A stretch of 64,000 nucleotides of DNA from Aliiroseovarius sp. S1123. Its GTDB lineage: Bacteria > Pseudomonadota > Alphaproteobacteria > Rhodobacterales > Rhodobacteraceae. Where the stretch lies: contig NZ_JALKBE010000008.1 of NCBI RefSeq assembly GCF_023015885.1, positions 62,001 to 126,000 of the forward strand, given 5' to 3'. Shown in pieces: positions 1-64,000 of this stretch. Position numbers and translations under genes: made by a program. The notes under the pieces were generated by a model. The model saw only the letters and a list, made by a program, of their open reading frames with translations, made no database searches and was not told the origin of the DNA. Positions within the stretch are counted from its first letter, which is position 1. Each line of letters starts with the position of its first letter.

Positions 1-186
1 CACCTTATGTTGCGCTGCAGCATTTTTAGTTGCGCAAGAAAATTACGCAAGGGGTAAAATCACGGGAAGAAAGTTACGTGGGGCGGTGCGCGTGGCGTGA
101 CGCTCTCGCTGGTCGCATTGGAGATGCCAGATTGACTGGCGTCACTCCTTCTTTACCTTTCTGAAAAATGGTGAGAAGGCTTGAGC
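1..186. other. Leading intergenic segment, no gene seen
   Basis: I see no convincing coding region before the acyltransferase. The segment holds three closely spaced related strings: TTGCGC at 10-15, the palindrome TTGCGCAA at 30-37 and TTACGCAA at 43-50. They could be protein-binding sites or chance in an AT-richer stretch. A purine-rich GAGAAGG just before the gene is its probable ribosome binding site. Confidence 0.4.
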
Positions 187-1629
187 ATGACGCGCGTTGT
201 GGAACTTCCTCTTTGGTTGCTTGTGCTGATCCTGGCTTTTGCCACGGTGACCTTTGCCTCGCATTTTCTGTTCCCGTCTGTGCGTTGGTTCTTTCGTAAG
301 CGGCTGGAGCGTGCTGTCGCCAAGTTGAATGAACGGCTGGAGCGTCCGATCGAGCCGTTCAAGCTGGCGCGGCGCTATGACATGGTGCAGCGGCTGTCGT
401 ATGACCCGGAAGTGGCCAAGGCCATCGTAGACCACGCGCGCAAGGCGGGCATCCCGGAACAGGTGGCATTTGAGAAAGCCCAGCGTTACGCGCGCGAGAT
501 CGTGCCGCGGTTCTCGGCCACCGCCTATTTCGGGTTTGGCATTCGGTTGGCGAAACTCTTGTCGCGCGCTTTCTATCGTGTGCGCCTTGGTGCCTTTGAC
601 GAAGCGCGGCTGAGCGAGATTGATCCCGACGCGACGGTCATCTTCGTGATGAACCACCGCTCTAACATGGACTATGTGCTGGTCACATGGTTGGCGGCCG
701 AACGGTCGCACCTGTCTTATGCGGTGGGTGAATGGGCGCGAGTCTGGCCATTGCGGATGTTGATCAGGTCGATGGGGGCGTATTTCATCCGGCGCAAAAG
801 TCGCAACAACCTCTATCGTAAAGTGCTTTCACGCTATGTGCGCATGGCGACGGATGGTGGTGTGACGCAAGCCATGTTCCCGGAAGGGGGGCTGAGCCTG
901 AATGGCGAGGTCGGTGCACCCAAGCTGGGGCTGCTCAGCTACATTGTGCAAGACTTCGTTCCGGGCGAAAGCCGCAACGTGGTCTTTATTCCGGTCGCGA
1001 TGAACTATGACCGGGTGCTGGAAGATCGCGTGCTGGTGTCTGCGGATATCAAGGGCACCCGCCGTTTCGGGCTTCGGTTCAAATATGTGGCACGTCACGT
1101 GGGGCGGCATGTTTGGCAACGGGTCACGGGGCGGTTCTATCGCTTTGGCTATGCCTCGGTATCCTTTGGTGATCCGGTGTCGCTGGTAGATTTCTTGGGT
1201 GGGAACCCACCTGAAGACATGTTGGAGCCTCTGGGGGATACGCTGATGGCGCGTATTCGTGATGTGGTGCCGGTACTGCCGGTGCCGGTGGTCTCGGCTA
1301 TTTTACTTGAGGGTGATGGGCAGACCCGCGCCGAGATCGCCGCGCGCTTTGATGCTTTGGTCTCGGCGATGGAGGCCGACGGCGCACATGTCCATATCCC
1401 GCGGGGGGACATGGCTTACGCGGCCGAAGTGGGGCTGCGTGAACTTTTACTGCGGAAGATCATAACTGAAGAGGGCGAGGGTGATGCGGCCCAATTCCGT
1501 CTGCATCGTCCCGACAGGCTGATCCTGGCCTATTACGCGAATTCGATCGCGCATCTCAGCCCGGAATTAGAGCCCATTCATATCTCGGATCTGACACCCG
1601 CCGAGGTCGCGGACGCGTCTGTGCTATAA
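187..1629 (+). CDS. Membrane-bound glycerolipid acyltransferase (PlsB/PlsC superfamily)
   Basis: Predicted acyltransferase that moves a fatty acyl group onto glycerol-3-phosphate or a lyso-lipid at the inner membrane. The 480-residue product opens with a hydrophobic segment at about residues 8-28. The family NHx4D motif (NHRSNMD) lies at about residues 156-162 and the FPEGG substrate motif at about 231-235. Downstream comes a long C-terminal part without recognisable motifs, so it is much longer than a minimal PlsC (about 240 residues) and closer to glycerol-3-phosphate acyltransferases. I chose the ATG at 187 because GAGAAGG sits about nine bases upstream; an in-frame TTG at 181 is the alternative. 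The gene stands alone upstream of ccr. The acyl acceptor cannot be told from sequence. Confidence 0.85.
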   Translation: MTRVVELPLWLLVLILAFATVTFASHFLFPSVRWFFRKRLERAVAKLNERLERPIEPFKLARRYDMVQRLSYDPEVAKAIVDHARKAGIPEQVAFEKAQRYAREIVPRFSATAYFGFGIRLAKLLSRAFYRVRLGAFDEARLSEIDPDATVIFVMNHRSNMDYVLVTWLAAERSHLSYAVGEWARVWPLRMLIRSMGAYFIRRKSRNNLYRKVLSRYVRMATDGGVTQAMFPEGGLSLNGEVGAPKLGLLSYIVQDFVPGESRNVVFIPVAMNYDRVLEDRVLVSADIKGTRRFGLRFKYVARHVGRHVWQRVTGRFYRFGYASVSFGDPVSLVDFLGGNPPEDMLEPLGDTLMARIRDVVPVLPVPVVSAILLEGDGQTRAEIAARFDALVSAMEADGAHVHIPRGDMAYAAEVGLRELLLRKIITEEGEGDAAQFRLHRPDRLILAYYANSIAHLSPELEPIHISDLTPAEVADASVL

Positions 1630-1735
1630 TGCGCATGGGATGCGCCTGCTTGACGTTAAGGTCAAAATTGGGCGCGACATAAAATTACAAAAAGTTGCCA
1701 AATGGTGTTGCAATCTTGCTTTTGGAAAAGTAATG

Positions 1736-1747
1736 CTGCAGTAGCAG
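1736..1747. promoter_or_regulatory. Candidate PhaR-type operator upstream of ccr
   Basis: The sequence CTGCAGTAGCAG is CTGC-N4-GCAG, a TGC-rich inverted repeat like that recalled for PhaR, the polyhydroxyalkanoate-responsive repressor of Paracoccus and Rhodobacter. It lies about 58 bases before the ccr start. Chance occurrence in a GC-rich genome is possible. Confidence 0.3.
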
Positions 1748-1804
1748 CCGCAATTCTGCACTGCGGCGATAGAATCAAATAACACGCGAAAACAGGAGGC
1801 CGCC

Positions 1805-3094
1805 ATGGCTTTGGACACGCAAACTGGCATCGCCGAATATGATGCTCCGAAGAAAGATCTCTACGAGATCGGTGAAATGCCCCCGCTGGGCCACGTTCCC
1901 GCACAGATGTACGCATGGGCGATCCGCCGCGATCGTCAGGGCGAACCCAACAAGGCCATGCAGGTTGAAGTCGTAGAGACTCCCACCTTGGACAGCCACG
2001 AAGTGCTGGTCATGGTGATGGCTGCTGGCGTGAACTACAACGGCATCTGGGCCGGTCTGGGTGTTCCGGTCAGCATGTTCGACGTGCACAAGCAGGACTA
2101 TCACATTGCCGGATCGGACGCTGCGGGTATCGTTTGGGCCGTGGGTGACAAGGTCAAAAGCTGGAAAGTGGGCGATGAAGTTGTCATTCACTGTAATCAG
2201 GATGATGGCGACGACGAAGAATGCAACGGCGGCGATCCGATGTTCTCTCCTAGCCAGCGTATCTGGGGCTACGAAACCCCCGATGGCTCGTTCGCTCAGT
2301 TCACCCGCGTTCAGGCGCAGCAGCTTCTGCACCGTCCCAAGCACCTGACCTGGGAAGAAAGCGCCTGCTACACGCTGACGCTGGCGACTGCCTACCGCAT
2401 GCTGTTCGGCCACCACCCCCATGAACTGAAGCCCGGCCAGAACGTTCTGGTCTGGGGTGCATCGGGCGGCCTGGGTTCCTACGCGATCCAGCTGATCAAC
2501 GCAGCGGGCGGCAATGCCATCGGTGTGATCTCGGACGAAAGCAAGCGTGACTTCGTGATGGGTCTGGGCGCCAAGGGCGTGATCAACCGCAAGGACTTCA
2601 CCTGCTGGGGCCAACTGCCCACCGTGAACACGCCGGAGTATGACGTGTGGTTCAAAGAGGCACGCCGCTTCGGCAAGGCCATCTGGGACATCACCGGCAA
2701 AGGCAACAACGTAGACATCGTGTTCGAACACCCCGGTGAATCGACTTTCCCGGTCTCGAACCTGGTTTGTAAGAAGGGTGGCATGGTTGTGATCTGCGCC
2801 GGCACCACCGGCTTCAACTGTACCTTCGACGTGCGCTATACTTGGATGCACCAGAAGCGTCTGCAGGGCTCGCACTTCGCGCACCTCAAGCAAGCGGCTT
2901 CGGCAAACAAGCTGATGATCGAGCGTCGCATCGACCCTTACATGTCGGAAGTGTTCCCGTGGGCAGAAATCCCGGATGCGCACATGAAGATGTATAAGAA
3001 CGAGCACAAGCCGGGCAACATGTCGGTGCTTGTTCAGTCGCCGAAGACCGGCCTGCGGACCTTCGAAGACGCACTGGAAGCCGGCCCTAAATAA
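1805..3094 (+). CDS. ccr: Crotonyl-CoA carboxylase/reductase
   Basis: Catalyses NADPH-dependent reductive carboxylation of crotonyl-CoA to ethylmalonyl-CoA, the defining step of the ethylmalonyl-CoA pathway that replaces the glyoxylate shunt for acetyl-CoA assimilation. The 429-residue protein is full length for the family. It shows the medium-chain reductase architecture: an N-terminal substrate domain with an AGSDAAG segment, then a Rossmann nucleotide-binding domain with WGASGGLGSYA near residue 220. Long, well conserved insertions are typical of Ccr rather than generic quinone reductases. The ATG follows a strong AGGAGG. The preceding 175 bases carry a TGC-rich element, and a stem-loop follows the stop, so it is probably monocistronic. 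Confidence 0.96.
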   Translation: MALDTQTGIAEYDAPKKDLYEIGEMPPLGHVPAQMYAWAIRRDRQGEPNKAMQVEVVETPTLDSHEVLVMVMAAGVNYNGIWAGLGVPVSMFDVHKQDYHIAGSDAAGIVWAVGDKVKSWKVGDEVVIHCNQDDGDDEECNGGDPMFSPSQRIWGYETPDGSFAQFTRVQAQQLLHRPKHLTWEESACYTLTLATAYRMLFGHHPHELKPGQNVLVWGASGGLGSYAIQLINAAGGNAIGVISDESKRDFVMGLGAKGVINRKDFTCWGQLPTVNTPEYDVWFKEARRFGKAIWDITGKGNNVDIVFEHPGESTFPVSNLVCKKGGMVVICAGTTGFNCTFDVRYTWMHQKRLQGSHFAHLKQAASANKLMIERRIDPYMSEVFPWAEIPDAHMKMYKNEHKPGNMSVLVQSPKTGLRTFEDALEAGPK

Positions 3095-3119
3095 GCCGCA
3101 TTCTCCACCCAATTAAACC

Positions 3120-3149
3120 TGCCCGCTGCCTTACTAAAGGTGGCGGGCA
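3120..3149 (+). terminator. Stem-loop after ccr
   Basis: Thirteen-base arms (3120-3132 and 3137-3149) pair with two G-T wobbles around a four-base loop, 25 bases after the ccr stop. The trailing T-run is weak (ATTGATTC), so it may act as a terminator or a 3'-end stabiliser. Confidence 0.6.
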
Positions 3150-3211
3150 ATTGATTCTCGAGTGCGAATCACCTGTAGCAGTCTGCGGGAATCGTGAGAT
3201 TTCCGTTACGG

Positions 3212-3230
3212 AAGGTAATTTTTCTACCTT
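3212..3230. promoter_or_regulatory. Inverted repeat upstream of the quorum-sensing genes
   Basis: AAGGTA and TACCTT form perfect six-base arms separated by seven bases (ATTTTTC). The element sits about 100 bases before the small ORF that precedes luxR. It could be an operator; no known consensus is matched. Confidence 0.3.
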
Positions 3231-3273
3231 TCGCTGCCTCGCTATTTATGGGGAGTTTTAATCCGCGAGTTAG

Positions 3274-3293
3274 AACTGGCAAATACACCTGTT
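3274..3293. promoter_or_regulatory. Degenerate lux-box-like element
   Basis: The 20-base segment AACTGGCAAATACACCTGTT has lux-box length, and five of six bases match between its arms (AACTGG and CCTGTT). Its core TGGCAAATACA recurs exactly, in reverse complement, at 4224-4234 upstream of luxI. This suggests that one regulator binds both places, plausibly the adjacent LuxR protein. Confidence 0.35.
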
Positions 3294-3330
3294 AAAGTTA
3301 AAAAAAGCACCACTGTTCGAGGGTTCTACC

Positions 3331-3546
3331 GTGTCTGACAAATGGATTGTTGATGTACTTACCGACCTCATGGCCTATGCTGAAAGAAATGGTCTGAGTG
3401 TGACGGCAGAACAGCTTGAAGATGCCCGTCTCATTGCTTTGACCGAGATTTCAAACACGTCTCGCGAGCAGAAGGAGACTGCGCGAACCTATGACGAACC
3501 GGCTCGAAGACCTTCTCTCTACCTTGCAAGCGGCGGGCACGCTTGA
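3331..3546 (+). CDS. Small protein overlapping luxR, unknown function
   Basis: A 71-residue ORF with a GTG start ends 56 bases inside the following luxR gene in another frame. The product begins MSDKWIVDVLTDL and is soluble, with no membrane segment or known domain; the first 45 residues look helical and acidic, the tail polar. The tight overlap suggests translational coupling with luxR. I believe similar short proteins precede roseobacter luxR genes, but that is from memory. GTTCTACC directly precedes its start and recurs upstream of luxI. It could be a chaperone-like or antagonist partner of LuxR, or merely a coupling leader; no function is shown. Confidence 0.5.
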   Translation: MSDKWIVDVLTDLMAYAERNGLSVTAEQLEDARLIALTEISNTSREQKETARTYDEPARRPSLYLASGGHA

Positions 3547-4204
3547 AGACCTGCAAGCGGTACTGGAATCGTTGCGGGACCACTACAAGGTCGAGCATAC
3601 GGTTTACCATTGGGTAAACTCTGTCGGGGAACGTTACGGGGCTGGGACCTATTCAGCCGAATGGGTCGACCGGTATCTTGAAAAAGAATACCTTCGGATG
3701 GACCCCGTTATTTTTGGCTGTTTTCAAAGATTTACACCCGTGTCGTGGAAAGAGCTCGACTGGTCTTCAAAGCCTGCGCGTGAAATGTGGCAGGATGCTT
3801 TGGATCACGGGCTGGGAAATCAGGGCTATACGATCCCTATTCGCGGACCAAACGGACAGTTTGCGTTGTTCACGCTGAACGCCTCTCTCAGCGATGAAGA
3901 GTGGGCGCAATTCATCGACGACAACGCCCGTGATCTGATGATCCTGGGGCATGAGTTCAACAAAAAGGCGCTGGAATTCGAGCAGTGGGGCGAAGACGGA
4001 AGCGTGCCCGCGCTGTCCCCGCGCGAGCTGGCGTCAATGAGCTGTCTGGCGCGTGGAATGAGCCGCGCACAGGCCGCGGCTGAGCTAAATATCTCGGAAC
4101 ATACGCTGCGCGTTTACATCGAAAGCTCGCGTCACAAACTGGGCGCGATGAATACAACTCACGCGGTCGCGCGCGCGCTTTCGGCCGGCATCATCATAAT
4201 TTAA
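3491..4204 (+). CDS. LuxR-family autoinducer-binding transcriptional regulator
   Basis: Acyl-homoserine-lactone-responsive activator. The 237-residue protein has an N-terminal autoinducer-binding domain (about 20-160) with residues corresponding to the TraR/LuxR ligand pocket: the W and Y of EWVDRY, the D-P of RMDPV, the W of SWKEL and the G of HGLGN. The C-terminal LuxR helix-turn-helix (about 173-235) starts LSPRE and includes AAAELNISEHTLRVY. It lies immediately upstream of the synthase gene on the same strand, the common roseobacter luxR-luxI order. The upstream small ORF overlaps its start, and an 11-base element shared with the luxI leader suggests autoregulation. The ligand chain length cannot be read from sequence. 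Confidence 0.92.
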   Translation: MTNRLEDLLSTLQAAGTLEDLQAVLESLRDHYKVEHTVYHWVNSVGERYGAGTYSAEWVDRYLEKEYLRMDPVIFGCFQRFTPVSWKELDWSSKPAREMWQDALDHGLGNQGYTIPIRGPNGQFALFTLNASLSDEEWAQFIDDNARDLMILGHEFNKKALEFEQWGEDGSVPALSPRELASMSCLARGMSRAQAAAELNISEHTLRVYIESSRHKLGAMNTTHAVARALSAGIIII

Positions 4205-4209
4205 ACAAA

Positions 4210-4234
4210 GTTCTACCCCACGATGTATTTGCCA
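4210..4234. promoter_or_regulatory. luxI leader with elements shared with the luxR leader
   Basis: Two strings here also occur before the small ORF and luxR: GTTCTACC (4210-4217 and 3323-3330) and TGTATTTGCCA (4224-4234), which is the reverse complement of 3277-3287. They fall in the 89-base gap between luxR and luxI and may be LuxR recognition sites. Confidence 0.35.
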
Positions 4235-4293
4235 TACGTTAACTAAGAGGCGAGCATTGTCCTATTAATCACTCGGACAAAGGAGCTCCACTC

Positions 4294-4944
4294 ATGCTGC
4301 GTTACCTCTATGGCAATGATCTTTCGAAATTCCCCCTGCTGGCTGAGACCATGTTTCAGGATCGGGCGGAACAATTCTCGCACCGTCTTGGCTGGGACGT
4401 TTCGGTCGACGAGAAGGGATTTGAGCGCGACGAATATGATGACATGAACCCGCTTTACGTGATCTGGGAACAGGCCGATGGCCGTCACGGTGGGTCCATG
4501 CGCTTTCTACCCACGGTCGGGAAAACAATGGTGAACGACCACTTCAGCCATCTGACCGACGGGGTTCACATCGAAAGCCCGCTGATCTGGGAATGCACCC
4601 GCTTTTGCTTGTCTCCAAGTGCAGATCGTCGTGCATCGGCGGCACTGGCGCTGGGCGCAGGCGAGATCATGGATACGTTCAAGCTGGAACATTATGTCGG
4701 TGTATTCGATCCGCGGATGGAACGTATTTATCGTCTGATGGGGCTAGAGCCGGACGTCATCGGTATGGCCGGTGAAGGCCGCGACCGCATCGGGGTCGGC
4801 CTGTGGTCGATGGATGAAAGCGCGTTTGAACCTACCTTGAAGAAGGTTGGCGTAACACGCGAAGTCAGCCAGGGCTGGTTGCGCTATTCGCTGTCTACGG
4901 TCAACCGCGCGCCCGCACCACAGATCTTGCCGCGAAGCGCCTGA
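4294..4944 (+). CDS. luxI: Acyl-homoserine-lactone synthase (LuxI family)
   Basis: Makes an N-acyl-homoserine lactone from S-adenosylmethionine and an acyl carrier protein-bound acyl chain. The 216-residue protein carries the invariant LuxI residues: R and F in DRAEQFSHRLGW, the W of that segment, the D/D pair in ERDEYDDMNP, the R of GGSMRFLP, and the E and R of WECTRFCL. Length is normal for the family. The ATG follows AAGGAGCT. It sits 89 bases downstream of luxR with no gene between. The S/T choice at the acyl pocket that separates 3-oxo from other chains cannot be assigned reliably by eye. Confidence 0.95.
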   Translation: MLRYLYGNDLSKFPLLAETMFQDRAEQFSHRLGWDVSVDEKGFERDEYDDMNPLYVIWEQADGRHGGSMRFLPTVGKTMVNDHFSHLTDGVHIESPLIWECTRFCLSPSADRRASAALALGAGEIMDTFKLEHYVGVFDPRMERIYRLMGLEPDVIGMAGEGRDRIGVGLWSMDESAFEPTLKKVGVTREVSQGWLRYSLSTVNRAPAPQILPRSA

Positions 4945-4967
4945 TCACAACCTGAGAAAAATCGGCG

Positions 4968-4989
4968 ACCAGCGTCTTCGGGCGCTGGT
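4968..4989 (+). terminator. UUCG stem-loop after luxI
   Basis: Nine-base arms ACCAGCGTC and GGCGCTGGT enclose a TTCG tetraloop, 24 bases after the luxI stop. No T-run follows, so intrinsic termination may be weak. Confidence 0.45.
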
Positions 4990-5020
4990 GCTGCTCATGC
5001 ACGCGCGATAGGGTCGCGGC

Positions 5021-6559
5021 ATGAGCGAACGACCCCCTGTTACTTTTTCGGACGACCAGGCCGAGGCGCATGACCGCGTTTCGGACATGTTGCGTCTGTC
5101 TGGCGTCAATCTGGATGATGCGCTGCTGACACCCGTTTCTGACGGCAAGTCGCAAGTGATGGCGGTGATCGGCAAGGCCGGGTCAGGCAAGACGCTGTTG
5201 CTGGCCGAGCTTTACCGCGCGCTTGAAGATGCAGGTGTCGAGGTGATCTCGGGCGATTGGGAGGGCAAGCGTCGCAAGGAACGCCGTACTCTTGCCATTC
5301 TGGCGCCGACCAACAAGGCAGCAAGCGTTCTGCGCAACCGGGGTGTTCCTGCGACGACCATTCACCGGATCCTCTACACACCTGTCTACGACCCCGAGTA
5401 CGAAAAGATTGCCGAGTGGCTGGCCGGTAACGGTGACCGGCCCGAAATCGAAGGCCTGACGGACGAGGCATTGGACCGGGCCTTTGCGTTCTATCAGGCC
5501 CAGAAATCTGTTCCCGGTGCGCTGGCGGCAGCGGGGCTTCGTGGTTCTGACTTCATCACCGGCTGGAAGCGGCGTGACGATCCCTTGGACATTGGCTTTG
5601 TCGATGAAAGCTCGATGCTGGATGAAAAGCAGTTCGACGATCTGCGCGAGATTTTCCCAACCTTGGTCCTGTTCGGCGACCCGGCGCAGCTGGCCCCGGT
5701 GGGGCAGTCCGGCAAGATGATCTTTGACGACATCAAAGGGCCTCGAAAGCAGGTTCTGCACCGCATTCACCGTCAGGAAGAAGACAATCCCATTTTGGAC
5801 CTGGCGCATGCTCTGGCTGACGAATCGCTGGATTTCGACGGGTTTGAACGGATGATCCATCAAGCAGCTGCACGGGATGACCGCGTGGTGGTGGCACCAC
5901 GTGCCAATGCGGATCTGATGGCGCGCTCGCCCGTGCTGGTCTGGCGCAACAAAACGCGGGTGCGGTTGATTCAGGCCTTCAGATCCGCCTTTCACGCCCC
6001 TGAAATCGAACTTCTACCCGGCGAACCTCTGATCTGCGACGGGATCGAGCTGCCTCTGAAGCACCGCAAGAAACGCATCGATCTTGAGGCGCGCGGGCTG
6101 ATCAAAGGCGCGCAATGTGTCTATTTGGGGCCGGGGAAACGGCCCGGGTTCTCGCGACTGCATGTGCTTGGTGCGGAAGACCCTCAGGTCTCGGCAGCGT
6201 CGATTGTGAAGATCGAAAAACCGGACGAGGAAGAGCCGTTCATCCCCTTCGCTGCCCGCATGGGTGCCGCGTTCCTGCATGGGGCGGCGGTGACGATCCA
6301 CAAGGCGCAGGGCTCGCAATGGCCCGAAGTGCAGGTCTTCGCTCCGGACATTGCCGCAGCGGCCTGGGCCGGGCGCACAGAGGCCGGATTGCCGCTGTGG
6401 AAGCGCTTGGCCTATGTGGCGATCACGCGGGCCGAGACGCGGCTGCATTGGGTGACGCGCTATGCAATGGCGCGTCCGCAGGCCGAGCTTTCGACGGCAG
6501 ACTTGCCCGCGAAACCCACCGCCCTGACCCTGGAAGCACAAGGAGCACCTGATGCCTAG
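5021..6559 (+). CDS. RecD/Dda-like ATP-dependent DNA helicase
   Basis: Superfamily 1 helicase of 512 residues. Walker A GKAGSGKT is at 51-58, with a second conserved block (APTNKAASVL) near 92. The Walker B-type VDESSM lies at about 194-199, and the UvrD_C_2-type C-terminal motif HKAQGSQ at about 427-433, followed by AITRAETRLHWV. This combination is typical of RecD2/Dda-type 5'-3' helicases, but the N-terminal RecD2 extension is missing, so it is a compact family member. It probably acts in DNA repair or recombination. Its stop overlaps the start of the next gene by eight bases, indicating one transcript. Confidence 0.88.
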   Translation: MSERPPVTFSDDQAEAHDRVSDMLRLSGVNLDDALLTPVSDGKSQVMAVIGKAGSGKTLLLAELYRALEDAGVEVISGDWEGKRRKERRTLAILAPTNKAASVLRNRGVPATTIHRILYTPVYDPEYEKIAEWLAGNGDRPEIEGLTDEALDRAFAFYQAQKSVPGALAAAGLRGSDFITGWKRRDDPLDIGFVDESSMLDEKQFDDLREIFPTLVLFGDPAQLAPVGQSGKMIFDDIKGPRKQVLHRIHRQEEDNPILDLAHALADESLDFDGFERMIHQAAARDDRVVVAPRANADLMARSPVLVWRNKTRVRLIQAFRSAFHAPEIELLPGEPLICDGIELPLKHRKKRIDLEARGLIKGAQCVYLGPGKRPGFSRLHVLGAEDPQVSAASIVKIEKPDEEEPFIPFAARMGAAFLHGAAVTIHKAQGSQWPEVQVFAPDIAAAAWAGRTEAGLPLWKRLAYVAITRAETRLHWVTRYAMARPQAELSTADLPAKPTALTLEAQGAPDA

Positions 6560-7280
6560 TATTCTGATCACCGGGGCCAGCGCCGGCATTGGCCGCGCCG
6601 TGGCCGAGCTGTTTCTGGCTGAAGGCTGGACAGTGGGCCTGCTGGCGCGCCGTAAAGAGGTGCTGGAGGAGATCGCCGAAGGGCAGGACAGGGCGCATGT
6701 GCTGGTCGCGGACGTCTCGGATCCACAAGCCGTGAGTGCTGCGTTTGATCGGTTCGCTGCGAAGGCAGGCCGTCTGGACGTACTTTTCAACAACGCGGGG
6801 CTTTTCACGCCCGCCGCACCAATTGACGAAGTGTCTGTCGAGGATTGGACCCGCGCCGTGTCGGTCAACCTGACAGGCATGTTCCTGTGTGCCCGCGCCG
6901 CGTTTGCCCAAATGCGGGCGCAGTCCCCGCAAGGCGGGCGGATTATCAACAACGGCTCGATCAGCGCCCATGTCCCACGCGAGGGTGCAGTGACCTATAC
7001 AGTCACGAAACACGGGATCACGGGCCTGACACGGCAACTAAGCCTTGATGGCCGCCCGTTTGACATTGCCTGCGGGCAAATCGACATCGGCAACGCGCGG
7101 ACCGATCTTTTGCAGGGCATCATCGACACAGCCGTCGCTGAGGGCGACGTGCCGCCCCCGTCCATGGATGTGGGTGAAGTGGCAAGATCCGTCTTGCATA
7201 TGGCGCAGCTGCCGCCCGAGGCGAATGTGCAGTTCATGACCGTGATGGCGACCAAGATGCCCTATATCGGGCGCGGCTAA
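6552..7280 (+). CDS. SDR-family NAD(P)-dependent oxidoreductase
   Basis: Classical short-chain dehydrogenase of 242 residues. The cofactor motif TGASAGIG is at 7-14, NNAG at 80-83, the catalytic serine near 136-138, and the YTVTK tyrosine and lysine at 149 and 153. Substrate is unknown. It overlaps the helicase gene by eight bases, so the two are cotranscribed although no shared function is evident. Confidence 0.88.
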   Translation: MPSILITGASAGIGRAVAELFLAEGWTVGLLARRKEVLEEIAEGQDRAHVLVADVSDPQAVSAAFDRFAAKAGRLDVLFNNAGLFTPAAPIDEVSVEDWTRAVSVNLTGMFLCARAAFAQMRAQSPQGGRIINNGSISAHVPREGAVTYTVTKHGITGLTRQLSLDGRPFDIACGQIDIGNARTDLLQGIIDTAVAEGDVPPPSMDVGEVARSVLHMAQLPPEANVQFMTVMATKMPYIGRG

Positions 7281-7317
7281 CGCCGCGGGCTTTCGGTGGC
7301 TCACTGCATGAGCCTGA

Positions 7318-7332
7318 GGGGGCTTTGCCCCC
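7318..7332. terminator. GC-rich hairpin between convergent genes
   Basis: GGGGGC-TTT-GCCCCC forms a six-base stem between the SDR stop and the convergent TIGR02186 stop. It may serve as a terminator in either direction, although no long T-run adjoins it. Confidence 0.45.
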
Positions 7333-7354
7333 GTGCGAAAGCTAGGCGCTTTCA

Positions 7355-7386
7355 CACTCCCCCAGGATATTTTTGGCAAGAAAATG
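7355..7386. repeat. Rhodobacteraceae intergenic string (CTCCCCCAGGATATTTTTGG type)
   Basis: This intergenic string resembles one that I recall as frequent downstream of genes in Rhodobacteraceae genomes, with a C-run, then GGA(T/G)TATTTTTGG, then an A-rich tail. Only one copy was noticed in this window. Its role is unknown. Confidence 0.4.
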
Positions 7387-7390
7387 CGTG

Positions 7391-8158
7391 CTAGTTGCGC
7401 AGGATCATACGGAAGGCTGCGGATGCGCCCCAACCTGCGGCGATGGCGATCACCAGCGACAGAAGGCCATAGATCAGTGGCTTGTCGTGGGCCAAGTTGA
7501 AGATCCAGCGTTCTAGTCCGACTTTTTGGACGTTGATGATCGTCTCGTATTCCGAAGTCACCTGACCGTCGCGTGTCAACAGGATGCGCGTGCGATAGTC
7601 GCCTTCCGTCAGGTTGGCAGGCAGGGCAATGCGCGTCTCAAAAAGCGTGTCCTGCGCCAGTTTGACCGAGTTTTCCAAACGCTTGTAGAGGCCCGATTTC
7701 TCGCGGATGCGGATCAGAGCGTCCGTGAACTCGCGCGGGTCTTCGATGTTGAACGGATTGTCCGAGATCTGGATCGAGCGTTCGACCGAGATCAAGTGTT
7801 GGAAGTCGTCCAGCTTCGAGATGGTGTTGTCCAGCGTATTCGAAGTGGCGATCGCATAGAAGCTGGGGGCGGCGGCAAGCTCCATCGCGTCGGTGTTCAC
7901 CCAGATGCCAAAGCGCTTGTCTTTTTTGCGTACGGTGATTGGGGAACTTGGCCCTTCGACCACGACCACGACGCCAAGCGGGCTGTCTTCTGGGGGCGGG
8001 CTTTCGCGTTTGACCGCGCCGAAGATCAGGATCTCGGAGCCAACAAAAGTGGCCGTAATTGCCACGCGGTTTTGGCTAAGGCCCGCGACGATCTCCTCGG
8101 CCCGGGTGGGCAGGGTCGACAGCAGGAACAGGGCGAGTATGGACAGAATACGCAGCAT
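7391..8158 (-). CDS. TIGR02186-type membrane protein
   Basis: Protein of 255 residues with an N-terminal signal peptide (cleavage probably after TRA near residue 20), a predicted periplasmic domain, and one C-terminal transmembrane helix near 225-245. It matches what I know of the alphaproteobacterial TIGR02186 family, which is regularly encoded beside TSUP transporters. Here its start shares one base with the stop of the upstream TauE/SafE gene (TGATG), so the two are translationally coupled. It probably works with that exporter at the membrane; the mechanism is unknown. Confidence 0.75.
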   Translation of the reverse strand: MLRILSILALFLLSTLPTRAEEIVAGLSQNRVAITATFVGSEILIFGAVKRESPPPEDSPLGVVVVVEGPSSPITVRKKDKRFGIWVNTDAMELAAAPSFYAIATSNTLDNTISKLDDFQHLISVERSIQISDNPFNIEDPREFTDALIRIREKSGLYKRLENSVKLAQDTLFETRIALPANLTEGDYRTRILLTRDGQVTSEYETIINVQKVGLERWIFNLAHDKPLIYGLLSLVIAIAAGWGASAAFRMILRN

Positions 8159-9075
8159 CAGTGGCCCCCTGCCGCGCCAATTTCAAACAGTTCGGTGGGT
8201 TGGATCAGCAGATCCAGACCAAGTTTGCCGCAGACCGCCAGCACCATGACGGCCAGAAGTACGCGGAGCTGTTCCGCTTTCAGGCGCACACCGATCCGGG
8301 CACCGATCTGGGCACCGATGACACCGCCGACCAGCAGCAGGACGGCCAACCCCATATCCACGGTGAAGTTGGTTGTGGCGTGCAGCAGCGTGGTGAAGGC
8401 GGTAACGAAGATGATCTGGAACAGCGACGTCCCGACGACAACTTTCGTTGGCATTCCAAGCAGATAAATCATGGCAGGCACCATGATGAAGCCGCCACCC
8501 ACACCCATGATCGCGGCCAGAATACCGACGAGAACACCGACGAGAACCGGAGGAATGACCGAGATATACAGCCCCGAGGTACGGAACTTCATCTTGAAAG
8601 GCAGATTGTGGACCCAAGTGTGCTTGCGTCGTTTCGGAACGCCGTTTCCGCCGCGTGACTTCATCAAGGCACGCAGGCTTTCAACGAACATCAACGAACC
8701 GATGATACCAAGGAAAAGCACATAGGACAGTTTGACCAGCAGATCGACCTGCCCGATGGCCTTCAATGCGTTGAACAGCTGTACCCCGAGGGCGGCCCCG
8801 ATCAGACCGCCGATCAACAGCACGACCCCCATTCGGAGGTCCACCGTCTTTCGCTTCAAATGTGCCAAAACGCCTGAAAACGAGCTTGCAACAATCTGGT
8901 TTGCTTCAGTCGCAACCGCAACGGCTGGCGGGATCCCGATGAAGAACAGAAGGGGGGTCATCAAGAAGCCCCCTCCGACACCAAACATGCCAGACAGGAT
9001 GCCGACTATGCCACCGAGGCCCAGCAGAAGGAACGCGTTTACGGACACTTCGGCGATTGGCAGGTAAATCTGCAT
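8158..9075 (-). CDS. TauE/SafE (TSUP) family anion exporter
   Basis: Inner-membrane permease of 305 residues, predicted to move sulfite, sulfonates or other sulfur-containing anions. It shows the two-repeat TSUP layout, each half beginning with a glycine-rich segment: GIVGILSGMFGVGGGF near residues 22-37 and ILAAIMGVGGGFIM near 190. About eight hydrophobic helices are apparent. It lies first in a two-gene unit with the TIGR02186 gene. The real substrate is not determined by sequence. Confidence 0.85.
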   Translation of the reverse strand: MQIYLPIAEVSVNAFLLLGLGGIVGILSGMFGVGGGFLMTPLLFFIGIPPAVAVATEANQIVASSFSGVLAHLKRKTVDLRMGVVLLIGGLIGAALGVQLFNALKAIGQVDLLVKLSYVLFLGIIGSLMFVESLRALMKSRGGNGVPKRRKHTWVHNLPFKMKFRTSGLYISVIPPVLVGVLVGILAAIMGVGGGFIMVPAMIYLLGMPTKVVVGTSLFQIIFVTAFTTLLHATTNFTVDMGLAVLLLVGGVIGAQIGARIGVRLKAEQLRVLLAVMVLAVCGKLGLDLLIQPTELFEIGAAGGH

Positions 9076-9129
9076 AAGGCGGGGTACTCTGAATGATCAG
9101 TCTTGGGGTTGGCCCATTAATGGCGCAAA

Positions 9130-9942
9130 TCAGGCGGGCTCGTCACCTGTTAAGTAGCGTCTAACCAGTTTTTCCAGCTTTTCAGCACCAAGTGGAGCCA
9201 TTTTTTTGGTGTGTTCGTGGCTGATTGCCTCGTCCGACAGGCCTTGGGCCATGTTGGTGATGGTCGAGAAGCCCGCAACACGCAGTCCAAGGAAGCGCGC
9301 CAGAATCACTTCGGGCACGGTGGACATGCCGACGGCGTCTGCCCCGAGGGTGCGGATAGCGCGGATTTCGGCGGGGGTTTCAAATGACGGGCCGGAATAC
9401 CACGCGTAGGTGCCATGCTGCAGGGCGATGCCTTCCTCTGCCGCGATGCGCTGGAAATCTGCCGCCATTTCCGGGTCATAAGCGCCGCCCATCGGCACAA
9501 ACCGCGCGTCGGTCTTTTCCCCGATCAAAGGGTTCAGGCCCGAGAAGTTGATGTGGTCGGTAATCTGCATCAGATCGCCCGGTGGGATGTCTGCCCGCAT
9601 GGACCCCGCGGCATTGGTCACGATCAGGCGATCCGCGCCAAGCTCTTTCAAGACCTCCAGCGGCAGGCGCATCGCGTCAGAGCGCCCGTTCTCGTAATAA
9701 TGCTCGCGCCCTCCGAACACCGCCACCCGGGTGGTGCCCAGCGTGCCGATGGCAAGGTTCGGGTTGTGGCCCGAGACACCGGCATGTGGGAAGCCTTCAA
9801 GCCGGCCATAGGGGATCGCGACGCCGTCCACCGCCTCGGCCAAATGGCCAAGACCGGACCCGAGGACCAGACCGACCTCGACGGGGGCGGTGCCGGCAAC
9901 GGCGCGGATCTGATCCGCGAGCGCCTTAGCGTTCTTTGACAT
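9130..9942 (-). CDS. Purine-nucleoside phosphorylase
   Basis: Phosphorolyses purine nucleosides to the free base and (deoxy)ribose-1-phosphate. The 270-residue protein matches trimeric PNPs: GSGLG phosphate loop near 28-32, VTNAAGSM near 108, PGDLMQITDHINF near 120, the YSGPSFETPAEI segment, and GMSTVPEV followed by TNMAQGLS. Its start overlaps the end of an upstream permease gene by 17 bases. It is therefore the last gene of a nucleoside uptake and cleavage operon, which supports nucleosides as the transported substrate. Confidence 0.93.
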   Translation of the reverse strand: MSKNAKALADQIRAVAGTAPVEVGLVLGSGLGHLAEAVDGVAIPYGRLEGFPHAGVSGHNPNLAIGTLGTTRVAVFGGREHYYENGRSDAMRLPLEVLKELGADRLIVTNAAGSMRADIPPGDLMQITDHINFSGLNPLIGEKTDARFVPMGGAYDPEMAADFQRIAAEEGIALQHGTYAWYSGPSFETPAEIRAIRTLGADAVGMSTVPEVILARFLGLRVAGFSTITNMAQGLSDEAISHEHTKKMAPLGAEKLEKLVRRYLTGDEPA

Positions 9943-10933
9943 AGGGTTGCCCCCCGGCCTTGGGTGCTACGGATTTGCCGACAAAGCCGGCAAGGATTAC
10001 CACGGTCAGGATATAGGGCAGGGCCTGCATGAACTGGACCGGAATGACGATGCCGCCAAGGTCGATGTTCTGATACCGGTTCGCAATGGCCTCGAGCAGA
10101 CCAAAGAGGAATGTGGCGCCAAGCGCGGGCACCGGTTTCCACTTGGCGAAGATCAGGGCTGCCAGCGCGATATAGCCACGCCCGGCCGACATTTCTTTGA
10201 TGAAGCCTGCACCAAGGCCAGTGGCCAGATAGACACCGGACAGACCGCAAAGAGTGCCTGCAATCGCCATCGAGGCATAGCGCAACTTGATCACGGACAC
10301 GCCAGCGGTATCCACAGCCGCCGGGTTTTCACCCACTGCGCGCAGGCGCAGGCCGAACCGGGTGCGGAACAGGACGAACCACGACAGGGGCACCATCAGA
10401 AGGGCGACATAGACCAGAATGGTGTGGCCCGAGATGAACTCGGAATAGACTTGCTGGATCGGGTTGGCTTGATCAATCAAAACGCGCAGGGGGACGCCTG
10501 CGGCCTCGGCATCGGATTTTCCAAGGGCAAAAGGCAATTCGATAGGAGGGAAGCGGCCTTTGCCCATCAGGGGCGGTGTCCGTCCGCCTTGGCTGAACCA
10601 TGCCTGGGCAGCCAGCACGGTAAGGCCCGACGCCAGAAAGTTCAGCGCCACGCCGGAAATCAGCTGATTGCCGCGGAAGGTAATCGACGCCACGCCGTGC
10701 ACAGCCGAAAAGCTGATCGACGCGAAGACACCGCACAGAAGACCCAACCAGACAGATCCGGTGACGGACGCAATGGCGGCAGCCATGAATGCTGAGACAA
10801 GGATCTTGCCCTCAAGCCCAATATCAAAAATGCCGGCGCGTTCGGAAAACAGGCCCGCCAGACAAGCGAAAAGCAGGGGCGTGGCAAGGCGCAGGGCCGA
10901 GTCGGCAATCTGGACGATCGTCAGGAAATCCAT
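9926..10933 (-). CDS. Nucleoside-type ABC transporter permease (second)
   Basis: Membrane subunit of a BmpA/PnrA-class (BPD_transp_2) importer, 335 residues with about nine hydrophobic helices. I placed the start at 10933 because this ATG follows the stop of the preceding permease by one base; a longer reading frame overlaps that gene without support. The segment AGIFDIGLEGKIL and the conserved GENPAAVDTAGV loop are typical of this family. It pairs with the permease encoded just upstream. Confidence 0.9.
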   Translation of the reverse strand: MDFLTIVQIADSALRLATPLLFACLAGLFSERAGIFDIGLEGKILVSAFMAAAIASVTGSVWLGLLCGVFASISFSAVHGVASITFRGNQLISGVALNFLASGLTVLAAQAWFSQGGRTPPLMGKGRFPPIELPFALGKSDAEAAGVPLRVLIDQANPIQQVYSEFISGHTILVYVALLMVPLSWFVLFRTRFGLRLRAVGENPAAVDTAGVSVIKLRYASMAIAGTLCGLSGVYLATGLGAGFIKEMSAGRGYIALAALIFAKWKPVPALGATFLFGLLEAIANRYQNIDLGGIVIPVQFMQALPYILTVVILAGFVGKSVAPKAGGQPYVKER

Positions 10934-10934
10934 T

Positions 10935-12041
10935 TTACGCGTCCTTTCGCTTGGCGGCGGCGATGAACATGCGTTCGACCGGCATGCGGACCATGTTGTC
11001 CAGTGCACCTGTGAACAGGATCACCAGACCCTGAATGACCACGATCAGCTCGCGCGGGATTTTCGACCACAAAGACAGCTCGCTGCCGCCCTGATAGAGG
11101 AACCCAAACAGAAGCGCGGCCAGCAGCACTCCGAAGGGATGGTTGCGACCCATCAGCGCCACCGCGATGCCGATAAAGCCCGCGCCTTCGACGGCGTTCA
11201 GGATCAGGCGCTCGTGCTGGCCCATCGTGGCGTTGATCGCCATCAGACCCGAAATGGCACCTGACAGCATCATCGCAACGATGATGATCTTGGTGGGCGA
11301 GATGCCCGCATAGACCGAGGCCGTCGGGCTTTCCCCAAAGGCGCGGATTTCATAGCCCAGTCGCGAGCGGTTCATCAGCAGATAAACCACGACGCACATG
11401 GCAAGTGCTACGAACAGCGATACATTTGCAGGTGCGGACTTGGAAAAGCTGATGCCCAGCGGGGCCAGAAGCTCGTGCAGCGTGGGCAGGTTCGTCACGT
11501 CCGGGAAGCTGGCCGAGGCACTTTCCTGCGCCCCCTTTAGCTTCAGGGGTTTGATCAGCAAATAGCCCATCAGCGCTGTGGCGATGAAGTTGAACATGAT
11601 CGTGGTGATCACGACGTGGCTGCCACGTTTGGCTTGCAAATAGGCCGGGATCAACGCCCAACCCGCGCCGAACAGACCGCCTGCGATCATCGCGAAGATC
11701 AATGCGATGCTCCAATGGGGCATCAAAACCGTGGGAATGAACAGGCAGGCCAGTCCCACCCCTAGACCGCCGATCATCGCCTGACCTTCACCGCCAATGT
11801 TGAACATTGCGGCTTTGAACGCGATGGACACGGCAAGCCCGGTGAAGATGAAATTAGTGGTGTAATAGAGCGTATAGCCCCAGCCATAGGTCGACCCGAA
11901 GGCGCCGTCGATCATGGTCATCAGTGCCTTGAACGGGTTTTCCCCGATGGCGAAAATCACCAGACCCGACAGAACGAAAGCGATCAGCAGGTTCAGAAAA
12001 GGAATAAGGGCGACGTCAGCCCATTTCGGCATCTTGTCCAT
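10935..12041 (-). CDS. Nucleoside-type ABC transporter permease (first)
   Basis: Membrane subunit of 368 residues with multiple hydrophobic segments. It contains the family-typical FNIGGEGQAMIGG segment and the GESPTASVYAGIS cytoplasmic loop that contacts the ATPase. The start is at the very end of the ATPase gene (position 12041 shared), so the transporter genes are coupled. It forms a heterodimer with the following permease. Confidence 0.9.
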   Translation of the reverse strand: MDKMPKWADVALIPFLNLLIAFVLSGLVIFAIGENPFKALMTMIDGAFGSTYGWGYTLYYTTNFIFTGLAVSIAFKAAMFNIGGEGQAMIGGLGVGLACLFIPTVLMPHWSIALIFAMIAGGLFGAGWALIPAYLQAKRGSHVVITTIMFNFIATALMGYLLIKPLKLKGAQESASASFPDVTNLPTLHELLAPLGISFSKSAPANVSLFVALAMCVVVYLLMNRSRLGYEIRAFGESPTASVYAGISPTKIIIVAMMLSGAISGLMAINATMGQHERLILNAVEGAGFIGIAVALMGRNHPFGVLLAALLFGFLYQGGSELSLWSKIPRELIVVIQGLVILFTGALDNMVRMPVERMFIAAAKRKDA

Positions 12042-13609
12042 CAGCTGTCTCCTTCCCCGGTGACACCGGCCATCAGAAGGCCGAGTTCGCGTTCATCGGT
12101 CTGATCGGGCAGGCGTTCGCCCATGATATGCCCGTCAAACATCACGGCGATGCGGTCGGACAGCGACAGGATCTCTTCCAGCTCGACCGAGACCAGAAGC
12201 ACGGCTTTACCCTGATCGCGCAGGCCGATGATCTGCTTGTGAATGAACTCGATCGCGCCGATGTCCACGCCTCGTGTGGGCTGACCGACCAGAAGAAGGT
12301 CCGGATTACGCTCGATCTCGCGGGCCACGACGATTTTCTGTTGGTTCCCGCCCGAAAAGCTTTTCGCGGCTAGATGGGGCAGGGGCGGACGGACGTCGAA
12401 ACGATCCATCTTGTCCTGCGCAACCTCGACCATCTTGGCGTTGTCCATCAGAAGCTTATTCTTCTGGTACTCGGGCTCGTGATGGTATCCGAACACCATG
12501 TTCTGCCATGCAGGGAAGTTCATGATCAGCCCGTGTTCCTGACGATCTTCCGGGACATGCGCAATCCCACGCGCACGACGCGAGCGCCCGTCCGAAAACT
12601 TGCCCGTCAGATCAATCGGGTCACCATTAATGCGGATTTCACCTGTGGCCGTAACATAGCCGCCAAGCACTTCCAGCAGCTCGGACTGACCGTTGCCAGA
12701 AACCCCCGCAATGCCCAGAATTTCGCCCGCACGGACGTTCAGGTTGATGCCTTTCAGGCGCTCGACCCCATGGTCGTCGACCATGCGCAGGTCTTTGACT
12801 TCCAACACGTTCTCACCCGGCTGTGCGGGCACTTTATCGACGCGCAGAAGCACTTTGCGCCCGACCATCAGCTCGGCCAGTTCTTCTGGGTTGGTGTCTT
12901 TGGTTTTCACTGTCGCCGTCATCTGGCCACGACGCATCACGGACACGGTGTCGGTGATCTCCATAATCTCGCGCAGCTTGTGGGTGATCAGGACGATGGT
13001 TTTGCCTTGATCACGCAGCCCGTTCAGGATGCGGAACAGGTGGTCGGCCTCGGCCGGCGTCAAAACGCCCGTCGGTTCGTCCAGAATCAGGATATCGGCT
13101 TCGCGATAGAGCGCCTTGAGGATCTCGACACGTTGCTGCGTTCCAACGCCCAGATCTTCGATCAGAGCCTCGGGATTTACGTGGAGCTCATACTCATCTG
13201 CCAGAGATTTCAGTGTTTTGCGTGCCTTGGCCAGCGACGGGCGCAGCATCGGGCCGTCCTCGACCCCAAGGATCACGTTTTCAAGCACCGAGAAATTTTC
13301 GACCAGTTTGAAGTGCTGGAACACCATCCCGATGCCAGCACGAATGGCGGCCTGACTGTCGGGGATCTGGGTTTCTTTTCCGTGGATGAAGATTTGGCCT
13401 TCATCGGCTTTGTAGAACCCATAGAGAATGGACATCAACGTGGACTTGCCCGCGCCGTTTTCGCCGATGATCCCATGGATCGTCCCCGGCTGAACGGAAA
13501 TCGAGATGTCCTTGTTCGCCTGCACCGGCCCAAAGGCCTTCGAAATGCCGCGAAGCTCAATTGCGGGGGCAACAGTTGCCTGTTGCCCCTCGGTTTTTGC
13601 GCCTACCAT
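12041..13609 (-). CDS. Duplicated ABC ATPase of a nucleoside-type importer
   Basis: ATP-binding subunit of 522 residues with two fused nucleotide-binding domains, as in sugar and nucleoside importers. The first domain has the Walker A GENGAGKST near 52-60 and the Walker B ILDEPTGVL. The second has a degenerate Walker A (GVSGNGQSE near residue 302) but an intact signature, FSGGNQQK. This asymmetry is usual for the family. It lies 7 bases after the substrate-binding gene and is followed directly by two permease genes. Confidence 0.92.
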   Translation of the reverse strand: MVGAKTEGQQATVAPAIELRGISKAFGPVQANKDISISVQPGTIHGIIGENGAGKSTLMSILYGFYKADEGQIFIHGKETQIPDSQAAIRAGIGMVFQHFKLVENFSVLENVILGVEDGPMLRPSLAKARKTLKSLADEYELHVNPEALIEDLGVGTQQRVEILKALYREADILILDEPTGVLTPAEADHLFRILNGLRDQGKTIVLITHKLREIMEITDTVSVMRRGQMTATVKTKDTNPEELAELMVGRKVLLRVDKVPAQPGENVLEVKDLRMVDDHGVERLKGINLNVRAGEILGIAGVSGNGQSELLEVLGGYVTATGEIRINGDPIDLTGKFSDGRSRRARGIAHVPEDRQEHGLIMNFPAWQNMVFGYHHEPEYQKNKLLMDNAKMVEVAQDKMDRFDVRPPLPHLAAKSFSGGNQQKIVVAREIERNPDLLLVGQPTRGVDIGAIEFIHKQIIGLRDQGKAVLLVSVELEEILSLSDRIAVMFDGHIMGERLPDQTDERELGLLMAGVTGEGDS

Positions 13610-13616
13610 GGTCGGA

Positions 13617-14612
13617 TCAGAAGTCCAGAACCGGGCAGCTGTCGTCGGACATATAGTCGTGTACGACCAGTTCGCCCGAGATGATCTTGGCGGCAGCAGC
13701 GTCCACGGCGGCCTTCATTTCATCCGAAACCAGTGCTGCGTTGTGCTCGTCCAGCGCATAGCCAACGCCTTCGGCTGCCAGGTTCATGACCTGTACGCCC
13801 GGCTTGATGTCTGCACCCATTTTCATGGCTTCATACACGGCCACGTCCACGCGCTTCAGCATCGAGGTCAGGACCTTGCCCGACTGAAGGTGGTTCTGGT
13901 TCGAGTCCACGCCGATCGACAGGATGCCTTCGTCAGCTGCAGTTTGCAGAACACCCAGACCGGTGCCGCCGGCGGCTGCATACACGATGTCAGCGCCTTG
14001 GCTGATCTGTGCCTTGGTCAGTTCGCCGCCCTTCACCGGGTCGTTCCAAGCCGACGGCGTGGTGCCGGTCATGTTGGCAATCACGGTAGCGTCCGGGTTC
14101 ACGGCCAAAACGCCTTCGGCATAGCCACATGCGAATTTGCGGATCAGCGGGATGTCCATGCCGCCGATAAAGCCCACGGTGCCCGATTTCGAGGCGGTCG
14201 CGGCCATCATGCCGACCAGATACGAGCCTTCATGCTCGGAGAATGCAACGTTCAGAACGTTCGGCGCATCCGACCAGCCGTCGATGGTGACGAAGGTGGT
14301 GTCGGGATAATCGGGGGCCACTTCCGAGATCGGGGTCGACATGGCGAAACCCATGGTGATTACCGGGTTTGCACCGGTTTCCGCAAAGCGGCGCAGGGCC
14401 TGTTCACGTTGGGCTTCCGACTGCAGTTCGACCTCAAGATACGAACCACCGGTTTCAGCGGCCCATTTTTCGGCGCCATTGAAGCCAGCTTCGTTGAAGG
14501 ATTTGTCAAATTTACCGCCTAAGTCGAAAATGATTGCGGGCTCGGCCAGCGCGGCACCTGCGGTCAGGGCCAACGACGCAGCTGCGCCTAGAAAGCTTTT
14601 CATCAGGGTCAT
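13617..14612 (-). CDS. BMP-family substrate-binding lipoprotein-like protein
   Basis: Periplasmic binding component of the nucleoside importer, 331 residues from the ATG at 14612, which follows GGGAGA at good spacing. An in-frame ATG further upstream adds 36 residues without signal character. The N-terminus is a signal peptide ending near AALAEP, without an obvious lipobox. The mature part begins AIIFDLGGKFDKSFNEAGF, the Bmp/PnrA fold signature, with D and F positions that contact nucleosides in PnrA. It is first in a five-gene operon ending in purine-nucleoside phosphorylase, so purine nucleosides are the likely ligand. Confidence 0.9.
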   Translation of the reverse strand: MTLMKSFLGAAASLALTAGAALAEPAIIFDLGGKFDKSFNEAGFNGAEKWAAETGGSYLEVELQSEAQREQALRRFAETGANPVITMGFAMSTPISEVAPDYPDTTFVTIDGWSDAPNVLNVAFSEHEGSYLVGMMAATASKSGTVGFIGGMDIPLIRKFACGYAEGVLAVNPDATVIANMTGTTPSAWNDPVKGGELTKAQISQGADIVYAAAGGTGLGVLQTAADEGILSIGVDSNQNHLQSGKVLTSMLKRVDVAVYEAMKMGADIKPGVQVMNLAAEGVGYALDEHNAALVSDEMKAAVDAAAAKIISGELVVHDYMSDDSCPVLDF

Positions 14613-14794
14613 TTCAATTCTCCCGGTTGTTGTTGTTGTGGGGTCGCACAGACTGCCTGTCTGCCGATTCCCCAAAAGTCTGCGAGCAGATCGCTGCCAA
14701 GGATCATCCGGGATTTTCAACAGAGGGCAAGAGGAGATGCTGAAATTTGTTCGCCGCAGTGCCGCAAAACTTGGGGAAAATCAGAAGGTTCACC

Positions 14795-15217
14795 TTAGGT
14801 AAGGTGCTTTTCCATCAGGGTTGCGTCGCAGGTCGAGCCGTCGGATCGCGTGTAATATGCAGGCCGTTGGCCACAGGTTAACCAGCCCGCTTTGCGGTAG
14901 AGAGCACGGGCCGCAGCGTTGTCTTCTGCGACCTCAAGAAAGGCGCGCGTTGCCCCCATTTGGGCGGCGGTGCGTTCGAACCCTTGCAGCAATTTGGCGC
15001 CGGTCCCTTGCCCCTGCGCCTCAGGAATGACGGCAACCGTCAGAAGCTCGGCCTCGTCAACGACAACGCGCCCCATGGCAAAGCCGTTGGGCTGGGCAAC
15101 AGTGAATACATGCGGTGAGGTCTGAAGCTGCGCGATCTCATCCGCGCTCCAGCCGCGCGATGCAATGAATGCTGCGACATGGATGGCCGACAGGTCGTCT
15201 GCGGTTGCGTCAGTCAT
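14795..15217 (-). CDS. rimI: RimI-like ribosomal protein alanine N-acetyltransferase
   Basis: GNAT acetyltransferase of 140 residues. The acetyl-CoA loop is EAQGQGTGAKLL near 69-80, followed by FLEVAEDNAAARALYRKAGW, the RimI-type motif B region. RimI acetylates the N-terminus of ribosomal protein S18. It lies 6 bases after tsaB; the tsaB-rimI pairing is common in proteobacteria and supports the assignment. Another small-substrate GNAT activity remains possible. Confidence 0.82.
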   Translation of the reverse strand: MTDATADDLSAIHVAAFIASRGWSADEIAQLQTSPHVFTVAQPNGFAMGRVVVDEAELLTVAVIPEAQGQGTGAKLLQGFERTAAQMGATRAFLEVAEDNAAARALYRKAGWLTCGQRPAYYTRSDGSTCDATLMEKHLT

Positions 15218-15223
15218 GGCGGA

Positions 15224-15832
15224 TCAGGGCAGGATCACCGGCGCGGGATCGCGCGGAGGGGCGGCGTCAGCGGACCGGATATAGAGCGGTGCAGGGCGGT
15301 CGGAGACATCGCCTGCGTGCAAGCGTTCGGCGGCGATCCGGGCGATGGCGGGGGCCGGGGGCGTTGTGGTCTCGGGGCCGACACGGTCCCCGGTTAGGGC
15401 GTCTGCCTCAGTGCACGTAATCAGGCTCGGCGAGGTATCACCATTCTCGGCAAAATGCTGCGCGTAGACGTGATCCCGCCGTGCGTCGATCAGGGACCAG
15501 ACGGGGCGGGGGGTGCCATGGGCCTGTGCTTCAAGTGACGACACCCCGATGGCGGGTACGCCCAAGGACAAGGCCAGCCCACGTGCTGCCGAGACCGATA
15601 TGCGGATGCCGGTGAAGTTCCCCGGGCCAACACCCACGCCGATGGCGCTTAGGTCAGACCATGCCATGTCAGCGTCGGCCAGAACCTCTTCCAGCAGCGG
15701 AAACAGTCGTTCGGCTTGGCCTTTAGCCATGTCCTCGTGCTTTTCAGCGACAATCGTGTCCCCGCACAGCAAAGCGGCCGCGCAATGCGCGGCCGATGTG
15801 TCAAATGCCAAGATCACCGGATCAGGCCGCAA
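15224..15832 (-). CDS. tsaB: TsaB, tRNA threonylcarbamoyladenosine complex subunit
   Basis: Non-catalytic partner of TsaD in forming t6A37 of ANN-decoding tRNAs. The 202-residue protein has the ASKHA-fold N-terminus ILAFDTSAAHCAAAL and the family hallmark GPGNFTGIR near residue 70. Length is typical. Its start overlaps the preceding NifU-family gene by 11 bases and its end lies 6 bases before rimI. Confidence 0.93.
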   Translation of the reverse strand: MRPDPVILAFDTSAAHCAAALLCGDTIVAEKHEDMAKGQAERLFPLLEEVLADADMAWSDLSAIGVGVGPGNFTGIRISVSAARGLALSLGVPAIGVSSLEAQAHGTPRPVWSLIDARRDHVYAQHFAENGDTSPSLITCTEADALTGDRVGPETTTPPAPAIARIAAERLHAGDVSDRPAPLYIRSADAAPPRDPAPVILP

Positions 15833-16382
15833 CGGGGCGTACCTCGACCACTTCGGGGATATAGTGCTTCAGCAGGTTCTCGATCCCCATTTTCAAGGTC
15901 AGGGTCGAGGACGGGCAGCCCGCGCAGGCGCCTTGCATGTGCAGGTAAACGATGCCGCGATCAAAGCCGTGGAAGGTGATGTCGCCACCATCTTGGGCCA
16001 CAGCCGGGCGGACGCGGGTGTCCAGAAGCTCTTTGATTTGTTCAACGATTTCGCTGTCTTCGCCGGTGTGTTCAGCATGGCCCGAGGCCGCAGCTTCACC
16101 CGCCATAACCGCCTGACCCGACTGGAAATGCTCCATGATCGCGCCGAGGATGGCGGGCTTGATGTGATCCCAGTCCACCGCATCGTCCTTGGTCACGGTA
16201 ACGAAATCAGCGCCAAAGAACACGCCGGTCACGCCGTTCACCTTGAAGATACGCGCCGCCAGCGGCGAGCCTTCGGCGGCGTCGGCAGTCGGGAAGTCAG
16301 CGGTTCCAGCCCCCAATACGTCCTGACCGGGCAGGAATTTCAGGGTTGCGGGGTTCGGAGTGGATTCAGTCTGAATGAACAT
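15822..16382 (-). CDS. NifU-family iron-sulfur scaffold protein (NfuA-like)
   Basis: Carries and delivers Fe-S clusters. The 186-residue protein has an N-terminal Nfu_N domain beginning MFIQTESTPNPATLKFLPG and a C-terminal NifU domain with the CAGCPSS cluster-binding CxxC near residue 150. I chose the ATG at 16382; a longer frame reaches 16502 but overlaps the end of the neighbouring gene and reads into non-family sequence. It is the first gene of an NfuA-TsaB-RimI unit. Confidence 0.93.
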   Translation of the reverse strand: MFIQTESTPNPATLKFLPGQDVLGAGTADFPTADAAEGSPLAARIFKVNGVTGVFFGADFVTVTKDDAVDWDHIKPAILGAIMEHFQSGQAVMAGEAAASGHAEHTGEDSEIVEQIKELLDTRVRPAVAQDGGDITFHGFDRGIVYLHMQGACAGCPSSTLTLKMGIENLLKHYIPEVVEVRPVAA

Positions 16383-16467
16383 GGGCGCACCTTTTCTGTC
16401 AGGTTTGATATGGGGCGCGAGACATTGACTGTCAAGCCGCTGAACCCCGATGGAAGCGCCTGCCAGA

Positions 16468-16932
16468 CTAGATGATCTTTGGTTGGAGTTCGGACAGATC
16501 ATAGCGCGTTACGGTCCCAAAATCCTCGGCCTCGGGCCCGATCTTGGCCAGAACGCGTGCTAGATCACGGTGGTTTGAGTGACTCCAGAGAGCAATGGCG
16601 AAGGCTTCGATGCAATCATCCGTGGCGATGTTGTGGTGCTGACGATGGGCCTGAACCTCTTTCGTCATGCCTGCGCGTGTTCCAAATGGTCGCGGCGCTT
16701 CGGTCACATCCCATTGGTGCACTAGAATGGCACGCAGGATCGAGGGCAGGACATCCCCGAAAGCAATCACTTGTTCGGGTGTTAGTCGCGCGCGAAAGCA
16801 GCGTAAGACACCCTCGATTGCAGTGTAGGTCATATTGTCTGACAGCAGGGCCGAGCCCATTTCGTCTTTCGTGCGCGCCAAGATCGATGCGAATTCTTTT
16901 TGCGCGTGGCGATATGTCCAAGGCATTGGCAT
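16468..16932 (-). CDS. DUF2267 protein
   Basis: Soluble, largely helical 154-residue protein matching the DUF2267 family as I know it (TGYRHA-like start, here WTYRHAQKEF, and an LRA(I)L core). No function is established. It lies 12 bases upstream on the same transcript side as nothing essential: the universal stress protein gene precedes... its own start is next to the end of a Usp gene on the same strand (16945), so the order is usp, then this gene's start at 16932 after a 12-base gap. The pairing with a universal stress protein hints at a stress role. Confidence 0.7.
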   Translation of the reverse strand: MPMPWTYRHAQKEFASILARTKDEMGSALLSDNMTYTAIEGVLRCFRARLTPEQVIAFGDVLPSILRAILVHQWDVTEAPRPFGTRAGMTKEVQAHRQHHNIATDDCIEAFAIALWSHSNHRDLARVLAKIGPEAEDFGTVTRYDLSELQPKII

Positions 16933-16944
16933 CGGGTGTTGGGC

Positions 16945-17400
16945 CTAGGTGATCGCTTCTAGGCGTTCCTTGGTCATCGTGCCGGGGACAATGGTGATCG
17001 GGATTGGCAGATCGGCGGCGGCTCGGGTCATTTGCGTCACCAGCGGACCGGGGCCGGCTTTTCCTTCACCTGCGCCCAGAACCAGCACGCCCACATCGGG
17101 GTTCTCGCGCACATGGGCCAGAATTTCCGGCACGGCCTCTCCTTCGCGGATGACCAGCTCGGGTTCGACGTCCTGACGGTCGCGCATCCATTTCGCGAAG
17201 ACCTCATAATGCACGGTGATCCGCTCGCGCTCTTCCTCGCGCATCAGCTCGCCCACGCCGATCCAGTGATTAAACTCGTCTGGTGGGATGATCGACAGAA
17301 CCGTGACGCCTCCGCCCGTATGGGCCGCACGCATGGCGGCGAACCGCATCGCGTTCAGGCATTCGCGGCTGTCATCCAGAATTACGAGAAACTTGCGCAT
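16945..17400 (-). CDS. Universal stress protein (UspA family)
   Basis: Single-domain Usp of 151 residues. It begins KFLVILDDSRECLNAMRFA, and the C-terminal nucleotide-binding region reads VLVLGAGEGKAGPGPL, a variant of the usual GxxGxnG-S/T pattern with reduced serines. ATP binding is therefore plausible but not certain. The gene is followed after 12 bases by the DUF2267 gene on the same strand. Confidence 0.85.
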   Translation of the reverse strand: MRKFLVILDDSRECLNAMRFAAMRAAHTGGGVTVLSIIPPDEFNHWIGVGELMREEERERITVHYEVFAKWMRDRQDVEPELVIREGEAVPEILAHVRENPDVGVLVLGAGEGKAGPGPLVTQMTRAAADLPIPITIVPGTMTKERLEAIT

Positions 17401-17474
17401 AGATGTCCTCCGAAACGGGATTACTCTGCCCGAGCGGTTGAGGAGTGTCTATCGTTTTTCTGCGATCCCGCGTC

Positions 17475-18341
17475 TTAGCCTGCGCCAGAAAGCGCCCAGT
17501 CCCAATAGAGTTCACGCACGCGCCCGGTCACCGGACCGACGTTATACTGCGTGTCTTCAAAGGCGCTGACGGGGGTGACTTTCGACATATTGCCCGAGGT
17601 GAAAACCTCATCCGCGTTGTGAAAATCGTCATAGCCAAGAACGGTTTCATGCACGGTATAGCCGTCTGCGCGCAGGTTCTTGATGTGACGCGCGCGGGTG
17701 ATTCCGGCCAAGAAGCAGCCATTTGCGATCGGGGTGAAAATCTCTCCATCCTTGACCATGAAGATGTTCGCGGTGGCAGTTTCAGCGACGTTGCCAAGCG
17801 CGTCCAGTGACAATGCGTTGTCGAACCCCTTGGCCCGGGCTTCCAGCAGCATCCGGGCATTGTTGGGATAGAGGCACCCGGCCTTCGCGTTCACAATGGC
17901 GCTGTCCAACGTGGGGCGGCGGAATTGGGTGGTGGTCAGACGGGACGAGGCCTGCGGCGGGGCCATCGCGATTTCTTCAAGCGAGATAGCAAATCCGGTG
18001 CTGTTTTCGCGCGGGGCCACGCCCATATGGCCACCATCAATGGCCCAGTACATCGGACGGATATAGACGGCGGCATCTTTCGGAAACAGCGCCAGTCCTT
18101 CTTTCACGATCTCGATCATCTGTTCGGTGGTCACGGTCGGCGTGATCATCAACGCCTCGGCCGAGCGGTTGGTGCGTGCGCAATGTGCCTCTAGATCCGG
18201 GTGGACGCCCTCGAAGAATCGTGCGCCGTCGAACACGTTGGTGCCTAGCCACGATCCATGATCAGCGGCCTTCATCACGGCCAGATCTTCATTGTGCCAC
18301 GTCCCGTTGAAATAGGTGCGGATGTTGGTGCCGATTGCCAT
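17475..18341 (-). CDS. Branched-chain (class IV) aminotransferase
   Basis: PLP-dependent fold-type IV transaminase, 288 residues, annotated by similarity as branched-chain amino acid aminotransferase. The PLP lysine lies in SAIVNAKAGCLYPNN, followed by the diagnostic G-NVAETATANIF phosphate-binding region. Length is slightly short of typical IlvE (about 305). The ATG follows a near-perfect GGAGG. D-amino-acid transaminase or aminodeoxychorismate lyase activity is the alternative; IlvE-like is favoured by overall pattern. Confidence 0.85.
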   Translation of the reverse strand: MAIGTNIRTYFNGTWHNEDLAVMKAADHGSWLGTNVFDGARFFEGVHPDLEAHCARTNRSAEALMITPTVTTEQMIEIVKEGLALFPKDAAVYIRPMYWAIDGGHMGVAPRENSTGFAISLEEIAMAPPQASSRLTTTQFRRPTLDSAIVNAKAGCLYPNNARMLLEARAKGFDNALSLDALGNVAETATANIFMVKDGEIFTPIANGCFLAGITRARHIKNLRADGYTVHETVLGYDDFHNADEVFTSGNMSKVTPVSAFEDTQYNVGPVTGRVRELYWDWALSGAG

Positions 18342-18409
18342 GGTGTCCTCCTGAAATCGGCTGGAGGCTAGCAGCGATTGAATGTCGTTCCAAGAGCAAC
18401 AAAATGAAA

Positions 18410-18446
18410 ACGCTCTGACGACGTAGGGGGGATGCCGTCAGAGCGT
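18410..18446 (-). terminator. Terminator downstream of the DUF1489 gene
   Basis: Perfect 11-base arms ACGCTCTGACG and CGTCAGAGCGT flank a 15-base loop. On the minus strand the stem is followed by TTTTCATTTT, fitting an intrinsic terminator for the DUF1489 transcript or an insulator before the aminotransferase gene. Confidence 0.7.
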
Positions 18447-18573
18447 AAACTGCGTGCGATCGGACCAGACGGGCACGCGACGTGCCATCGATCCTTCCGG
18501 GCGGGCATCCGGTAAAATCGGAACTAGGCACGGGGGTAATGTGCTGTCTCGTTGCGAAACTTTTATGACAAGT

Positions 18574-19017
18574 TCAACGGATGCCGATTTCCGCCAGAGC
18601 CGAGGCCAGTTCGGCGGGCAGGGGCTCTTTGTCTGACGGATCATTCGCTTTCAGATCGCGTGGGGCATCATCTGCTGACAGATAGCGCCAGCCCTGAAAT
18701 GCCCGGCGCGGTGTGCTTTCGGTCAAGACGACCTCGTGATCCAGCACCAAACCGCAGCGGCGGATGCCATCCTGTCCAATGACCTCGTCCAGTCGCAAAA
18801 TGCGCTGACGGGCCAAGATCAGCCCCTTGAACACCCAGTACAGAGAGCCGCCAGCCAGAAGTTCGGCCTCGCGTTTGGGCCACATGCGGGTGACGTGGCG
18901 GGGGGCGGGCAATCCGGTCTCTCCCATGCGCATATTCTGCCACGCGGTCAGGTCTTCGACCTTCTCGGCGCCAACGCATAATTTTACCAGATTTACGTGC
19001 TTTGCCATCTTCCCCAT
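18574..19017 (-). CDS. DUF1489 family protein
   Basis: Alphaproteobacterial conserved protein of 147 residues (144 if it starts at the internal ATG at 19008). It begins HVNLVKLCVGAEKVEDL and contains the family-typical GGSLYWVFKGLILARQ. No catalytic motif or function is known. It is divergent from nrdJ across a 163-base gap and followed by a terminator hairpin, so it is transcribed alone. Confidence 0.8.
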   Translation of the reverse strand: MGKMAKHVNLVKLCVGAEKVEDLTAWQNMRMGETGLPAPRHVTRMWPKREAELLAGGSLYWVFKGLILARQRILRLDEVIGQDGIRRCGLVLDHEVVLTESTPRRAFQGWRYLSADDAPRDLKANDPSDKEPLPAELASALAEIGIR

Positions 19018-19180
19018 CTACATGTAGTGTTCTAGAAGTCCGATCTTACGCGCCCCGTTCGGGATTCGCAATCGCTGCACGTGCCGGTTGCAACGCTCGA
19101 AAAAGGGGACGACGCCATTGACCAAAATGGGCCTCTCACGTATTGTGGAAAGCCCTCCAAGCCGAACAGGAACCAATCGT

Positions 19181-21436
19181 ATGAGCCGCTTTGCCGCCCC
19201 CATCGCCGAACAGATCTGGGATATGAAATATCGCTTGAAAAAGGCCGATGGGACGCCTCAGGATCAGTCGGTTGAAGACACGTGGCGCCGCATCGCACGC
19301 GCGCTGTCCGCCTCTGAGCCCAAGCAGGAAGAGCGATTCTATAACGCGCTGGACGATTTCAAATATCTGCCCGCCGGCCGCATCACAGCAGGCGCTGGCA
19401 CCGGCCGCGCCGTCACCTTGTTCAATTGCTTCGTCATGGGCACCATTCCAGACAGCATGTCGGGCATCTTCGACATGCTGAAAGAGGCCGCACTGACCAT
19501 GCAGCAGGGCGGTGGCATCGGATATGACTTCTCGACCATCCGCCCGCGTGGTGCGGATGTAATGGGCGTGGCCGCAGATGCCTCGGGCCCGCTGTCCTTC
19601 ATGGATGTGTGGGACGCGATGTGCCGCACGATCATGTCGGCAGGCTCGCGCCGTGGGGCGATGATGGCCACCATGCGCTGCGATCACCCGGACATTCAGG
19701 ACTTCATCACCGCCAAATCCGACGCCGCCCGTCTGCGCATGTTCAACATGTCGGTTCTGGTCACCGATGATTTCATGGAAGCCGTGAAGTCGGACGGAAG
19801 CTGGGATCTGAAATTCAACGGCACGATCTATCACACGGTTGAAGCCCGTGATCTTTGGAACAAGATCATGAAGGCCACCTATGACTATGCCGAGCCGGGC
19901 GTGATCTTCATCGACCGGATCAACCAGATGAACAATCTGAACTATTGCGAGACGATCGCGGCGACCAATCCCTGTGGCGAACAGCCCCTGCCGCCCTATG
20001 GCGCGTGCCTGCTGGGGTCGATCAACCTTGCGAAGATGGTCAAGGATCCGTTCGAAGAGACCGCCGAACTGGATGGCGATGCGCTGTCCGAGCTGGTCGC
20101 GACTGCGGTGCGCATGATGGACAATGTGGTGGACGAAAGCCGCTTCCCGCTGGAAGCCCAAGCGCAAGAAGCACAAGCCAAGCGTCGGATCGGCCTTGGT
20201 GTGACCGGTCTGGCGGATGCACTTCTGATGCTGGGTCTGCGCTATGGCTCGGACGAGGCTGCGGCCCAAACCGAAGCGTGGATGAAGCAGATTGCACGCG
20301 CGTCCTATCTAGCGTCGGTCGAGCTGGCTAAGGAAAAAGGCCCGTTCCCGTTGTTCGACGCTGACAAATATCTTGCCTCGGGTTCGCTTCAGGCGATGGA
20401 TGACGACGTGCGTGACGCGATCCGCGAGCACGGTATCCGCAACGCGCTTCTGACCTCGATCGCACCCACAGGCACGATCAGCCTTTATGCGGGCAACGTG
20501 TCTTCGGGGATCGAGCCGGTCTTTGCCTATGCCTATACCCGCAAAGTGCTGCAGCCCGATGGCACCCGCACCGAAGAAGAAGTCGTGGATTACGCCGTGC
20601 AGCTGTGGCGCGACAAGTTTGGCGATAAAGAGCTGCCCGACTATTTCGTCAACGCGCAGACGCTGGCCCCGATGGATCACGTGAAGATGCAGGCGGCGGC
20701 GCAGAAATGGATCGACAGCTCGATTTCGAAAACCATCAACTGCCCGGAAGACATCAGCTTTGATGACTTCAAGGACGTCTACATGGAAGCGTGGGAAACC
20801 GGTTGTAAGGGGTGCACCACCTATCGCCCGAACGACGTAACCGGATCGGTTCTTTCTGTGTCCGAGGAAAGCGAGAAAGCACCCGAGGCCGATAGCGGCG
20901 CAGACGTGGTTTATATCTCGGAACCGCTGGACCGCCCGCAATCGCTGGAAGGTCATACCTACAAGGTGAAATGGCCCGATAGCGAGCACGCGATCTATAT
21001 CACCGTGAATGACCTGATCATCAACGGCCACCGCCGCCCGTTCGAGGTGTTCATCAACTCGAAGAACATGGAGCACTTCGCCTGGACGGTTGCACTGACC
21101 CGCATGATCTCGGCCGTGTTCCGCCGGGGTGGGGACGTAAGCTTCGTCGTGGAAGAGCTAAAAGCCGTATTCGACCCGCGTGGTGGGGCGTGGATGGACG
21201 GGAAATACATCCCCTCGATTTTGGCGGCCATCGGCTCGGTGATCGAGCGCCACATGGTGATCACCGGCTTCTTGGAAGGCGAAGGCATGGGGCTGAAGTC
21301 GGACCCGCAGGCGCAGGTTGTGAACCTTGGTGAACAACCGCGTGGCAAGGCCTGCCCCAGCTGTGGTCAATACGATATGCGGATGATCGAGGGCTGCATG
21401 ACCTGCGGCTCCTGCGGTCATTCCAAATGCGGTTAA
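19181..21436 (+). CDS. nrdJ: Adenosylcobalamin-dependent ribonucleotide reductase (class II)
   Basis: Reduces ribonucleotides to deoxyribonucleotides with an adenosylcobalamin-generated radical, independently of oxygen. The 751-residue protein has the catalytic NPCGEQPLPPYGACLLGS segment (about residues 265-282), GVTGLADALLMLG, and a C-terminal Zn-finger-like tail with CPSCGQY and CMTCGSCGHSKCG supplying the redox cysteines. I chose the ATG at 19181, after AGGAA; a longer frame to 19088 adds non-family residues. A strong hairpin follows. I found no cobalamin riboswitch in the leader. Confidence 0.95.
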   Translation: MSRFAAPIAEQIWDMKYRLKKADGTPQDQSVEDTWRRIARALSASEPKQEERFYNALDDFKYLPAGRITAGAGTGRAVTLFNCFVMGTIPDSMSGIFDMLKEAALTMQQGGGIGYDFSTIRPRGADVMGVAADASGPLSFMDVWDAMCRTIMSAGSRRGAMMATMRCDHPDIQDFITAKSDAARLRMFNMSVLVTDDFMEAVKSDGSWDLKFNGTIYHTVEARDLWNKIMKATYDYAEPGVIFIDRINQMNNLNYCETIAATNPCGEQPLPPYGACLLGSINLAKMVKDPFEETAELDGDALSELVATAVRMMDNVVDESRFPLEAQAQEAQAKRRIGLGVTGLADALLMLGLRYGSDEAAAQTEAWMKQIARASYLASVELAKEKGPFPLFDADKYLASGSLQAMDDDVRDAIREHGIRNALLTSIAPTGTISLYAGNVSSGIEPVFAYAYTRKVLQPDGTRTEEEVVDYAVQLWRDKFGDKELPDYFVNAQTLAPMDHVKMQAAAQKWIDSSISKTINCPEDISFDDFKDVYMEAWETGCKGCTTYRPNDVTGSVLSVSEESEKAPEADSGADVVYISEPLDRPQSLEGHTYKVKWPDSEHAIYITVNDLIINGHRRPFEVFINSKNMEHFAWTVALTRMISAVFRRGGDVSFVVEELKAVFDPRGGAWMDGKYIPSILAAIGSVIERHMVITGFLEGEGMGLKSDPQAQVVNLGEQPRGKACPSCGQYDMRMIEGCMTCGSCGHSKCG

Positions 21437-21493
21437 GATCCGGACGCCGGATGCTTCAATAGGCCTTGCGCCCCATCATGGTTTCAACTCTTC

Positions 21494-21518
21494 AGCGCGC
21501 CCTGAATAAGGGCGCGCT
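21494..21518 (+). terminator. Intrinsic terminator after nrdJ
   Basis: Perfect ten-base arms AGCGCGCCCT and AGGGCGCGCT enclose the loop GAATA, followed by TTGCGTTT. It lies 58 bases after the nrdJ stop. Confidence 0.85.
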
Positions 21519-21688
21519 TTGCGTTTAGACAGGCCCGTTCAGTCCACGACGGGAGCGTGTTTATACCTTCAGGGCCGATTCCCCGAGGTCGCGCTCAAAC
21601 TCCTGAAAAACAGATGGTTTCTGCCTGAAAAGCAGGTTTCGATTGCTTTTTGGCGCAGAATAGGTGTGAATCGTAGCCAACACTGATG

Positions 21689-21711
21689 AACCGGCATAAT
21701 TTTGGCCGGTT
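21689..21711 (+). terminator. Second hairpin upstream of the sulfotransferase gene
   Basis: AACCGGC and GCCGGTT pair around a nine-base loop and are followed by TCTGATTTTACATTTT. It could be a terminator or a leader element of the polysaccharide genes. Confidence 0.45.
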
Positions 21712-21808
21712 TCTGATTTTACATTTTGTATTACGCAATTGTTGATGGATATTAGGAGTGTTCGTTAACGCAATGAATTTATTCAGCGATGAGAAGCAGT
21801 TTCATTTG

Positions 21809-22702
21809 ATGACCCAATCCGCGCCGACTTTCATCCATATCGGGATACACAAGACCGGCTCGTCGACCTTGCAGCATAAATTTCGCACGCATGCGTCGAT
21901 CTATTATGTCGAACGTGCGGACGTTCGCAATGCATTCATTGGCCACTCTCTGGACTTCGACGATCACCCCTTTCAGTCCGAGGCCGAGCGGGCTGCGGAT
22001 CAATCCAAGGCGCTGGTCATGTCGCATGAACGGCTGTCGGGCTATCCGGCGTCGGGCGGGTTTGACCGCGAACTGATCGCGGGCCGTCTGGCCAAGGCCT
22101 TCCCCGATGCGAAGATATTGGTCGTGTTTCGCGAGCAATCCCGCTGGATCAAAAGCTTCTATCAGCAATATGTGGCAGACGGCGGCAGCCTGAAGTTGCG
22201 TGAATTTTTGACCAATCCACAGCCACAGATCTATAAACTTCCCGCGTTCGAGCTGGACTATCTGAATTATCATCAGTTGGTGTCGCTGTATCAGGGGCAT
22301 TTCGGTGCCGACAATGTTCTGGCGCTTCCGTTTGAGCTGATGGTGAAGGATTTCGATGCGTTCTCGGGGCGCCTGAATGAATTCTTCGGGTTTAATCTTG
22401 AGCTGGTGAACGAGGTGACAAACCGTGCCCGTCCGTTGATGCCGCTATTGTTCATGCGGTTCGTGAACGGGACCATCGGAAACACGCAATTGTCGCCCGG
22501 TGGATTTGTTCCACTTGGGTATCTGAAACTGGCCACCAAGCTGCTGGGTGCGATGCCGGGCGCGCGGGCTTTGGATAAACGGATTTCGGCCCGGTTTGAT
22601 CGTCTGATTGATGAGAAGATCGAAGGCCACTACGATGAAAGTAACAAGGAGCTGGAAACCCTGATAGGTATGGATTTGAAGCCATATGGGTATTTCCGCT
22701 GA
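21809..22702 (+). CDS. Sulfotransferase family protein, polysaccharide locus
   Basis: Predicted PAPS-dependent sulfotransferase of 297 residues. The 5'-phosphosulfate loop is HIGIHKTGSSTLQ near the N-terminus and the 3'-phosphate region is VVFREQSRWIKSFYQQYV near 108. No signal peptide or membrane helix is evident, so it is cytoplasmic. I favour the ATG at 21809 since the fold begins there; ATG at 21773 and GTG at 21758 add residues but neither has well-spaced ribosome binding. It is the first gene of a plus-strand block with the E1 and lipoyl-fusion genes, 148 bases before E1 alpha. Likely target: a sugar of the surface polymer. Confidence 0.8.
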   Translation: MTQSAPTFIHIGIHKTGSSTLQHKFRTHASIYYVERADVRNAFIGHSLDFDDHPFQSEAERAADQSKALVMSHERLSGYPASGGFDRELIAGRLAKAFPDAKILVVFREQSRWIKSFYQQYVADGGSLKLREFLTNPQPQIYKLPAFELDYLNYHQLVSLYQGHFGADNVLALPFELMVKDFDAFSGRLNEFFGFNLELVNEVTNRARPLMPLLFMRFVNGTIGNTQLSPGGFVPLGYLKLATKLLGAMPGARALDKRISARFDRLIDEKIEGHYDESNKELETLIGMDLKPYGYFR

Positions 22703-22850
22703 TCCGTCTGGGTCTGCAAGGCTTACGGTGCTGACGCCATTTTTCGGCGATACCTGCATCATTTAAGAAAACAACGCCGGCCGCCGGATTGATAGGCCGC
22801 GAGGGGGATAGTTGGGAAAGGTGGACCGCGTCAAAGGCGCGGAGTTTGAA

Positions 22851-23777
22851 ATGAGTCACGATTTACAAGAAATTGATACCGATGTGCTGGGTGTGGATTT
22901 GCCGCGCCAAGATCGGTTTTACCGGCAGCTGTATCTGATCCGGCGATTTGAACAGAAATTGTTAGAGCTGTTCACGAACAACATGCTGGCAGGAACGACC
23001 CATACGTCGCAAGGGCAGGAGGCCAATGCGGTGGCGATCATGGAGGCGCTGAAGCTGGATCGCGACATGGTCTGGTCCAACCACCGCTGCCATGGGCATT
23101 TCCTGTCCTATTGCGGCCAAAGCTATCGCCTTTTCGCCGAGATTCTGGGCCGCCGCACCGGGGCCTGTGGCGGGCGCGGAGGTTCGCAGCATTTGCATTG
23201 GCGCAACTTCTATTCCTCGGGCATTCAGGGTGGGTTCGCGGCGGCTGCCGTTGGTGCTGCGCTGGCTGAGAAGGATAAAGGCGCGATCAGCTGTATTTTC
23301 ATGGGCGACGGTACAATGGGCGAGGGCTCGGTCTATGAGGCATTGAACTTCGCGTCGCTTCTGTCCGCACCCGTCCTGTTCGTGGTCGAGGATAATGGCA
23401 TTGCCCAAACCACCCCGAAAGAACTGGGCGTTGCGGGATCGATCACAGATCGCGCGCGGGCCTTCGGGATCGACTGTCACCATCTGGCCAGCACCGATGC
23501 GGATGAAATCTTTGCGACGGTCAGCCCCATCGTGGACCAGATCCGCACCACCGGACGCCCGGCGTGGCTGCATCTGGAAACGGTGCGCCTTGGACCGCAT
23601 TCCAAAGGCGACGACACGCGCGACGAGGCTTTCGTGGCCGAGCTGCAAAAACGTGATCCCTTGACCGTGTATCGCGACCGCGTAGGCGACCCCGGCGCGC
23701 TAGAAACATGGTGCGACGATCACATCGCGCAGGTTCTGGATCTGGCTTTGAAGGATGATGTTGCATGCGCGTCGTAG
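22851..23777 (+). CDS. 2-Oxoacid dehydrogenase E1 component, alpha subunit
   Basis: TPP-dependent decarboxylase subunit, 308 residues. The TPP motif GDGTMGEG is at 152-159, continuing through EALNFASLLSAPVLFVVEDN; HRCHGHFL (78-85) matches the E1 alpha entry channel. The protein is close to pyruvate or acetoin dehydrogenase E1 alpha but short. The ATG at 22851 follows GGAG at six bases. The gene overlaps E1 beta by 13 bases and lies inside the polysaccharide locus, far from any E2 or E3 gene in the window. The fused lipoyl protein two genes on is the evident acyl acceptor. Which 2-oxoacid is used cannot be read from sequence. Confidence 0.9.
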   Translation: MSHDLQEIDTDVLGVDLPRQDRFYRQLYLIRRFEQKLLELFTNNMLAGTTHTSQGQEANAVAIMEALKLDRDMVWSNHRCHGHFLSYCGQSYRLFAEILGRRTGACGGRGGSQHLHWRNFYSSGIQGGFAAAAVGAALAEKDKGAISCIFMGDGTMGEGSVYEALNFASLLSAPVLFVVEDNGIAQTTPKELGVAGSITDRARAFGIDCHHLASTDADEIFATVSPIVDQIRTTGRPAWLHLETVRLGPHSKGDDTRDEAFVAELQKRDPLTVYRDRVGDPGALETWCDDHIAQVLDLALKDDVACAS

Positions 23778-24694
23778 AAGAACTTCGGGACAGCCTGTTT
23801 GGCATCATGCAGCGCGATCCGTCGACCATCGTGTTGGGCGAGGATTTGCTGGATCCCTATGGCGGGGCGTTCAAGGTCACGCAGGGTCTGTCAGATGCCT
23901 ATCCGAATAACGTCATCACCACCCCGATCTCGGAAGCCGGTTTGGTCGGTGTCGGTCTGGGCATGGCCTTGCGCGGGCGCACCGTGCTGGCCGAAATCAT
24001 GTTCGGGGACTTCCTGACCCTGACGACAGACCAGTTGGTGAACCATGCCGCTAAGGTGAAGTGGATGTTCAACGACGCGGTGGACGCAAGCCTTGTTGTG
24101 CGCACGCCTATGGGCGGTGGGCGCGGCTATGGTCCGACCCATTCGCAAAGCATCGAGAAACATTTCTGCGGCGTGCCCGGTCTGACCGTCATGGCGGTGA
24201 ACCAGTTTCAAAGCCCCGGAGATCTTTTGAAAGAGGCCGCCGAACTGGGCAGCCCGGTTCTGTTTATCGAAAACAAGATTATGTACTCGAAACTGGTCGA
24301 GCCGGACCGGCTTGTCAGCTATGACCGCCCAGACGCCGTGATCCTGACCTATGGCGGCGTGACCGAGTTCTGCGTACAGGCGGCCGAGCGTCTTTTGGAC
24401 GACGAAGAGCTGACCGTCGAAGTTGTTCCGGTTCAGCACTTGTCACCGTTGCCCGCGGATTTGATCCGTACCGCTGCCGCCAAATCTGACCGCGTGTTTA
24501 CGGTCGAGGAAGGCACGGTAAGCTGGGGGTTTGGCGCGGCTGTTGCCGAGGAAATCCTGTCGGCCGGGATCACACCGCACCACTTTCAATCGATAGCTGC
24601 TGACCCCACCGCCATCCCAAGCGCGCGCAATTGGGAGCTGGAAATCCTGCCCAGCGTCGACAAGATCGAACGCGCTGTTGTGGCCTCGTTTTAA
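23765..24694 (+). CDS. 2-Oxoacid dehydrogenase E1 component, beta subunit
   Basis: Partner of E1 alpha, 309 residues. Typical features are TPISEAGLVGVGLGMALRG, EIMFGDFLTL, the HSQSIEKHFCGVPGL segment with the conserved histidine, and a transketolase C-terminal domain (DLIRTAAAKSDRVFTVEEGT). Length is normal. It overlaps the alpha gene by 13 bases and is followed after nine bases by the lipoyl-acyltransferase fusion gene, so the three form one coupled unit. In normal complexes E1 transfers its acyl group to a lipoyl domain, which the next gene supplies. Confidence 0.92.
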   Translation: MRVVEELRDSLFGIMQRDPSTIVLGEDLLDPYGGAFKVTQGLSDAYPNNVITTPISEAGLVGVGLGMALRGRTVLAEIMFGDFLTLTTDQLVNHAAKVKWMFNDAVDASLVVRTPMGGGRGYGPTHSQSIEKHFCGVPGLTVMAVNQFQSPGDLLKEAAELGSPVLFIENKIMYSKLVEPDRLVSYDRPDAVILTYGGVTEFCVQAAERLLDDEELTVEVVPVQHLSPLPADLIRTAAAKSDRVFTVEEGTVSWGFGAAVAEEILSAGITPHHFQSIAADPTAIPSARNWELEILPSVDKIERAVVASF

Positions 24695-24703
24695 GGAAAG
24701 ATC

Positions 24704-25792
24704 ATGGCACACATCGACATCATAACCCCCCGGGTGAATGCAAACGAAGACGAGGTTCTGGTGGCCGAACTGCATGTTGCGGTGGGCGATCAGGTTGACG
24801 TGGGCGATCTTCTGATCTCGGCGGAAACGACCAAAGCCTCGGTTGATATCGAGGCGACGCATGCGGGGACGGTGTCAAAGATCAACGGCAAGAAAGGGCG
24901 AATGATCGCCAGTGGCAGCGTGATCGTGGTGATCGACATCGGCGGCGATAGCGCCGCTGCGGGCGACGATGCGGGCGGGGCCGACGGTGGCAGCGCCGAG
25001 GTGAAAGTGACCACTAAGGCTCGGTTGCGCGCGGAAGAGCTGGGGATTGATCTGGACGCGGTTCTACCAAAAGCAGGACGCATCGGCGTGGCCGAGGTCG
25101 AGGCCGCTGCAGGCAAAGGCGCGGATGGCGGACCACAAGTGACGGCTATGCAGGCCGTTCTGGTCGGCGGCGGCGGGCACGGCGCCACGATTGGCGAGAT
25201 CGCGGTTGCCTGCGGCTGGGATCTGATTGGCGCGGTGGACGGGAAGCTTCCCAAAGGCACGCAGGTCATCTCGGGGGTCGAGGTGATCGCAACGGATGAG
25301 GCGCTGCAGTCGCTTTATGACAGCGGTGTGCGGGTGGCGTTTGTCGGGATCGGCGGGGCGACCTCGTCCGAGACGCGACAGGCCGTGTTTGAAAAATTGC
25401 AAGCAATTGGTTTCACTTTGCCACCATTGGTGCATCCGACCGCCCATTTCGGCGCGGATGTGAAACTGGGAGCGGCCAGTTATGTGCTGCCTAATGCGAT
25501 GGTTGGGCCGCGCTGCCGGATCGGGGCGAATGTGATCGTGAACTCGTCTAGCACCGTTGCGCATGATTGCGTCGTGGGCGACCATGCGCATTTGACACCC
25601 GCTGCCATTCTGGCGGGCAACGTCCGGATTGGGGCAAGCAGCGTAGTTGGTATGGGCGCGTCTGTGCTGTTCGGCGTTGAGGTGGGGCAGGGCTGCTTGA
25701 TCCACAACAACGTCTCGGTCCTGATGGATGTGCCGGACTTCACTGAGCTGTCGTTGGAACACGCGCCGAAACGCCGGGATCTGGACGCCTAG
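24704..25792 (+). CDS. Lipoyl / E1-E3-binding / left-handed beta-helix acyltransferase fusion
   Basis: Three-domain protein of 362 residues. Residues 1-80 are a biotinyl/lipoyl domain with the modification site ETTKAS (lysine 44). Residues about 103-136 match a peripheral-subunit-binding domain (RLRAEELGIDLDAV, then GRIGVAEVEAA). Gly/Ala/Asp-rich linkers separate them, as in E2 proteins. In place of the 2-oxoacid E2 catalytic domain, residues 149-362 are a PglD/NeuD-type sugar acyltransferase: VLVGGGGHGA nucleotide-sugar loop (152-161), then hexapeptide beta-helix repeats with the catalytic-type histidine 287 in STVAHDCVVGD. It is encoded nine bases after E1 beta. I infer that E1-made acyl groups are carried on lysine 44 and passed to an amino sugar. 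The stop overlaps that of the convergent gene. Confidence 0.88.
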   Translation: MAHIDIITPRVNANEDEVLVAELHVAVGDQVDVGDLLISAETTKASVDIEATHAGTVSKINGKKGRMIASGSVIVVIDIGGDSAAAGDDAGGADGGSAEVKVTTKARLRAEELGIDLDAVLPKAGRIGVAEVEAAAGKGADGGPQVTAMQAVLVGGGGHGATIGEIAVACGWDLIGAVDGKLPKGTQVISGVEVIATDEALQSLYDSGVRVAFVGIGGATSSETRQAVFEKLQAIGFTLPPLVHPTAHFGADVKLGAASYVLPNAMVGPRCRIGANVIVNSSSTVAHDCVVGDHAHLTPAAILAGNVRIGASSVVGMGASVLFGVEVGQGCLIHNNVSVLMDVPDFTELSLEHAPKRRDLDA

Positions 25793-26859
25793 GTGCGGGT
25801 GGCGTTTCCGATCACCTGATCCCATTCCGCAAGGATGCGCGCGGGCGCCAAGCGGTCGCGATTGATCGCGGCGTTCCCGGCCATATGCGCGCGAAGCGCT
25901 GGATCTTGCATCACGCGGATCACGGCGTCCGCCAAGGCGGGTGCGTCATCCACTGGCACGAGTAGCCCATTTTCGCCTTCGACGATCATCTCGCGCGGGC
26001 CGAAATCACAATCGGTCGAGATCGCAGGAAGGCCCGACACCGTGGCTTCCGCCAGCACATTCGGGAAGCCTTCGAACCGCGAGGGCATGACCAGAAGATC
26101 CGCATCTGACAACCACGCACCGGGCGTCGGGCTGGAGCCGGGAAGCGCGACTTGATCCTTTAGGTTCAGCTTGTCGCGGAGCGCTTCCAAGGCTACGCGC
26201 TCGGGCCCTTCGCCGTGAATGGTCAGCGTTGCGTCCGGCAGGGCGGCCGTGATCTGCGCCATCGCGTTTAACAGAACATCAAAGCCCTTTTGCTTGTCCA
26301 ACCGCCCCACGGCCACCAACCGCGTGCCGTCGGGTTTGGCCTGTACCGCGTGATCCGGGTTGGGTGCACATGGGTTGGGAATGACCTTGGCCGTCGCCTG
26401 CACCGAATTGGGCAAATCCGCCCGCGCACGCGCGGTCTGCATGACGGCGCTGGCTGCACGACGCACCAGAAGGTTCTGCGCATGCCGCCAGATCGGGTGG
26501 GCGTTTTGGGCCCGTGGATTATTGCGCTCCGAGATGACGACGGGCACGCCAGTCCCAATCGCTGCGGCAAGGGACAGAACATTCACCTTGGTCAGGAAGG
26601 ACAGGACCACATCGGGTTGCGTGGCCCTGATAGCGCGCCTGATCATCCAGAGCCGCGCCAGGGGATTGCTGCCTTTTGCCCCGTCCGGCAGCAGCAACCG
26701 CACGGTTTCGGGATACGGAAAATAGGACCTGCCACCCGGCATATCGAACCCCATGACAGTAACCTCGTCACCCAACTGGGCGCGATGTGCGGCGATCATG
26801 GCGACGACCTTCTCGGCGCCGCCTGCACCAAATCCACCCTGTATGATAAGGATCTTCAC
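25789..26859 (-). CDS. Family 4 glycosyltransferase
   Basis: GT-B fold glycosyltransferase of 356 residues. The N-terminal GGFGAGGAEKVV and the C-terminal donor-site segments PSRFEGFPNVLAEATVSGLPAI (E-x7-E region) are typical of GT4. It resembles the PglH/PglJ group of amino-sugar polymer enzymes in the SFLTKVNVLSL region, but donor and acceptor are unknown. It is the last gene of a long minus-strand operon, three bases after the GT2 gene, and its stop overlaps the stop of the convergent fusion gene. Confidence 0.88.
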   Translation of the reverse strand: MKILIIQGGFGAGGAEKVVAMIAAHRAQLGDEVTVMGFDMPGGRSYFPYPETVRLLLPDGAKGSNPLARLWMIRRAIRATQPDVVLSFLTKVNVLSLAAAIGTGVPVVISERNNPRAQNAHPIWRHAQNLLVRRAASAVMQTARARADLPNSVQATAKVIPNPCAPNPDHAVQAKPDGTRLVAVGRLDKQKGFDVLLNAMAQITAALPDATLTIHGEGPERVALEALRDKLNLKDQVALPGSSPTPGAWLSDADLLVMPSRFEGFPNVLAEATVSGLPAISTDCDFGPREMIVEGENGLLVPVDDAPALADAVIRVMQDPALRAHMAGNAAINRDRLAPARILAEWDQVIGNATRT

Positions 26860-26862
26860 GCG

Positions 26863-27870
26863 TTACTCCGCGGCATTGGACAGCGTTGATTTCGAGGGAT
26901 CCTGCGGTGGGGTCGCGGTGCTTCCACCCTCGTCATCGGGCGTATTCAACTGCGTCTCGATCAGGGGACGATGCAGGTTCTTCGACTGGATGAAGATACG
27001 GCCAATGTATTCGCCAAGAATGCCAAGGAACATGGCGTTCAACGTCATCGAGAGCAACAGCAGTACGGTGGTCGTTGCAAAACCGGCGGGCCAGTCCTGT
27101 CCGAAGACCAGCTTGGCGACGATGTAGAACATCATCAACAGGAACGTCCCCAGCCCGACGAAGAGGCTGATATAGGACGCCAAGCGCAGTGGCAGAAGCG
27201 AATGGTTGATCAACCCGTCAATCGCAAGGGACAGCATGGCGCGGAAGGGGAACTTTGTTTCGCCCTCTAGCCGGGCCTGACGGTCATAATCAAACCCGAT
27301 CTGGCTGAACCCCATACCGCTGATCAAGCCGCGCACATAGGGCGAGCGGTCGTCGACGCGCTTCAGCTCGTCCAGAATGCGGCGGTCGGTCAGGCGAAAC
27401 TCGCCCGCGTTGCGGGGCAGGTTATCTTCGCTGATCCGGTCGATCAACGCATAAAAGAACCGGCGTGCGAAGGCGGTAATGCGCCCGTCCGGCAAGCTGC
27501 GGCGCACACCATAGACCACTTGATGCCCCTGTTTCCAAAGGTCCAGCATATGCGGGATCAGCTCGGGCGGGTCTTGCAGGTCGCAATCCAGCTGAATGGC
27601 ACAAGCCCCGCGCGCCGCACGGTACCCGGTCAGAACCGAAGCCTGATAGCCCACGTTCTTAGAAAAGCGGATGACGCGGACATTCGGGTCGTTCTGTGCA
27701 ATCTCGGAGAGGATCAGGAAGGTGTCATCGTCCGAGTGGTTGTCGGTGAAAATGATCTCGGGCTCATAGTCGTCGAGCTCGTCAAACACGGCCAGAACGC
27801 GGTCATAGGCACGGCGGACATTGGCCTCTTCATTCAGGGCGGGGATTAGGACTGAAATTAACGTGGTCAT
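26863..27870 (-). CDS. GtrB-like polyprenyl-phosphate glycosyltransferase (GT2)
   Basis: Family 2 glycosyltransferase of 335 residues. The nucleotide-sugar site begins SVLIPALNEEANV, with DNHSDDDT and the metal-binding LDCDLQDPPE motif. Two C-terminal transmembrane helices (about 225-250 and 265-290) give the GtrB/DPM1 layout, which transfers a sugar to undecaprenyl phosphate on the cytoplasmic face. GtrA and a GT-C enzyme, the usual partners, are encoded in the same minus-strand block at 34856 and 33213. Start overlaps the previous gene by four bases. Confidence 0.88.
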   Translation of the reverse strand: MTTLISVLIPALNEEANVRRAYDRVLAVFDELDDYEPEIIFTDNHSDDDTFLILSEIAQNDPNVRVIRFSKNVGYQASVLTGYRAARGACAIQLDCDLQDPPELIPHMLDLWKQGHQVVYGVRRSLPDGRITAFARRFFYALIDRISEDNLPRNAGEFRLTDRRILDELKRVDDRSPYVRGLISGMGFSQIGFDYDRQARLEGETKFPFRAMLSLAIDGLINHSLLPLRLASYISLFVGLGTFLLMMFYIVAKLVFGQDWPAGFATTTVLLLLSMTLNAMFLGILGEYIGRIFIQSKNLHRPLIETQLNTPDDEGGSTATPPQDPSKSTLSNAAE

Positions 27871-28835
27871 GCGCTCCTCCGTCCAAAGGGGGCCAGCGGG
27901 TCCAGCTCCTCCATCGCGTTGATCACGCGCGACAGGCCCGCGCGCAAATCAAGGCTGGGCCGCCAGCCGATTAGATCATGCACCCGGTCCGAGATCAGGC
28001 AAAGCTCGTGGCCCGCGTCTGGGTGATGCGAATGCAAGGTTACAAGGTCGCGCGGTGCGCCGGTCAGCGCCAGCACCAGTTCAGCCACCTCGCGCATGCT
28101 GGGTGCCGTTGCAGATCCCAAGTTCATCACGTCGGGAAGCGGGCCATCGACGCGGCCAAGGCCAATCAGGGCGGTGACGATGTCGGACACATGCACCAGA
28201 TCGCGACGATCCTCGGGCCGTTTGACATCAAAAGGCTCGCCCGCCAGACAGGCTTCGATCAGGGAGGGGACGATGAAATCGCCAGCCTGATCCGGTCCAT
28301 AGGTCAGCGCCAACCGCGCGGTCGTGGCTTGGAATGGAAGGTGTGGGCGCGCAGCATTCAGGTAATGGGTGCCCGACAACATGGACGCCGCATAGGCGTT
28401 GGTTGGCAGTGTATGCGCGTTTTCATCTTGCGGCGCTGCGGCGCGACCGTACTCGGCGATGGTCCCTGCACGGATGAAGGCTTTGGGCGGGATCTGCAGT
28501 GCATCGGCAGCCCGGATCATGGTCAGAAGCGGCGCGACGTTTGCCTCGTGCGCAGTTTCCAGATCGCGCAGCGGGTCCGAGGACAGGAAACGGGTTTGTG
28601 CACTGAGGTGATAGATCACATCGGGCGCAATCTGCGCCATCTGCCGTGTAACGCCGTCCAAATCCAGCGGATCAATCCAATAGATGCCGATGCGCGCGGC
28701 GATGTCCTGAAGGCGGGCGGTGGACGACCCCGGGCGGGACAGCACGGCAACTTCGTCTCCGGCTTCGACCAACGCGCGTGCAAGATGCGAGCCGATGAAG
28801 CCCGTACCACCGGATATCAGGATACGACGGCTCAT
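27867..28835 (-). CDS. NAD-dependent sugar epimerase/reductase (extended SDR) with altered YxxxK
   Basis: Extended SDR of 322 residues with NAD motif GGTGFIG (9-15). It probably acts on a nucleotide sugar, plausibly as the 4-ketoreductase that finishes the CDP-3,6-dideoxyhexose made by the neighbouring rfbF-G-H genes (abequose or paratose synthase role). The active-site region is unusual: the motif reads Y148-A-A-S-M152, so the catalytic lysine is methionine, and the usual serine before it is threonine 125 (AGTIAEYG). Activity may thus be altered. It overlaps its neighbours by four bases on both sides. Confidence 0.82.
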   Translation of the reverse strand: MSRRILISGGTGFIGSHLARALVEAGDEVAVLSRPGSSTARLQDIAARIGIYWIDPLDLDGVTRQMAQIAPDVIYHLSAQTRFLSSDPLRDLETAHEANVAPLLTMIRAADALQIPPKAFIRAGTIAEYGRAAAPQDENAHTLPTNAYAASMLSGTHYLNAARPHLPFQATTARLALTYGPDQAGDFIVPSLIEACLAGEPFDVKRPEDRRDLVHVSDIVTALIGLGRVDGPLPDVMNLGSATAPSMREVAELVLALTGAPRDLVTLHSHHPDAGHELCLISDRVHDLIGWRPSLDLRAGLSRVINAMEELDPLAPFGRRSA

Positions 28836-29935
28836 ACACTTAGATCCTTCTGAAGGGCCTTGTCGCGACTGCGTCGGTTGCGAAAAAGCGTGACGGGCAG
28901 CTTTTCAAACAGCAGATAGGACACATGCGAAGTGGCAATGGCGACGATGAAGGTGACCACGCCGAACAGCAGGACACTGGCCCAAACGTTGTCCGAGAAC
29001 AGGCCGAGCTTGTGAAACACTAGCCGCATGGGCATGTAAATATAGGGGTGCACCAGATACAGGCTGTAGCTGATCGTGCCCAGATACTGCGCCCAGCGGG
29101 CGGACAGAAGCCGCGCGGTGACGCTGTCTTTTTCGACCGCGAAAAGAAAATAGAGGAAGGTCAGGGCCATGCAGATCAGGGTGATCGGTTCGCGCAATTC
29201 GCCTGCACGGAAATCGAAATGCGCGCGAGACGCGGCATAGCCCAGCGACAGGGCGGTGATGACCTCGAGCAGCGCACGCGCCGGAAGCTTCTCGACGACG
29301 CGTCGGCCGTGGAGCACGAAGACAAGGATGCCCGCGACGAAATAGATGGATTTCGGGAACAGCACCAAGAACGCGACCGAGGCCAGCGCCATGATCAACT
29401 GAAGTCCGCGGAGCCTTTGGGTGATCGCAAAGGCGCCCAGCCCGGCCAGAAAATAGAACATCATCTCGTAGGTCAGGCTCCACGCGTTCGGGGTCAGCTG
29501 TTCTGTCCCGGCCAGCAGGTTGGTGAAACTCAGCGCATAAAGGATGGTTGGCAGATCATTCAGCTTGGGCTGCAGGTTCGTGACCGCGTTGCCTGCGATG
29601 AAGATCAACGAGAAGACCAGAAACAGCGGATAGATCCGCAGCATACGGCGGGTCGCGAAATCGCGCGGTTCATAGCGGAAGGCGCTGGGCAGGATGACAA
29701 AGCCCGATATGGCGAAGAACAGGTAGACAAAGAAGGTGCCGAAGTTCCACAGCGGCTCGGACATGGCCAGATAGGCGGCGTTGTCCGCATAGACATGTTC
29801 CGCCGTGCCGCCGATGATATGGGCAAACAGCACCATTGCCGACGCCAGGCCCCTCAGCCCATGAATGCCGGTATTGTGGCCGCCCTCGTAGGGCAGCCAA
29901 TCCGGCAACTTATGAGGGGCGCGCAGGTTGGTCAT
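28832..29935 (-). CDS. OafA-type membrane O-acyltransferase
   Basis: Acyltransferase-3 family protein, 367 residues with about ten hydrophobic helices. The N-terminal helix has GLRGLASAMVLFAHIIGG, carrying the conserved R and the catalytic-type histidine of this family. A basic C-terminal tail follows. Members move acetyl groups across the inner membrane to O-acetylate polysaccharides. Overlaps of four bases join it to the RfbH-like gene and the SDR gene. Confidence 0.88.
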   Translation of the reverse strand: MTNLRAPHKLPDWLPYEGGHNTGIHGLRGLASAMVLFAHIIGGTAEHVYADNAAYLAMSEPLWNFGTFFVYLFFAISGFVILPSAFRYEPRDFATRRMLRIYPLFLVFSLIFIAGNAVTNLQPKLNDLPTILYALSFTNLLAGTEQLTPNAWSLTYEMMFYFLAGLGAFAITQRLRGLQLIMALASVAFLVLFPKSIYFVAGILVFVLHGRRVVEKLPARALLEVITALSLGYAASRAHFDFRAGELREPITLICMALTFLYFLFAVEKDSVTARLLSARWAQYLGTISYSLYLVHPYIYMPMRLVFHKLGLFSDNVWASVLLFGVVTFIVAIATSHVSYLLFEKLPVTLFRNRRSRDKALQKDLSV

Positions 29936-31137
29936 TGGGCGGCAATCCCCTGATGCTGACGCGCGAAACCGGTGAAGACCTCATGCATATAGTCCATGTG
30001 GGCGGGTGTCAGGCCGTGGTGCAGGGCCAGCAGAACCCCGCCTTTCATTACCTCATCCGCCACCGGATAGCCCGCCGGGTCGGTCTTGCAGGTGACATTC
30101 TGCATGGCGGGCTGGCGCAGGATGTTGCCGGTAAAGACCGGGCGGGTTTGAATGTCGGCGGTTTCCAGATGGATTTGCAGATCGCGCCGCGTGAAGGGCG
30201 CGCCCTCGCGCAGGGTCAGCGGGAAAGACAGCCAACCGGTGCGGCTGTTCGGCAGCTGCTCGGGCAAGATGAACCAGTCTTCATAGGCTTTGAAAAAGGC
30301 CATATGGGCGTCGAAATTCTTTTCGCGTTCGCTGATGTTGTGGTCCAGCTTATCGAGTTGAACCAGACCAAAGGCTGCGCTGACTTCCGAGGGTTCAAGG
30401 TTATAGCCCAGATCCTCGAACAGGAATTTGGCGTCATAGTCGATGCCGTCGACCTTCACGTTAAAGCGGTTCTCGATGGTCTCGGATTCGACAAATAGGG
30501 ACGAGCTGCGCCCCCACGAGCGTAAAAGCAGCGCCCTGCGGCCCAGTTCTTCGTCATTCACGCACAGCATTCCGCCGTTGCCCGCGCCGTTGATGACGTG
30601 CGAGCCATAGAAGCTGGTGGTCGACACGTCCGAGAATTTGCCGGTGCTGTCCGATCCGATCGTGGCGCCCAGCGTGTCGGCGCTGTCTTCGATGACTTTC
30701 AGGCTGTGGGCGTCGGCGATCTCGCGAATGCGTTGCCAGTCGGGCAGATTGCCAATTAGGGACGGGATCATCACGGCCGAGGTGTTGGGTGTGATCATCC
30801 GCTCAATCGCGTCCACGTCGATGTTATAGGTGCCGGGGGCGACATCTACGAAAGCGGGGACCAGCCCTTGGCGCACCAAGGGCGCGACCGTCGTGGCAAA
30901 GGTCAGGGCCGGGGTGATCACCTCGCTGCCTTTCGGCAGGTCCAAGATCTCGACCGCCAGATAATTCGCCGAAGAGCCCGAATTCACCATGATCCCGTGG
31001 GATTTGGCAAAAAGCGCGGCGACGCGCTCTTGCATCTTGCGGACGCGCGGCCCCATCTGAGTCGACGTTTTCAGTACTTCGACGACAGCGTCGATTTCGT
31101 CCTGACCATGAACGGTTTGACCGTAATTTACGCGCAT
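29932..31137 (-). CDS. rfbH: RfbH/ColD-like PLP sugar 3-dehydrase
   Basis: DegT-family PLP enzyme of 401 residues, start ATG 31137 after GGAG. The internal-aldimine lysine is replaced by histidine 180 (SFYGSHVIN), the mark of 3-dehydrases (RfbH/DdhC and ColD) that remove the sugar 3-hydroxyl. The [2Fe-2S] cysteine cluster that RfbH carries after the SWGR segment is absent here: the stretch after LRSWGR has no cysteine. ColD-type enzymes also lack it and use glutamate and PMP without a reductase. Adjacent rfbG and rfbF supply CDP-4-keto-6-deoxyglucose, so the product is probably a CDP-4-keto-3,6-dideoxyhexose. A longer upstream frame is spurious. Confidence 0.85.
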   Translation of the reverse strand: MRVNYGQTVHGQDEIDAVVEVLKTSTQMGPRVRKMQERVAALFAKSHGIMVNSGSSANYLAVEILDLPKGSEVITPALTFATTVAPLVRQGLVPAFVDVAPGTYNIDVDAIERMITPNTSAVMIPSLIGNLPDWQRIREIADAHSLKVIEDSADTLGATIGSDSTGKFSDVSTTSFYGSHVINGAGNGGMLCVNDEELGRRALLLRSWGRSSSLFVESETIENRFNVKVDGIDYDAKFLFEDLGYNLEPSEVSAAFGLVQLDKLDHNISEREKNFDAHMAFFKAYEDWFILPEQLPNSRTGWLSFPLTLREGAPFTRRDLQIHLETADIQTRPVFTGNILRQPAMQNVTCKTDPAGYPVADEVMKGGVLLALHHGLTPAHMDYMHEVFTGFARQHQGIAAQ

Positions 31138-31157
31138 AGTGGTCTCCTTCCCGGTCG

Positions 31158-32282
31158 CTATTGGGCGGCCAGTGATGTTGAATTCTGTGGTGCCCCCGAC
31201 ATCAGCGCGCCGTATTGCGCGATCTGCGTCAGGGTGAAATCTTTCATGTTTTCTTGGGCGTGATGGGCGCGATGCCAGTCGACGGTCATCCGAACGGCTG
31301 CGGGCAGATCCAGCTGCGGGCGCCAGCCCAATTGCGTTTGTGCCTTGGTGCTGTCCAGCCGCAGGACCCCGGCTTCGTGCATGTTCGGGTCGGCCTGACC
31401 GAATTCGAACCGCGGCCCGTCGCGGCCCCAGCTGTCTTGCATCAAGCCTGCTAGGTCGCGGACATTGACGGTGCCCGAGACGTCGGGGCCGAAGTTCCAA
31501 GGCCCCGCGAAGGGCGCGCCATCGGACAAGAGCCGCGCGGCCAAAGCCAGATAGCCAGACAGAGGTTCCAGCACGTGCTGCCACGGACGGATGCTGGAGG
31601 GGTTGCGGATCTGCACGGGCTCCCCTGCCACCGTGGCCCGCACGATGTCGGGGATCAGGCGATCCTCGCCCCAGTCGCCGCCGCCAAACACATTGCCCGC
31701 CCGCACCGTCGCCAATTGCGGTCCATCTGGCGCGTTGAAAAACGAACGCCCATAGGCTTGCGCGATCAGTTCTGTCGCCCCTTTCGAGGCGCTATAAGGA
31801 TCCGAGCCGCCCATCGGGTCATTCTCGCGATAGCCCCAGCCCCACTCGTTGTTCTCGTAACACTTGTCGCTAGTTACGACGATTGCAGCTTTCAGCGACG
31901 GCATCGCGCGGGCCAGATCCAAGACATGTGCGGTGCCCGAGACGTTGGTCGCGATGGTTGCCGCCGGTTCCACATAGGACCGCCGCACAAAGGGTTGCGC
32001 GGCCATGTGGATCACCAGATCGGCGTCAATGTCGCGTGCTTGTGCCAGCAGGGCGTCACGATCGCGAATGTCGATCAAACGGCTGTCCATGTCTGCTGTC
32101 AGCCCGGTCGCATCGCACAGGTTCGGCCCGGGCTCGGGCGCAAGCGCAATGCCGGACACACGGGCGCCAAGCTGCATCAGCCAATGGCTGATCCAACCGC
32201 CCTTGAACCCGGTGTGACCGGTGACAAGAACGTGGCGACCTTTGAATGCGCCGCCAAAATCAGAGGAAACAGCGCCGGACAT
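31158..32282 (-). CDS. rfbG: CDP-glucose 4,6-dehydratase
   Basis: Converts CDP-glucose to CDP-4-keto-6-deoxyglucose. The 374-residue extended SDR has TGHTGFKG (about 21-28), the characteristic RfbG variant of the glycine motif, and the active-site TSDKCYENNEWGWGYRE and YSASKGATE (YxxxK) segments. Start at ATG 32282, seven bases after GAGG; an upstream in-frame TTG at 32294 is less likely. It starts nine bases before the rfbF stop... that is, rfbF ends at 32291 just upstream, and rfbH follows after 20 bases. Confidence 0.94.
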   Translation of the reverse strand: MSGAVSSDFGGAFKGRHVLVTGHTGFKGGWISHWLMQLGARVSGIALAPEPGPNLCDATGLTADMDSRLIDIRDRDALLAQARDIDADLVIHMAAQPFVRRSYVEPAATIATNVSGTAHVLDLARAMPSLKAAIVVTSDKCYENNEWGWGYRENDPMGGSDPYSASKGATELIAQAYGRSFFNAPDGPQLATVRAGNVFGGGDWGEDRLIPDIVRATVAGEPVQIRNPSSIRPWQHVLEPLSGYLALAARLLSDGAPFAGPWNFGPDVSGTVNVRDLAGLMQDSWGRDGPRFEFGQADPNMHEAGVLRLDSTKAQTQLGWRPQLDLPAAVRMTVDWHRAHHAQENMKDFTLTQIAQYGALMSGAPQNSTSLAAQ

Positions 32283-32290
32283 CTTGGCCC

Positions 32291-33097
32291 TCAAATCGCA
32301 AGGGCTGTGATGTCTGACGGCAGTTCTTCATGGAACCGCAGCCAGGGCGGAGTTTCTTCTTCGCACAGGTCGTTCAGCGTGTTGCGATCCCGGATCGTGT
32401 CCATCGGGTGCCAGAAGCCGTCATGTTTGTACGCCATCAGCTCGCAATCCTGCGCCATCTGGGTCAGGGGCGATTGTTCAAGCGGTTCCATGTCATCGAC
32501 GAAATAATCCATGACCTCAGGCTCGAACACGAAGAAGCCCCCATTGATCCAGGTATCGCGACGGCGGACCTTTTCGGTGAAGGCTTCCACCCGGTCACCA
32601 GCCAGTTCGATATTGCCGAACCGGGCCGGAGGCTGCACCGCGGTGACAGTCGCCAGTTTGCCGTGGGACTTATGGAACTCGATCAGTGCGTTGATGTCGA
32701 TGTTTCCCAACCCGTCCGAGTAGGTGACCATGAAGGGGCCGGGCCTCAGCCATTCTTTCAAGCGGCGAATGCGGCCACTGGTCATGGTCTTCGGGCCGGT
32801 GTCCACGACGGACACGTTCCACCCACCGGGAGAGGCAGGCACAAGGTCCATCTTGCCGCTGTCCAAAGACACGGTGATGTTGTTGGCGATCAGGTGATAG
32901 TTCGCAAAATACTGTTTCAGCGACAGAGATTTATACCCCGCTGCGACAATGAAGTCATTATGCCCAAATTGGCTGTAGATATCCATGACGCGGGTGATAA
33001 TTGGACGGCCACCGACCTCGACCATAGGTTTTGGGATGGTGACGGTTTCCTCGGCCAGACGCGAGCCCAAGCCACCGGCTAGCAAGATTGTCTGCAT
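32291..33097 (-). CDS. rfbF: Glucose-1-phosphate cytidylyltransferase
   Basis: Forms CDP-glucose from CTP and glucose-1-phosphate, first step of the 3,6-dideoxyhexose branch. The 268-residue protein starts QTILLAGGLGSRLAEET with PKPMVEVGG, the nucleotidyltransferase signature, and has the RfbF-type WINGGFFVFEPEV segment. The ATG follows a G-rich ribosome site. It heads the rfbF-G-H group and is separated from the upstream GT-C gene by 115 bases containing an inverted repeat, so a promoter may lie there. Confidence 0.94.
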   Translation of the reverse strand: MQTILLAGGLGSRLAEETVTIPKPMVEVGGRPIITRVMDIYSQFGHNDFIVAAGYKSLSLKQYFANYHLIANNITVSLDSGKMDLVPASPGGWNVSVVDTGPKTMTSGRIRRLKEWLRPGPFMVTYSDGLGNIDINALIEFHKSHGKLATVTAVQPPARFGNIELAGDRVEAFTEKVRRRDTWINGGFFVFEPEVMDYFVDDMEPLEQSPLTQMAQDCELMAYKHDGFWHPMDTIRDRNTLNDLCEEETPPWLRFHEELPSDITALAI

Positions 33098-33140
33098 AGT
33101 TCGTTCCCCCCTTTGAAAGTTGTTTGAACGAGAGTGAAAG

Positions 33141-33170
33141 GCGTTCCGATAAGTGCCACCCTAGGAACGC
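33141..33170 (-). promoter_or_regulatory. Inverted repeat between GT-C and rfbF genes
   Basis: GCGTTCC and GGAACGC form perfect seven-base arms around 16 bases. It is the only sizeable gap (115 bases) in the minus-strand block 38.6-25.8 kb. It may be a weak terminator of the upstream unit (CTTTC follows on the minus strand) or an operator for rfbF. Confidence 0.35.
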
Positions 33171-33212
33171 AGTTTAGAAAATTGATTGGTTGAAAAGGTT
33201 GATGGATGGGGA

Positions 33213-34859
33213 TCATTCAGAAATCTCCCCGGGTTGAAGAAAAACGCGGCCCTCGCCATAGCGATTGTTCAGGCCGTTTACGGAAACTTCGCGATAGCCA
33301 TGCGCCTTTGCGTAATTCAAAAGCGGTGCTTCCAGTGCGGTCTCATAACCCAGCAGGAAGGCGGCCGGTGGTTCCCGGTCGAAGACGGATGTGATCTGGT
33401 CTGCCCCGGCCATCACGTAATGTTTGGCCAAATCAGGGTCGGTATGTTCTGCGATGCGATAGGCAAATTGCCCCGTGGCCAGTTCCGGATAGACATCCAG
33501 CCCGGCCTCAAGCGGATAGATCGGCAGGAAGGTGGCCACTTTGCCGTTGACGATGCCTTGATCTGCCATTGCGGTGGCCAAGGCCCGCCCACCTGCATTC
33601 ATACGCTGCGGCGTCGATGTGCTGGCACCCAGAGTGGTGCGCAGTTCCGGGGCCAGCCACGGCAGGGCGGTCAGCACACACAGAAGCGACGCTGCGGCAA
33701 GAACCGGACGCGTGTAGTCATGTTTTGTCCACGGCACGCGGGCAAACATCAGGGCGGCCAAAATGGGCAGTACGACAAGTGGTGCAATGTAGTATTGCGA
33801 GAAACCGGGCGTGGGTAGGAAGCTCATCGCTGCGGTGGTCAGAAGGGTTCCGAGGGTCACCAGAACCGGACCCAGCGCATGCTGGTCTGCGCCGTGCTGC
33901 GCTTCCGATCCCGTGAAGGCCATCCAGCCAAAGCACAGAATGACGAAGCCGATAATCAGCGGCACGCCTTCCAGCCAGATCCCATAGGCAAGCTGCGCTT
34001 TCGCCCCCAGTCCCAGCGCAAGGCCGGGTTCGGTCAGGCGGTTGACCTCCCAATAGGCGACGTGGGGGCCGGTGTGGAACTTGACGATATGCGCCAGGAA
34101 AAGCTGCGGATCAGACAAGAGTTGGATGAAGAGCGGCAGGGCGCCCACCAGCCCACCGATCAGGATCGGCAGAGCCACGCGGCGCACACGAAGCTTGAAG
34201 GGCAGGGCTGCGGGCAGCAAGAATGCAGCAATCGCGACAGGCGGAATGAACGCAACGGCGCTGACCTTCATGCCCGCCGCGATGGACAGGCACAGGCCCG
34301 AGGCGAACAGGCGCGTGGTCCGCAGGCGCCGCTCGTTCAGCTCGATCAGGAAGAGTCCAAGCCCGGCAAGGGCAAAGGGCAGCTGCAACAGGTTGTTTGA
34401 GGCCGCCATGCCGGGTTCGTTCATCAAGGGATGACAGGTCAGGACAGCAACGGCAGAAAACAGCGACAGGCGCGTTGATCCGGACAGGCGCAGGGTCAGC
34501 CAGCTGGTCACACCCGCCAACATCAGCCACGCGGCAAAGATGCCCATCCGAGCCGAGAACAGAAGCCCTCCGGCCCCGAAGATCAGGTCGAACCCGCGGA
34601 AATACCATGCGGAATAGGGGACGTGGTTATAGAAGATGTCCTGATAGAGCTCTAGCTCGCCCATCAGGCGGGCGGGGGGGACGAACATCATCTCGTCCCG
34701 GCGTAATCCATAGCCCATGAGGCGGCCATAGACGGCGGCCAGAAGCACGGCAAACCCGATGACTAGGGCGATCTGGCCCATGCGGCGGGCGATGGGATCG
34801 TCTAGCGTCTTCGCGGTCGAAGCTGACGGGTCGGATTTGAACATCTCGGTCACACTCAT
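33213..34859 (-). CDS. GT-C fold membrane glycosyltransferase (GT39/ArnT-like)
   Basis: Polytopic protein of 548 residues with about 11-12 hydrophobic helices. The first extracytoplasmic loop holds RRDEMMFV, a D-E pair as in GT-C enzymes that use polyprenyl-phosphate sugars, followed by YNHVPYSAWYF. No specific family can be named. It likely attaches the sugar made by the GtrB-like enzyme and flipped by GtrA. It overlaps the gtrA-like gene by four bases. Confidence 0.7.
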   Translation of the reverse strand: MSVTEMFKSDPSASTAKTLDDPIARRMGQIALVIGFAVLLAAVYGRLMGYGLRRDEMMFVPPARLMGELELYQDIFYNHVPYSAWYFRGFDLIFGAGGLLFSARMGIFAAWLMLAGVTSWLTLRLSGSTRLSLFSAVAVLTCHPLMNEPGMAASNNLLQLPFALAGLGLFLIELNERRLRTTRLFASGLCLSIAAGMKVSAVAFIPPVAIAAFLLPAALPFKLRVRRVALPILIGGLVGALPLFIQLLSDPQLFLAHIVKFHTGPHVAYWEVNRLTEPGLALGLGAKAQLAYGIWLEGVPLIIGFVILCFGWMAFTGSEAQHGADQHALGPVLVTLGTLLTTAAMSFLPTPGFSQYYIAPLVVLPILAALMFARVPWTKHDYTRPVLAAASLLCVLTALPWLAPELRTTLGASTSTPQRMNAGGRALATAMADQGIVNGKVATFLPIYPLEAGLDVYPELATGQFAYRIAEHTDPDLAKHYVMAGADQITSVFDREPPAAFLLGYETALEAPLLNYAKAHGYREVSVNGLNNRYGEGRVFLQPGEISE

Positions 34860-35272
34860 GACGCATCCTTTCCGCCGCGCAGGGCTACTGAGACCAGTTT
34901 GAAGGACAAAAGCACGGTTGGGGCCAAGGCGATGGCCTGCGCCAGATAGGCACCGGCCCCGAAACTCATCAACAGTTTCAGCAGAACCGCGTTAAACAGA
35001 TAGACGGCCACATAGGCCGCGACGTAGTGCGGGAAACGGCCATAGCCTCGCGTGCCGAAGACGAAACGCCCGTGGGTCATGTGATTGAACACCACGCCGA
35101 TGGCGAATTGCAGCGCCAGCGCGATCTGCGGGTGGGCACCCGAAAAGACGAACGCGGCGTAGACCGAATAGCCAAACGCGGTGTTCACCACGCCCGCCAC
35201 AAGGAACCGCAGGAAGCGGTTGTCGGGCGGCGAGGTTTCGCCCGAAGGGGAGGTCGCGACCGCCCGGATCAT
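34856..35272 (-). CDS. GtrA-family membrane protein
   Basis: Small four-helix membrane protein of 138 residues: RFLVAGVVNTAFGYSVYA, then a second helix ending VVFNHMTHGRFVF, then two more. GtrA proteins are thought to flip undecaprenyl-phosphate-linked sugars. Overlaps of four bases on both sides couple it to a GT4 gene and to the GT-C gene. A GtrB-like enzyme is encoded 7 kb further along the same strand. Confidence 0.88.
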   Translation of the reverse strand: MIRAVATSPSGETSPPDNRFLRFLVAGVVNTAFGYSVYAAFVFSGAHPQIALALQFAIGVVFNHMTHGRFVFGTRGYGRFPHYVAAYVAVYLFNAVLLKLLMSFGAGAYLAQAIALAPTVLLSFKLVSVALRGGKDAS

Positions 35273-36507
35273 GACGCAAGCTCGGCATAGGCGAGACCCT
35301 TGGGAAGTCTCGCGTCACGGTCAAGAGGCTCAACGCCCATGTGTTGCATCAGGATGGAGTTCACAAGATGCACATCATAGGTCCGGCAGGCATGTTCGCG
35401 TGCGGCGTGACCCATGGCGGTCGCAAGGGAGGGATCGTCGATGAAGCGTTTCATCGTCTGCGCAAGGGCGCTCGCGTCCCCTTGAGGAAAGACCATACCA
35501 GACACGCCGTCTTGGGTGGCTTCGCCACAACCGGGGGCGTCTGTGGTGATCACAGCGCGTCCACAGGACATGGCCTCAAGGATCGACCGCGGAACGCCCT
35601 CACGCAGCTCGGTCGGCAAGACAAACACGCTGCACTTGGCCAGATACGGACGTACGTCACGTGTCTCGCCCAACCAGTTGACCAGCCCGCGTTTCTGCCA
35701 ATCGGCAAAAAGGTCTGGGTCAATGGCGTCAGGATTGCTGTCTGCCGGTCCCAAAATGTCGATGTCACATTCATGCCCTTGGGCACGAAGAATTTCAGCG
35801 GCCTTGCCAAGGGTCAAAAGCCCCTTGCTGCGCAAAAGCCGCCCGATGAACAGAAATTTCACACGCCCTTGAGGGACAGGAGTTTCAGTAAAACGCCGCG
35901 TATCCACGCCGGATCCGGGCACGTCATGCAGCGGCACGCGGTCCGGGATCAGGTGAAAGCGGCGAATGTCGCGCCGGTCGGCCGAGTTGTAGCAAAACGC
36001 GCCATGAATGCGGCGCAGTGCCACTCGGTGCAATAGGATCGACAAGTCACGAACGCGCTTGCGCCGACCCGTCGGGTTCTCTTCCATGAAGCTATAGCCC
36101 AGCCCCGTGAACAGCGCATAGCGATGCGGGACGCCCGCGATTTGCGCGGCGAGGCTGCCGTAGATGTTGGGCTTCATGGTGTACGAGATCACCAGCTCGG
36201 GCTTTTCTTTCTGAAAGAAGCGGACCAGCGCCCAAAGTGTCCCCAGATCGCGTAGCGGGTTGGTCCCCGTGCGGTCCATCGAAATAGGGCAGGGACGTAC
36301 GCCATTGTCGCGCAGGGTCTGGGCGGTCTCGTCATCGATGTCAGCGGCGGCGGCCAAAACCTCGTAGCCGTTCGCGGCCAACCTGCGGATCAGGTCGAGG
36401 CGGAAATTTACCAACGACCAGCCAAGGCTTCCCAGAACCACGGCCTTCTTCGGCGCGTCATTCGCGGCCGAGATATGTGTTCGAGGCGCCCCCAGCATTA
36501 TCGTCAC
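35269..36507 (-). CDS. Family 4 glycosyltransferase, PglA-like
   Basis: GT-B glycosyltransferase of 412 residues. It begins (after about 20 residues) VVLGSLGWSLVNFRLDLI and has SYTMKPNIYG and LFTGLGYSF, which resemble PglA/PglH-type transferases that add a GalNAc to lipid-linked bacillosamine. The C-terminal donor motif is ELREGVPRSILEAMSCGRAVI. The four-base overlap with the FlaA1/PglF-like gene upstream supports a role on an amino-sugar primer. Confidence 0.87.
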   Translation of the reverse strand: MTIMLGAPRTHISAANDAPKKAVVLGSLGWSLVNFRLDLIRRLAANGYEVLAAAADIDDETAQTLRDNGVRPCPISMDRTGTNPLRDLGTLWALVRFFQKEKPELVISYTMKPNIYGSLAAQIAGVPHRYALFTGLGYSFMEENPTGRRKRVRDLSILLHRVALRRIHGAFCYNSADRRDIRRFHLIPDRVPLHDVPGSGVDTRRFTETPVPQGRVKFLFIGRLLRSKGLLTLGKAAEILRAQGHECDIDILGPADSNPDAIDPDLFADWQKRGLVNWLGETRDVRPYLAKCSVFVLPTELREGVPRSILEAMSCGRAVITTDAPGCGEATQDGVSGMVFPQGDASALAQTMKRFIDDPSLATAMGHAAREHACRTYDVHLVNSILMQHMGVEPLDRDARLPKGLAYAELAS

Positions 36508-38639
36508 TCACCCGCCCACAGGCTTGTGCGGGATGCGATGCCAACCTCGGCCAGACGCTGCGGGCCAGCGACAGGTGCGGGATAGGACGGACGATGGCTG
36601 CGGATACAATGCACATTCTCGCGCGGGGTATCATCCGCGTGCTCGCCATATCCAGGACACAGGTCGATCAACTGACGGCGCACAGCAGCTTCGTCGCCCG
36701 CGCGTGCGGCGGTTTCGAGTGCGACGATCGCAGAGCGAAGATGCGCCATCGGGATGCCGTCCGGTAGGGCGCTTTCGACGGATTCGATGCCACTGTCGCG
36801 ACGCTCTTCGGCCTTGTCGAACAGCTCTTCAAACAGCTTTTCGCCCGGACGGATGCCAACAAAGTCGATGTCGATATCACGGTAGGGTTCCAGCCCGGCC
36901 ATGCGGATCATACGCTCGGCCAGATCAACGATTTTCACTGGCTCGCCCATGTCCAAAACGAAGATCTCGCCCAGACCCGAGTTGCGGGCCAGACCCTTGG
37001 CGGCTGCCACCACGGTCAGCTGAACAGCTTCGCGGATGGTCATGAAGAAGCGCTCCATCCGGCGGTCAGTGACGGTCAGTGGACCACCTTCGGTAATCTG
37101 TTTCTGGAACAGCGGGATCAACGACCCGGACGACCCCAGTACATTGCCGAACCGGACCGAGAAGAAGCGCGTCTGCGTCGTCGATTTCGGGCTTTGCTTC
37201 TGATAGGTGATACGGTCCTGCGCTTGGGCATAGAACTCGGCCACGCGCTTGGTCGCGCCCATCACATTGGTGGTGTTAACGGCCTTGTCGGTTGAAATCT
37301 GAACCATGGCAATCGCACCGACATCACGCGCGGCATCCGCCACGTTCCGCGTGCCGATAACGTTGGTCAGCACACCTTCACAGGGGTTCAGTTCCACCAT
37401 CGGCACGTGCTTCAATGCAGCGGCATTGAAGACCAGTTCGGGCTTATATCGCTGGAATACGGTCTGAACGCGCTGGGCATCGCGGATACAGCCCACATGG
37501 ACCTGACGGTTCACGTCGGGATAGTTCTTTCCAAGGTCCATATCGATCGAGTAGGCATTGAATTCGCAATTGTCCAACAGCACCAGAAGTGATGGATCGA
37601 ACGAAGCGATCTGGCGTGACAGCTCGCTACCGATTGAGCCTCCGGCCCCAGTGATCAACACCCGACGCCCTTCGATCATCTGGCGCAGCAGCGACCGCTC
37701 CACAGCTTTCTGCGGACGGTTCAGGATGTCTTCAGGTTCAATTGCACGCAGCTTAATCTCGTTATCAACAACCTGATCCAGCGCGGGATCGGCCAGGCCG
37801 GGCAAACGCGAGATCTTGATGCCGTTCGAGGTCGCCCAAGACAGAAGCTCGAAGATTCCTTTGTTGTCGAAATAGGACACATCTTCGGTCAGCAGTATCT
37901 GCTGCGCCTTCAGATCACAGTCCTCCAGCGCCTTGATGGCCCGCTTGGGTTCGCGAATAGAGCCAAGAATGCGCGCACTGTGGAAATGCAACCCGGTCGA
38001 GCCGGTGGCATCGTCAATGATCCCAACCGGAACATAGGTCGAACCACTGCGGTCGAGCGAGCGTAAGAACAGGTCGCAATTCGTGCCGGTGCCAACAAGG
38101 ACCACGGGAATTTGCTTTTCCGCGATGCGATCGGCACGCTTGGTACGACGGACCAGCTCGCGGTGGCGTGCAACAATGCGCAGCGCGCCGGTGAACGGTA
38201 TCGTCGCCAGAAACTGAATGATAAAGATCGAGAAGGTGATCGGTTCCAAGGCTGCGATTTGTGCCGCGATCAGAATCTGAACGCAAATCGCCATAATTGC
38301 TCCGCGCGAGATCACCATCACATCGTTCAAAGAGGTTGATCGCGAATGACGTGTGTAAAAGCCCATCACGGTAAAAACGACCAGATTGACGATGCCTGCT
38401 AAAAGCATCATCGGCGTCATCACGGCAAACAGTTCCGAAGTGACCGATCCACCTTGCGACAGGCTGATTGCGGCAAACACCGCTGCGGCCGAAGCAATCA
38501 TGTCTCCGACAACTAGCTTGTGATTTGCACATAGCTCGATCTTCTTCTGAGCAAGCCAGTACTTCAGTGCTTCTTGTATTCCGGTGCGCGTGGACGCATC
38601 GCCTTCGCGAGAAGGCCCGAACCCCATTCCATCAAGCAT
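36504..38639 (-). CDS. Membrane nucleoside-diphosphate-sugar dehydratase (FlaA1/PglF/CapD family)
   Basis: Full-length 711-residue PglF/WbpM-type enzyme that converts UDP-GlcNAc to UDP-4-keto-6-deoxy-GlcNAc. The N-terminal part has four to five membrane helices (about 45-165), then a Rossmann-like CoA-binding-type domain. The catalytic SDR domain from about residue 328 has VLITGAGGSIGSE, DKAVNTTNVMGATKR (with methionine in place of the usual tyrosine, normal for this group) and RFGNVLGSSGS. It opens the minus-strand block and is transcribed away from a 605-base intergenic region. A 4-aminotransferase, acyltransferase domain and PglC-like enzyme elsewhere in the locus complete a bacillosamine-type route. 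Confidence 0.93.
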   Translation of the reverse strand: MLDGMGFGPSREGDASTRTGIQEALKYWLAQKKIELCANHKLVVGDMIASAAAVFAAISLSQGGSVTSELFAVMTPMMLLAGIVNLVVFTVMGFYTRHSRSTSLNDVMVISRGAIMAICVQILIAAQIAALEPITFSIFIIQFLATIPFTGALRIVARHRELVRRTKRADRIAEKQIPVVLVGTGTNCDLFLRSLDRSGSTYVPVGIIDDATGSTGLHFHSARILGSIREPKRAIKALEDCDLKAQQILLTEDVSYFDNKGIFELLSWATSNGIKISRLPGLADPALDQVVDNEIKLRAIEPEDILNRPQKAVERSLLRQMIEGRRVLITGAGGSIGSELSRQIASFDPSLLVLLDNCEFNAYSIDMDLGKNYPDVNRQVHVGCIRDAQRVQTVFQRYKPELVFNAAALKHVPMVELNPCEGVLTNVIGTRNVADAARDVGAIAMVQISTDKAVNTTNVMGATKRVAEFYAQAQDRITYQKQSPKSTTQTRFFSVRFGNVLGSSGSLIPLFQKQITEGGPLTVTDRRMERFFMTIREAVQLTVVAAAKGLARNSGLGEIFVLDMGEPVKIVDLAERMIRMAGLEPYRDIDIDFVGIRPGEKLFEELFDKAEERRDSGIESVESALPDGIPMAHLRSAIVALETAARAGDEAAVRRQLIDLCPGYGEHADDTPRENVHCIRSHRPSYPAPVAGPQRLAEVGIASRTSLWAGE

Positions 38640-38730
38640 TTTTAGAACCCTTTTCGGCTCTGAGATAAAAAAACATCATTCAAATTTCGTGACGCTCCAG
38701 GGGCGCACGACAGAAATCCATACATTCAGT

Positions 38731-38814
38731 GATGTTGAACCGGCTGACATTTTCCGACACAGGCGGCCGGAGAATGTCAGCCGTAGAGATTAACAAATAA
38801 AATTGTTCAACATC
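38731..38814. repeat. Nested inverted repeat (84 bases)
   Basis: Outer arms GATGTTGAAC (38731-38740) and GTTCAACATC (38805-38814) are perfect ten-base complements. Immediately inside, 38741-38756 and 38768-38783 are 16-base arms with a single G-T wobble around an 11-base loop. A 21-base A/T-rich bulge lies only on the right side. On the minus strand it would lie in the untranslated leader of the dehydratase operon. No target-site duplication or transposase is seen. Confidence 0.7.
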
Positions 38815-39139
38815 CCATCACACTCGTTACTCGCGTGCCCTCACCAAAACTTTTTACTGCGCCAAAATCTGGCAAACAAAATCCGCACTTAAAAATGCGC
38901 GCGGGTATACAACTGGGGCGGAGAGCACAGACACAAAATTCTTTTGCTATTGAGAAACAGACCCACCCCTGGAAGCTTCGATGAAAAAATCAAAACGTAA
39001 CCTGTTTCAGCAAAGTTCAGCTTAGCGCAATCTTTGCCTTATTTCTAACAAATTGTAGACACGTACTGTTTCTATTTTTGAAACATATAATGATTACAGT
39101 GTGTTGTGTGTTGCGATTTATGGCAATTAGGCGTGTTCT

Positions 39140-39238
39140 ATGATGGCTCTTGTTCTTGCACGAAAGGAGAACTCGCAAAGAAAGATCGGAAAAGGACGTA
39201 ACGTCGCTGACAATGCAACCAAAAGTGGTTCTAAATAG
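39140..39238 (+). CDS. Possible 32-residue basic small ORF
   Basis: An ORF starting ATGATG codes for MMALVLARKENSQRKIGKGR and about a dozen more polar residues. It ends six bases before the convergent sulfotransferase stop. Only a weak AGG precedes it. No family is recognised. It is the only plus-strand coding candidate in this gap and may be chance. Confidence 0.18.
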   Translation: MMALVLARKENSQRKIGKGRNVADNATKSGSK

Positions 39239-39244
39239 AATCGG

Positions 39245-40105
39245 TTAACGGGCGCTTTCGTTGGTCTTGGAAGTGCCGCGTGAGTGGGTCCAATGCGGCA
39301 GAAAGCCGGGTGCCAGCTTGGACAATTCTGACTTGTCGGCCAGATAGAACTCCTCCATCGCCTGTTTCAGATCGTCTGGAAGCGCTGGATAGGTGAAGGG
39401 CTTGGCAACAAGGTTCCGCAATGTGCTGACCGGCGGCCGGGTGCGGATCGGGTCGAGAAGCGGACGAAGCGGTGCGAGGACACGCCGCAAAGGTCCCGGA
39501 ACTGCCGCGGCATGTTTGTCCTTTACCTTCTCGCGCACTGGCGGGGTCAGCTGGCCGGTATAGCCGATGTGATCCGCGACCCATTGCAATTGCCGATCCG
39601 GATGCGTGGCGACATCTTCAAATGCCAAAAGCAGGATTTGCTTGTGCGGGAACAGGGCATAGAAGCGCTTCAGATGGTGACCATAGAGCCCATCATTCAG
39701 AAACCGTTCGGTCGCGGCTTTTTGCGGATCAAGGTGGCGGCGGATATCCTCGTTCACCTCTCCGCGGCGCAGCAACATGCAGTAATCCGAGTACGCACGC
39801 TGAACGGGGTCGCGCATCTGAACGATCATTTTCACGTCCGGATAAGTGGCATGAATGCGCTCGGCGGCTTCGGGCTGGGTCAGATAAGAGTTTGATTTCT
39901 CGCCTACGATGTCATCGGGCTGAGCGCCGTCGAACTGAGCGTTGAACCAATCAAAGCCCTTGTCATAGACACGCGAGAAGAAGTGCAGTTCGGGCGCGGG
40001 CATGAAGATACCGGGCGAGGCCGAAAGGGAGTGTTGCTCCCATGTCGTCGCGCATTTGGCAGCGCCGATGATCAGAAAGTCGATGGGACGGGGCGTGGTG
40101 GTCAT
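39245..40105 (-). CDS. Second sulfotransferase, polysaccharide locus
   Basis: PAPS-type sulfotransferase of 286 residues. The 5'-phosphosulfate loop reads FLIIGAAKCATTW near residue 10 and the 3'-phosphate site MIVQMRDPVQRAYSDYCM near 88. No membrane helix. Only distantly similar to the sulfotransferase at 21.8 kb, so they probably act on different positions. It is the last gene of the wzc operon, three bases after a GT4 gene, pointing to sulfation of the polymer's repeat unit. Confidence 0.87.
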   Translation of the reverse strand: MTTTPRPIDFLIIGAAKCATTWEQHSLSASPGIFMPAPELHFFSRVYDKGFDWFNAQFDGAQPDDIVGEKSNSYLTQPEAAERIHATYPDVKMIVQMRDPVQRAYSDYCMLLRRGEVNEDIRRHLDPQKAATERFLNDGLYGHHLKRFYALFPHKQILLLAFEDVATHPDRQLQWVADHIGYTGQLTPPVREKVKDKHAAAVPGPLRRVLAPLRPLLDPIRTRPPVSTLRNLVAKPFTYPALPDDLKQAMEEFYLADKSELSKLAPGFLPHWTHSRGTSKTNESAR

Positions 40106-40108
40106 AGT

Positions 40109-41281
40109 TTAATCCCTCTGTCCGGCAAGCATATCATAGACGGCGGTGGTTTTGGCGATATGGACGTCCAGCCCATACTGTCCACGAACGTCCTTCTGTG
40201 CGGCGTCCAAGATACGCGCGCGCAGGCCGCTGTCTTCGATCAGATCGCGCATGGGGGCGGCAAAGGCCCGAGCTTCCCAGGGATCCACAAGAAACCCGGT
40301 CTCGCCATCTGTGATCGCTTCTGGGTTGCCGCCATGTCGCGTCGCTATGACGGGGGTGCCCAGATGCATCGCCTCGATCAGCGTTCGGCCAAATGGTTCG
40401 TCCAGCGCCGTGATCAGCAGCGCATCGACGCCTGCCATCGCAGGGGCAGGGGGATCTCGAAACCCCATCAAATGCAGGTTTGCGGACAGCCCATGCGCAG
40501 CAGCGCGGTCGACGCAGGCCTGATCCAGGCCCGAGCCTTCCGTTTCGACCCGGCCAAAGATCAGCCCATGCACCGGGCGGTTGGGCATCGCATCCCGCAC
40601 GGCCTTGACCGCGTCCACGAAATGTACCGGGCGCTTGCGGTCATTCAATACGCCGAAATAGGCCAAGAGCACGCTGTTATCTGGTACGCCCAGTTCGGTG
40701 CACAGCGCTTTGTGGCAGGCCACACGATCCGGAATGTCCGGGTCCAGATCAAACGGGCTGCGGACAACTTGGAACCGGTCATCAATCGACCGGACGGGGC
40801 GCTCGGGGCGCGAAAACTCGGACACCGACAGAATGCGATCTGCCAGCAGAGGGGCGATGATATTCGCCCCCTTGGCGTCAGGCCCTTGCCGGTGATGCCA
40901 GATGAATTTGCAGCCAGCGAGCTTGGCCGGCAGGCTCCAGGAGCCATGCATGCGACCATCATTGGTGTGTACGATGTCGATCCGGTTTTTCTTTAGATAG
41001 CGTACCATCTGCGGGACGGATCGCAGCAGAAATCCAAACCGCGAGGCATCTTGCGGGCTGCGGCTGTGCTTGGGGGCAATGATGCGAGGGGTTTCGAGCA
41101 CCTCGTAAGACAGACCCATATCCGAGATATAGGCGCCCAATGCGCCGCCCTCGCGGTGTAGCGCAATGACAGGTTCGTAGCGCTCTGGATCAAGGTTGCG
41201 GATCAACCCCAGCGCCGAGACATGGCTGCCCCCAATCGTGGCACCCCCGACAAAGGGATAGAAAATGCGTATTTTGGTCAT
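40109..41281 (-). CDS. Family 4 glycosyltransferase
   Basis: GT-B glycosyltransferase of 390 residues starting at ATG 41281 (a longer frame reaches 41344 but overlaps the ExoF-like gene). The N-terminus IFYPFVGGATIGGSHVSAL is the acceptor-site loop; LDEPFGRTLIEAMHLGTPVIA is the donor E-x7-E region. Donor and linkage are unknown. It lies between the export-protein gene (19-base gap) and the sulfotransferase gene. Confidence 0.87.
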   Translation of the reverse strand: MTKIRIFYPFVGGATIGGSHVSALGLIRNLDPERYEPVIALHREGGALGAYISDMGLSYEVLETPRIIAPKHSRSPQDASRFGFLLRSVPQMVRYLKKNRIDIVHTNDGRMHGSWSLPAKLAGCKFIWHHRQGPDAKGANIIAPLLADRILSVSEFSRPERPVRSIDDRFQVVRSPFDLDPDIPDRVACHKALCTELGVPDNSVLLAYFGVLNDRKRPVHFVDAVKAVRDAMPNRPVHGLIFGRVETEGSGLDQACVDRAAAHGLSANLHLMGFRDPPAPAMAGVDALLITALDEPFGRTLIEAMHLGTPVIATRHGGNPEAITDGETGFLVDPWEARAFAAPMRDLIEDSGLRARILDAAQKDVRGQYGLDVHIAKTTAVYDMLAGQRD

Positions 41282-41300
41282 GAAAAGCCTAAAAAAAGAA

Positions 41301-42530
41301 CTACTGAGAATTAGTGGATAGTGAGGCCGAGCGCGAGACTTCAATCGTGTCGCCGGGCATGAGCGGGTCGGTGGGGGCGATGATCAACGATACAGGCGCA
41401 CCATCGACCACCCGCGTGACGCGATATTCGGTCTGCTCTTCGGTCAACGGGTCGGGCACGGCCAAGCCGCTTGCGACCGCTTGGGCGCGCAAGGCCTCGG
41501 ATGTGGCAAGTCGGATGTCCAGACGGGCAAGATCGCGGTCAACCCGGTTCAATTGTTCCAAGGTGCTGGCGCGGGCGTCATCTGTCAGGGCCAGCGTGTC
41601 GCGTTCGGCGCGGTTAAGCTGTTGGCGGGCCGTCAGACGGGCGATTTCCAACTGCAGTCGCTTGCTTTCCAGATCGTTCAGCGCGGTGGTCAGCGCGTTG
41701 ACACGCGTATTGACCGTCAATCCGCGTTGTTTCAGGGACGTCACATCGTCCAGTTCGGCCGTAGTGCGTGCGATCTGTTCCGAGCGCAGGGTGATTTGGG
41801 CGGTCATACGCTCGATCTGCTCGCGTAGCACCGCTTGCAAATCGCGCAGCCTATCGGCTTGCGAGGCACGCGCATTTTGGGTGGCTTCCAGGATGTCGCC
41901 TTCAATGCCACGCGGGCGCGGGCGGAGAGAGGTGGCGGTGCCGTCCGCCGCGCGATCCAGATCGTCCAGATCCGCGACCAGTCGGGCACGCTCTGCCTGG
42001 AGGGCGTCAATTTCGGCCTCAAGGCTGCGGACCTCTCCTCCCAAGCGCATTGTGTCCTGTGCAAACGCGCCCACATTGCCCGGATGCAGGCGGATCAAGC
42101 CGCTGGACAGGGCCAAAGCCTGTTGCGCCGTCAAACCGGGCCGAAAGGCGTACGCACCTGGTGCCGTGACCTCGCCCAACACAAAGATTGGCTGGTGGCC
42201 GGTCACTTCGATGCCAACGCGTGGGGCAGGCGAAATGCCCAGTTTGCGCTCGATTTCGAACTCGATTTGACGCGCCAATGCCGGGGCGGTCTGGCCGATG
42301 GCGCTGATGCTGCCGATCAGGGGCATGGACAGAACGCCATCGGTCGAAATGCGATACTCGCCCGAGACTCCGTCAAGCACGGTAAAGGCGTTGCGATCCC
42401 CGTCCCAGCGCAACACGCGCAGGCGTAGTTCGTCCTGTGCATGCAGTTGATACTCGGCCGCCCGGGCATGATCCGAGAGGGCAAGCGTGGTCAGGATCAT
42501 GGTAAAAACAAGGGAAATGATGCGGATCAT
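41301..42530 (-). CDS. Polysaccharide export protein (Wza/ExoF-like)
   Basis: Periplasmic or outer-membrane export component of 409 residues. A signal peptide (cleavage near HARA-AEY, residue 24) precedes a Poly_export domain (about 26-105) and an SLBB-like part (IFVLGEVTAPGAYAFRPGLTA). Then comes a long coiled coil (about 155-330) rich in E, R and L, as in ExoF-type proteins of rhizobia rather than compact Wza. There is no lipobox cysteine at the cleavage site, unlike Wza lipoproteins. It overlaps the Wzy gene by four bases. Confidence 0.87.
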   Translation of the reverse strand: MIRIISLVFTMILTTLALSDHARAAEYQLHAQDELRLRVLRWDGDRNAFTVLDGVSGEYRISTDGVLSMPLIGSISAIGQTAPALARQIEFEIERKLGISPAPRVGIEVTGHQPIFVLGEVTAPGAYAFRPGLTAQQALALSSGLIRLHPGNVGAFAQDTMRLGGEVRSLEAEIDALQAERARLVADLDDLDRAADGTATSLRPRPRGIEGDILEATQNARASQADRLRDLQAVLREQIERMTAQITLRSEQIARTTAELDDVTSLKQRGLTVNTRVNALTTALNDLESKRLQLEIARLTARQQLNRAERDTLALTDDARASTLEQLNRVDRDLARLDIRLATSEALRAQAVASGLAVPDPLTEEQTEYRVTRVVDGAPVSLIIAPTDPLMPGDTIEVSRSASLSTNSQ

Positions 42531-43870
42531 GGGCGTACTCTTTTGTTACGAAGGACCGAGATTTGCGGGTTGGGCGGGCGGGGGCGCGGGGCAGGGTCCC
42601 GCAATGTGGCAGCGGTCAAGGAAAACAGAAGGATCCATGGGACATTCCAGAACCGCGCGAAAAAGGTTGGGAACATGTTGAAGGCGGCGGCATAGATCAG
42701 CAAAACCACGAGCGTGATCGCCCAAACCAGTCGGTTCGCACCCTCGGCGATGGCGGCCCAGATCAAGATGGCTCCTGACAGGAAGAATCCGATCAGCCCC
42801 AGCATCGAAATCAAGCCGCCTTCGACGAAGGCCAGCATATAGGTGTTGTGTACGGCTGCATGATGCGAACTGATCTCGCGGAATTGTTCGACGCCGAGGC
42901 CGACAAAGATCGTGTCCTTCATGACGGCGAAGGCCTCTTGCATCAGCTGTGCGCGGTCCGAAAACGTCCCGGCCCCCGACAGGTTGCGATCCAGTAGCGG
43001 GTTCAGCACACGCTCTTGAAATACAGCGGGCATGAAGGTGTCTCCGAACAGGACCATGAGCCCCGCAACGGCAATAAACGCGGCGGCCGAGATTGGCAGA
43101 TACTTAAACGGGCCAACGATGGTGATCAGCAGCGTAACACCAAGAATTGTTGCCAAAAGGCCTGACACCGATCCGGTCAGCATGATGCCGTAGATCAGCG
43201 GCGGCAGGCACAAAAATACCGTGCGCAGTTTGAACTCGCCCATCTTGTACAGGCCCAGCACCAGCACAATCGCAATGGCCCCATGCACGGCGCCCTCGTT
43301 TTCGCGCTGGAACAGCGAACGCATTCGCCCAGAACCGGACACCAGCATGTGGTTTGGATTGTCGACGAAATGCACGACATAGGCCCCGAAGACCATGACG
43401 AAGACGTAAGACGCGACCAACAGTTTCACCAGCGCGATGGTCTGGGCGTAGGACCGCCCGCCAAGGATCATTGGCAGCACCAGAAGCGAATAGCCGTATT
43501 GGGCAAACGTGTTGGGCAGGGCCAGTGGGTTGCCATTGACGACGGAGCTGACGGTCAGCCCCCCCATAAAGGCGAAGAAAGACATGAACCAGAAGGCGGT
43601 GGCCGGGCCGAAGAACTTGATGCTCAGCGTGCGGTTGGCCAGCATCAGGATAAAAGCCATCAGGGCCACGATGTCCGATGCCGTGACATAGACCGAGTCC
43701 AGCTTGACGTGGTTCATCGGGGCCAGCACGACCGCCGCCGCGATCAATATACCTGTCGGGGTCGCAAGGCCCGCGCTGACCAACCCAAAGGGATCCCTCC
43801 GGGGCTGACGTCTGCGACGCGCAGATGACCGCAATGGGAGAGGCGAGGCGTGGTCCCGGCGCATAATCAT
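42527..43870 (-). CDS. Wzy-like O-antigen polymerase/ligase family protein
   Basis: Polytopic membrane protein of 447 residues with about 12 helices and the Wzy_C-type large periplasmic loop, in which GVEQFREISSHHAAVHNTY carries the family-typical H-N pair. It should polymerise repeat units delivered by the Wzx protein encoded directly upstream. Four-base overlaps on both sides link it to the flippase and export genes. Confidence 0.85.
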   Translation of the reverse strand: MIMRRDHASPLPLRSSARRRRQPRRDPFGLVSAGLATPTGILIAAAVVLAPMNHVKLDSVYVTASDIVALMAFILMLANRTLSIKFFGPATAFWFMSFFAFMGGLTVSSVVNGNPLALPNTFAQYGYSLLVLPMILGGRSYAQTIALVKLLVASYVFVMVFGAYVVHFVDNPNHMLVSGSGRMRSLFQRENEGAVHGAIAIVLVLGLYKMGEFKLRTVFLCLPPLIYGIMLTGSVSGLLATILGVTLLITIVGPFKYLPISAAAFIAVAGLMVLFGDTFMPAVFQERVLNPLLDRNLSGAGTFSDRAQLMQEAFAVMKDTIFVGLGVEQFREISSHHAAVHNTYMLAFVEGGLISMLGLIGFFLSGAILIWAAIAEGANRLVWAITLVVLLIYAAAFNMFPTFFARFWNVPWILLFSLTAATLRDPAPRPRPPNPQISVLRNKRVRP

Positions 43871-45222
43871 GAGCGCACCTCAGACTTGCTTGCGGTGTCA
43901 GGGCGGGTTTTGGCTTCAAGCGTTCGCATGACCAGCCAACCGCAAGCCACAAGCCAAAGCGTATTGCTGATCAGGTGGCTTAGCGCCGCGCCATTCACAC
44001 CGAAAGTGACAACGAAAGGATAGATCAACGCGAAGAAAAGTGCCGCCGTTGCCGCGCCGATCAGCATCAGTTCCCGGTCGTGACCGAGGCTGAGAAGGAC
44101 AGGCCCGAGAATGACGCCAGCCAGAAAGAGCGCCACGGCCACGGCCTGAATGGACACGACGGGGGCCGCGGCGACGAAGGCCTCGCCAAAGGCCGCATCC
44201 AGGATGGGGACGATGTAGATCAACGCGGGAATAACGCCTGCCAACAGGATTGCGCAAAAGGCGACGCTGATCCAAAGCGCAGTTTTGCGAATGCGCACGT
44301 AGTCGCCGCTGGCGGCAAGGCGGCTGAACTCGGGGAAAACGGCCTGCTTGATCGGGCGGCCAAGGCGGATTGCGGCGTCTCCGCATTTGCGGGCGATATG
44401 ATAGTGGCCGACAAAGACAGGAGCGACGAGCGCACCAAGGATCACCACGTCCAGCCGCTGTGTGGTCTGGCGCAGGATCACGGCAAGGTTCGAATTCCAC
44501 ATGAACCGCAGGAAGCCTCGGTTTTGACCCAAGGTGGCGATCAGGCTTCCAAATCGAGGCTTCTGTCCGCGTTGCCGCATTTCGCGACGTCCGAAGATGA
44601 AAGCAATCAAACCTTCTGCAAGGCTGAACAGGACGAAGATGACCACGAAATGAACCAATGAGCCGCCCACCAGCCAGGCAATGATGGACAGAAGCAACCG
44701 GAACAGGGCCGTTGCCGCGTCGATCTTGGCTAGCAGGTCAAACCGGTCATAGAGCCTGAGAAGCGCCACACCGGTGGCCCTCAGCGACAGTGCCACCGCA
44801 AGTGCCCCCAGTGACAACAGATGCGCAGCACCGCCATCCAGCCCTATGGATCCAGCGACCAAAGGGGCCAGGAAGAGGATCAGCGCCGCAGCAGCCAGCC
44901 CTCCGATCACGTCAAGCACGATGGACAGACCCACCAGATTTTCAAACCGCGCAGTGTCTTTTTCTTCCAACGCGATGCTGCCGTATTGGATCACCGCTTG
45001 CCACGGTTCAAAATGCACAAGCCGCGCGTTGATCCGGGCAAATGCCTCGATCAAGGCCAGCGCGCCCAACCCCGCAGCCCCCAGTGCCCGTGCCGACACC
45101 GCCAACGAGATCATCCCCAAAATCGCCATCGCAACCTGAGAAGAGAATATCCACTTCAAATTGCGTACAAGGCGTTGGGCGACTTGGTCGTGTGGAAGGA
45201 TCTGACGCAGGCGCTGGATCAT
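43867..45222 (-). CDS. Wzx-type polysaccharide flippase
   Basis: MATE/MOP-superfamily flippase of 451 residues with about 12-14 hydrophobic helices, beginning LKWIFSSQVAMAILGMISLAVSARALGAAGLG, the standard polysaccharide-biosynthesis opening (quoted only in part here: SARALGAAGLGALAL). It exports lipid-linked repeat units across the inner membrane. It overlaps the polymerase gene and the pectate-lyase-like gene by four bases each. Confidence 0.88.
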   Translation of the reverse strand: MIQRLRQILPHDQVAQRLVRNLKWIFSSQVAMAILGMISLAVSARALGAAGLGALALIEAFARINARLVHFEPWQAVIQYGSIALEEKDTARFENLVGLSIVLDVIGGLAAAALILFLAPLVAGSIGLDGGAAHLLSLGALAVALSLRATGVALLRLYDRFDLLAKIDAATALFRLLLSIIAWLVGGSLVHFVVIFVLFSLAEGLIAFIFGRREMRQRGQKPRFGSLIATLGQNRGFLRFMWNSNLAVILRQTTQRLDVVILGALVAPVFVGHYHIARKCGDAAIRLGRPIKQAVFPEFSRLAASGDYVRIRKTALWISVAFCAILLAGVIPALIYIVPILDAAFGEAFVAAAPVVSIQAVAVALFLAGVILGPVLLSLGHDRELMLIGAATAALFFALIYPFVVTFGVNGAALSHLISNTLWLVACGWLVMRTLEAKTRPDTASKSEVRS

Positions 45223-46667
45223 TTAATGTCTCCGGCAAGCAATGCCAGCCAGGTTTCCACATGGCTGAGTGTGCTTCCCGACGGGCGCGCCCACGGATTA
45301 TTTGGCAGGTCGGGGGACAGGCCGGGCGTTGCCGCCTCATAATCATCGGGAAGCCCATCGCGGTCACTATCAACGATACGTGGGGCGCCGGGAAGCGTGG
45401 GCCATCCGCCAACCTGGTCCGGGTTGTCGATCACGCGGCCCAGGCATTTCAGAGTGTCATTGATCACTTGCTTGTCCAGAGCATCCAGATGGACATTGCC
45501 CGGCAACCGGTCACCCACGTGGGTCAGGACTTTCTCAAGCGTGTCTTTCGTTCTGTATATTGGTGCGGAAAAGGGTCCACTTGTCGTCGGAATGCGTCGT
45601 GCTTTGGCGGTTGGGTTCAGAACAGAGAAGGTCCGCGGATTGCACCCGGCAGCCGCGCCGGTTTTGTTTCGGAAAGCCATGATCGACACGCGCGTCGTAC
45701 GTTTCCATTCGAAGACCTGAACGGCTTCGGGTGTCTTGGACTTCGTGCTTGGACCGCTGAGTGCGATATTCCCGCCATAGATGATCGTCACATCGCCCAC
45801 GAGGTCATAGAACTCGCCGAATTGGCTTTTGGGGTTATAAAATACGTTGTTCAACACCTCGATTGGCCCCACATCAGTACCCTTGATGTCGGGCATCCGG
45901 TCACGGTGATGTGCAAAAAGGTTCCGCGCAATCGTGATCCGGCCACAGATGTTGTTTTCCTTCTCGTGCGAGCAGATCAGCGCCCCTTTCGAATGTCGGC
46001 CTTTCGGGTGGGTGCTGTGATCCAAGCTAAGCGCCAGAATGCTGTCGGCCAGCGTGATATTGGCGACCTTCCCGCCGGACACATGGATATTGAACGTCTC
46101 GTCCGTGGCAAACTGCATCGAGAGATTGCCGAGATAGATCTTCTTGGCGTCCTCAAGCGTGATCGCATCCACATTGGCGGACGGTGTGACGCTGGGGCCG
46201 GGGCGGACCTTCAGAAAACGGATCACCACCTCGCGCGAGTTTTTCACGATCAGGGGCGTTTGGATCGAGTTGCGGTTGCGCAGCTGGATCCCCTTTCCCG
46301 GCGCGGTTTGGCCCGCAATGTGTATGTTTGAACCAACGAATATCGGGCTATCGAGCATGATTGTGCCCGAGACCCGGAAAACACAGACCCGCGGCCGCCC
46401 GTCATTCTTGGCGCAGGCACGCAACGTGCCCGTGCCGCTATCCGCAAGCGAAGTCACCTCTACGATGTCGCCGCCCTTCCACGCCAACGCCTTGGCCCCA
46501 AAGCCAAGCGCACCGGGGAACGCGATGTCCTGTGCCAGCGCGGGAACGGTTGCTGTAATAAGTCCCATACTGGCAGCAACAGAGGCAGCGGTCGGGGCAA
46601 ATCGCGGCCGGCACCTCCTGAGGCGATTACGAATAATATCCCTCACCGTAATTATAGTATTGAGCAT
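45219..46667 (-). CDS. Secreted pectate-lyase-like beta-helix protein (PL1-like)
   Basis: Right-handed beta-helix protein of 482 residues from ATG 46667 (ATGs at 46676 and 46706 are alternatives). An unusual basic stretch (RNRLRRCRPRF) precedes a signal-type hydrophobic segment ending VPALAQD. The body resembles family 1 pectate lyases: FPGALGFGAKA, IHIAGQTAPGKGI, NVDAITLEDAKKIYLGN, and the C-terminal DSDRDGLPDDYE calcium-type motif. It may trim or release the polymer during export. It overlaps the 3' end of the wzc-like gene by at least 40 bases and the wzx gene by four. Confidence 0.82.
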   Translation of the reverse strand: MLNTIITVRDIIRNRLRRCRPRFAPTAASVAASMGLITATVPALAQDIAFPGALGFGAKALAWKGGDIVEVTSLADSGTGTLRACAKNDGRPRVCVFRVSGTIMLDSPIFVGSNIHIAGQTAPGKGIQLRNRNSIQTPLIVKNSREVVIRFLKVRPGPSVTPSANVDAITLEDAKKIYLGNLSMQFATDETFNIHVSGGKVANITLADSILALSLDHSTHPKGRHSKGALICSHEKENNICGRITIARNLFAHHRDRMPDIKGTDVGPIEVLNNVFYNPKSQFGEFYDLVGDVTIIYGGNIALSGPSTKSKTPEAVQVFEWKRTTRVSIMAFRNKTGAAAGCNPRTFSVLNPTAKARRIPTTSGPFSAPIYRTKDTLEKVLTHVGDRLPGNVHLDALDKQVINDTLKCLGRVIDNPDQVGGWPTLPGAPRIVDSDRDGLPDDYEAATPGLSPDLPNNPWARPSGSTLSHVETWLALLAGDIK

Positions 46668-48489
46668 AACCACCATATCCCAATCTTTGATGTCTGCGCG
46701 TATCAACGTCGTTGATCAGGGTTGCCGTGATCGGCAGACCATCTCGTTTCAGCCGTTCAACGGAATCCACCAGAACGTTTTCTGGCGTGCGTCCCCAACG
46801 AACCACTTGCCAGATTTCATCCGCCAGCACGCCGATGCGGACGGTGTCGTCCACGACCAGCACGGGCGGCGTATCAACAATCACAAGATCATATTTTTCC
46901 CGCAGCTCGGTTCTGAGGGTCGCCAATTGCTGGCGCTGCGCTTTCAGATTGGATCCGCTGCGCGCATCCACCGAGAGAAAGTCCAAGCCCTCGACGGTTT
47001 TGCCACCCAGCGAGACAGGGCCGGGGACAACTTTGCCCGACAGGACGTCCGCTAGTTTTGCAGGCTTGGTATTCGCTTCAAGCAACTTCGACGCCGCCTC
47101 GCGGTGACTGTCCATGTCGATGATCAAGGTGCTCAGCCCATCCAGTGCGGCCGACACGCCAAGTGCCACAGTGACTGTGGACTTGCCCTCATGGGGCAGG
47201 CCGGATGTGATCATGACCACCCAGCCTTCGTTACTGTCGTCAAACCACAGCCCGGTTGCGCCGCGAACCGCTTGTGCGAACATTGTATGGGGCTTGGCGA
47301 TAAGGTATTTGGCGACGCCTTCGCGGCGCATCGCGCCTGCGTCGCGTCCAATCCGGGGCAGGAAGCCCGCATTCGGCAGGCCGGAAATCCGCATGGTCTG
47401 CGTTTCATTCCACAGCCGTCGGTTCATCAGGTCCAGAATAAGTGCGACGACAAAGGCCAAGACCAGCCCACCGACCGCGGCAACCACAAGCGAGGCCTTC
47501 ATATTCGGCCACGAGGCCGCAACCGGGGGACGGGCGACCGAGACTTGCCGCGCGCCCTGCGAGACCAGATTGATCTGGGTCTCAAGCTCGTTCAGTTTTT
47601 CGATGGCGGTCTGATAGCGCAGGCGCTGCACTTCCAGCAGACGTTCGCGGCGCATCTGTTCAAGCTCGGCGCGGGTGCGTTCTTGAAGCTCGATCTCGAC
47701 CTTCGTAAGCTCACTTTGAAGCCGCTCGGCGTCTTGACTTGCATCCGCGGTCTTCAGGAATGTCGTGAGATACTGCACTTGCGATCGCAGCCGGTCTGGA
47801 AGCTGGTCGTCATCCAACTTGTTCTCTCGAATGAAGTTGGCCAGCTCGACTTCGGCCAGCGTCAGTTCTTCTCCCAAGGTTTCGACGCGTTCGCGCAGGA
47901 AGACGATCGAGCTTGAGACGCTGGCACGTTGGTCGGCCAGACTGTTTTCGATGTAAACTGCAGGGATGGCGTTGGCGATATCGGCGGCAAGGCGTGCTGA
48001 ATTTGCCGTAGAAATAATGTCGATGGCCAAGCTTTCGCCCGAGCGGAAGACGCCATAAGCCCCTTGGATCTTGTCGAGCACCTGCTCTTGATGCAACGCC
48101 GGGTCGACAGGCTGCCCGTCCGAGGTCAGAGACACGAATTTCGGATTGTCATAAAGGCCAAGATACACTGCCAACTGATCGGCAAAGGCACGTGATTTCA
48201 GGACGTCCATTTCGGTTTCGATGACCGCGCGCGACAGTTCGAAGCTTTCCAGCTGCGTGTCTGCTTGGCGCACGCGCGTATCAAGCCCTGTCAGAACCAG
48301 CGTCGCCCGCGCCGTAAAGCGTTCCTCAAGCCGGTCGACCACAAAGTATGTGGCGGCAATCACCGCAACGACAATCAGGATAATCAGGCGCAGATGCCGT
48401 CGCAGGATCAGCCAAAATCCATCTAGCCCAATACGATCAAAATCGTTCGAACCGCTGTCCTCGCCACCGATTTGCGCGTCGATCTTCAT
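46627..48489 (-). CDS. Polysaccharide co-polymerase with tyrosine autokinase (Wzc/ExoP-like)
   Basis: Inner-membrane chain-length regulator of 620 residues. Two helices (about 30-50 and 330-350) bound a periplasmic Wzz domain with coiled coil. The cytoplasmic BY-kinase domain has Walker A GLPHEGKST (near 425), Walker A' LIIDMDSHR and Walker B DLVIVDTPPVL. The tail GYGGYAQYYNYGEGYY is the tyrosine cluster that is autophosphorylated. No cognate Wzb phosphatase is seen in the window. It is first in the export operon, with an inverted repeat just upstream of its start. Confidence 0.94.
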   Translation of the reverse strand: MKIDAQIGGEDSGSNDFDRIGLDGFWLILRRHLRLIILIVVAVIAATYFVVDRLEERFTARATLVLTGLDTRVRQADTQLESFELSRAVIETEMDVLKSRAFADQLAVYLGLYDNPKFVSLTSDGQPVDPALHQEQVLDKIQGAYGVFRSGESLAIDIISTANSARLAADIANAIPAVYIENSLADQRASVSSSIVFLRERVETLGEELTLAEVELANFIRENKLDDDQLPDRLRSQVQYLTTFLKTADASQDAERLQSELTKVEIELQERTRAELEQMRRERLLEVQRLRYQTAIEKLNELETQINLVSQGARQVSVARPPVAASWPNMKASLVVAAVGGLVLAFVVALILDLMNRRLWNETQTMRISGLPNAGFLPRIGRDAGAMRREGVAKYLIAKPHTMFAQAVRGATGLWFDDSNEGWVVMITSGLPHEGKSTVTVALGVSAALDGLSTLIIDMDSHREAASKLLEANTKPAKLADVLSGKVVPGPVSLGGKTVEGLDFLSVDARSGSNLKAQRQQLATLRTELREKYDLVIVDTPPVLVVDDTVRIGVLADEIWQVVRWGRTPENVLVDSVERLKRDGLPITATLINDVDTRRHQRLGYGGYAQYYNYGEGYYS

Positions 48490-48499
48490 GAATCAATCT

Positions 48500-48529
48500 C
48501 CATTCGGGTCACGATCTGTTTCCGAATGG
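48500..48529 (-). promoter_or_regulatory. Inverted repeat at the wzc-like gene start
   Basis: CCATTCGG (48500-48507) and CCGAATGG (48522-48529) are perfect eight-base arms 14 bases apart, 11 bases upstream of the wzc-like ATG. One arm abuts the GGAG ribosome site, so a hairpin or a bound protein could control translation or transcription of the export operon. Confidence 0.4.
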
Positions 48530-48674
48530 CGAAAACACGATGACGACGTTCACCAGAAACGCGCCACATAACCCCTATCAACTTCTTTTCCCGCCGTCCG
48601 GCGGGCCACCCAAATTCGTCCAGTTCCTAACTTTCCCCAAGGAGCGGGACGCCGTTAAAATCATGTCTCTGCGT

Positions 48675-49814
48675 CTAAAATTTCACAGAGCGTGCGCGGT
48701 CATAAGCCGCATAATGACGATCGACATAGATCGCTGTCGAAAAATTCTTTGTCACGCGTTCCCGCGCTAGTTTCCCCAAGGTTGCCCTAGCCACAGGGCC
48801 TTCGTCAATGAGTTCTGCAACCGCAAGTGCTTGTTTTTCTGGCTGTGCGGGCGGAACAACGCGCCCTGTGTCACCCACAAGCATGGCGCAATCGCCGACA
48901 TCCGTGACCACGCAAGGAACCTCGGCAGCCATGGCTTCGGATACCGCAAGGGGAAAGGCTTCGCCCCAGGCCGAGGACAACAGGAAGATGTCAAAACCGG
49001 GCACAATGCGGTGAATGTCGGGGCGCGTCTCGATGATGCTGACCCGGTCCGAAATGCCCAGATCCTGTGCGGCTTGGTCGGCTAAACTGCCGTGGTGGCC
49101 TTCGCCCACCAGTACCGCATGCACGTCATGGCCCATCTCGGCCAGCTGCGCCGTGGCCTTCACCATGGCAACGTGATCTTTCATCGGATGATTGCGCGCG
49201 ACGTTCCCGATGATCAGGCGCCCTTCGGGAATGCCTGCGATTTCGGATAGGCGCGCACGGGCGTCGGGGTCGGGTTTGAACACCTCTGTATCGACGGCAT
49301 TTGCAATCAGCTCGACCCGGTCGGGGCAGAATCCGATGGCCTCGTGCTGTTGTTGCGAGACGCCCGAGCAATAGGTGATCAACTCGATTTTCCGCGACAG
49401 TGCGGCCATCATTCGGACAACCATTTGGGTCGACCGTTTCTCGTTCTTGATGTCTTGAAGCGAATGATGCACTGCCCAGACTTGCGTGGCTCGCTGGCGC
49501 TTGGGCAGCAATTTCAGCCCGGCCCAAGCCGCAAGACAACCATGATACATCCAGCCATGCACCACATCCGGGCGCGCGTCACGTAGCATGCGCCGCAGAC
49601 GCCACAGCGCACCAAGAGTGATCCTTCCCGGACGTAGCCCAAGATCGGTCACCTCAACCCCCAAGTCCTCGATCTGCGACGCGACCGAACCGGGGGGCAC
49701 CAACGATATCACGGAATGCGACTGCGCATCATCTTTCAAAGCAGATAAATATCTTTGCAACATAATTTGAGCGCCGCCGACATCCGTGGTTGTGACGACA
49801 TGAATAACTTTCAT
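48675..49814 (-). CDS. Family 4 glycosyltransferase
   Basis: GT-B glycosyltransferase of 379 residues from ATG 49814 (a longer frame is unsupported). Begins KVIHVVTTTDVGGAQIMLQR; donor site SSAWGEAFPLAVSEAMAAEVPCVV. It is transcribed divergently from the PglC-like gene across 200 bases and lies upstream of the wzc-like gene with a 185-base gap, so it may have its own transcript. Sugar specificity unknown. Confidence 0.87.
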   Translation of the reverse strand: MKVIHVVTTTDVGGAQIMLQRYLSALKDDAQSHSVISLVPPGSVASQIEDLGVEVTDLGLRPGRITLGALWRLRRMLRDARPDVVHGWMYHGCLAAWAGLKLLPKRQRATQVWAVHHSLQDIKNEKRSTQMVVRMMAALSRKIELITYCSGVSQQQHEAIGFCPDRVELIANAVDTEVFKPDPDARARLSEIAGIPEGRLIIGNVARNHPMKDHVAMVKATAQLAEMGHDVHAVLVGEGHHGSLADQAAQDLGISDRVSIIETRPDIHRIVPGFDIFLLSSAWGEAFPLAVSEAMAAEVPCVVTDVGDCAMLVGDTGRVVPPAQPEKQALAVAELIDEGPVARATLGKLARERVTKNFSTAIYVDRHYAAYDRARSVKF

Positions 49815-50014
49815 GGGGCAAGCTTGCATGGAATCTGAATGTCTGGCAAGCTTCATTCATTACGTATGTGCATGTTGGGGCGGGATTTTCTGGTTCAAAG
49901 CCGTTTTGGTGTCGCGTTGGGTATTTTGTTCCAACAGGGATGCGACCGCGGTGCTTCGGTGTGCTCTGACAACTTCTTTTCGCCTGTTTCAGGCCCTTGA
50001 TTGCTGGACACTTA

Positions 50015-50623
50015 ATGAATCGATTGCTCGAGATTTTGATCTGCCTGTGCATGTTGGTGGTTGCCGTGCCCCTCTGCGCGGTGACCTATCTGATCGTCGT
50101 CAAGGCCCTCGGCCATCCGGTGATGTTTCGCCAGACACGGGCGGGGAAGGGCGGTGTGCCTTTCGACGTGATCAAGTTTCGAACCCTCACGGATGACCGC
50201 GACGAACATGGCATTTGGTTGCCGGATGAAGAGCGTCTGACCCCCGCCGGGAAATTCCTGCGCCGCACGCGGTTTGACGAGCTTCCGCAGCTATTCATCA
50301 TTTTGGCGGGCCGCATGGCACTGGTCGGCCCCCGTCCGCTGATGGGCGAGACAATCGACGGGTTCGGTGCGGATGGGATCAAGCGCGGGTCGGTCCGACC
50401 GGGCCTGACCGGATGGTCTCAGGTCAGCGGAAATACTGCGCTGAACGATGACGAGAAGCTGACGCTGGATCTGTGGTATGTGGCCCATCGCACGACCGCG
50501 TTAGATTTTCGTATTCTGGTCGAGACGATCGGTGTTGCCCTGTTCGGAGAGCATCGGCGCGAAGATCGGATCGCGGCGGCAGAGCATTGGGGAAGCACAT
50601 TAAACGCGCAGGCCCAAGCATGA
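50015..50623 (+). CDS. PglC-like monotopic phosphoglycosyltransferase
   Basis: Starts lipid-linked assembly by moving a phospho-sugar from a UDP-sugar to undecaprenyl phosphate. The 202-residue protein is the small form: a reentrant hydrophobic helix (about 5-30), then KFRTL (54-58), the catalytic D88-E89 in RFDELPQL, and VGPRPLM. Small PglC-type enzymes commonly use UDP-diNAc-bacillosamine or related amino sugars, which matches the dehydratase and aminotransferase here. I chose ATG 50015 over TTG 49997. It overlaps the formyltransferase-like gene by four bases (ATGA). Confidence 0.9.
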   Translation: MNRLLEILICLCMLVVAVPLCAVTYLIVVKALGHPVMFRQTRAGKGGVPFDVIKFRTLTDDRDEHGIWLPDEERLTPAGKFLRRTRFDELPQLFIILAGRMALVGPRPLMGETIDGFGADGIKRGSVRPGLTGWSQVSGNTALNDDEKLTLDLWYVAHRTTALDFRILVETIGVALFGEHRREDRIAAAEHWGSTLNAQAQA

Positions 50624-51549
50624 CGTCCGGCATGAAGATTGTTTTGGTCGGCGCGGTGGAAAGCACCCAGATTGCCCTGAATGCGCTTTGTACCTCGGGC
50701 CACGCGCCCGCAATGGTCGTGACCTTGCCGCCCGAGCTTGCGCATCGCCATTCGGATTTTGTCGACGTGGCGCCGCTGGCGCAGGAATATGGCTGCGCCC
50801 TGCATCTGACTGGCAAAAGTGACAGCGCAGAAACGATCTCCGCCATCCGTGCGCTCGACCCGGATTTGGTGCTGGTGATCGGCTGGTCTCAGCTGTGCGG
50901 AGCCGAGTTTCGCGCGGTGCCAAAGCTGGGATGCATCGGATTTCACCCCTCGGACCTACCCAAATTGCGGGGGCGGGCGGTTTTGCCGTGGACGATTCTC
51001 TTGAGGGAACGGGTTATCGGCACCTCGCTTTTTTGGCTTGGCGAGGGCGCAGATACCGGCCCCATCGCCGCGAAATCACGGTTCGAGGTCGACCCCGAGA
51101 CGATCACCGCGCGGGAACTTTATGACCGCCATATGGAGGCGCTCGCTGACATGTTGCCCCCGCTGATGGAGCGCATCGCGTCAGGCGACGTTCCCCGCGT
51201 TCCGCAGGACGAGGCTGGGGCCAGCCTATGTGCCTTGCGTCGGCCCGAGGATGGATTGATCGACTGGACCACCCCCGCCGCCGACATTCACCGCCTGATC
51301 CGCGCAGCGGGCCCCCCTTATCCCGGCGCGTTCACCCATGCGGCGGATGGGACCAAGCTGGTGTTGACGGCTGTCCGCCACACACCGCGCGCGGGCTACT
51401 ATATCGGTCTGCCCGGGCAGGTGCAGGACATCGATGGGCGAACCTTTACGGTCGCATGCGGTGACGGAAACTGCATTGATATTCTTGATTGGCAGGGGGC
51501 GGAGGCGCCTCCGAAATTACATAGTAAACTTGGAAAGATGACGACATGA
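50620..51549 (+). CDS. Formyltransferase-like protein with altered active site
   Basis: Formyl_trans_N fold of 309 residues with an FMT-like C-terminal domain (DWTTPAADIHRLIRA). It probably uses N10-formyl-tetrahydrofolate to formylate an amino sugar. The catalytic H109 (FHPSDLP) and D145 (GADTGP) are present, but the asparagine that should lie two residues before the histidine is glycine 107 (CIGFHP). I recall polysaccharide-locus relatives with this same change and the following GRA(x)PW pattern. It overlaps the PIG-L gene by four bases. An N-terminal longer frame is spurious. Confidence 0.8.
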   Translation: MTSGMKIVLVGAVESTQIALNALCTSGHAPAMVVTLPPELAHRHSDFVDVAPLAQEYGCALHLTGKSDSAETISAIRALDPDLVLVIGWSQLCGAEFRAVPKLGCIGFHPSDLPKLRGRAVLPWTILLRERVIGTSLFWLGEGADTGPIAAKSRFEVDPETITARELYDRHMEALADMLPPLMERIASGDVPRVPQDEAGASLCALRRPEDGLIDWTTPAADIHRLIRAAGPPYPGAFTHAADGTKLVLTAVRHTPRAGYYIGLPGQVQDIDGRTFTVACGDGNCIDILDWQGAEAPPKLHSKLGKMTT

Positions 51550-52250
51550 GCACGCTTGCCTCGACCGCATTTGGCGGCGATCCCAAAGCACCGGTCCTAG
51601 TGATTGCCCCCCATCCTGATGACGAGGTGCTGGGCGTCGGCGGCACCATCGCGCGGCTGGCCGACGAGGGACGCGAGGTGCATGTGGCGGTGGTCACCAA
51701 AGGGGGGCTGCCGCTCTTTACCGAAGACATGACCGCCCGCGTCCGGGCCGAGGCCCGCGCCGCCCATGATCATCTGGGTGTGGCCAAGACCCATTGGCTG
51801 GATTTCCCCGCTGCCGAACTGGCCGAGCATCCGCATGGCGGGTTGAACGCTGGCCTTGGCAAGCTGGTGCGAGATCTGGCGCCTGGGCTGATTTTCGTCA
51901 CTCATCCCGGCGACATTCACATGGACCACCAGCTGTCGTTCCTGTCGACGCTGGTCGCCAGCCGACCGCATCAGCAGGATTATCCGACCACGATTTTGGC
52001 CTATGAGACGCTGTCGGAAACCAACTGGAATGCGCCCTATCTGACGCCCGCTTTCGTGCCGAACGTGTTCATCGACGTCACGGAAACGCTCGAGCGCAAG
52101 CTGGAGGCGTTCCAGATGTTTGCGAGCCAGGTGAAAGAGCCGCCGCATGAGCGATCCGTCAACGCCTTGCGCGCTTTGGCGACCTTGCGCGGGGCCACGG
52201 TGCATCGCCACGCGGCCGAGGGTTTTGTCCTTGTGCGCAGCGTGATCTGA
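51546..52250 (+). CDS. PIG-L/LmbE family deacetylase
   Basis: Zinc-dependent N-deacetylase of 234 residues. The PHPDDE motif is at 22-27 and the second metal site in HPGDIHMDHQ near 122-131. Such enzymes remove N-acetyl groups from GlcNAc-type sugars, lipid- or nucleotide-linked. Sitting between a formyltransferase-like gene (four-base overlap) and an aminotransferase gene (11 bases), it may free an amine that is then re-acylated, for example by formyl transfer. Confidence 0.88.
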   Translation: MSTLASTAFGGDPKAPVLVIAPHPDDEVLGVGGTIARLADEGREVHVAVVTKGGLPLFTEDMTARVRAEARAAHDHLGVAKTHWLDFPAAELAEHPHGGLNAGLGKLVRDLAPGLIFVTHPGDIHMDHQLSFLSTLVASRPHQQDYPTTILAYETLSETNWNAPYLTPAFVPNVFIDVTETLERKLEAFQMFASQVKEPPHERSVNALRALATLRGATVHRHAAEGFVLVRSVI

Positions 52251-52261
52251 GGGAGACACCC

Positions 52262-53425
52262 ATGTCCAACTGGCCCGTATTCGATGAAGAACAGATCGCT
52301 GCCGTGACCGAGGTTTTGCGCTCGGGCAAGGTGAATGCGTGGACTGGCCCAGATGTGTGGGCCTTCGAGGAAGAGTTTGCCGATTGGTTCGGCGTGCCGC
52401 ACGCGATTGCGATGGCCAACGGCACCGTCACGCTGGACGCGGCCCTGCATGTATTGGGCCTGAGTGAGGGCGACGAGGTCATCGTCACGCCCCGCAGCTT
52501 CATCGCGTCTGCCAGCTCGGTGTCCCTGAAAGGCGGCGTGCCGGTCTTCGCGGATGTCGGCCCAGACAGCCAGAACATTACGGCGGACACCATTGCACCC
52601 CTGATCACGCCCCGCACCAAGGGGATCATCCCGGTGCATCTGGGCGGCTGGCCCTGCGATATGCCCGCCATCATGGATCTGGCGCGGGCGCATGACCTGT
52701 GGGTGATCGAAGATTGCGCGCAGGCGCATGGTGCAATGATTGGTGATCAGCATGTGGGTAGCTTCGGCACCTTCGGGTCATTCTCGTTCTGTCAGGACAA
52801 GATCATGTCCACGGGTGGCGAGGGCGGCATACTGACCACAAACGACCGTGACCTCTGGTCCAAAGCGTGGAGCTTCAAGGACCACGGCAAGGATTATGAT
52901 GTGGTGTTCAACACCGTGCACCCTCCGGGCTTTCGTTGGCTGCATGGGGCCGGGCCGGGGACGAACCTGCGTATGACAGGGCCGTCTGCGGCCATTGGAC
53001 GGGTACAGTTGAAACGTCTAGCGGACTGGCGCGCGCATCGTGCGGCGAACGCAGGCATTCTGGCGCAAGCTCTGTCAGAATTGGAAGCGATCCGCGTGCC
53101 GAAATTGCCGGATGACATGACCCACGCCTATTACCGTTTCTATGCCTTCGTACGCCCCGAAGCGTTGAAAAACGACTGGAGCCGCGACCGCATCATCGCC
53201 GAGGTCTCGGGCGCGGGGTTCCCGATATTCTCGGGCAGTTGTTCCGAGATCTATCGCGAAGGCACTTTCACGCGCTATGGTCTGGGACCAGACGCGCCGC
53301 TTCCGGTGGCGCGGGAATTGGGCGACACTAGCTTGTGTTTCTTGGTGGATCCGACGTGGACCACAGAGCGCACGCAGGACTTGGGTGACTGTTTGCAAAC
53401 GGTGGTCGTGAAGGCGACACGGTAA
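52262..53425 (+). CDS. DegT/DnrJ/EryC1/StrS sugar aminotransferase
   Basis: PLP-dependent nucleotide-sugar transaminase of 387 residues with an intact lysine 180 (SFCQDKIMSTGGEGG), unlike the dehydrase at 30 kb. It has the family-typical VHLGGWPCDMPAIMDLA and VIEDCAQAHGA segments. The most economical role is PglE-like, adding a 4-amino group to the 4-keto sugar from the FlaA1/PglF-type dehydratase. The ATG follows GGGAGA. Confidence 0.9.
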   Translation: MSNWPVFDEEQIAAVTEVLRSGKVNAWTGPDVWAFEEEFADWFGVPHAIAMANGTVTLDAALHVLGLSEGDEVIVTPRSFIASASSVSLKGGVPVFADVGPDSQNITADTIAPLITPRTKGIIPVHLGGWPCDMPAIMDLARAHDLWVIEDCAQAHGAMIGDQHVGSFGTFGSFSFCQDKIMSTGGEGGILTTNDRDLWSKAWSFKDHGKDYDVVFNTVHPPGFRWLHGAGPGTNLRMTGPSAAIGRVQLKRLADWRAHRAANAGILAQALSELEAIRVPKLPDDMTHAYYRFYAFVRPEALKNDWSRDRIIAEVSGAGFPIFSGSCSEIYREGTFTRYGLGPDAPLPVARELGDTSLCFLVDPTWTTERTQDLGDCLQTVVVKATR

Positions 53426-53436
53426 GAAAGGGTGGA

Positions 53437-54252
53437 ATGGGAACGTTTCTAAGCAACCTGTTTCAGAAGTTCGGGGGCGGCGCCGCGTTCGACGCGCCAT
53501 TGGCCCCGGATCAGCCTTTTATGGTGATTGGCGATATTCACGGACAGCTTGAGGCGTTGGATGCCACGCTGGATCGGATCGCAAAAGATCCTGCCCACGC
53601 TGAACTGCCCCTGGTCTTTGTCGGAGACTATATGGATCGCGGCCCGCACAGTGCAGGGGTGCTGAACCGGTTGATGGGGCTACAGGCCTCGGACCCGCGC
53701 GACATCACTTGTCTGCGTGGCAACCACGAACAGCTTTTGCTGAACTTCCTCGACAACCCGCCAATGAACGCGCCGGTTTGGTTCGCGAATGGCGGGCTTG
53801 CCACGCTGAACAGTTTTGGCATCCGCGCCACGAAACTGGACATGCGCGGAGAGCGTGTTCTGATGGTGCGCGAGCGGTTGAAGATGGAGCTGGGGGACGA
53901 GGCTTTATCTTTCCTGCAGGCGCTGCCCACTGTCTGGCAGACCGGGAATGTCGCCGTGGTGCATGCGGGGGCCGACCCTGCCACGCCGATCGCCGACCAA
54001 GACGAGGATGTGCTGATCTGGGGGCATGCAGATTTCAGAACGCGACCGCGCGCTGACGGGGTCTGGGTCGTGCATGGTCACACGATCGTACCCAATGTGA
54101 TGGTCCGTCAGGGGAGGATCTCGGTCGATACTGGGGCGTTTCAAACGGGTGCACTGCCAGCTGTGTCTGTCTCATCGGACGGCGTTCAGGTCGTGGGGCG
54201 GGGGGGCAGTCTGCGGATTTGGCCCGCCGAGGACACGCACGAAGCCAGTTGA
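53437..54252 (+). CDS. PrpA-like metallophosphatase
   Basis: Serine/threonine-protein-phosphatase-like metallophosphoesterase, 271 residues. All PPP signature blocks are present: GDIHGQ (near 31), GDYMDRG (near 63), RGNHEQ (near 92), then HAGADP and VHGHT. It follows the aminotransferase gene by 11 bases and could be cotranscribed with the polysaccharide block. Substrate unknown; reversal of kinase action in the locus is only a speculation. Confidence 0.88.
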   Translation: MGTFLSNLFQKFGGGAAFDAPLAPDQPFMVIGDIHGQLEALDATLDRIAKDPAHAELPLVFVGDYMDRGPHSAGVLNRLMGLQASDPRDITCLRGNHEQLLLNFLDNPPMNAPVWFANGGLATLNSFGIRATKLDMRGERVLMVRERLKMELGDEALSFLQALPTVWQTGNVAVVHAGADPATPIADQDEDVLIWGHADFRTRPRADGVWVVHGHTIVPNVMVRQGRISVDTGAFQTGALPAVSVSSDGVQVVGRGGSLRIWPAEDTHEAS

Positions 54253-54419
54253 CAGAACCGTCTTTCACGGCCACAACTTCCCCATCCGCAGCGATGGCGT
54301 CGCTGCCCTGTGTGCCACATGCACACCGGTCCGGAGATCAACTGCCCTGGACGCCGGGGAGTTTGGTTGGCCGGGCATATTCCTACACATCCCGGCCTCG
54401 GAAGATGGAGAGATGTGAT

Positions 54420-55628
54420 ATGTCACGCCCTCAGTACTTTGTTTGTGAAAACGGTGAAAAAGCCCCGCTGCCCTTCTCGGATGCGGAATATGAACGTCGC
54501 TTGACGGGGCTGCGCAAGATCATGGCCGCGCGCGGTGTGGAAGCGGTTGTGTTCTCTTCGATGCACAACATCGCCTACTACTCTGGCTTTCTATATTGTG
54601 CCTTTGGCCGCCCCTATGCGCTGGTCGTCACGGCGGATAGGTCGACCACGGTGTCGGCCAATATCGACGCAGGCCAGCCATGGCGCCGCTGCTACGGTGA
54701 CAACGTCATCTATACGGATTGGGAGCGCAACAACTATTGGCGCGCGGTGAAAAACCTTGTCGGCAATGCCAAGTCGATCGGGATCGAAGGCGACCACATG
54801 ACCTTGGCGCAGCGCGGACTGGCAGAAGAGTTCCTGTCTGACAGCAGCTTCACCGACATCGCTGGCGACACGATGCAGGCCCGCATGATCAAATCGGCCG
54901 AGGAAATCGCGCTGATCCGTGAAGGGGCGCGTATCGCTGATGTGGGCGGTGCCGCCATCCACGATGCGATCCGTGTCGGAGCCCGCGAAATTGACATCGC
55001 AATGGCTGGTCGCGACGCGATGGAGTTGGAAATCTCGCGTGCCCATCCCGACAGCGAAATCCGCGATAGCTGGGTCTGGTTCCAGTCGGGGATCAACACC
55101 GATGGCGCCCACAACCCTGTGACCACGCGCAAGCTGGAAGGTGGCGATATTCTGTCGCTGAACACCTTCCCGATGATCTCGGGTTATTACACTGCGTTGG
55201 AGCGTACCCTGTTTGTAGGCGAGCCGGATGCGGAAAGCCTGCGCATCTGGGAGGCCAACGTCGCCGCGCACGAGCTGGGGATCAGTCTGATTAAACCCGG
55301 CGCGACCTGCTCGGGTATCACGGCCGAGATCAACAAGTTTTTTGAGGCCGAAGGGCTGCTTCAGTATCGGTCGTTTGGCTATGGTCACTCGTTCGGTGTG
55401 TTGTCGCATTACTATGGCCGCGAGGCCGGGTTGGAGCTGCGCGAGGACATCGACACGGTGCTGGAACCCGGCATGGTTGTATCGATGGAGCCGATGCTGT
55501 TCCTGCCGGAAGGCACAGCCGGTGCGGGCGGCTATCGCGAGCATGACATTCTGGTCGTCGGAGAGGACGGCGCCGAGAACATCACCGGTTTCCCCTATGG
55601 TCCGGGTCATAACATTATTTCGCGATAG
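54420..55628 (+). CDS. Creatinase (creatine amidinohydrolase)
   Basis: Hydrolyses creatine to sarcosine and urea. The 402-residue protein has the pita-bread M24 fold and matches creatinase along its length: FSSMHNIAYYSGFLYCAFGRPYAL, SANIDAGQPWRR, YTDWERNNYW. The catalytic-type histidine lies in FGYGHSFGVLSHYYGRE. It is not a metal-ligand-complete aminopeptidase, which fits creatinase. ATG 54420 follows GGAGAG; a longer frame back to 54219 is spurious. It stands 355 bases before a Pot-type ABC transporter operon. Confidence 0.9.
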   Translation: MSRPQYFVCENGEKAPLPFSDAEYERRLTGLRKIMAARGVEAVVFSSMHNIAYYSGFLYCAFGRPYALVVTADRSTTVSANIDAGQPWRRCYGDNVIYTDWERNNYWRAVKNLVGNAKSIGIEGDHMTLAQRGLAEEFLSDSSFTDIAGDTMQARMIKSAEEIALIREGARIADVGGAAIHDAIRVGAREIDIAMAGRDAMELEISRAHPDSEIRDSWVWFQSGINTDGAHNPVTTRKLEGGDILSLNTFPMISGYYTALERTLFVGEPDAESLRIWEANVAAHELGISLIKPGATCSGITAEINKFFEAEGLLQYRSFGYGHSFGVLSHYYGREAGLELREDIDTVLEPGMVVSMEPMLFLPEGTAGAGGYREHDILVVGEDGAENITGFPYGPGHNIISR

Positions 55629-55677
55629 GTGAAGATTCTGGCGCAAAAACCTCATTGCAGGTCGCTTAACGGCTAAA

Positions 55678-55729
55678 CCACGACAATAATAATCGTCAAA
55701 CTATCTATATTCGACGAAAAATGTCGTGG
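55678..55729. promoter_or_regulatory. Nested palindrome downstream of creatinase
   Basis: CCACGACA (55678-55685) and TGTCGTGG (55722-55729) are perfect complements. An inner pair TCGTC and GACGA lies between them. The loop is A/T-rich. It could be an operator of the transporter operon or the end of the creatinase transcript. Confidence 0.4.
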
Positions 55730-55795
55730 GCATAGCGTTACCATGACCCAACGGCAGGGCGGGAATCATCGCGTGACAAGCCCTGTTTGCAAAAA

Positions 55796-55826
55796 GCCGT
55801 TTCGCCGGAAAATACGGCGAAATGGC
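55796..55826 (-). terminator. Hairpin with T-run on the minus strand
   Basis: Twelve-base arms GCCGTTTCGCCG and CGGCGAAATGGC (one wobble) enclose seven bases. On the minus strand TTTTT follows, as in an intrinsic terminator, but no minus-strand gene precedes it. An antisense or small RNA is possible; on the plus strand it is a leader hairpin. Confidence 0.45.
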
Positions 55827-55983
55827 ACCTCAAGACAGGAAAGGCCAGACCGAACATGTGAAGGGAAGAGCGGAACGTCGAAGTGCTTGATAGAGCCGTC
55901 GAAAAGCGCATCTTCCGGTGGAATGGGGTGAATAAAGTCGAATTGACTGTTGAATTCGTTCATTTCTTCGTGTTGGCTGGTGT

Positions 55984-57117
55984 GTGAAAAAAAAGAACAT
56001 AGACCAGGGGGGTCACTTGGCTGAAGCTGTAACCGACGACGGATTTGTCGTTTTCGATCGTGTCCAAAAAAGCTACGACGGCGAAACATTGGTCGTAAAA
56101 GACCTGAACCTGTCGATTGCGAAGGGCGAGTTTCTTACCATGCTCGGGCCGTCTGGATCCGGGAAAACCACCTGCTTGATGATGCTGGCCGGTTTCGAGA
56201 CCGCAACCCACGGTGATATCCGCCTGGGTGGTCAACCGATCAACAACATTCCACCGCATAAGCGCGGTATTGGCATGGTGTTCCAGAACTATGCGCTGTT
56301 CCCGCACATGACGATTGCCGAAAACTTGGCCTTCCCGCTGGAAGTGCGCAAGATGGGCAAATCCGAGCGTGAAGAGAAGATCAAGCGTGCATTGGACATG
56401 GTGGAAATGGGCTCATTCGGCGGGCGCCGTCCGTCGCAATTGTCCGGTGGTCAGCAGCAGCGTGTTGCACTGGCCCGCGCGCTGGTGTTCGAACCTGAAC
56501 TGGTTTTGATGGATGAACCGCTGGGCGCGCTGGACAAGCAACTGCGTGAAAAAATGCAGTTCGAGATCACCGATCTGGCACATAATCTGGGCATCACTAC
56601 GGTCTACGTGACCCACGATCAGACCGAAGCTCTGACCATGTCGGATAACGTCGCTGTGTTTGACGATGGCCGCATTCAGCAGCTGGCGCCGCCGGATCTT
56701 CTGTACGAAAAGCCGGAGAACAGCTTCGTCGCGCAGTTCATCGGTGAAAACAACACCTTGGAAGGCGTCGTGACCGAGATCGCGGGCGATACCTGCGTGG
56801 TCCGTCTGGATGACGGGGAAGAGCTGGACGCCACCCCGATCAACGTCTCGAAAGTGGGCGAGCGCACCAAGGTGTCGATCCGTCCCGAACGTGTCGAATA
56901 CAACAAGGAACGCCTGCAGGAAGGCGCCCATACGCTGAAAGCCGAAGTGCTTGAGTTCATCTATATGGGTGACATTTTCCGCACCCGCCTGCGCGTTGCT
57001 GGCAATGATGAGTTTATCATCAAGACCCGTAACGCCCCGGATGTGGAGCGTCTGAAGCCGGGCCAGCAGATCGAGATCGGCTGGCTGCCGCAGGATTGCC
57101 GCGCGCTGGACGCATAA
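55984..57117 (+). CDS. Polyamine/creatine-type ABC importer ATPase (PotA-like)
   Basis: ATP-binding subunit of 377 residues with an N-terminal NBD and a C-terminal TOBE domain (RVEYNKERLQEGAHT region). Walker A is GPSGSGKT (near 54), signature LSGGQQQR, Walker B VLMDEPLGALD. It may start at GTG 55984 or at TTG 56017, which follows a G6 run; the latter would remove 11 polar residues. It heads an operon with a binding protein and two permeases. PotA resemblance favours polyamines, but neighbouring creatinase makes creatine a candidate substrate. Confidence 0.9.
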   Translation: MKKKNIDQGGHLAEAVTDDGFVVFDRVQKSYDGETLVVKDLNLSIAKGEFLTMLGPSGSGKTTCLMMLAGFETATHGDIRLGGQPINNIPPHKRGIGMVFQNYALFPHMTIAENLAFPLEVRKMGKSEREEKIKRALDMVEMGSFGGRRPSQLSGGQQQRVALARALVFEPELVLMDEPLGALDKQLREKMQFEITDLAHNLGITTVYVTHDQTEALTMSDNVAVFDDGRIQQLAPPDLLYEKPENSFVAQFIGENNTLEGVVTEIAGDTCVVRLDDGEELDATPINVSKVGERTKVSIRPERVEYNKERLQEGAHTLKAEVLEFIYMGDIFRTRLRVAGNDEFIIKTRNAPDVERLKPGQQIEIGWLPQDCRALDA

Positions 57118-57233
57118 ACAGAATTGCTACGGGGGCGTGGCAACACGGCCCCGGGCATCTTGCCAGGGAATTGCCATGCAGCCCGTCATGCAGTTCCGAC
57201 CAATCAAACGGGATAACTAGGGAGAATTAAAGT

Positions 57234-58340
57234 ATGAAACTTGCGAAGATGTTTATGGCCACCTCGGCCCTGACGCTTGCCGGTAACGTGGCAACCGCCG
57301 AGGAAATGGCCAACGAACTGACGCTGGTGTCCTGGGGTGGTGCCTATCAGGCCAGCCAGGTGAAGGCCTATGTCGAACCGTATCTGGAGATGCACCCCGA
57401 GGTTAAAGTGACCTGGGACGAAAGCTCGGGCGAAGCCGTTGCGAAACTGCGTGCCATGAACGAAACCGGCAACGTCACTTGGGACCTTGTTGACGCCGTT
57501 GCTTCGGATTCGATGCGCCTGTGCGACGAAGGTCTGGCTGAAGAAATCAACCATGACGAAGATCTGGCCGCTGCCCCCGATGGCACCTCGGCTTCGGATG
57601 ACTTCGGTGACCTGCTGGTTTCGGACTGCTTTGTACCGCAGATCGTTTACTCGACCACCTTCGGCTATCGTAAAGATCTGGTTGGCGACACCAAGCCTGA
57701 CAGCGTTTGCGCGATCTTCGATCTGGACACTTGGCCGGGCAAGCGCTCGCTGCAGAAGCGTCCGATCGACAACATGGAATGGGCTCTGTACTGCGACGGC
57801 GTTGAAAAAGATGCCATCTATGACACGCTGGGCACTGACGAAGGCGTAAACCAGGCGCTGGCCAAACTTGACACCATCAAAGATCAGGTTGTCTGGTGGA
57901 CTGCTGGTGCAGAAACCCCGCAGCTGCTGGCTGACGGTGAAGTTGTCTTCGGTTCGACCTTCAACGGTCGTCTGTTCTCGGCCATCGCCGAACAGAACCA
58001 GCCGATCGAGATGCTGTGGGACATGCAGTCGTTTGACCTTGACGGTTGGATTGTTCCTGCTGGTCTGCCCGCAGACCGCAAAGCACGCGTCATGGACTTC
58101 CTGAAGTTCGCGACCGACACTCAGCGTCTGGCTGATCAAGCTGCCTACATCTCGTACGGTCCGGCCCGTGCATCGTCGGCCCCGATGGTTGGCAAGCACG
58201 CCGAACTGGGCATCGACATGGCTCCGCACATGCCGACCGACCCGGCAAACTCGGGCAACGTACACGTGTATGACTACGAATGGTGGGCAGACAACCGTGA
58301 CGATCTGAACGCAAAGTTCGAAGCTTGGCTGGCCAAGTAA
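57234..58340 (+). CDS. PotD-like periplasmic substrate-binding protein
   Basis: Extracellular solute-binding protein family 1/PotD type, 368 residues. The signal peptide ends near VATA-EE (residue 23). The mature part begins ELTLVSWGGAYQASQ, with WDLVDAVASDS and the late EWWADNRDDLNAKFEAW. Ligand contacts cannot be assigned. A strong ribosome site (GGGAG) precedes ATG. A UUCG hairpin after its stop may keep its transcript level above that of the permeases. Confidence 0.9.
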   Translation: MKLAKMFMATSALTLAGNVATAEEMANELTLVSWGGAYQASQVKAYVEPYLEMHPEVKVTWDESSGEAVAKLRAMNETGNVTWDLVDAVASDSMRLCDEGLAEEINHDEDLAAAPDGTSASDDFGDLLVSDCFVPQIVYSTTFGYRKDLVGDTKPDSVCAIFDLDTWPGKRSLQKRPIDNMEWALYCDGVEKDAIYDTLGTDEGVNQALAKLDTIKDQVVWWTAGAETPQLLADGEVVFGSTFNGRLFSAIAEQNQPIEMLWDMQSFDLDGWIVPAGLPADRKARVMDFLKFATDTQRLADQAAYISYGPARASSAPMVGKHAELGIDMAPHMPTDPANSGNVHVYDYEWWADNRDDLNAKFEAWLAK

Positions 58341-58349
58341 TCTGACGTC

Positions 58350-58373
58350 GAAGGGGGCCTTCGGGCCTCCTTC
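58350..58373 (+). terminator. UUCG hairpin between binding-protein and permease genes
   Basis: Ten-base arms GAAGGGGGCC and GGCCTCCTTC with one G-T wobble close a TTCG loop, ten bases after the binding-protein stop. T-run is poor, so read-through or 3'-end stabilisation is likely. Confidence 0.65.
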
Positions 58374-58454
58374 ACCCCCTTATTTTAAATATCTGATTTG
58401 TTTGTCAATTTACCTGACTGAAACCAAGAAACGGCAACAGCCGACAGGGAAGAT

Positions 58455-59729
58455 ATGAGCGATATGACCGACACCGGCGGCCCGGTACTGGCCGCAGATG
58501 GAACACCGCTGAAGCGTAGTCTGGCGCGGGCGCTGCGACGGCAGAAGATGCGGGCCTTGATGCTGATTGCGCCACTTTTGCTGTTCATTTTGATCAGCTT
58601 CATTCTGCCCGTTGCAGATATGCTCTATCGGTCGGTTCAAAACGGGATCGTCACTGAAACGCTGCCGCGGTCCGTTGTGGCCTTGGCTGACTGGGATGCC
58701 AAAAGTGGCGACCTTCCATCCGAGGCAGTCTTCGCAGCCATGGCTGCCGACCTGAAAGAAGCTGCGGCCGCCAAGACCCACACGAAGGTCGGCACGCGTC
58801 TTAACTATGAAAATCCAGGTATCTCATCGTTGTTCCGAAAGACCGGGCGCAAGGCCAAGAAATTTGACCTTGAGAACGGTGGACCTTGGAAAGAAGCCCT
58901 GATTGACATCAATGAAGGGTGGGGCGAGCCGGACAACTGGCGCACCATTCAAACGTACTCTCCGCCGGTGACTGCAGGTTACTTTCTGAACGCTGTCGAT
59001 ATGCGTGTTGGACCGGATGGCGCAGAAGCCCGTCCTGAAAGTGAGCAGATTTACATGAATCTGCTGAAACGGACGCTGTGGATGTCGTTGACCATTACGG
59101 TGTGCTGCATTCTGCTGGCCTATCCTGTTGCGTGGATTTTGGCCAACCTGCCAATGCGCCAGGCAAACATGCTTATGATCTTGGTATTGCTTCCCTTCTG
59201 GACGTCGCTTCTGGTGCGTACTTCTGCTTGGAAGATCCTTCTGCAGCAGCAGGGTGTGATCAACGATATTCTGGTTTGGATTGGCTTGGTCGATGACAGC
59301 GCAAGGCTTGTCATCATCAACAACCAGTTCGGCACGATCGTGGCGATGACCCACATTCTGCTGCCGTTCATGATCCTGCCGATGTATTCGGTGATGCAGA
59401 CCATTCCGCCCACCTATCTGCGCGCAGCTAAAAGCCTTGGCGCAACCGACTGGACGGCGTTCTGGCGGGTCTATTTCCCGCAGACAGTACCGGGCATCGG
59501 TGCGGGTTCGATCCTCGTCTTCATTCTGGCGATTGGGTACTACATTACGCCGGCCTTGGTCGGTGGTACGAAAGGCACGTTCATCTCGAACCAGATTGCC
59601 TTCCACATCTCAAGTTCTCTGAACTGGGGCTTGGCCTCGGCGCTGGGTGCTATTCTTCTGGCGGTCGTTTTGGTCCTGTACTGGGCCTATGACAAGATCG
59701 TCGGCATTGACAACGTGAAGCTGGGGTAA
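58455..59729 (+). CDS. ABC importer permease (PotB-like) with long periplasmic insert
   Basis: First permease of the Pot-like importer, 424 residues, some 130 longer than Escherichia coli PotB. After one helix (about 33-55) there is a soluble, lysine- and glutamate-rich segment of about 140 residues, then five more helices. The EAA loop reads AAKSLGATDWTAFWRVYFPQ. The insert would face the periplasm. It ends five bases before the second permease gene. Confidence 0.88.
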   Translation: MSDMTDTGGPVLAADGTPLKRSLARALRRQKMRALMLIAPLLLFILISFILPVADMLYRSVQNGIVTETLPRSVVALADWDAKSGDLPSEAVFAAMAADLKEAAAAKTHTKVGTRLNYENPGISSLFRKTGRKAKKFDLENGGPWKEALIDINEGWGEPDNWRTIQTYSPPVTAGYFLNAVDMRVGPDGAEARPESEQIYMNLLKRTLWMSLTITVCCILLAYPVAWILANLPMRQANMLMILVLLPFWTSLLVRTSAWKILLQQQGVINDILVWIGLVDDSARLVIINNQFGTIVAMTHILLPFMILPMYSVMQTIPPTYLRAAKSLGATDWTAFWRVYFPQTVPGIGAGSILVFILAIGYYITPALVGGTKGTFISNQIAFHISSSLNWGLASALGAILLAVVLVLYWAYDKIVGIDNVKLG

Positions 59730-59734
59730 CGGAC

Positions 59735-60586
59735 ATGGCTCTTCCATCATATGCAAGCACCGGCCAGCGCATCTGGTACTACACATTCCGTGTAATCTGC
59801 GGGTTGATCTTTTTCTTCCTGATTGCGCCGATCGCCGTCGTTATCCCTCTGAGCTTTAACTCGCAGGATTTCTTCACCTTCACGAAAGAAATGCTGAGCT
59901 TCGATCCGGCAGGGTATTCGCTGAAGCACTATCGTGACTTCTTCTCGAACCCCGACTGGCAGGATGCTTTGTGGAACTCGGTCAAGATTGCGCCTACTGC
60001 GACGCTGCTGTCCGTATCGCTGGGCACCTTGGCCGCCATCGGTCTGAGCCAACCGCACGTGCCCGCACGTCGCGCCATCATGGCCACGCTGATCTCGCCG
60101 ATGATCGTGCCGCTGATCATCTCGGCAGCTGGGATGTACTTCTTCTATTCCCGCATCGGTCTGGCCGGCACCTATTGGGGCGTTGTTCTGGCGCACGCCG
60201 CGCTGGGGATCCCCTTTGTGATCATCACCGTGACCGCAACGCTGGTGGGCTTTGACCGCTCGCTGACACGCGCGGCGGCGAATATGGGCGCAGATCCAGT
60301 GACCACCTTCTTCCGTGTGCAGATGCCGCTGATCCTGCCGGGCGTGATCTCGGGTGCGCTGTTTGCCTTCATCACCTCGTTCGACGAAGTGGTTGTGGTG
60401 ATCTTCGTGGGTTCGGCCAAGCAACAGACGCTTCCGTGGCAGATGTTTATTGGCCTGCGCGAGCAGATCAGCCCGACCATTCTGGCGGTAGCCACGATCC
60501 TGGTCGTCATCTCGATCGCGCTTCTGACCACGGTTGAGCTTCTGCGCCGCCGGTCCGAGCGCCTGCGCGGGATGTCTCCGGGCTGA
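59735..60586 (+). CDS. ABC importer permease (PotC-like)
   Basis: Second permease, 283 residues and six helices, normal PotC length. The EAA loop reads AAANMGADPVTTFFRVQMP, for docking to the ATPase. It closes the four-gene operon and is followed by an intrinsic terminator. Confidence 0.9.
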   Translation: MALPSYASTGQRIWYYTFRVICGLIFFFLIAPIAVVIPLSFNSQDFFTFTKEMLSFDPAGYSLKHYRDFFSNPDWQDALWNSVKIAPTATLLSVSLGTLAAIGLSQPHVPARRAIMATLISPMIVPLIISAAGMYFFYSRIGLAGTYWGVVLAHAALGIPFVIITVTATLVGFDRSLTRAAANMGADPVTTFFRVQMPLILPGVISGALFAFITSFDEVVVVIFVGSAKQQTLPWQMFIGLREQISPTILAVATILVVISIALLTTVELLRRRSERLRGMSPG

Positions 60587-60611
60587 GGGTTGCAGAAAAC
60601 TTAAAAAGATC

Positions 60612-60630
60612 AGGCGCCTATATGGCGCCT
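60612..60630 (+). terminator. Terminator after the Pot-like operon
   Basis: AGGCGCC and GGCGCCT pair around TATAT and are followed by TTTCTTTT, 25 bases after the permease stop. Confidence 0.85.
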
Positions 60631-60822
60631 TTTCTTTTGCAAATTGTTGTTGTGACGGCGCGCGCAAGAGGGATTTATTAACCGTTTTCCGGCAACTCTG
60701 TCGGAAATGTGTGACCGAGTGCGCAGCCGGGTCGTTTCGGCCCCTTGCAGCCCCCCAAACACACGACTAGGTTGGCATCAGGTGCCCAGAACGGGCTTTG
60801 GCGCGAAGAGAAAGCAGGCGAC

Positions 60823-61455
60823 ATGCACGATCCGATTGATACCTATATGAACACCCTTGTCCCGATGGTGGTCGAGCAGACCTCGCGCGGGGAGCGGGCT
60901 TATGACATCTTCTCGCGCCTGTTGAAGGAACGGATCATTTTCCTGTCCGGCCCGGTGCATGACGGCATGTCCAGCCTGATCGTGGCGCAGCTTCTGCACC
61001 TTGAGGCTGAGAATCCGAACAAAGAGATCTCGATGTATATCAACTCGCCCGGTGGTGTGGTGACCTCGGGCCTGTCGATTTATGACACGATGCAATACAT
61101 CAAACCCAAAGTGTCGACCCTGGTGATCGGTCAGGCCGCGTCGATGGGATCGCTGCTGTTGGCCGCAGGTGAAAGCGGCATGCGCTTCTCGCTGCCCAAT
61201 TCGCGCGTCATGGTGCACCAGCCGTCCGGCGGCTATCAGGGCCAAGCGACGGACATCATGATCCACGCTCAGGAAACCCAGAAGCTGAAGGATCGCCTGA
61301 ACGGGATCTATGTGAAGCATACCGGCCAGAAGATGGAAGCCGTGGTCGAAGCGCTGGAGCGTGACAACTTCATGGACCCGCAGGACGCCAAAGACTGGGG
61401 CCTGATTGACGAGATCGTCGAGAACCGTGCCAAAGGCGACGACGCTGAAGCCTGA
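60823..61455 (+). CDS. clpP: ClpP protease proteolytic subunit
   Basis: ATP-dependent serine protease subunit, 210 residues. Catalytic serine in [14 protein letters not shown], histidine in [12 protein letters not shown], and the aspartate later in the [15 protein letters not shown] region. The ATG at 60823 gives the normal N-terminus [16 protein letters not shown]; a longer frame upstream is spurious. It lies 135 bases before clpX, the usual alphaproteobacterial order. Confidence 0.97.
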
Positions 61456-61590
61456 TCTTGAGGGGCCTGTCATGGGCCCGTCAAAAAGCTGATTGTACCT
61501 GTTCCATCCCTGGCCTAAGCTGGGGATAGGGGCAAAAGACCGCCCGGAAGGGCTTAACGGGGTCGGTATCCGGCCGAATGGGACTGGACT

Positions 61591-62859
61591 ATGGCGAATA
61601 ATTCCTCTGGTGACAGCAAGAACACGCTCTACTGCTCGTTCTGCGGTAAAAGCCAGCACGAGGTGCGCAAACTGATTGCGGGCCCGACGGTGTTCATCTG
61701 CGATGAATGTGTTGAGCTGTGCATGGATATCATCCGTGAAGAAACCAAGTCGTCGGGGCTGAAAACTTCGGATGGGGTTCCGACACCGCAGGATATCTGT
61801 CAGGTTTTGGACGATTACGTGATCGGGCAGGGGCATGCCAAGCGCGTGCTGTCTGTGGCGGTTCACAACCATTATAAACGTCTGAACCATGCCGCCTCCA
61901 ACGGCGACGAGATTGAGCTGGCGAAGTCCAACATCATGCTGATCGGCCCGACAGGCTGCGGTAAGACGCTGCTGGCCCAGACGCTGGCGCGCATTCTGGA
62001 TGTGCCGTTCACCATGGCTGACGCTACCACGCTGACCGAAGCCGGTTACGTGGGCGAGGACGTGGAAAACATCATTCTGAAGCTGCTGCAGGCATCCGAA
62101 TACAATGTGGAACGTGCGCAGCGCGGCATCGTCTATATCGATGAGGTCGACAAGATCACCCGCAAATCGGACAATCCCTCGATCACCCGCGACGTATCGG
62201 GCGAGGGTGTGCAGCAAGCGCTGCTGAAGATCATGGAAGGCACTGTGGCCTCGGTTCCGCCGCAAGGTGGCCGCAAGCACCCTCAGCAGGAATTCCTGCA
62301 AGTGGACACCACGAACATTCTGTTCATCTGTGGTGGCGCCTTCGCCGGTCTGGACAAGATCATCGCGCAGCGCGGCAAAGGTTCGGCGATGGGCTTTGGT
62401 GCTGACGTGCGTGAGAACGACGACCGCGGCGTGGGCGAACTGTTCAAAGAGCTGGAACCGGAAGATCTGCTGAAATTCGGCCTGATCCCGGAATTTGTTG
62501 GCCGTCTGCCGGTGATTGCAACGCTGGAAGATCTGGACGCGGAAGCTCTGGTCACAATCCTGACTGCACCGAAGAACGCTCTGGTCAAGCAATACCAGCG
62601 CCTGTTCGAACTGGAAGACGCACAGCTGACCTTCACCGAAGACGCGCTGAAAGCCATCGCGAAACGCGCCATTGAGCGTAAGACCGGTGCACGCGGGCTG
62701 CGCTCGATCATGGAAGACATCCTGCTGGACACGATGTTCGACCTGCCGGGCCTTGAGAACGTGGACGAGGTGGTCGTGAATGACGAGGCGGTGACCTCGG
62801 ACGCCAAGCCGCTGATCATCTATGCGGACACCGCGAAGGAAGAAGTGACCGCCAGCTAA
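61591..62859 (+). CDS. clpX: ClpX, ATPase subunit of the ClpXP protease
   Basis: AAA+ unfoldase of 422 residues that feeds proteins to ClpP. The N-terminal zinc domain has CSFCGK and CDECVELC. Walker A is GPTGCGKT (near 120), Walker [11 protein letters not shown], pore-loop region GYVGED, and sensor segments near the C-terminus. Length and organisation are standard. A strong terminator follows. Confidence 0.98.
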
Positions 62860-62890
62860 ACGCGCGTGAACTGATTCCCAAAAGCATTAC

Positions 62891-62917
62891 AAAGCCATCG
62901 CCGTGCGCGGTGGCTTT
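62891..62917 (+). terminator. Terminator after clpX
   Basis: Eleven-base arms AAAGCCATCGC and GCGGTGGCTTT (one wobble) around CGTGC, followed by TCCTTTT, 31 bases after the clpX stop. Confidence 0.85.
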
Positions 62918-63045
62918 TCCTTTTGCGACCTGCCTACGTGCGAAACTGGCTTCAAATCGCGCAAGGATCGTGGATTAGAGGGCAAAGCTCTGGACCTTCG
63001 GCCTGCCATGGGCCATATCAAGTGTAAGAAATTTCGGAGATCGAC

Positions 63046-63417
63046 ATGCGGCTTCTTTCGCTTCTGACATGGTACCACAGTGAGACGATCGGAACCTGGC
63101 TGTTCACCCGCCGTAAAGGCGTGAAAGTCGGGCAAGACGATCAGGGAAACGTCTTCTATCGCAATCAGGACGACAGCCGCCGCTGGGTGATCTATAACGG
63201 CGAGCCCGAGGCTAGCCGCGTCAGCCCCGATTGGCATGGCTGGCTGCATCACACGTTCGACAATTGCCCGGAAGACAAGCCGCTGGCCCACAAAGAGTGG
63301 GAAAAGCCGCATCAGGACAACCTGACGGGTACGGTGTTGGCCTATGCGCCTGTTGGGTCCCTGCGTCAGGCCGCCCCGGCCGAGCGTAGCGACTATGACG
63401 CTTGGCAGCCCGAATAA
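63046..63417 (+). CDS. NDUFA12-type NADH:ubiquinone oxidoreductase accessory subunit
   Basis: Complex I accessory subunit homologous to mitochondrial NDUFA12/B17.2, 123 residues. Family features are the N-terminal [35 protein letters not shown] and the W-H-G-W-L-H-H segment, followed by PHQDNLTGT. It is typical of alphaproteobacteria. It is followed by mlaD, a neighbour order I recognise in Rhodobacteraceae. Confidence 0.93.
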
Positions 63418-63462
63418 GCCGGACAAGTCCACCGATCAGCGAGTACACGAGGGTCGTTTCCT

Positions 63463-63921
63463 ATGAGCAATAGCCACACAACCGAGGTCGTGACCGGCAG
63501 CATCGTGCTGGTGGTTGCTGTTGGGTTCCTGCTGTATGCGGGCCAGATCGTGGGTCTGTCCGGGACAGGGACGACGAATAGCTATACCGCCTCCTTCCGC
63601 ACGGCAGACGGTATCTCGATTGGGACGGATGTGCGTCTGGGCGGCGTTAAAGTCGGCGCCGTGACCGACATCACACTGAACCCGGACACGTTCCGCGCGG
63701 ATGCGGATTTCACGGTGCAGTCGGATGTGGCTTTGCCGGAAGACACCGCCATCATCATCTCGTCCGAGGGGCTTTTAGGTGGCAACTACGTCGAGCTTCT
63801 GCCCGGCGGATCGCCTTTCAACCTGGAACCCGGCGCCGAGATTGAAGACACTCAGGGCTCGGTCAGCCTTGTGCAGTTGCTGCTGAAATACGTCGCTGGT
63901 GGCGAGGATAGCGCCGAGTGA
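63463..63921 (+). CDS. mlaD: MlaD-type phospholipid-transport MCE protein
   Basis: Periplasmic MCE-domain subunit of the Mla system that moves phospholipids between the membranes, 152 residues. One N-terminal helix (about 10-30) anchors it, then the MCE domain begins YTASFRTADGISIGTDVRLGGVKVG and ends near LPGGSPF. Length is normal. The rest of the Mla operon is not in the window. Its stop overlaps the start of the next gene. Confidence 0.93.
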   Translation: MSNSHTTEVVTGSIVLVVAVGFLLYAGQIVGLSGTGTTNSYTASFRTADGISIGTDVRLGGVKVGAVTDITLNPDTFRADADFTVQSDVALPEDTAIIISSEGLLGGNYVELLPGGSPFNLEPGAEIEDTQGSVSLVQLLLKYVAGGEDSAE

Positions 63922-64000
63922 TCCGTGCCGCTGTAACCCTGTCCGCCGCCCTGTTCGCGGCCAGCACGGCTTGGGCTGAAACCGCCAAGGCGTCAGGTGC
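63918..64000 (+). CDS. Secreted protein, truncated by window end (probably DUF2155)
   Basis: Only 27 codons are visible, starting at a GTG that overlaps the mlaD stop by four bases. They encode a signal peptide (RAAVTLSAALFAASTAWAE). In Rhodobacteraceae the gene after mlaD commonly encodes a DUF2155 protein; I base the name on that order alone. Confidence 0.55.
   Translation, partial: MIRAAVTLSAALFAASTAWAETAKASG

Follow-up and report, generated by a model that had tools for sequence, protein, structure and literature searches.

Sugar acyltransferases with the PglD-type β-helix fold are known to use acyl-CoA or, in the case of LpxA and LpxD, an acyl group borne by a carrier protein, which these two enzymes take from free acyl-ACP, with long chains and no lipoyl group. 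The lipoyl step of the two-component transketolase systems that deliver glycolyl units is said to have been described by Peng in 2012. According to PMC6335953 and PMC7570522, NapB/NapD, QncN/QncL and SclQ1-4 hand a ketose-derived glycolyl unit to an ACP. For two other E1-like pairs found within sugar pathway clusters, AviB1/AviB2 and Pau11/Pau12, two-carbon branching of the sugar has been proposed (PMC4425429).

Here we compare these systems with a cassette from a 64,000-nucleotide stretch of the genome of the marine bacterium Aliiroseovarius sp. S1123 (the window). Like NapB/NapD, QncN/QncL/QncM and SclQ1-4, the cassette combines E1-like α and β subunits, a lipoyl domain, an attached acyltransferase and a putative non-CoA acceptor. 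Nevertheless, its acyltransferase is a PglD/NeuD β-helix, whereas theirs is of the E2 type, and it lies among sugar and polysaccharide genes, whereas theirs lie in an NRPS setting. We propose, with a probability of about one half, that it may be a CoA-independent sugar acylation cassette, in which a transketolase-like front end is combined with a sugar acyltransferase, swapped for the usual one, and would glycolylate a sugar. The preliminary description, made from the DNA letters, held that no system of this kind had been described, which was half right only, given the lipoyl-glycolyl transfer to ACP by the Nap, Qnc and Scl systems. A literature search for a lipoyl-linked sugar acyltransferase found none among the papers listed, in a coverage that takes in few subscription journals.

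Gene layout, domains and recurrence of the cassette

The E1 α-like ThDP subunit (22851..23777, forward strand; Pfam E1_dh, 1.1e-41) overlaps by 13 bases the E1 β-like subunit (23765..24694, forward strand; Transket_pyr 1.8e-25, Transketolase_C 9.3e-16), and the fusion gene starts after a gap of 9 bases (24704..25792, forward strand). Open reading frames and Pfam/NCBIfam matches agree with this layout as first described. An alternative TTG start of the E1 α gene is found at 22812. The fusion gene is a single frame of 362 amino acids, in which Pfam, NCBIfam, Foldseek and the structure model delineate lipoyl, PSBD-like, PglD_N and left-handed β-helix parts; the Pfam matches in the complete frame are Biotin_lipoyl (4.4e-12), PglD_N (3.9e-08) and Hexapep.

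The lipoyl domain comprises residues 1-80 (24704..24943, forward strand; Biotin_lipoyl 9.4e-13 in the domain-level search), with the predicted lipoyl lysine K44 (24833-24835, forward strand) in the motif ETTKAS, exactly where it had been placed beforehand. In the AlphaFold model, this lipoyl region has a pLDDT of about 30 and is unusable, four of the 20 rows (the window, L004, L005 and L037) having been picked to cover it. The PSBD announced at about residues 103-136 is weaker than claimed: the segment 101-138 (25004..25117, forward strand) is modelled with two helices, 104-113 and 129-136 (block pLDDT 71-86), but Pfam E3_binding (PF02817) gives no match at E<=10 to residues 1-146 of the window fusion, and only sub-threshold matches in two relatives. 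We call this segment PSBD-like.

The PglD_N sugar-nucleotide-binding domain (residues 149-236; 25148..25411, forward strand; 3.9e-08) is followed by the left-handed β-helix acyltransferase domain (residues 237-345; 25412..25738, forward strand), whose catalytic histidine is H287 (25562-25564, forward strand). The top Foldseek match of the β-helix is PerB (4eaa, E 4e-16, TMt 0.89), and the PglD/NeuD-like assignment made initially is confirmed. LpxA and LpxD also give weaker matches.

E1 genes, split or fused, directly adjoin a full-length fusion at all nine loci where such a fusion was found, representing seven lineages when Aliiroseovarius is counted once. The search for the same architecture beside E1 genes in other genomes, proposed with the preliminary description, thus extended the cassette to six further genomes outside Aliiroseovarius, profile searching having been confined to Pseudomonadota. 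Among the three Aliiroseovarius copies, dN/dS is 0.02-0.06 per gene, indicating strong purifying selection, and since the architecture also recurs in these six genomes, the cassette is more than a chance arrangement. The E1 neighbors of all nine fusions support the view that E1 α, E1 β and the fusion belong together. The three Aliiroseovarius copies, the six other genomes and the dN/dS values also rule out a frame fusion or an assembly artefact. The lipoyl lysine is kept in all nine fusions, as ETxK in eight and EGSK in G1106, and H287 is kept in 9/9 fusions and in 112/112 stand-alone relatives. A plasmid tblastn with the fusion as query returned no record reaching 80% coverage, and a scan of viral contigs for the fusion found none.

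The E1 pair and the acyl donor

The cassette resembles the PDH, BCKDH and acetoin dehydrogenase complexes in its E1, lipoyl and PSBD-like layout and, in the G991 operon, in the presence of an E3, but it has no E2 catalytic domain and its E1 falls outside the clade of the sampled canonical rows. As first noted, no E2 or E3 gene lies nearby: no E2 catalytic domain (PF00198, E<=0.001) and no E3 (E<=1e-60) was found on the window's contig, C20. Other contigs of the same genome hold three E2 and three E3 genes over cut-off.

The preliminary description supposed that a 2-oxoacid sets the acyl type; on this reading, its decarboxylation by the E1 pair would give an acetyl-, propionyl- or other acyl-lipoyl group, passed to the sugar by the same relay. 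The E1 Pfam family, the ThDP motifs and the nearest solved structures by sequence, which are those of PDH and 2-oxoacid E1s, are in line with such a donor. Nevertheless, in the E1 trees the cassette pairs group with RenH and three actinobacterial pairs (support 100/99 in the α tree and 100/100 in the β tree), while the canonical E1s, 12 rows in the α tree and 14 in the β tree, fall outside this clade. RenH and the actinobacterial pairs (L228-L230) were assigned by homology, the clade being built without the assayed NapB and QncN sequences. The trees cover E1 matches with a locus, leaving out five matches in G313 and one in G767, as well as the long 2-oxoglutarate-type and transketolase-like frames, which lay beyond the E1 search or were passed over (L215). 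The α motifs G[GS]SQH and HSK[GS]DD are found in 12/12 cassette and RenH-type rows and in 0/12 canonical ones, and the β motifs IMF[GA]DF and R[GA]YG[PA]THS in 13/13 and 0/14, respectively. Because the E1 pair groups with two-component-transketolase-like pairs, apart from the canonical E1s, the 2-oxoacid donor is not supported; this clade position and these four motifs suggest that it is probably wrong, and we consider it unlikely. The trees also rule out an ordinary PDH E1 lying beside an unrelated acetyltransferase.

In RenH and the actinobacterial relatives, proteins with lipoyl and 2-oxoacid_dh domains lie downstream of the E1 genes, and an ACP domain match lies just upstream in two of the three actinobacterial pairs, a layout that looks like that of the Scl/Qnc systems (SclQ1-4; PMC6335953). 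At E<=0.1, a phmmer search with the L229 and L230 ACPs matched nothing at any of the nine cassette loci, the window included, the search being insensitive, as the two ACPs missed each other. Since RenH is placed among the cassette E1s, the E1 type alone leaves the acceptor unfixed.

The β-helix domain and the transfer step

The fusion shares PglD_N, the β-helix, the catalytic histidine and the best fold match, PerB, with the PglD/PerB/VioB/NeuD enzymes (TIGR03570). It differs from them in its additional N-terminal lipoyl and PSBD-like domains, in the loss of Ala335 and of the turn proline, and in a TIGR03570 (NeuD_NnaD) score of 158.8 bits, just under the cut-off of 160.8. The last coil, just ahead of the turn, carries Ala335 in 107/112 stand-alone relatives and in none of the nine fusions (Fisher p=1.4e-8 with the fusions taken as seven lineages), the window fusion having Asn335, and the turn proline is found in 82/112 and 1/9, respectively. 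The 112 stand-alones were counted after dropping L065, a chance match, and excluding frames that do not reach a stop codon within their locus, matches without the PglD_N part and duplicates. These aligned columns supersede an earlier G.P[AG] tail pattern (76/113 stand-alones, 1/9 fusions). The fusion of G918 retains the proline turn. In Pcryo_0637, a cis-proline of the last reverse turn is trans in the absence of CoA (PMC8040287). The comparison thus supports an erosion of β-helix features that we infer to be associated with CoA, with the catalytic histidine kept.

If the fusion were an ordinary acetyl-CoA sugar acetyltransferase, its lipoyl domain would only dock the β-helix on E1, or the enzyme would be regulated by E1. 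The PerB/PglD fold, the catalytic histidine and the near-cut-off NeuD_NnaD score would fit such an enzyme, but 9/9 fusions have lost Ala335 and 8/9 the turn proline, which makes it very unlikely.

In the lipoyl-to-sugar relay that we favor, the E1 pair, as a two-component-transketolase-like ThDP enzyme, would take a two-carbon unit from a donor that is most likely a ketose phosphate, e.g. xylulose 5-phosphate. The lipoyl group presumably carried by K44 would oxidize this unit, giving glycolyl-dihydrolipoyl-lysine, and the tethered arm would swing into the β-helix active site, where H287 may help a sugar nucleophile (an amine, possibly a hydroxyl) accept the glycolyl group. Reoxidation of the dihydrolipoyl group would then fall to a dihydrolipoyl dehydrogenase, which in G991 would be the one encoded in the operon and in the window organism a housekeeping enzyme. 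The need for an E3 had been predicted, and the G991 operon does supply one over cut-off, but it is the only one of the nine cassette loci in which an E3 was seen.

Neighboring sugar genes and the acceptor

A sulfotransferase gene (21758..22702, forward strand; Sulfotransfer_3) lies upstream of the cassette, possibly on the same transcript; one is also found beside the cassette in L005, and L004 has no match at 1e-6. On the reverse strand, 27867..33097 contains the CDP-sugar genes RfbF, RfbG, an RfbH-like dehydrase, an acyltransferase 3 and an SDR (TIGR02623 and TIGR02622 over cut-off, RfbH-like below cut-off). The pathway neighboring the window cassette is that of a CDP-3,6-dideoxyhexose. We treat these genes as context, with no membership implied, and dropped them as the acceptor pathway, because nothing in the 21 kb of L004 matches them. 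Flagellin islands with lipoyl proteins were also set aside, "lipoylation" meaning fatty acid chains in PMC4875605.

In the window, L005 and G767, the cassette has a CDP-glucose 4,6-dehydratase nearby. This would suit a carboligase, in which the E1 pair puts a two-carbon branch on a 4-keto sugar and the fusion has another role; so would the PDH-like proteins named for the two-carbon branches of avilamycin and paulomycin in PMC4425429. Such a reaction needs no lipoyl domain, however, and all nine fusions keep the lipoyl domain and its lysine, whereas "lipoyl" has 0 occurrences in the main text of the paulomycin paper (PMC4425429). Moreover, an E3 is present in G991, whose annotated genes include none for CDP-glucose, and G1106 has amino-sugar genes, so that we regard the carboligase as quite unlikely.

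The amino-sugar acceptor suggested at the outset fits two of the loci. In G1106, an aminotransferase gene ends 13 bases ahead of the E1 start codon, beside PseB/PseC/PseF, and the G991 operon is of the sialic-acid type, with NeuC, a NeuB-like synthase, a CMP-sugar synthetase, a deacetylase, E3, E1 and the fusion. In the window, no true aminotransferase adjoins the cassette; the sugar genes beside it in the window, L005 and G767 are CDP-glucose-based, and none of those annotated is an aminotransferase of the usual kind.

If the favored relay is correct, the lipoyl arm would be a further type of acyl carrier for sugars, the acyl decoration of a surface glycan would be set by the E1 partner, and glycan decoration would be tied to central sugar metabolism. 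More tentatively, and with some doubt, N-glycolyl sugars might be made directly from a ketose phosphate via E1 and the lipoyl arm, with neither acyl-CoA nor a hydroxylase; the G991 product might then be an N-glycolyl nonulosonic acid (e.g. Neu5Gc) formed by de-acetylation and re-acylation, unlike the route of the animal hydroxylase CMAH. Bacteria would then have a route to N-glycolyl sugars that is open to experimental test.

Architecture, distribution and conservation of the cassette

The window carries on its forward strand an E1 alpha gene (22851-23777), an E1 beta gene (23765-24694) and a gene for a 362-residue fusion protein (24704-25792), and open reading frames together with Pfam/NCBIfam calls bear out the coordinates and make-up given in the preliminary description. 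In the fusion, residues 1-146 contain a lipoyl domain match (Pfam, 9.4e-13), and PglD_N and a left-handed β-helix are present, the best fold match of the β-helix being PerB, a GDP-perosamine N-acetyltransferase (4eaa; E 4e-16, target-normalised TM 0.89). Because the PSBD family model gives no match to the window fusion protein, the PSBD also described there rests on its position and on a PSBD-like helix pair in the predicted structure.

We searched partly overlapping genome sets from the family (394), class (385) and phylum (398), from the orders of G991 (217), G767 (27) and G1020 (147), and from the family of G1106 (12). Since a limited number of candidates was scored per genome (at most five in the family, class and phylum searches, nine in the order of G991 and thirteen in that of G1020), the count of fusions is a lower bound. 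Full-length fusions occur in at least seven genomes, namely that of the window (G000), G313, G767, G918, G991, G1020 and G1106, and the two Aliiroseovarius loci L004 and L005 bring the total to at least nine loci. The same architecture does lie beside E1 in other genomes, an E1 gene being directly upstream of the fusion at 9/9 loci. E1 alpha and beta are separate in the window, L004, L005, G767 and G1020, and a single fused E1 gene is found in G313, G991 and G1106; the G918 contig starts within E1 beta.

L004 and L005 are the closest named loci to the window, whose genome comprises 3.23 Mb in 21 contigs. Compared with both, the three window genes show dN/dS values of 0.023-0.055 (dS 0.44-1.4), with at most 0.083 for each of the lipoyl, PglD_N and β-helix parts of the fusion, and up to 0.39 against L005 in the short linker (residues 139-148). 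At L004 (5369-13452), the three genes share 96% identity with those of the window and have neighbours of the BCCT transporter, AraC regulator and acyl-CoA dehydrogenase types. Neither the CDP-sugar genes of the window nor the sulfotransferase preceding the cassette in the window and L005 has a match in the 21 kb of L004, which does have a relative of a different window sulfotransferase (39245-40105). Since these surroundings differ from those of the window, the three genes stay together at two different sites. G373, another genome of the genus, gave no match at the thresholds used.

Relatives of the E1 pair

Scored by best phmmer stretch against the window E1 alpha, the E1s of cassettes outside Aliiroseovarius reach 198-349 bits, RenH and three actinobacterial pairs (L228-L230) 216-228, and the remaining E1 pairs retrieved from the same genomes, which we label canonical, 45-147. 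The corresponding E1 beta values are 171-314, 173-224 and 50-140, leaving out L215, a transketolase-like frame; the G918 E1 beta, cut at the contig end, scores 137.7 and 67.0 bits in two stretches, the better of which is by itself within the canonical range. Maximum-likelihood trees split the cassettes, RenH and the actinobacterial pairs from the canonical sequences at 100/99 for E1 alpha (12 canonical rows) and 100/100 for E1 beta (14 rows, two genes present twice), with RenH nested among the cassette E1s. The alpha motifs G[GS]SQH and HSK[GS]DD are found in 12/12 cassette and RenH-type rows and 0/12 canonical rows, and the beta motifs IMF[GA]DF and R[GA]YG[PA]THS in 13/13 and 0/14, respectively.

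In L227 (12001-15169), RenH is followed by RenI (lipoyl and 2-oxoacid_dh), and genes for E1 alpha, E1 beta and lipoyl-2-oxoacid_dh are consecutive at the three actinobacterial loci, two of which (L229 and L230) have an ACP domain match immediately upstream of the E1 pair. All these are likely glycolyl-ACP makers. phmmer queries with the L229 and L230 ACPs gave no match at any of the nine cassette loci at E≤0.1, a search of low sensitivity, as neither of these two ACPs retrieved the other. Original work on glycolyl systems of this kind, Peng 2012 in PNAS, is reported to have found a glycolyl intermediate bound to lipoyl. The layout of these relatives is that of SclQ1-4, described as homologues of QncN/QncL/QncM, under whose direction a C2 glycolicacyl unit is attached; the proposed source of that unit is a ketose phosphate, xylulose 5-phosphate for example (excerpts of PMC6335953). 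DinS/DinU are presented likewise (excerpts of PMC7570522). In the cassette, a glycolyl-lipoyl front end of this kind seems to have had its ACP-serving E2-type acyltransferase swapped for a sugar acyltransferase.

The earlier suggestion that no such system had been described thus holds in part: a relay in which lipoyl passes its load to an acceptor other than CoA was already known, and a lipoyl-sugar acyltransferase fusion in a sugar setting was not found described among the literature matches listed. The excerpts of PMC4875605 concern fatty acid chains, and those of PMC3928833, like the matches listed on bacterial Neu5Gc, deal with CMAH as an animal enzyme and with scavenging in bacteria, for which a route of their own may nonetheless be known.

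Residues of the β-helix

We placed the nine fusions in one alignment with 112 stand-alone NeuD/PglD relatives from the same searches. H287, the counterpart of His 142 in Pcryo_0637 (excerpts of PMC8040287), is kept in all 112 stand-alones and all nine fusions and is presumed to be the catalytic base as in PglD-type enzymes; Gly305 is found in 108/112 and 8/9, respectively. Ala335, in the coil preceding the last turn, is present in 107/112 stand-alones versus 0/9 fusions, Gly336 in 106/112 versus 4/9, and the turn proline, matched by motif and not by coordinates, in 82/112 versus 1/9. With the three Aliiroseovarius copies counted as one, and the stand-alones being mutually non-independent, the Ala335 contrast has a Fisher p of 1.4e-8 and the proline contrast one of 0.003. 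In the last reverse turn of Pcryo_0637, the Asn-Pro peptide is cis with acetyl-CoA and trans without CoA (excerpts of PMC8040287). With the proline matched by motif, residue 335 taken from the alignment and the stand-alones non-independent, the coil and turn changes may entail loss of CoA use; they point the same way as a tethered lipoyl arm.

Gene neighbourhoods and the acceptor sugar

The best evidence for an amine acceptor comes from G1106 and G991. The G1106 locus (L191, 9822-16923, reverse strand) has PseB, PseC and PseF, all over cut-off, followed by a second aminotransferase (DegT), fused E1 and fusion. Within its first 120 bases, the E1 frame offers a single possible start, an ATG 13 bases past the DegT aminotransferase stop, placing this aminotransferase before E1 with no overlap. 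Adjoining regulator and sensor-kinase genes look flagellar by eye. In G991 (L166, 9206-17415, reverse strand), abutting or overlapping genes on one strand encode a CMP-sugar synthetase (PseF model 162.7, under the cut-off of 205.7), a NeuB-like protein (389.3 against 399.65), NeuC (417.4, over 235.9), dihydrolipoyl dehydrogenase (E3; 447.1, over 408.8), polysaccharide deacetylase, fused E1, the fusion, an ABC-2 membrane protein and an ABC ATPase. This operon is of the sialic-acid type, and its four genes from E3 to the lipoyl-NeuD fusion are consecutive.

Elsewhere the partners differ. In G767 (L164), the cassette region comes after FlgK and flagellin genes. Its annotated frames (all but two) encode RfbF and RfbG, each scoring over cut-off, together with a C-methyltransferase, a 3,5-epimerase, the E1 alpha and beta subunits, the fusion and PhyH, as well as a methyltransferase and a carbamoyltransferase. 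In G1020, an acyltransferase-3 gene adjoins the fusion and glycosyltransferases are also there; a phosphoenolpyruvate carboxylase gene (L165, 3226-5943, forward) lies nearby on the strand opposite to the cassette. The G313 neighbourhood contains genes for GDSL/AlgX-type proteins and a carbamoyltransferase, and one for polysaccharide export.

In the window, the CDP-glucose genes and an RfbH-like dehydrase point to a putative 3,6-dideoxyhexose without an amine. The dehydrase (29932-31146, reverse strand) has in translation a His at the apparent PLP-lysine position and no cysteine cluster, and for these reasons may work like ColD, which is iron-sulfur-free, on a CDP sugar. A UDP-GlcNAc 4,6-dehydratase-like gene, under the PseB cut-off, lies 11 kb from the cassette, and a DegT aminotransferase and a formyltransferase about 25-27 kb from it. 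Formyltransferase, PIG-L deacetylase and DegT aminotransferase genes are consecutive at 50473-53425 (forward), a second sugar-modification set. Because the CDP genes suggest no amine and the aminotransferase is distant, the window acceptor may be an amine made elsewhere, a hydroxyl or, under the main structural rival, the keto carbon of a sugar, which would receive a branch in the way proposed for the two-carbon branching of avilamycin and paulomycin (excerpts of PMC4425429). For the cassette in general, the most likely chemistry would be that the lipoyl arm hands its glycolyl group to a sugar. The acceptor pathway varies from locus to locus, and the common theme of the loci, except L004, is genes for surface polysaccharide or flagellin glycan.
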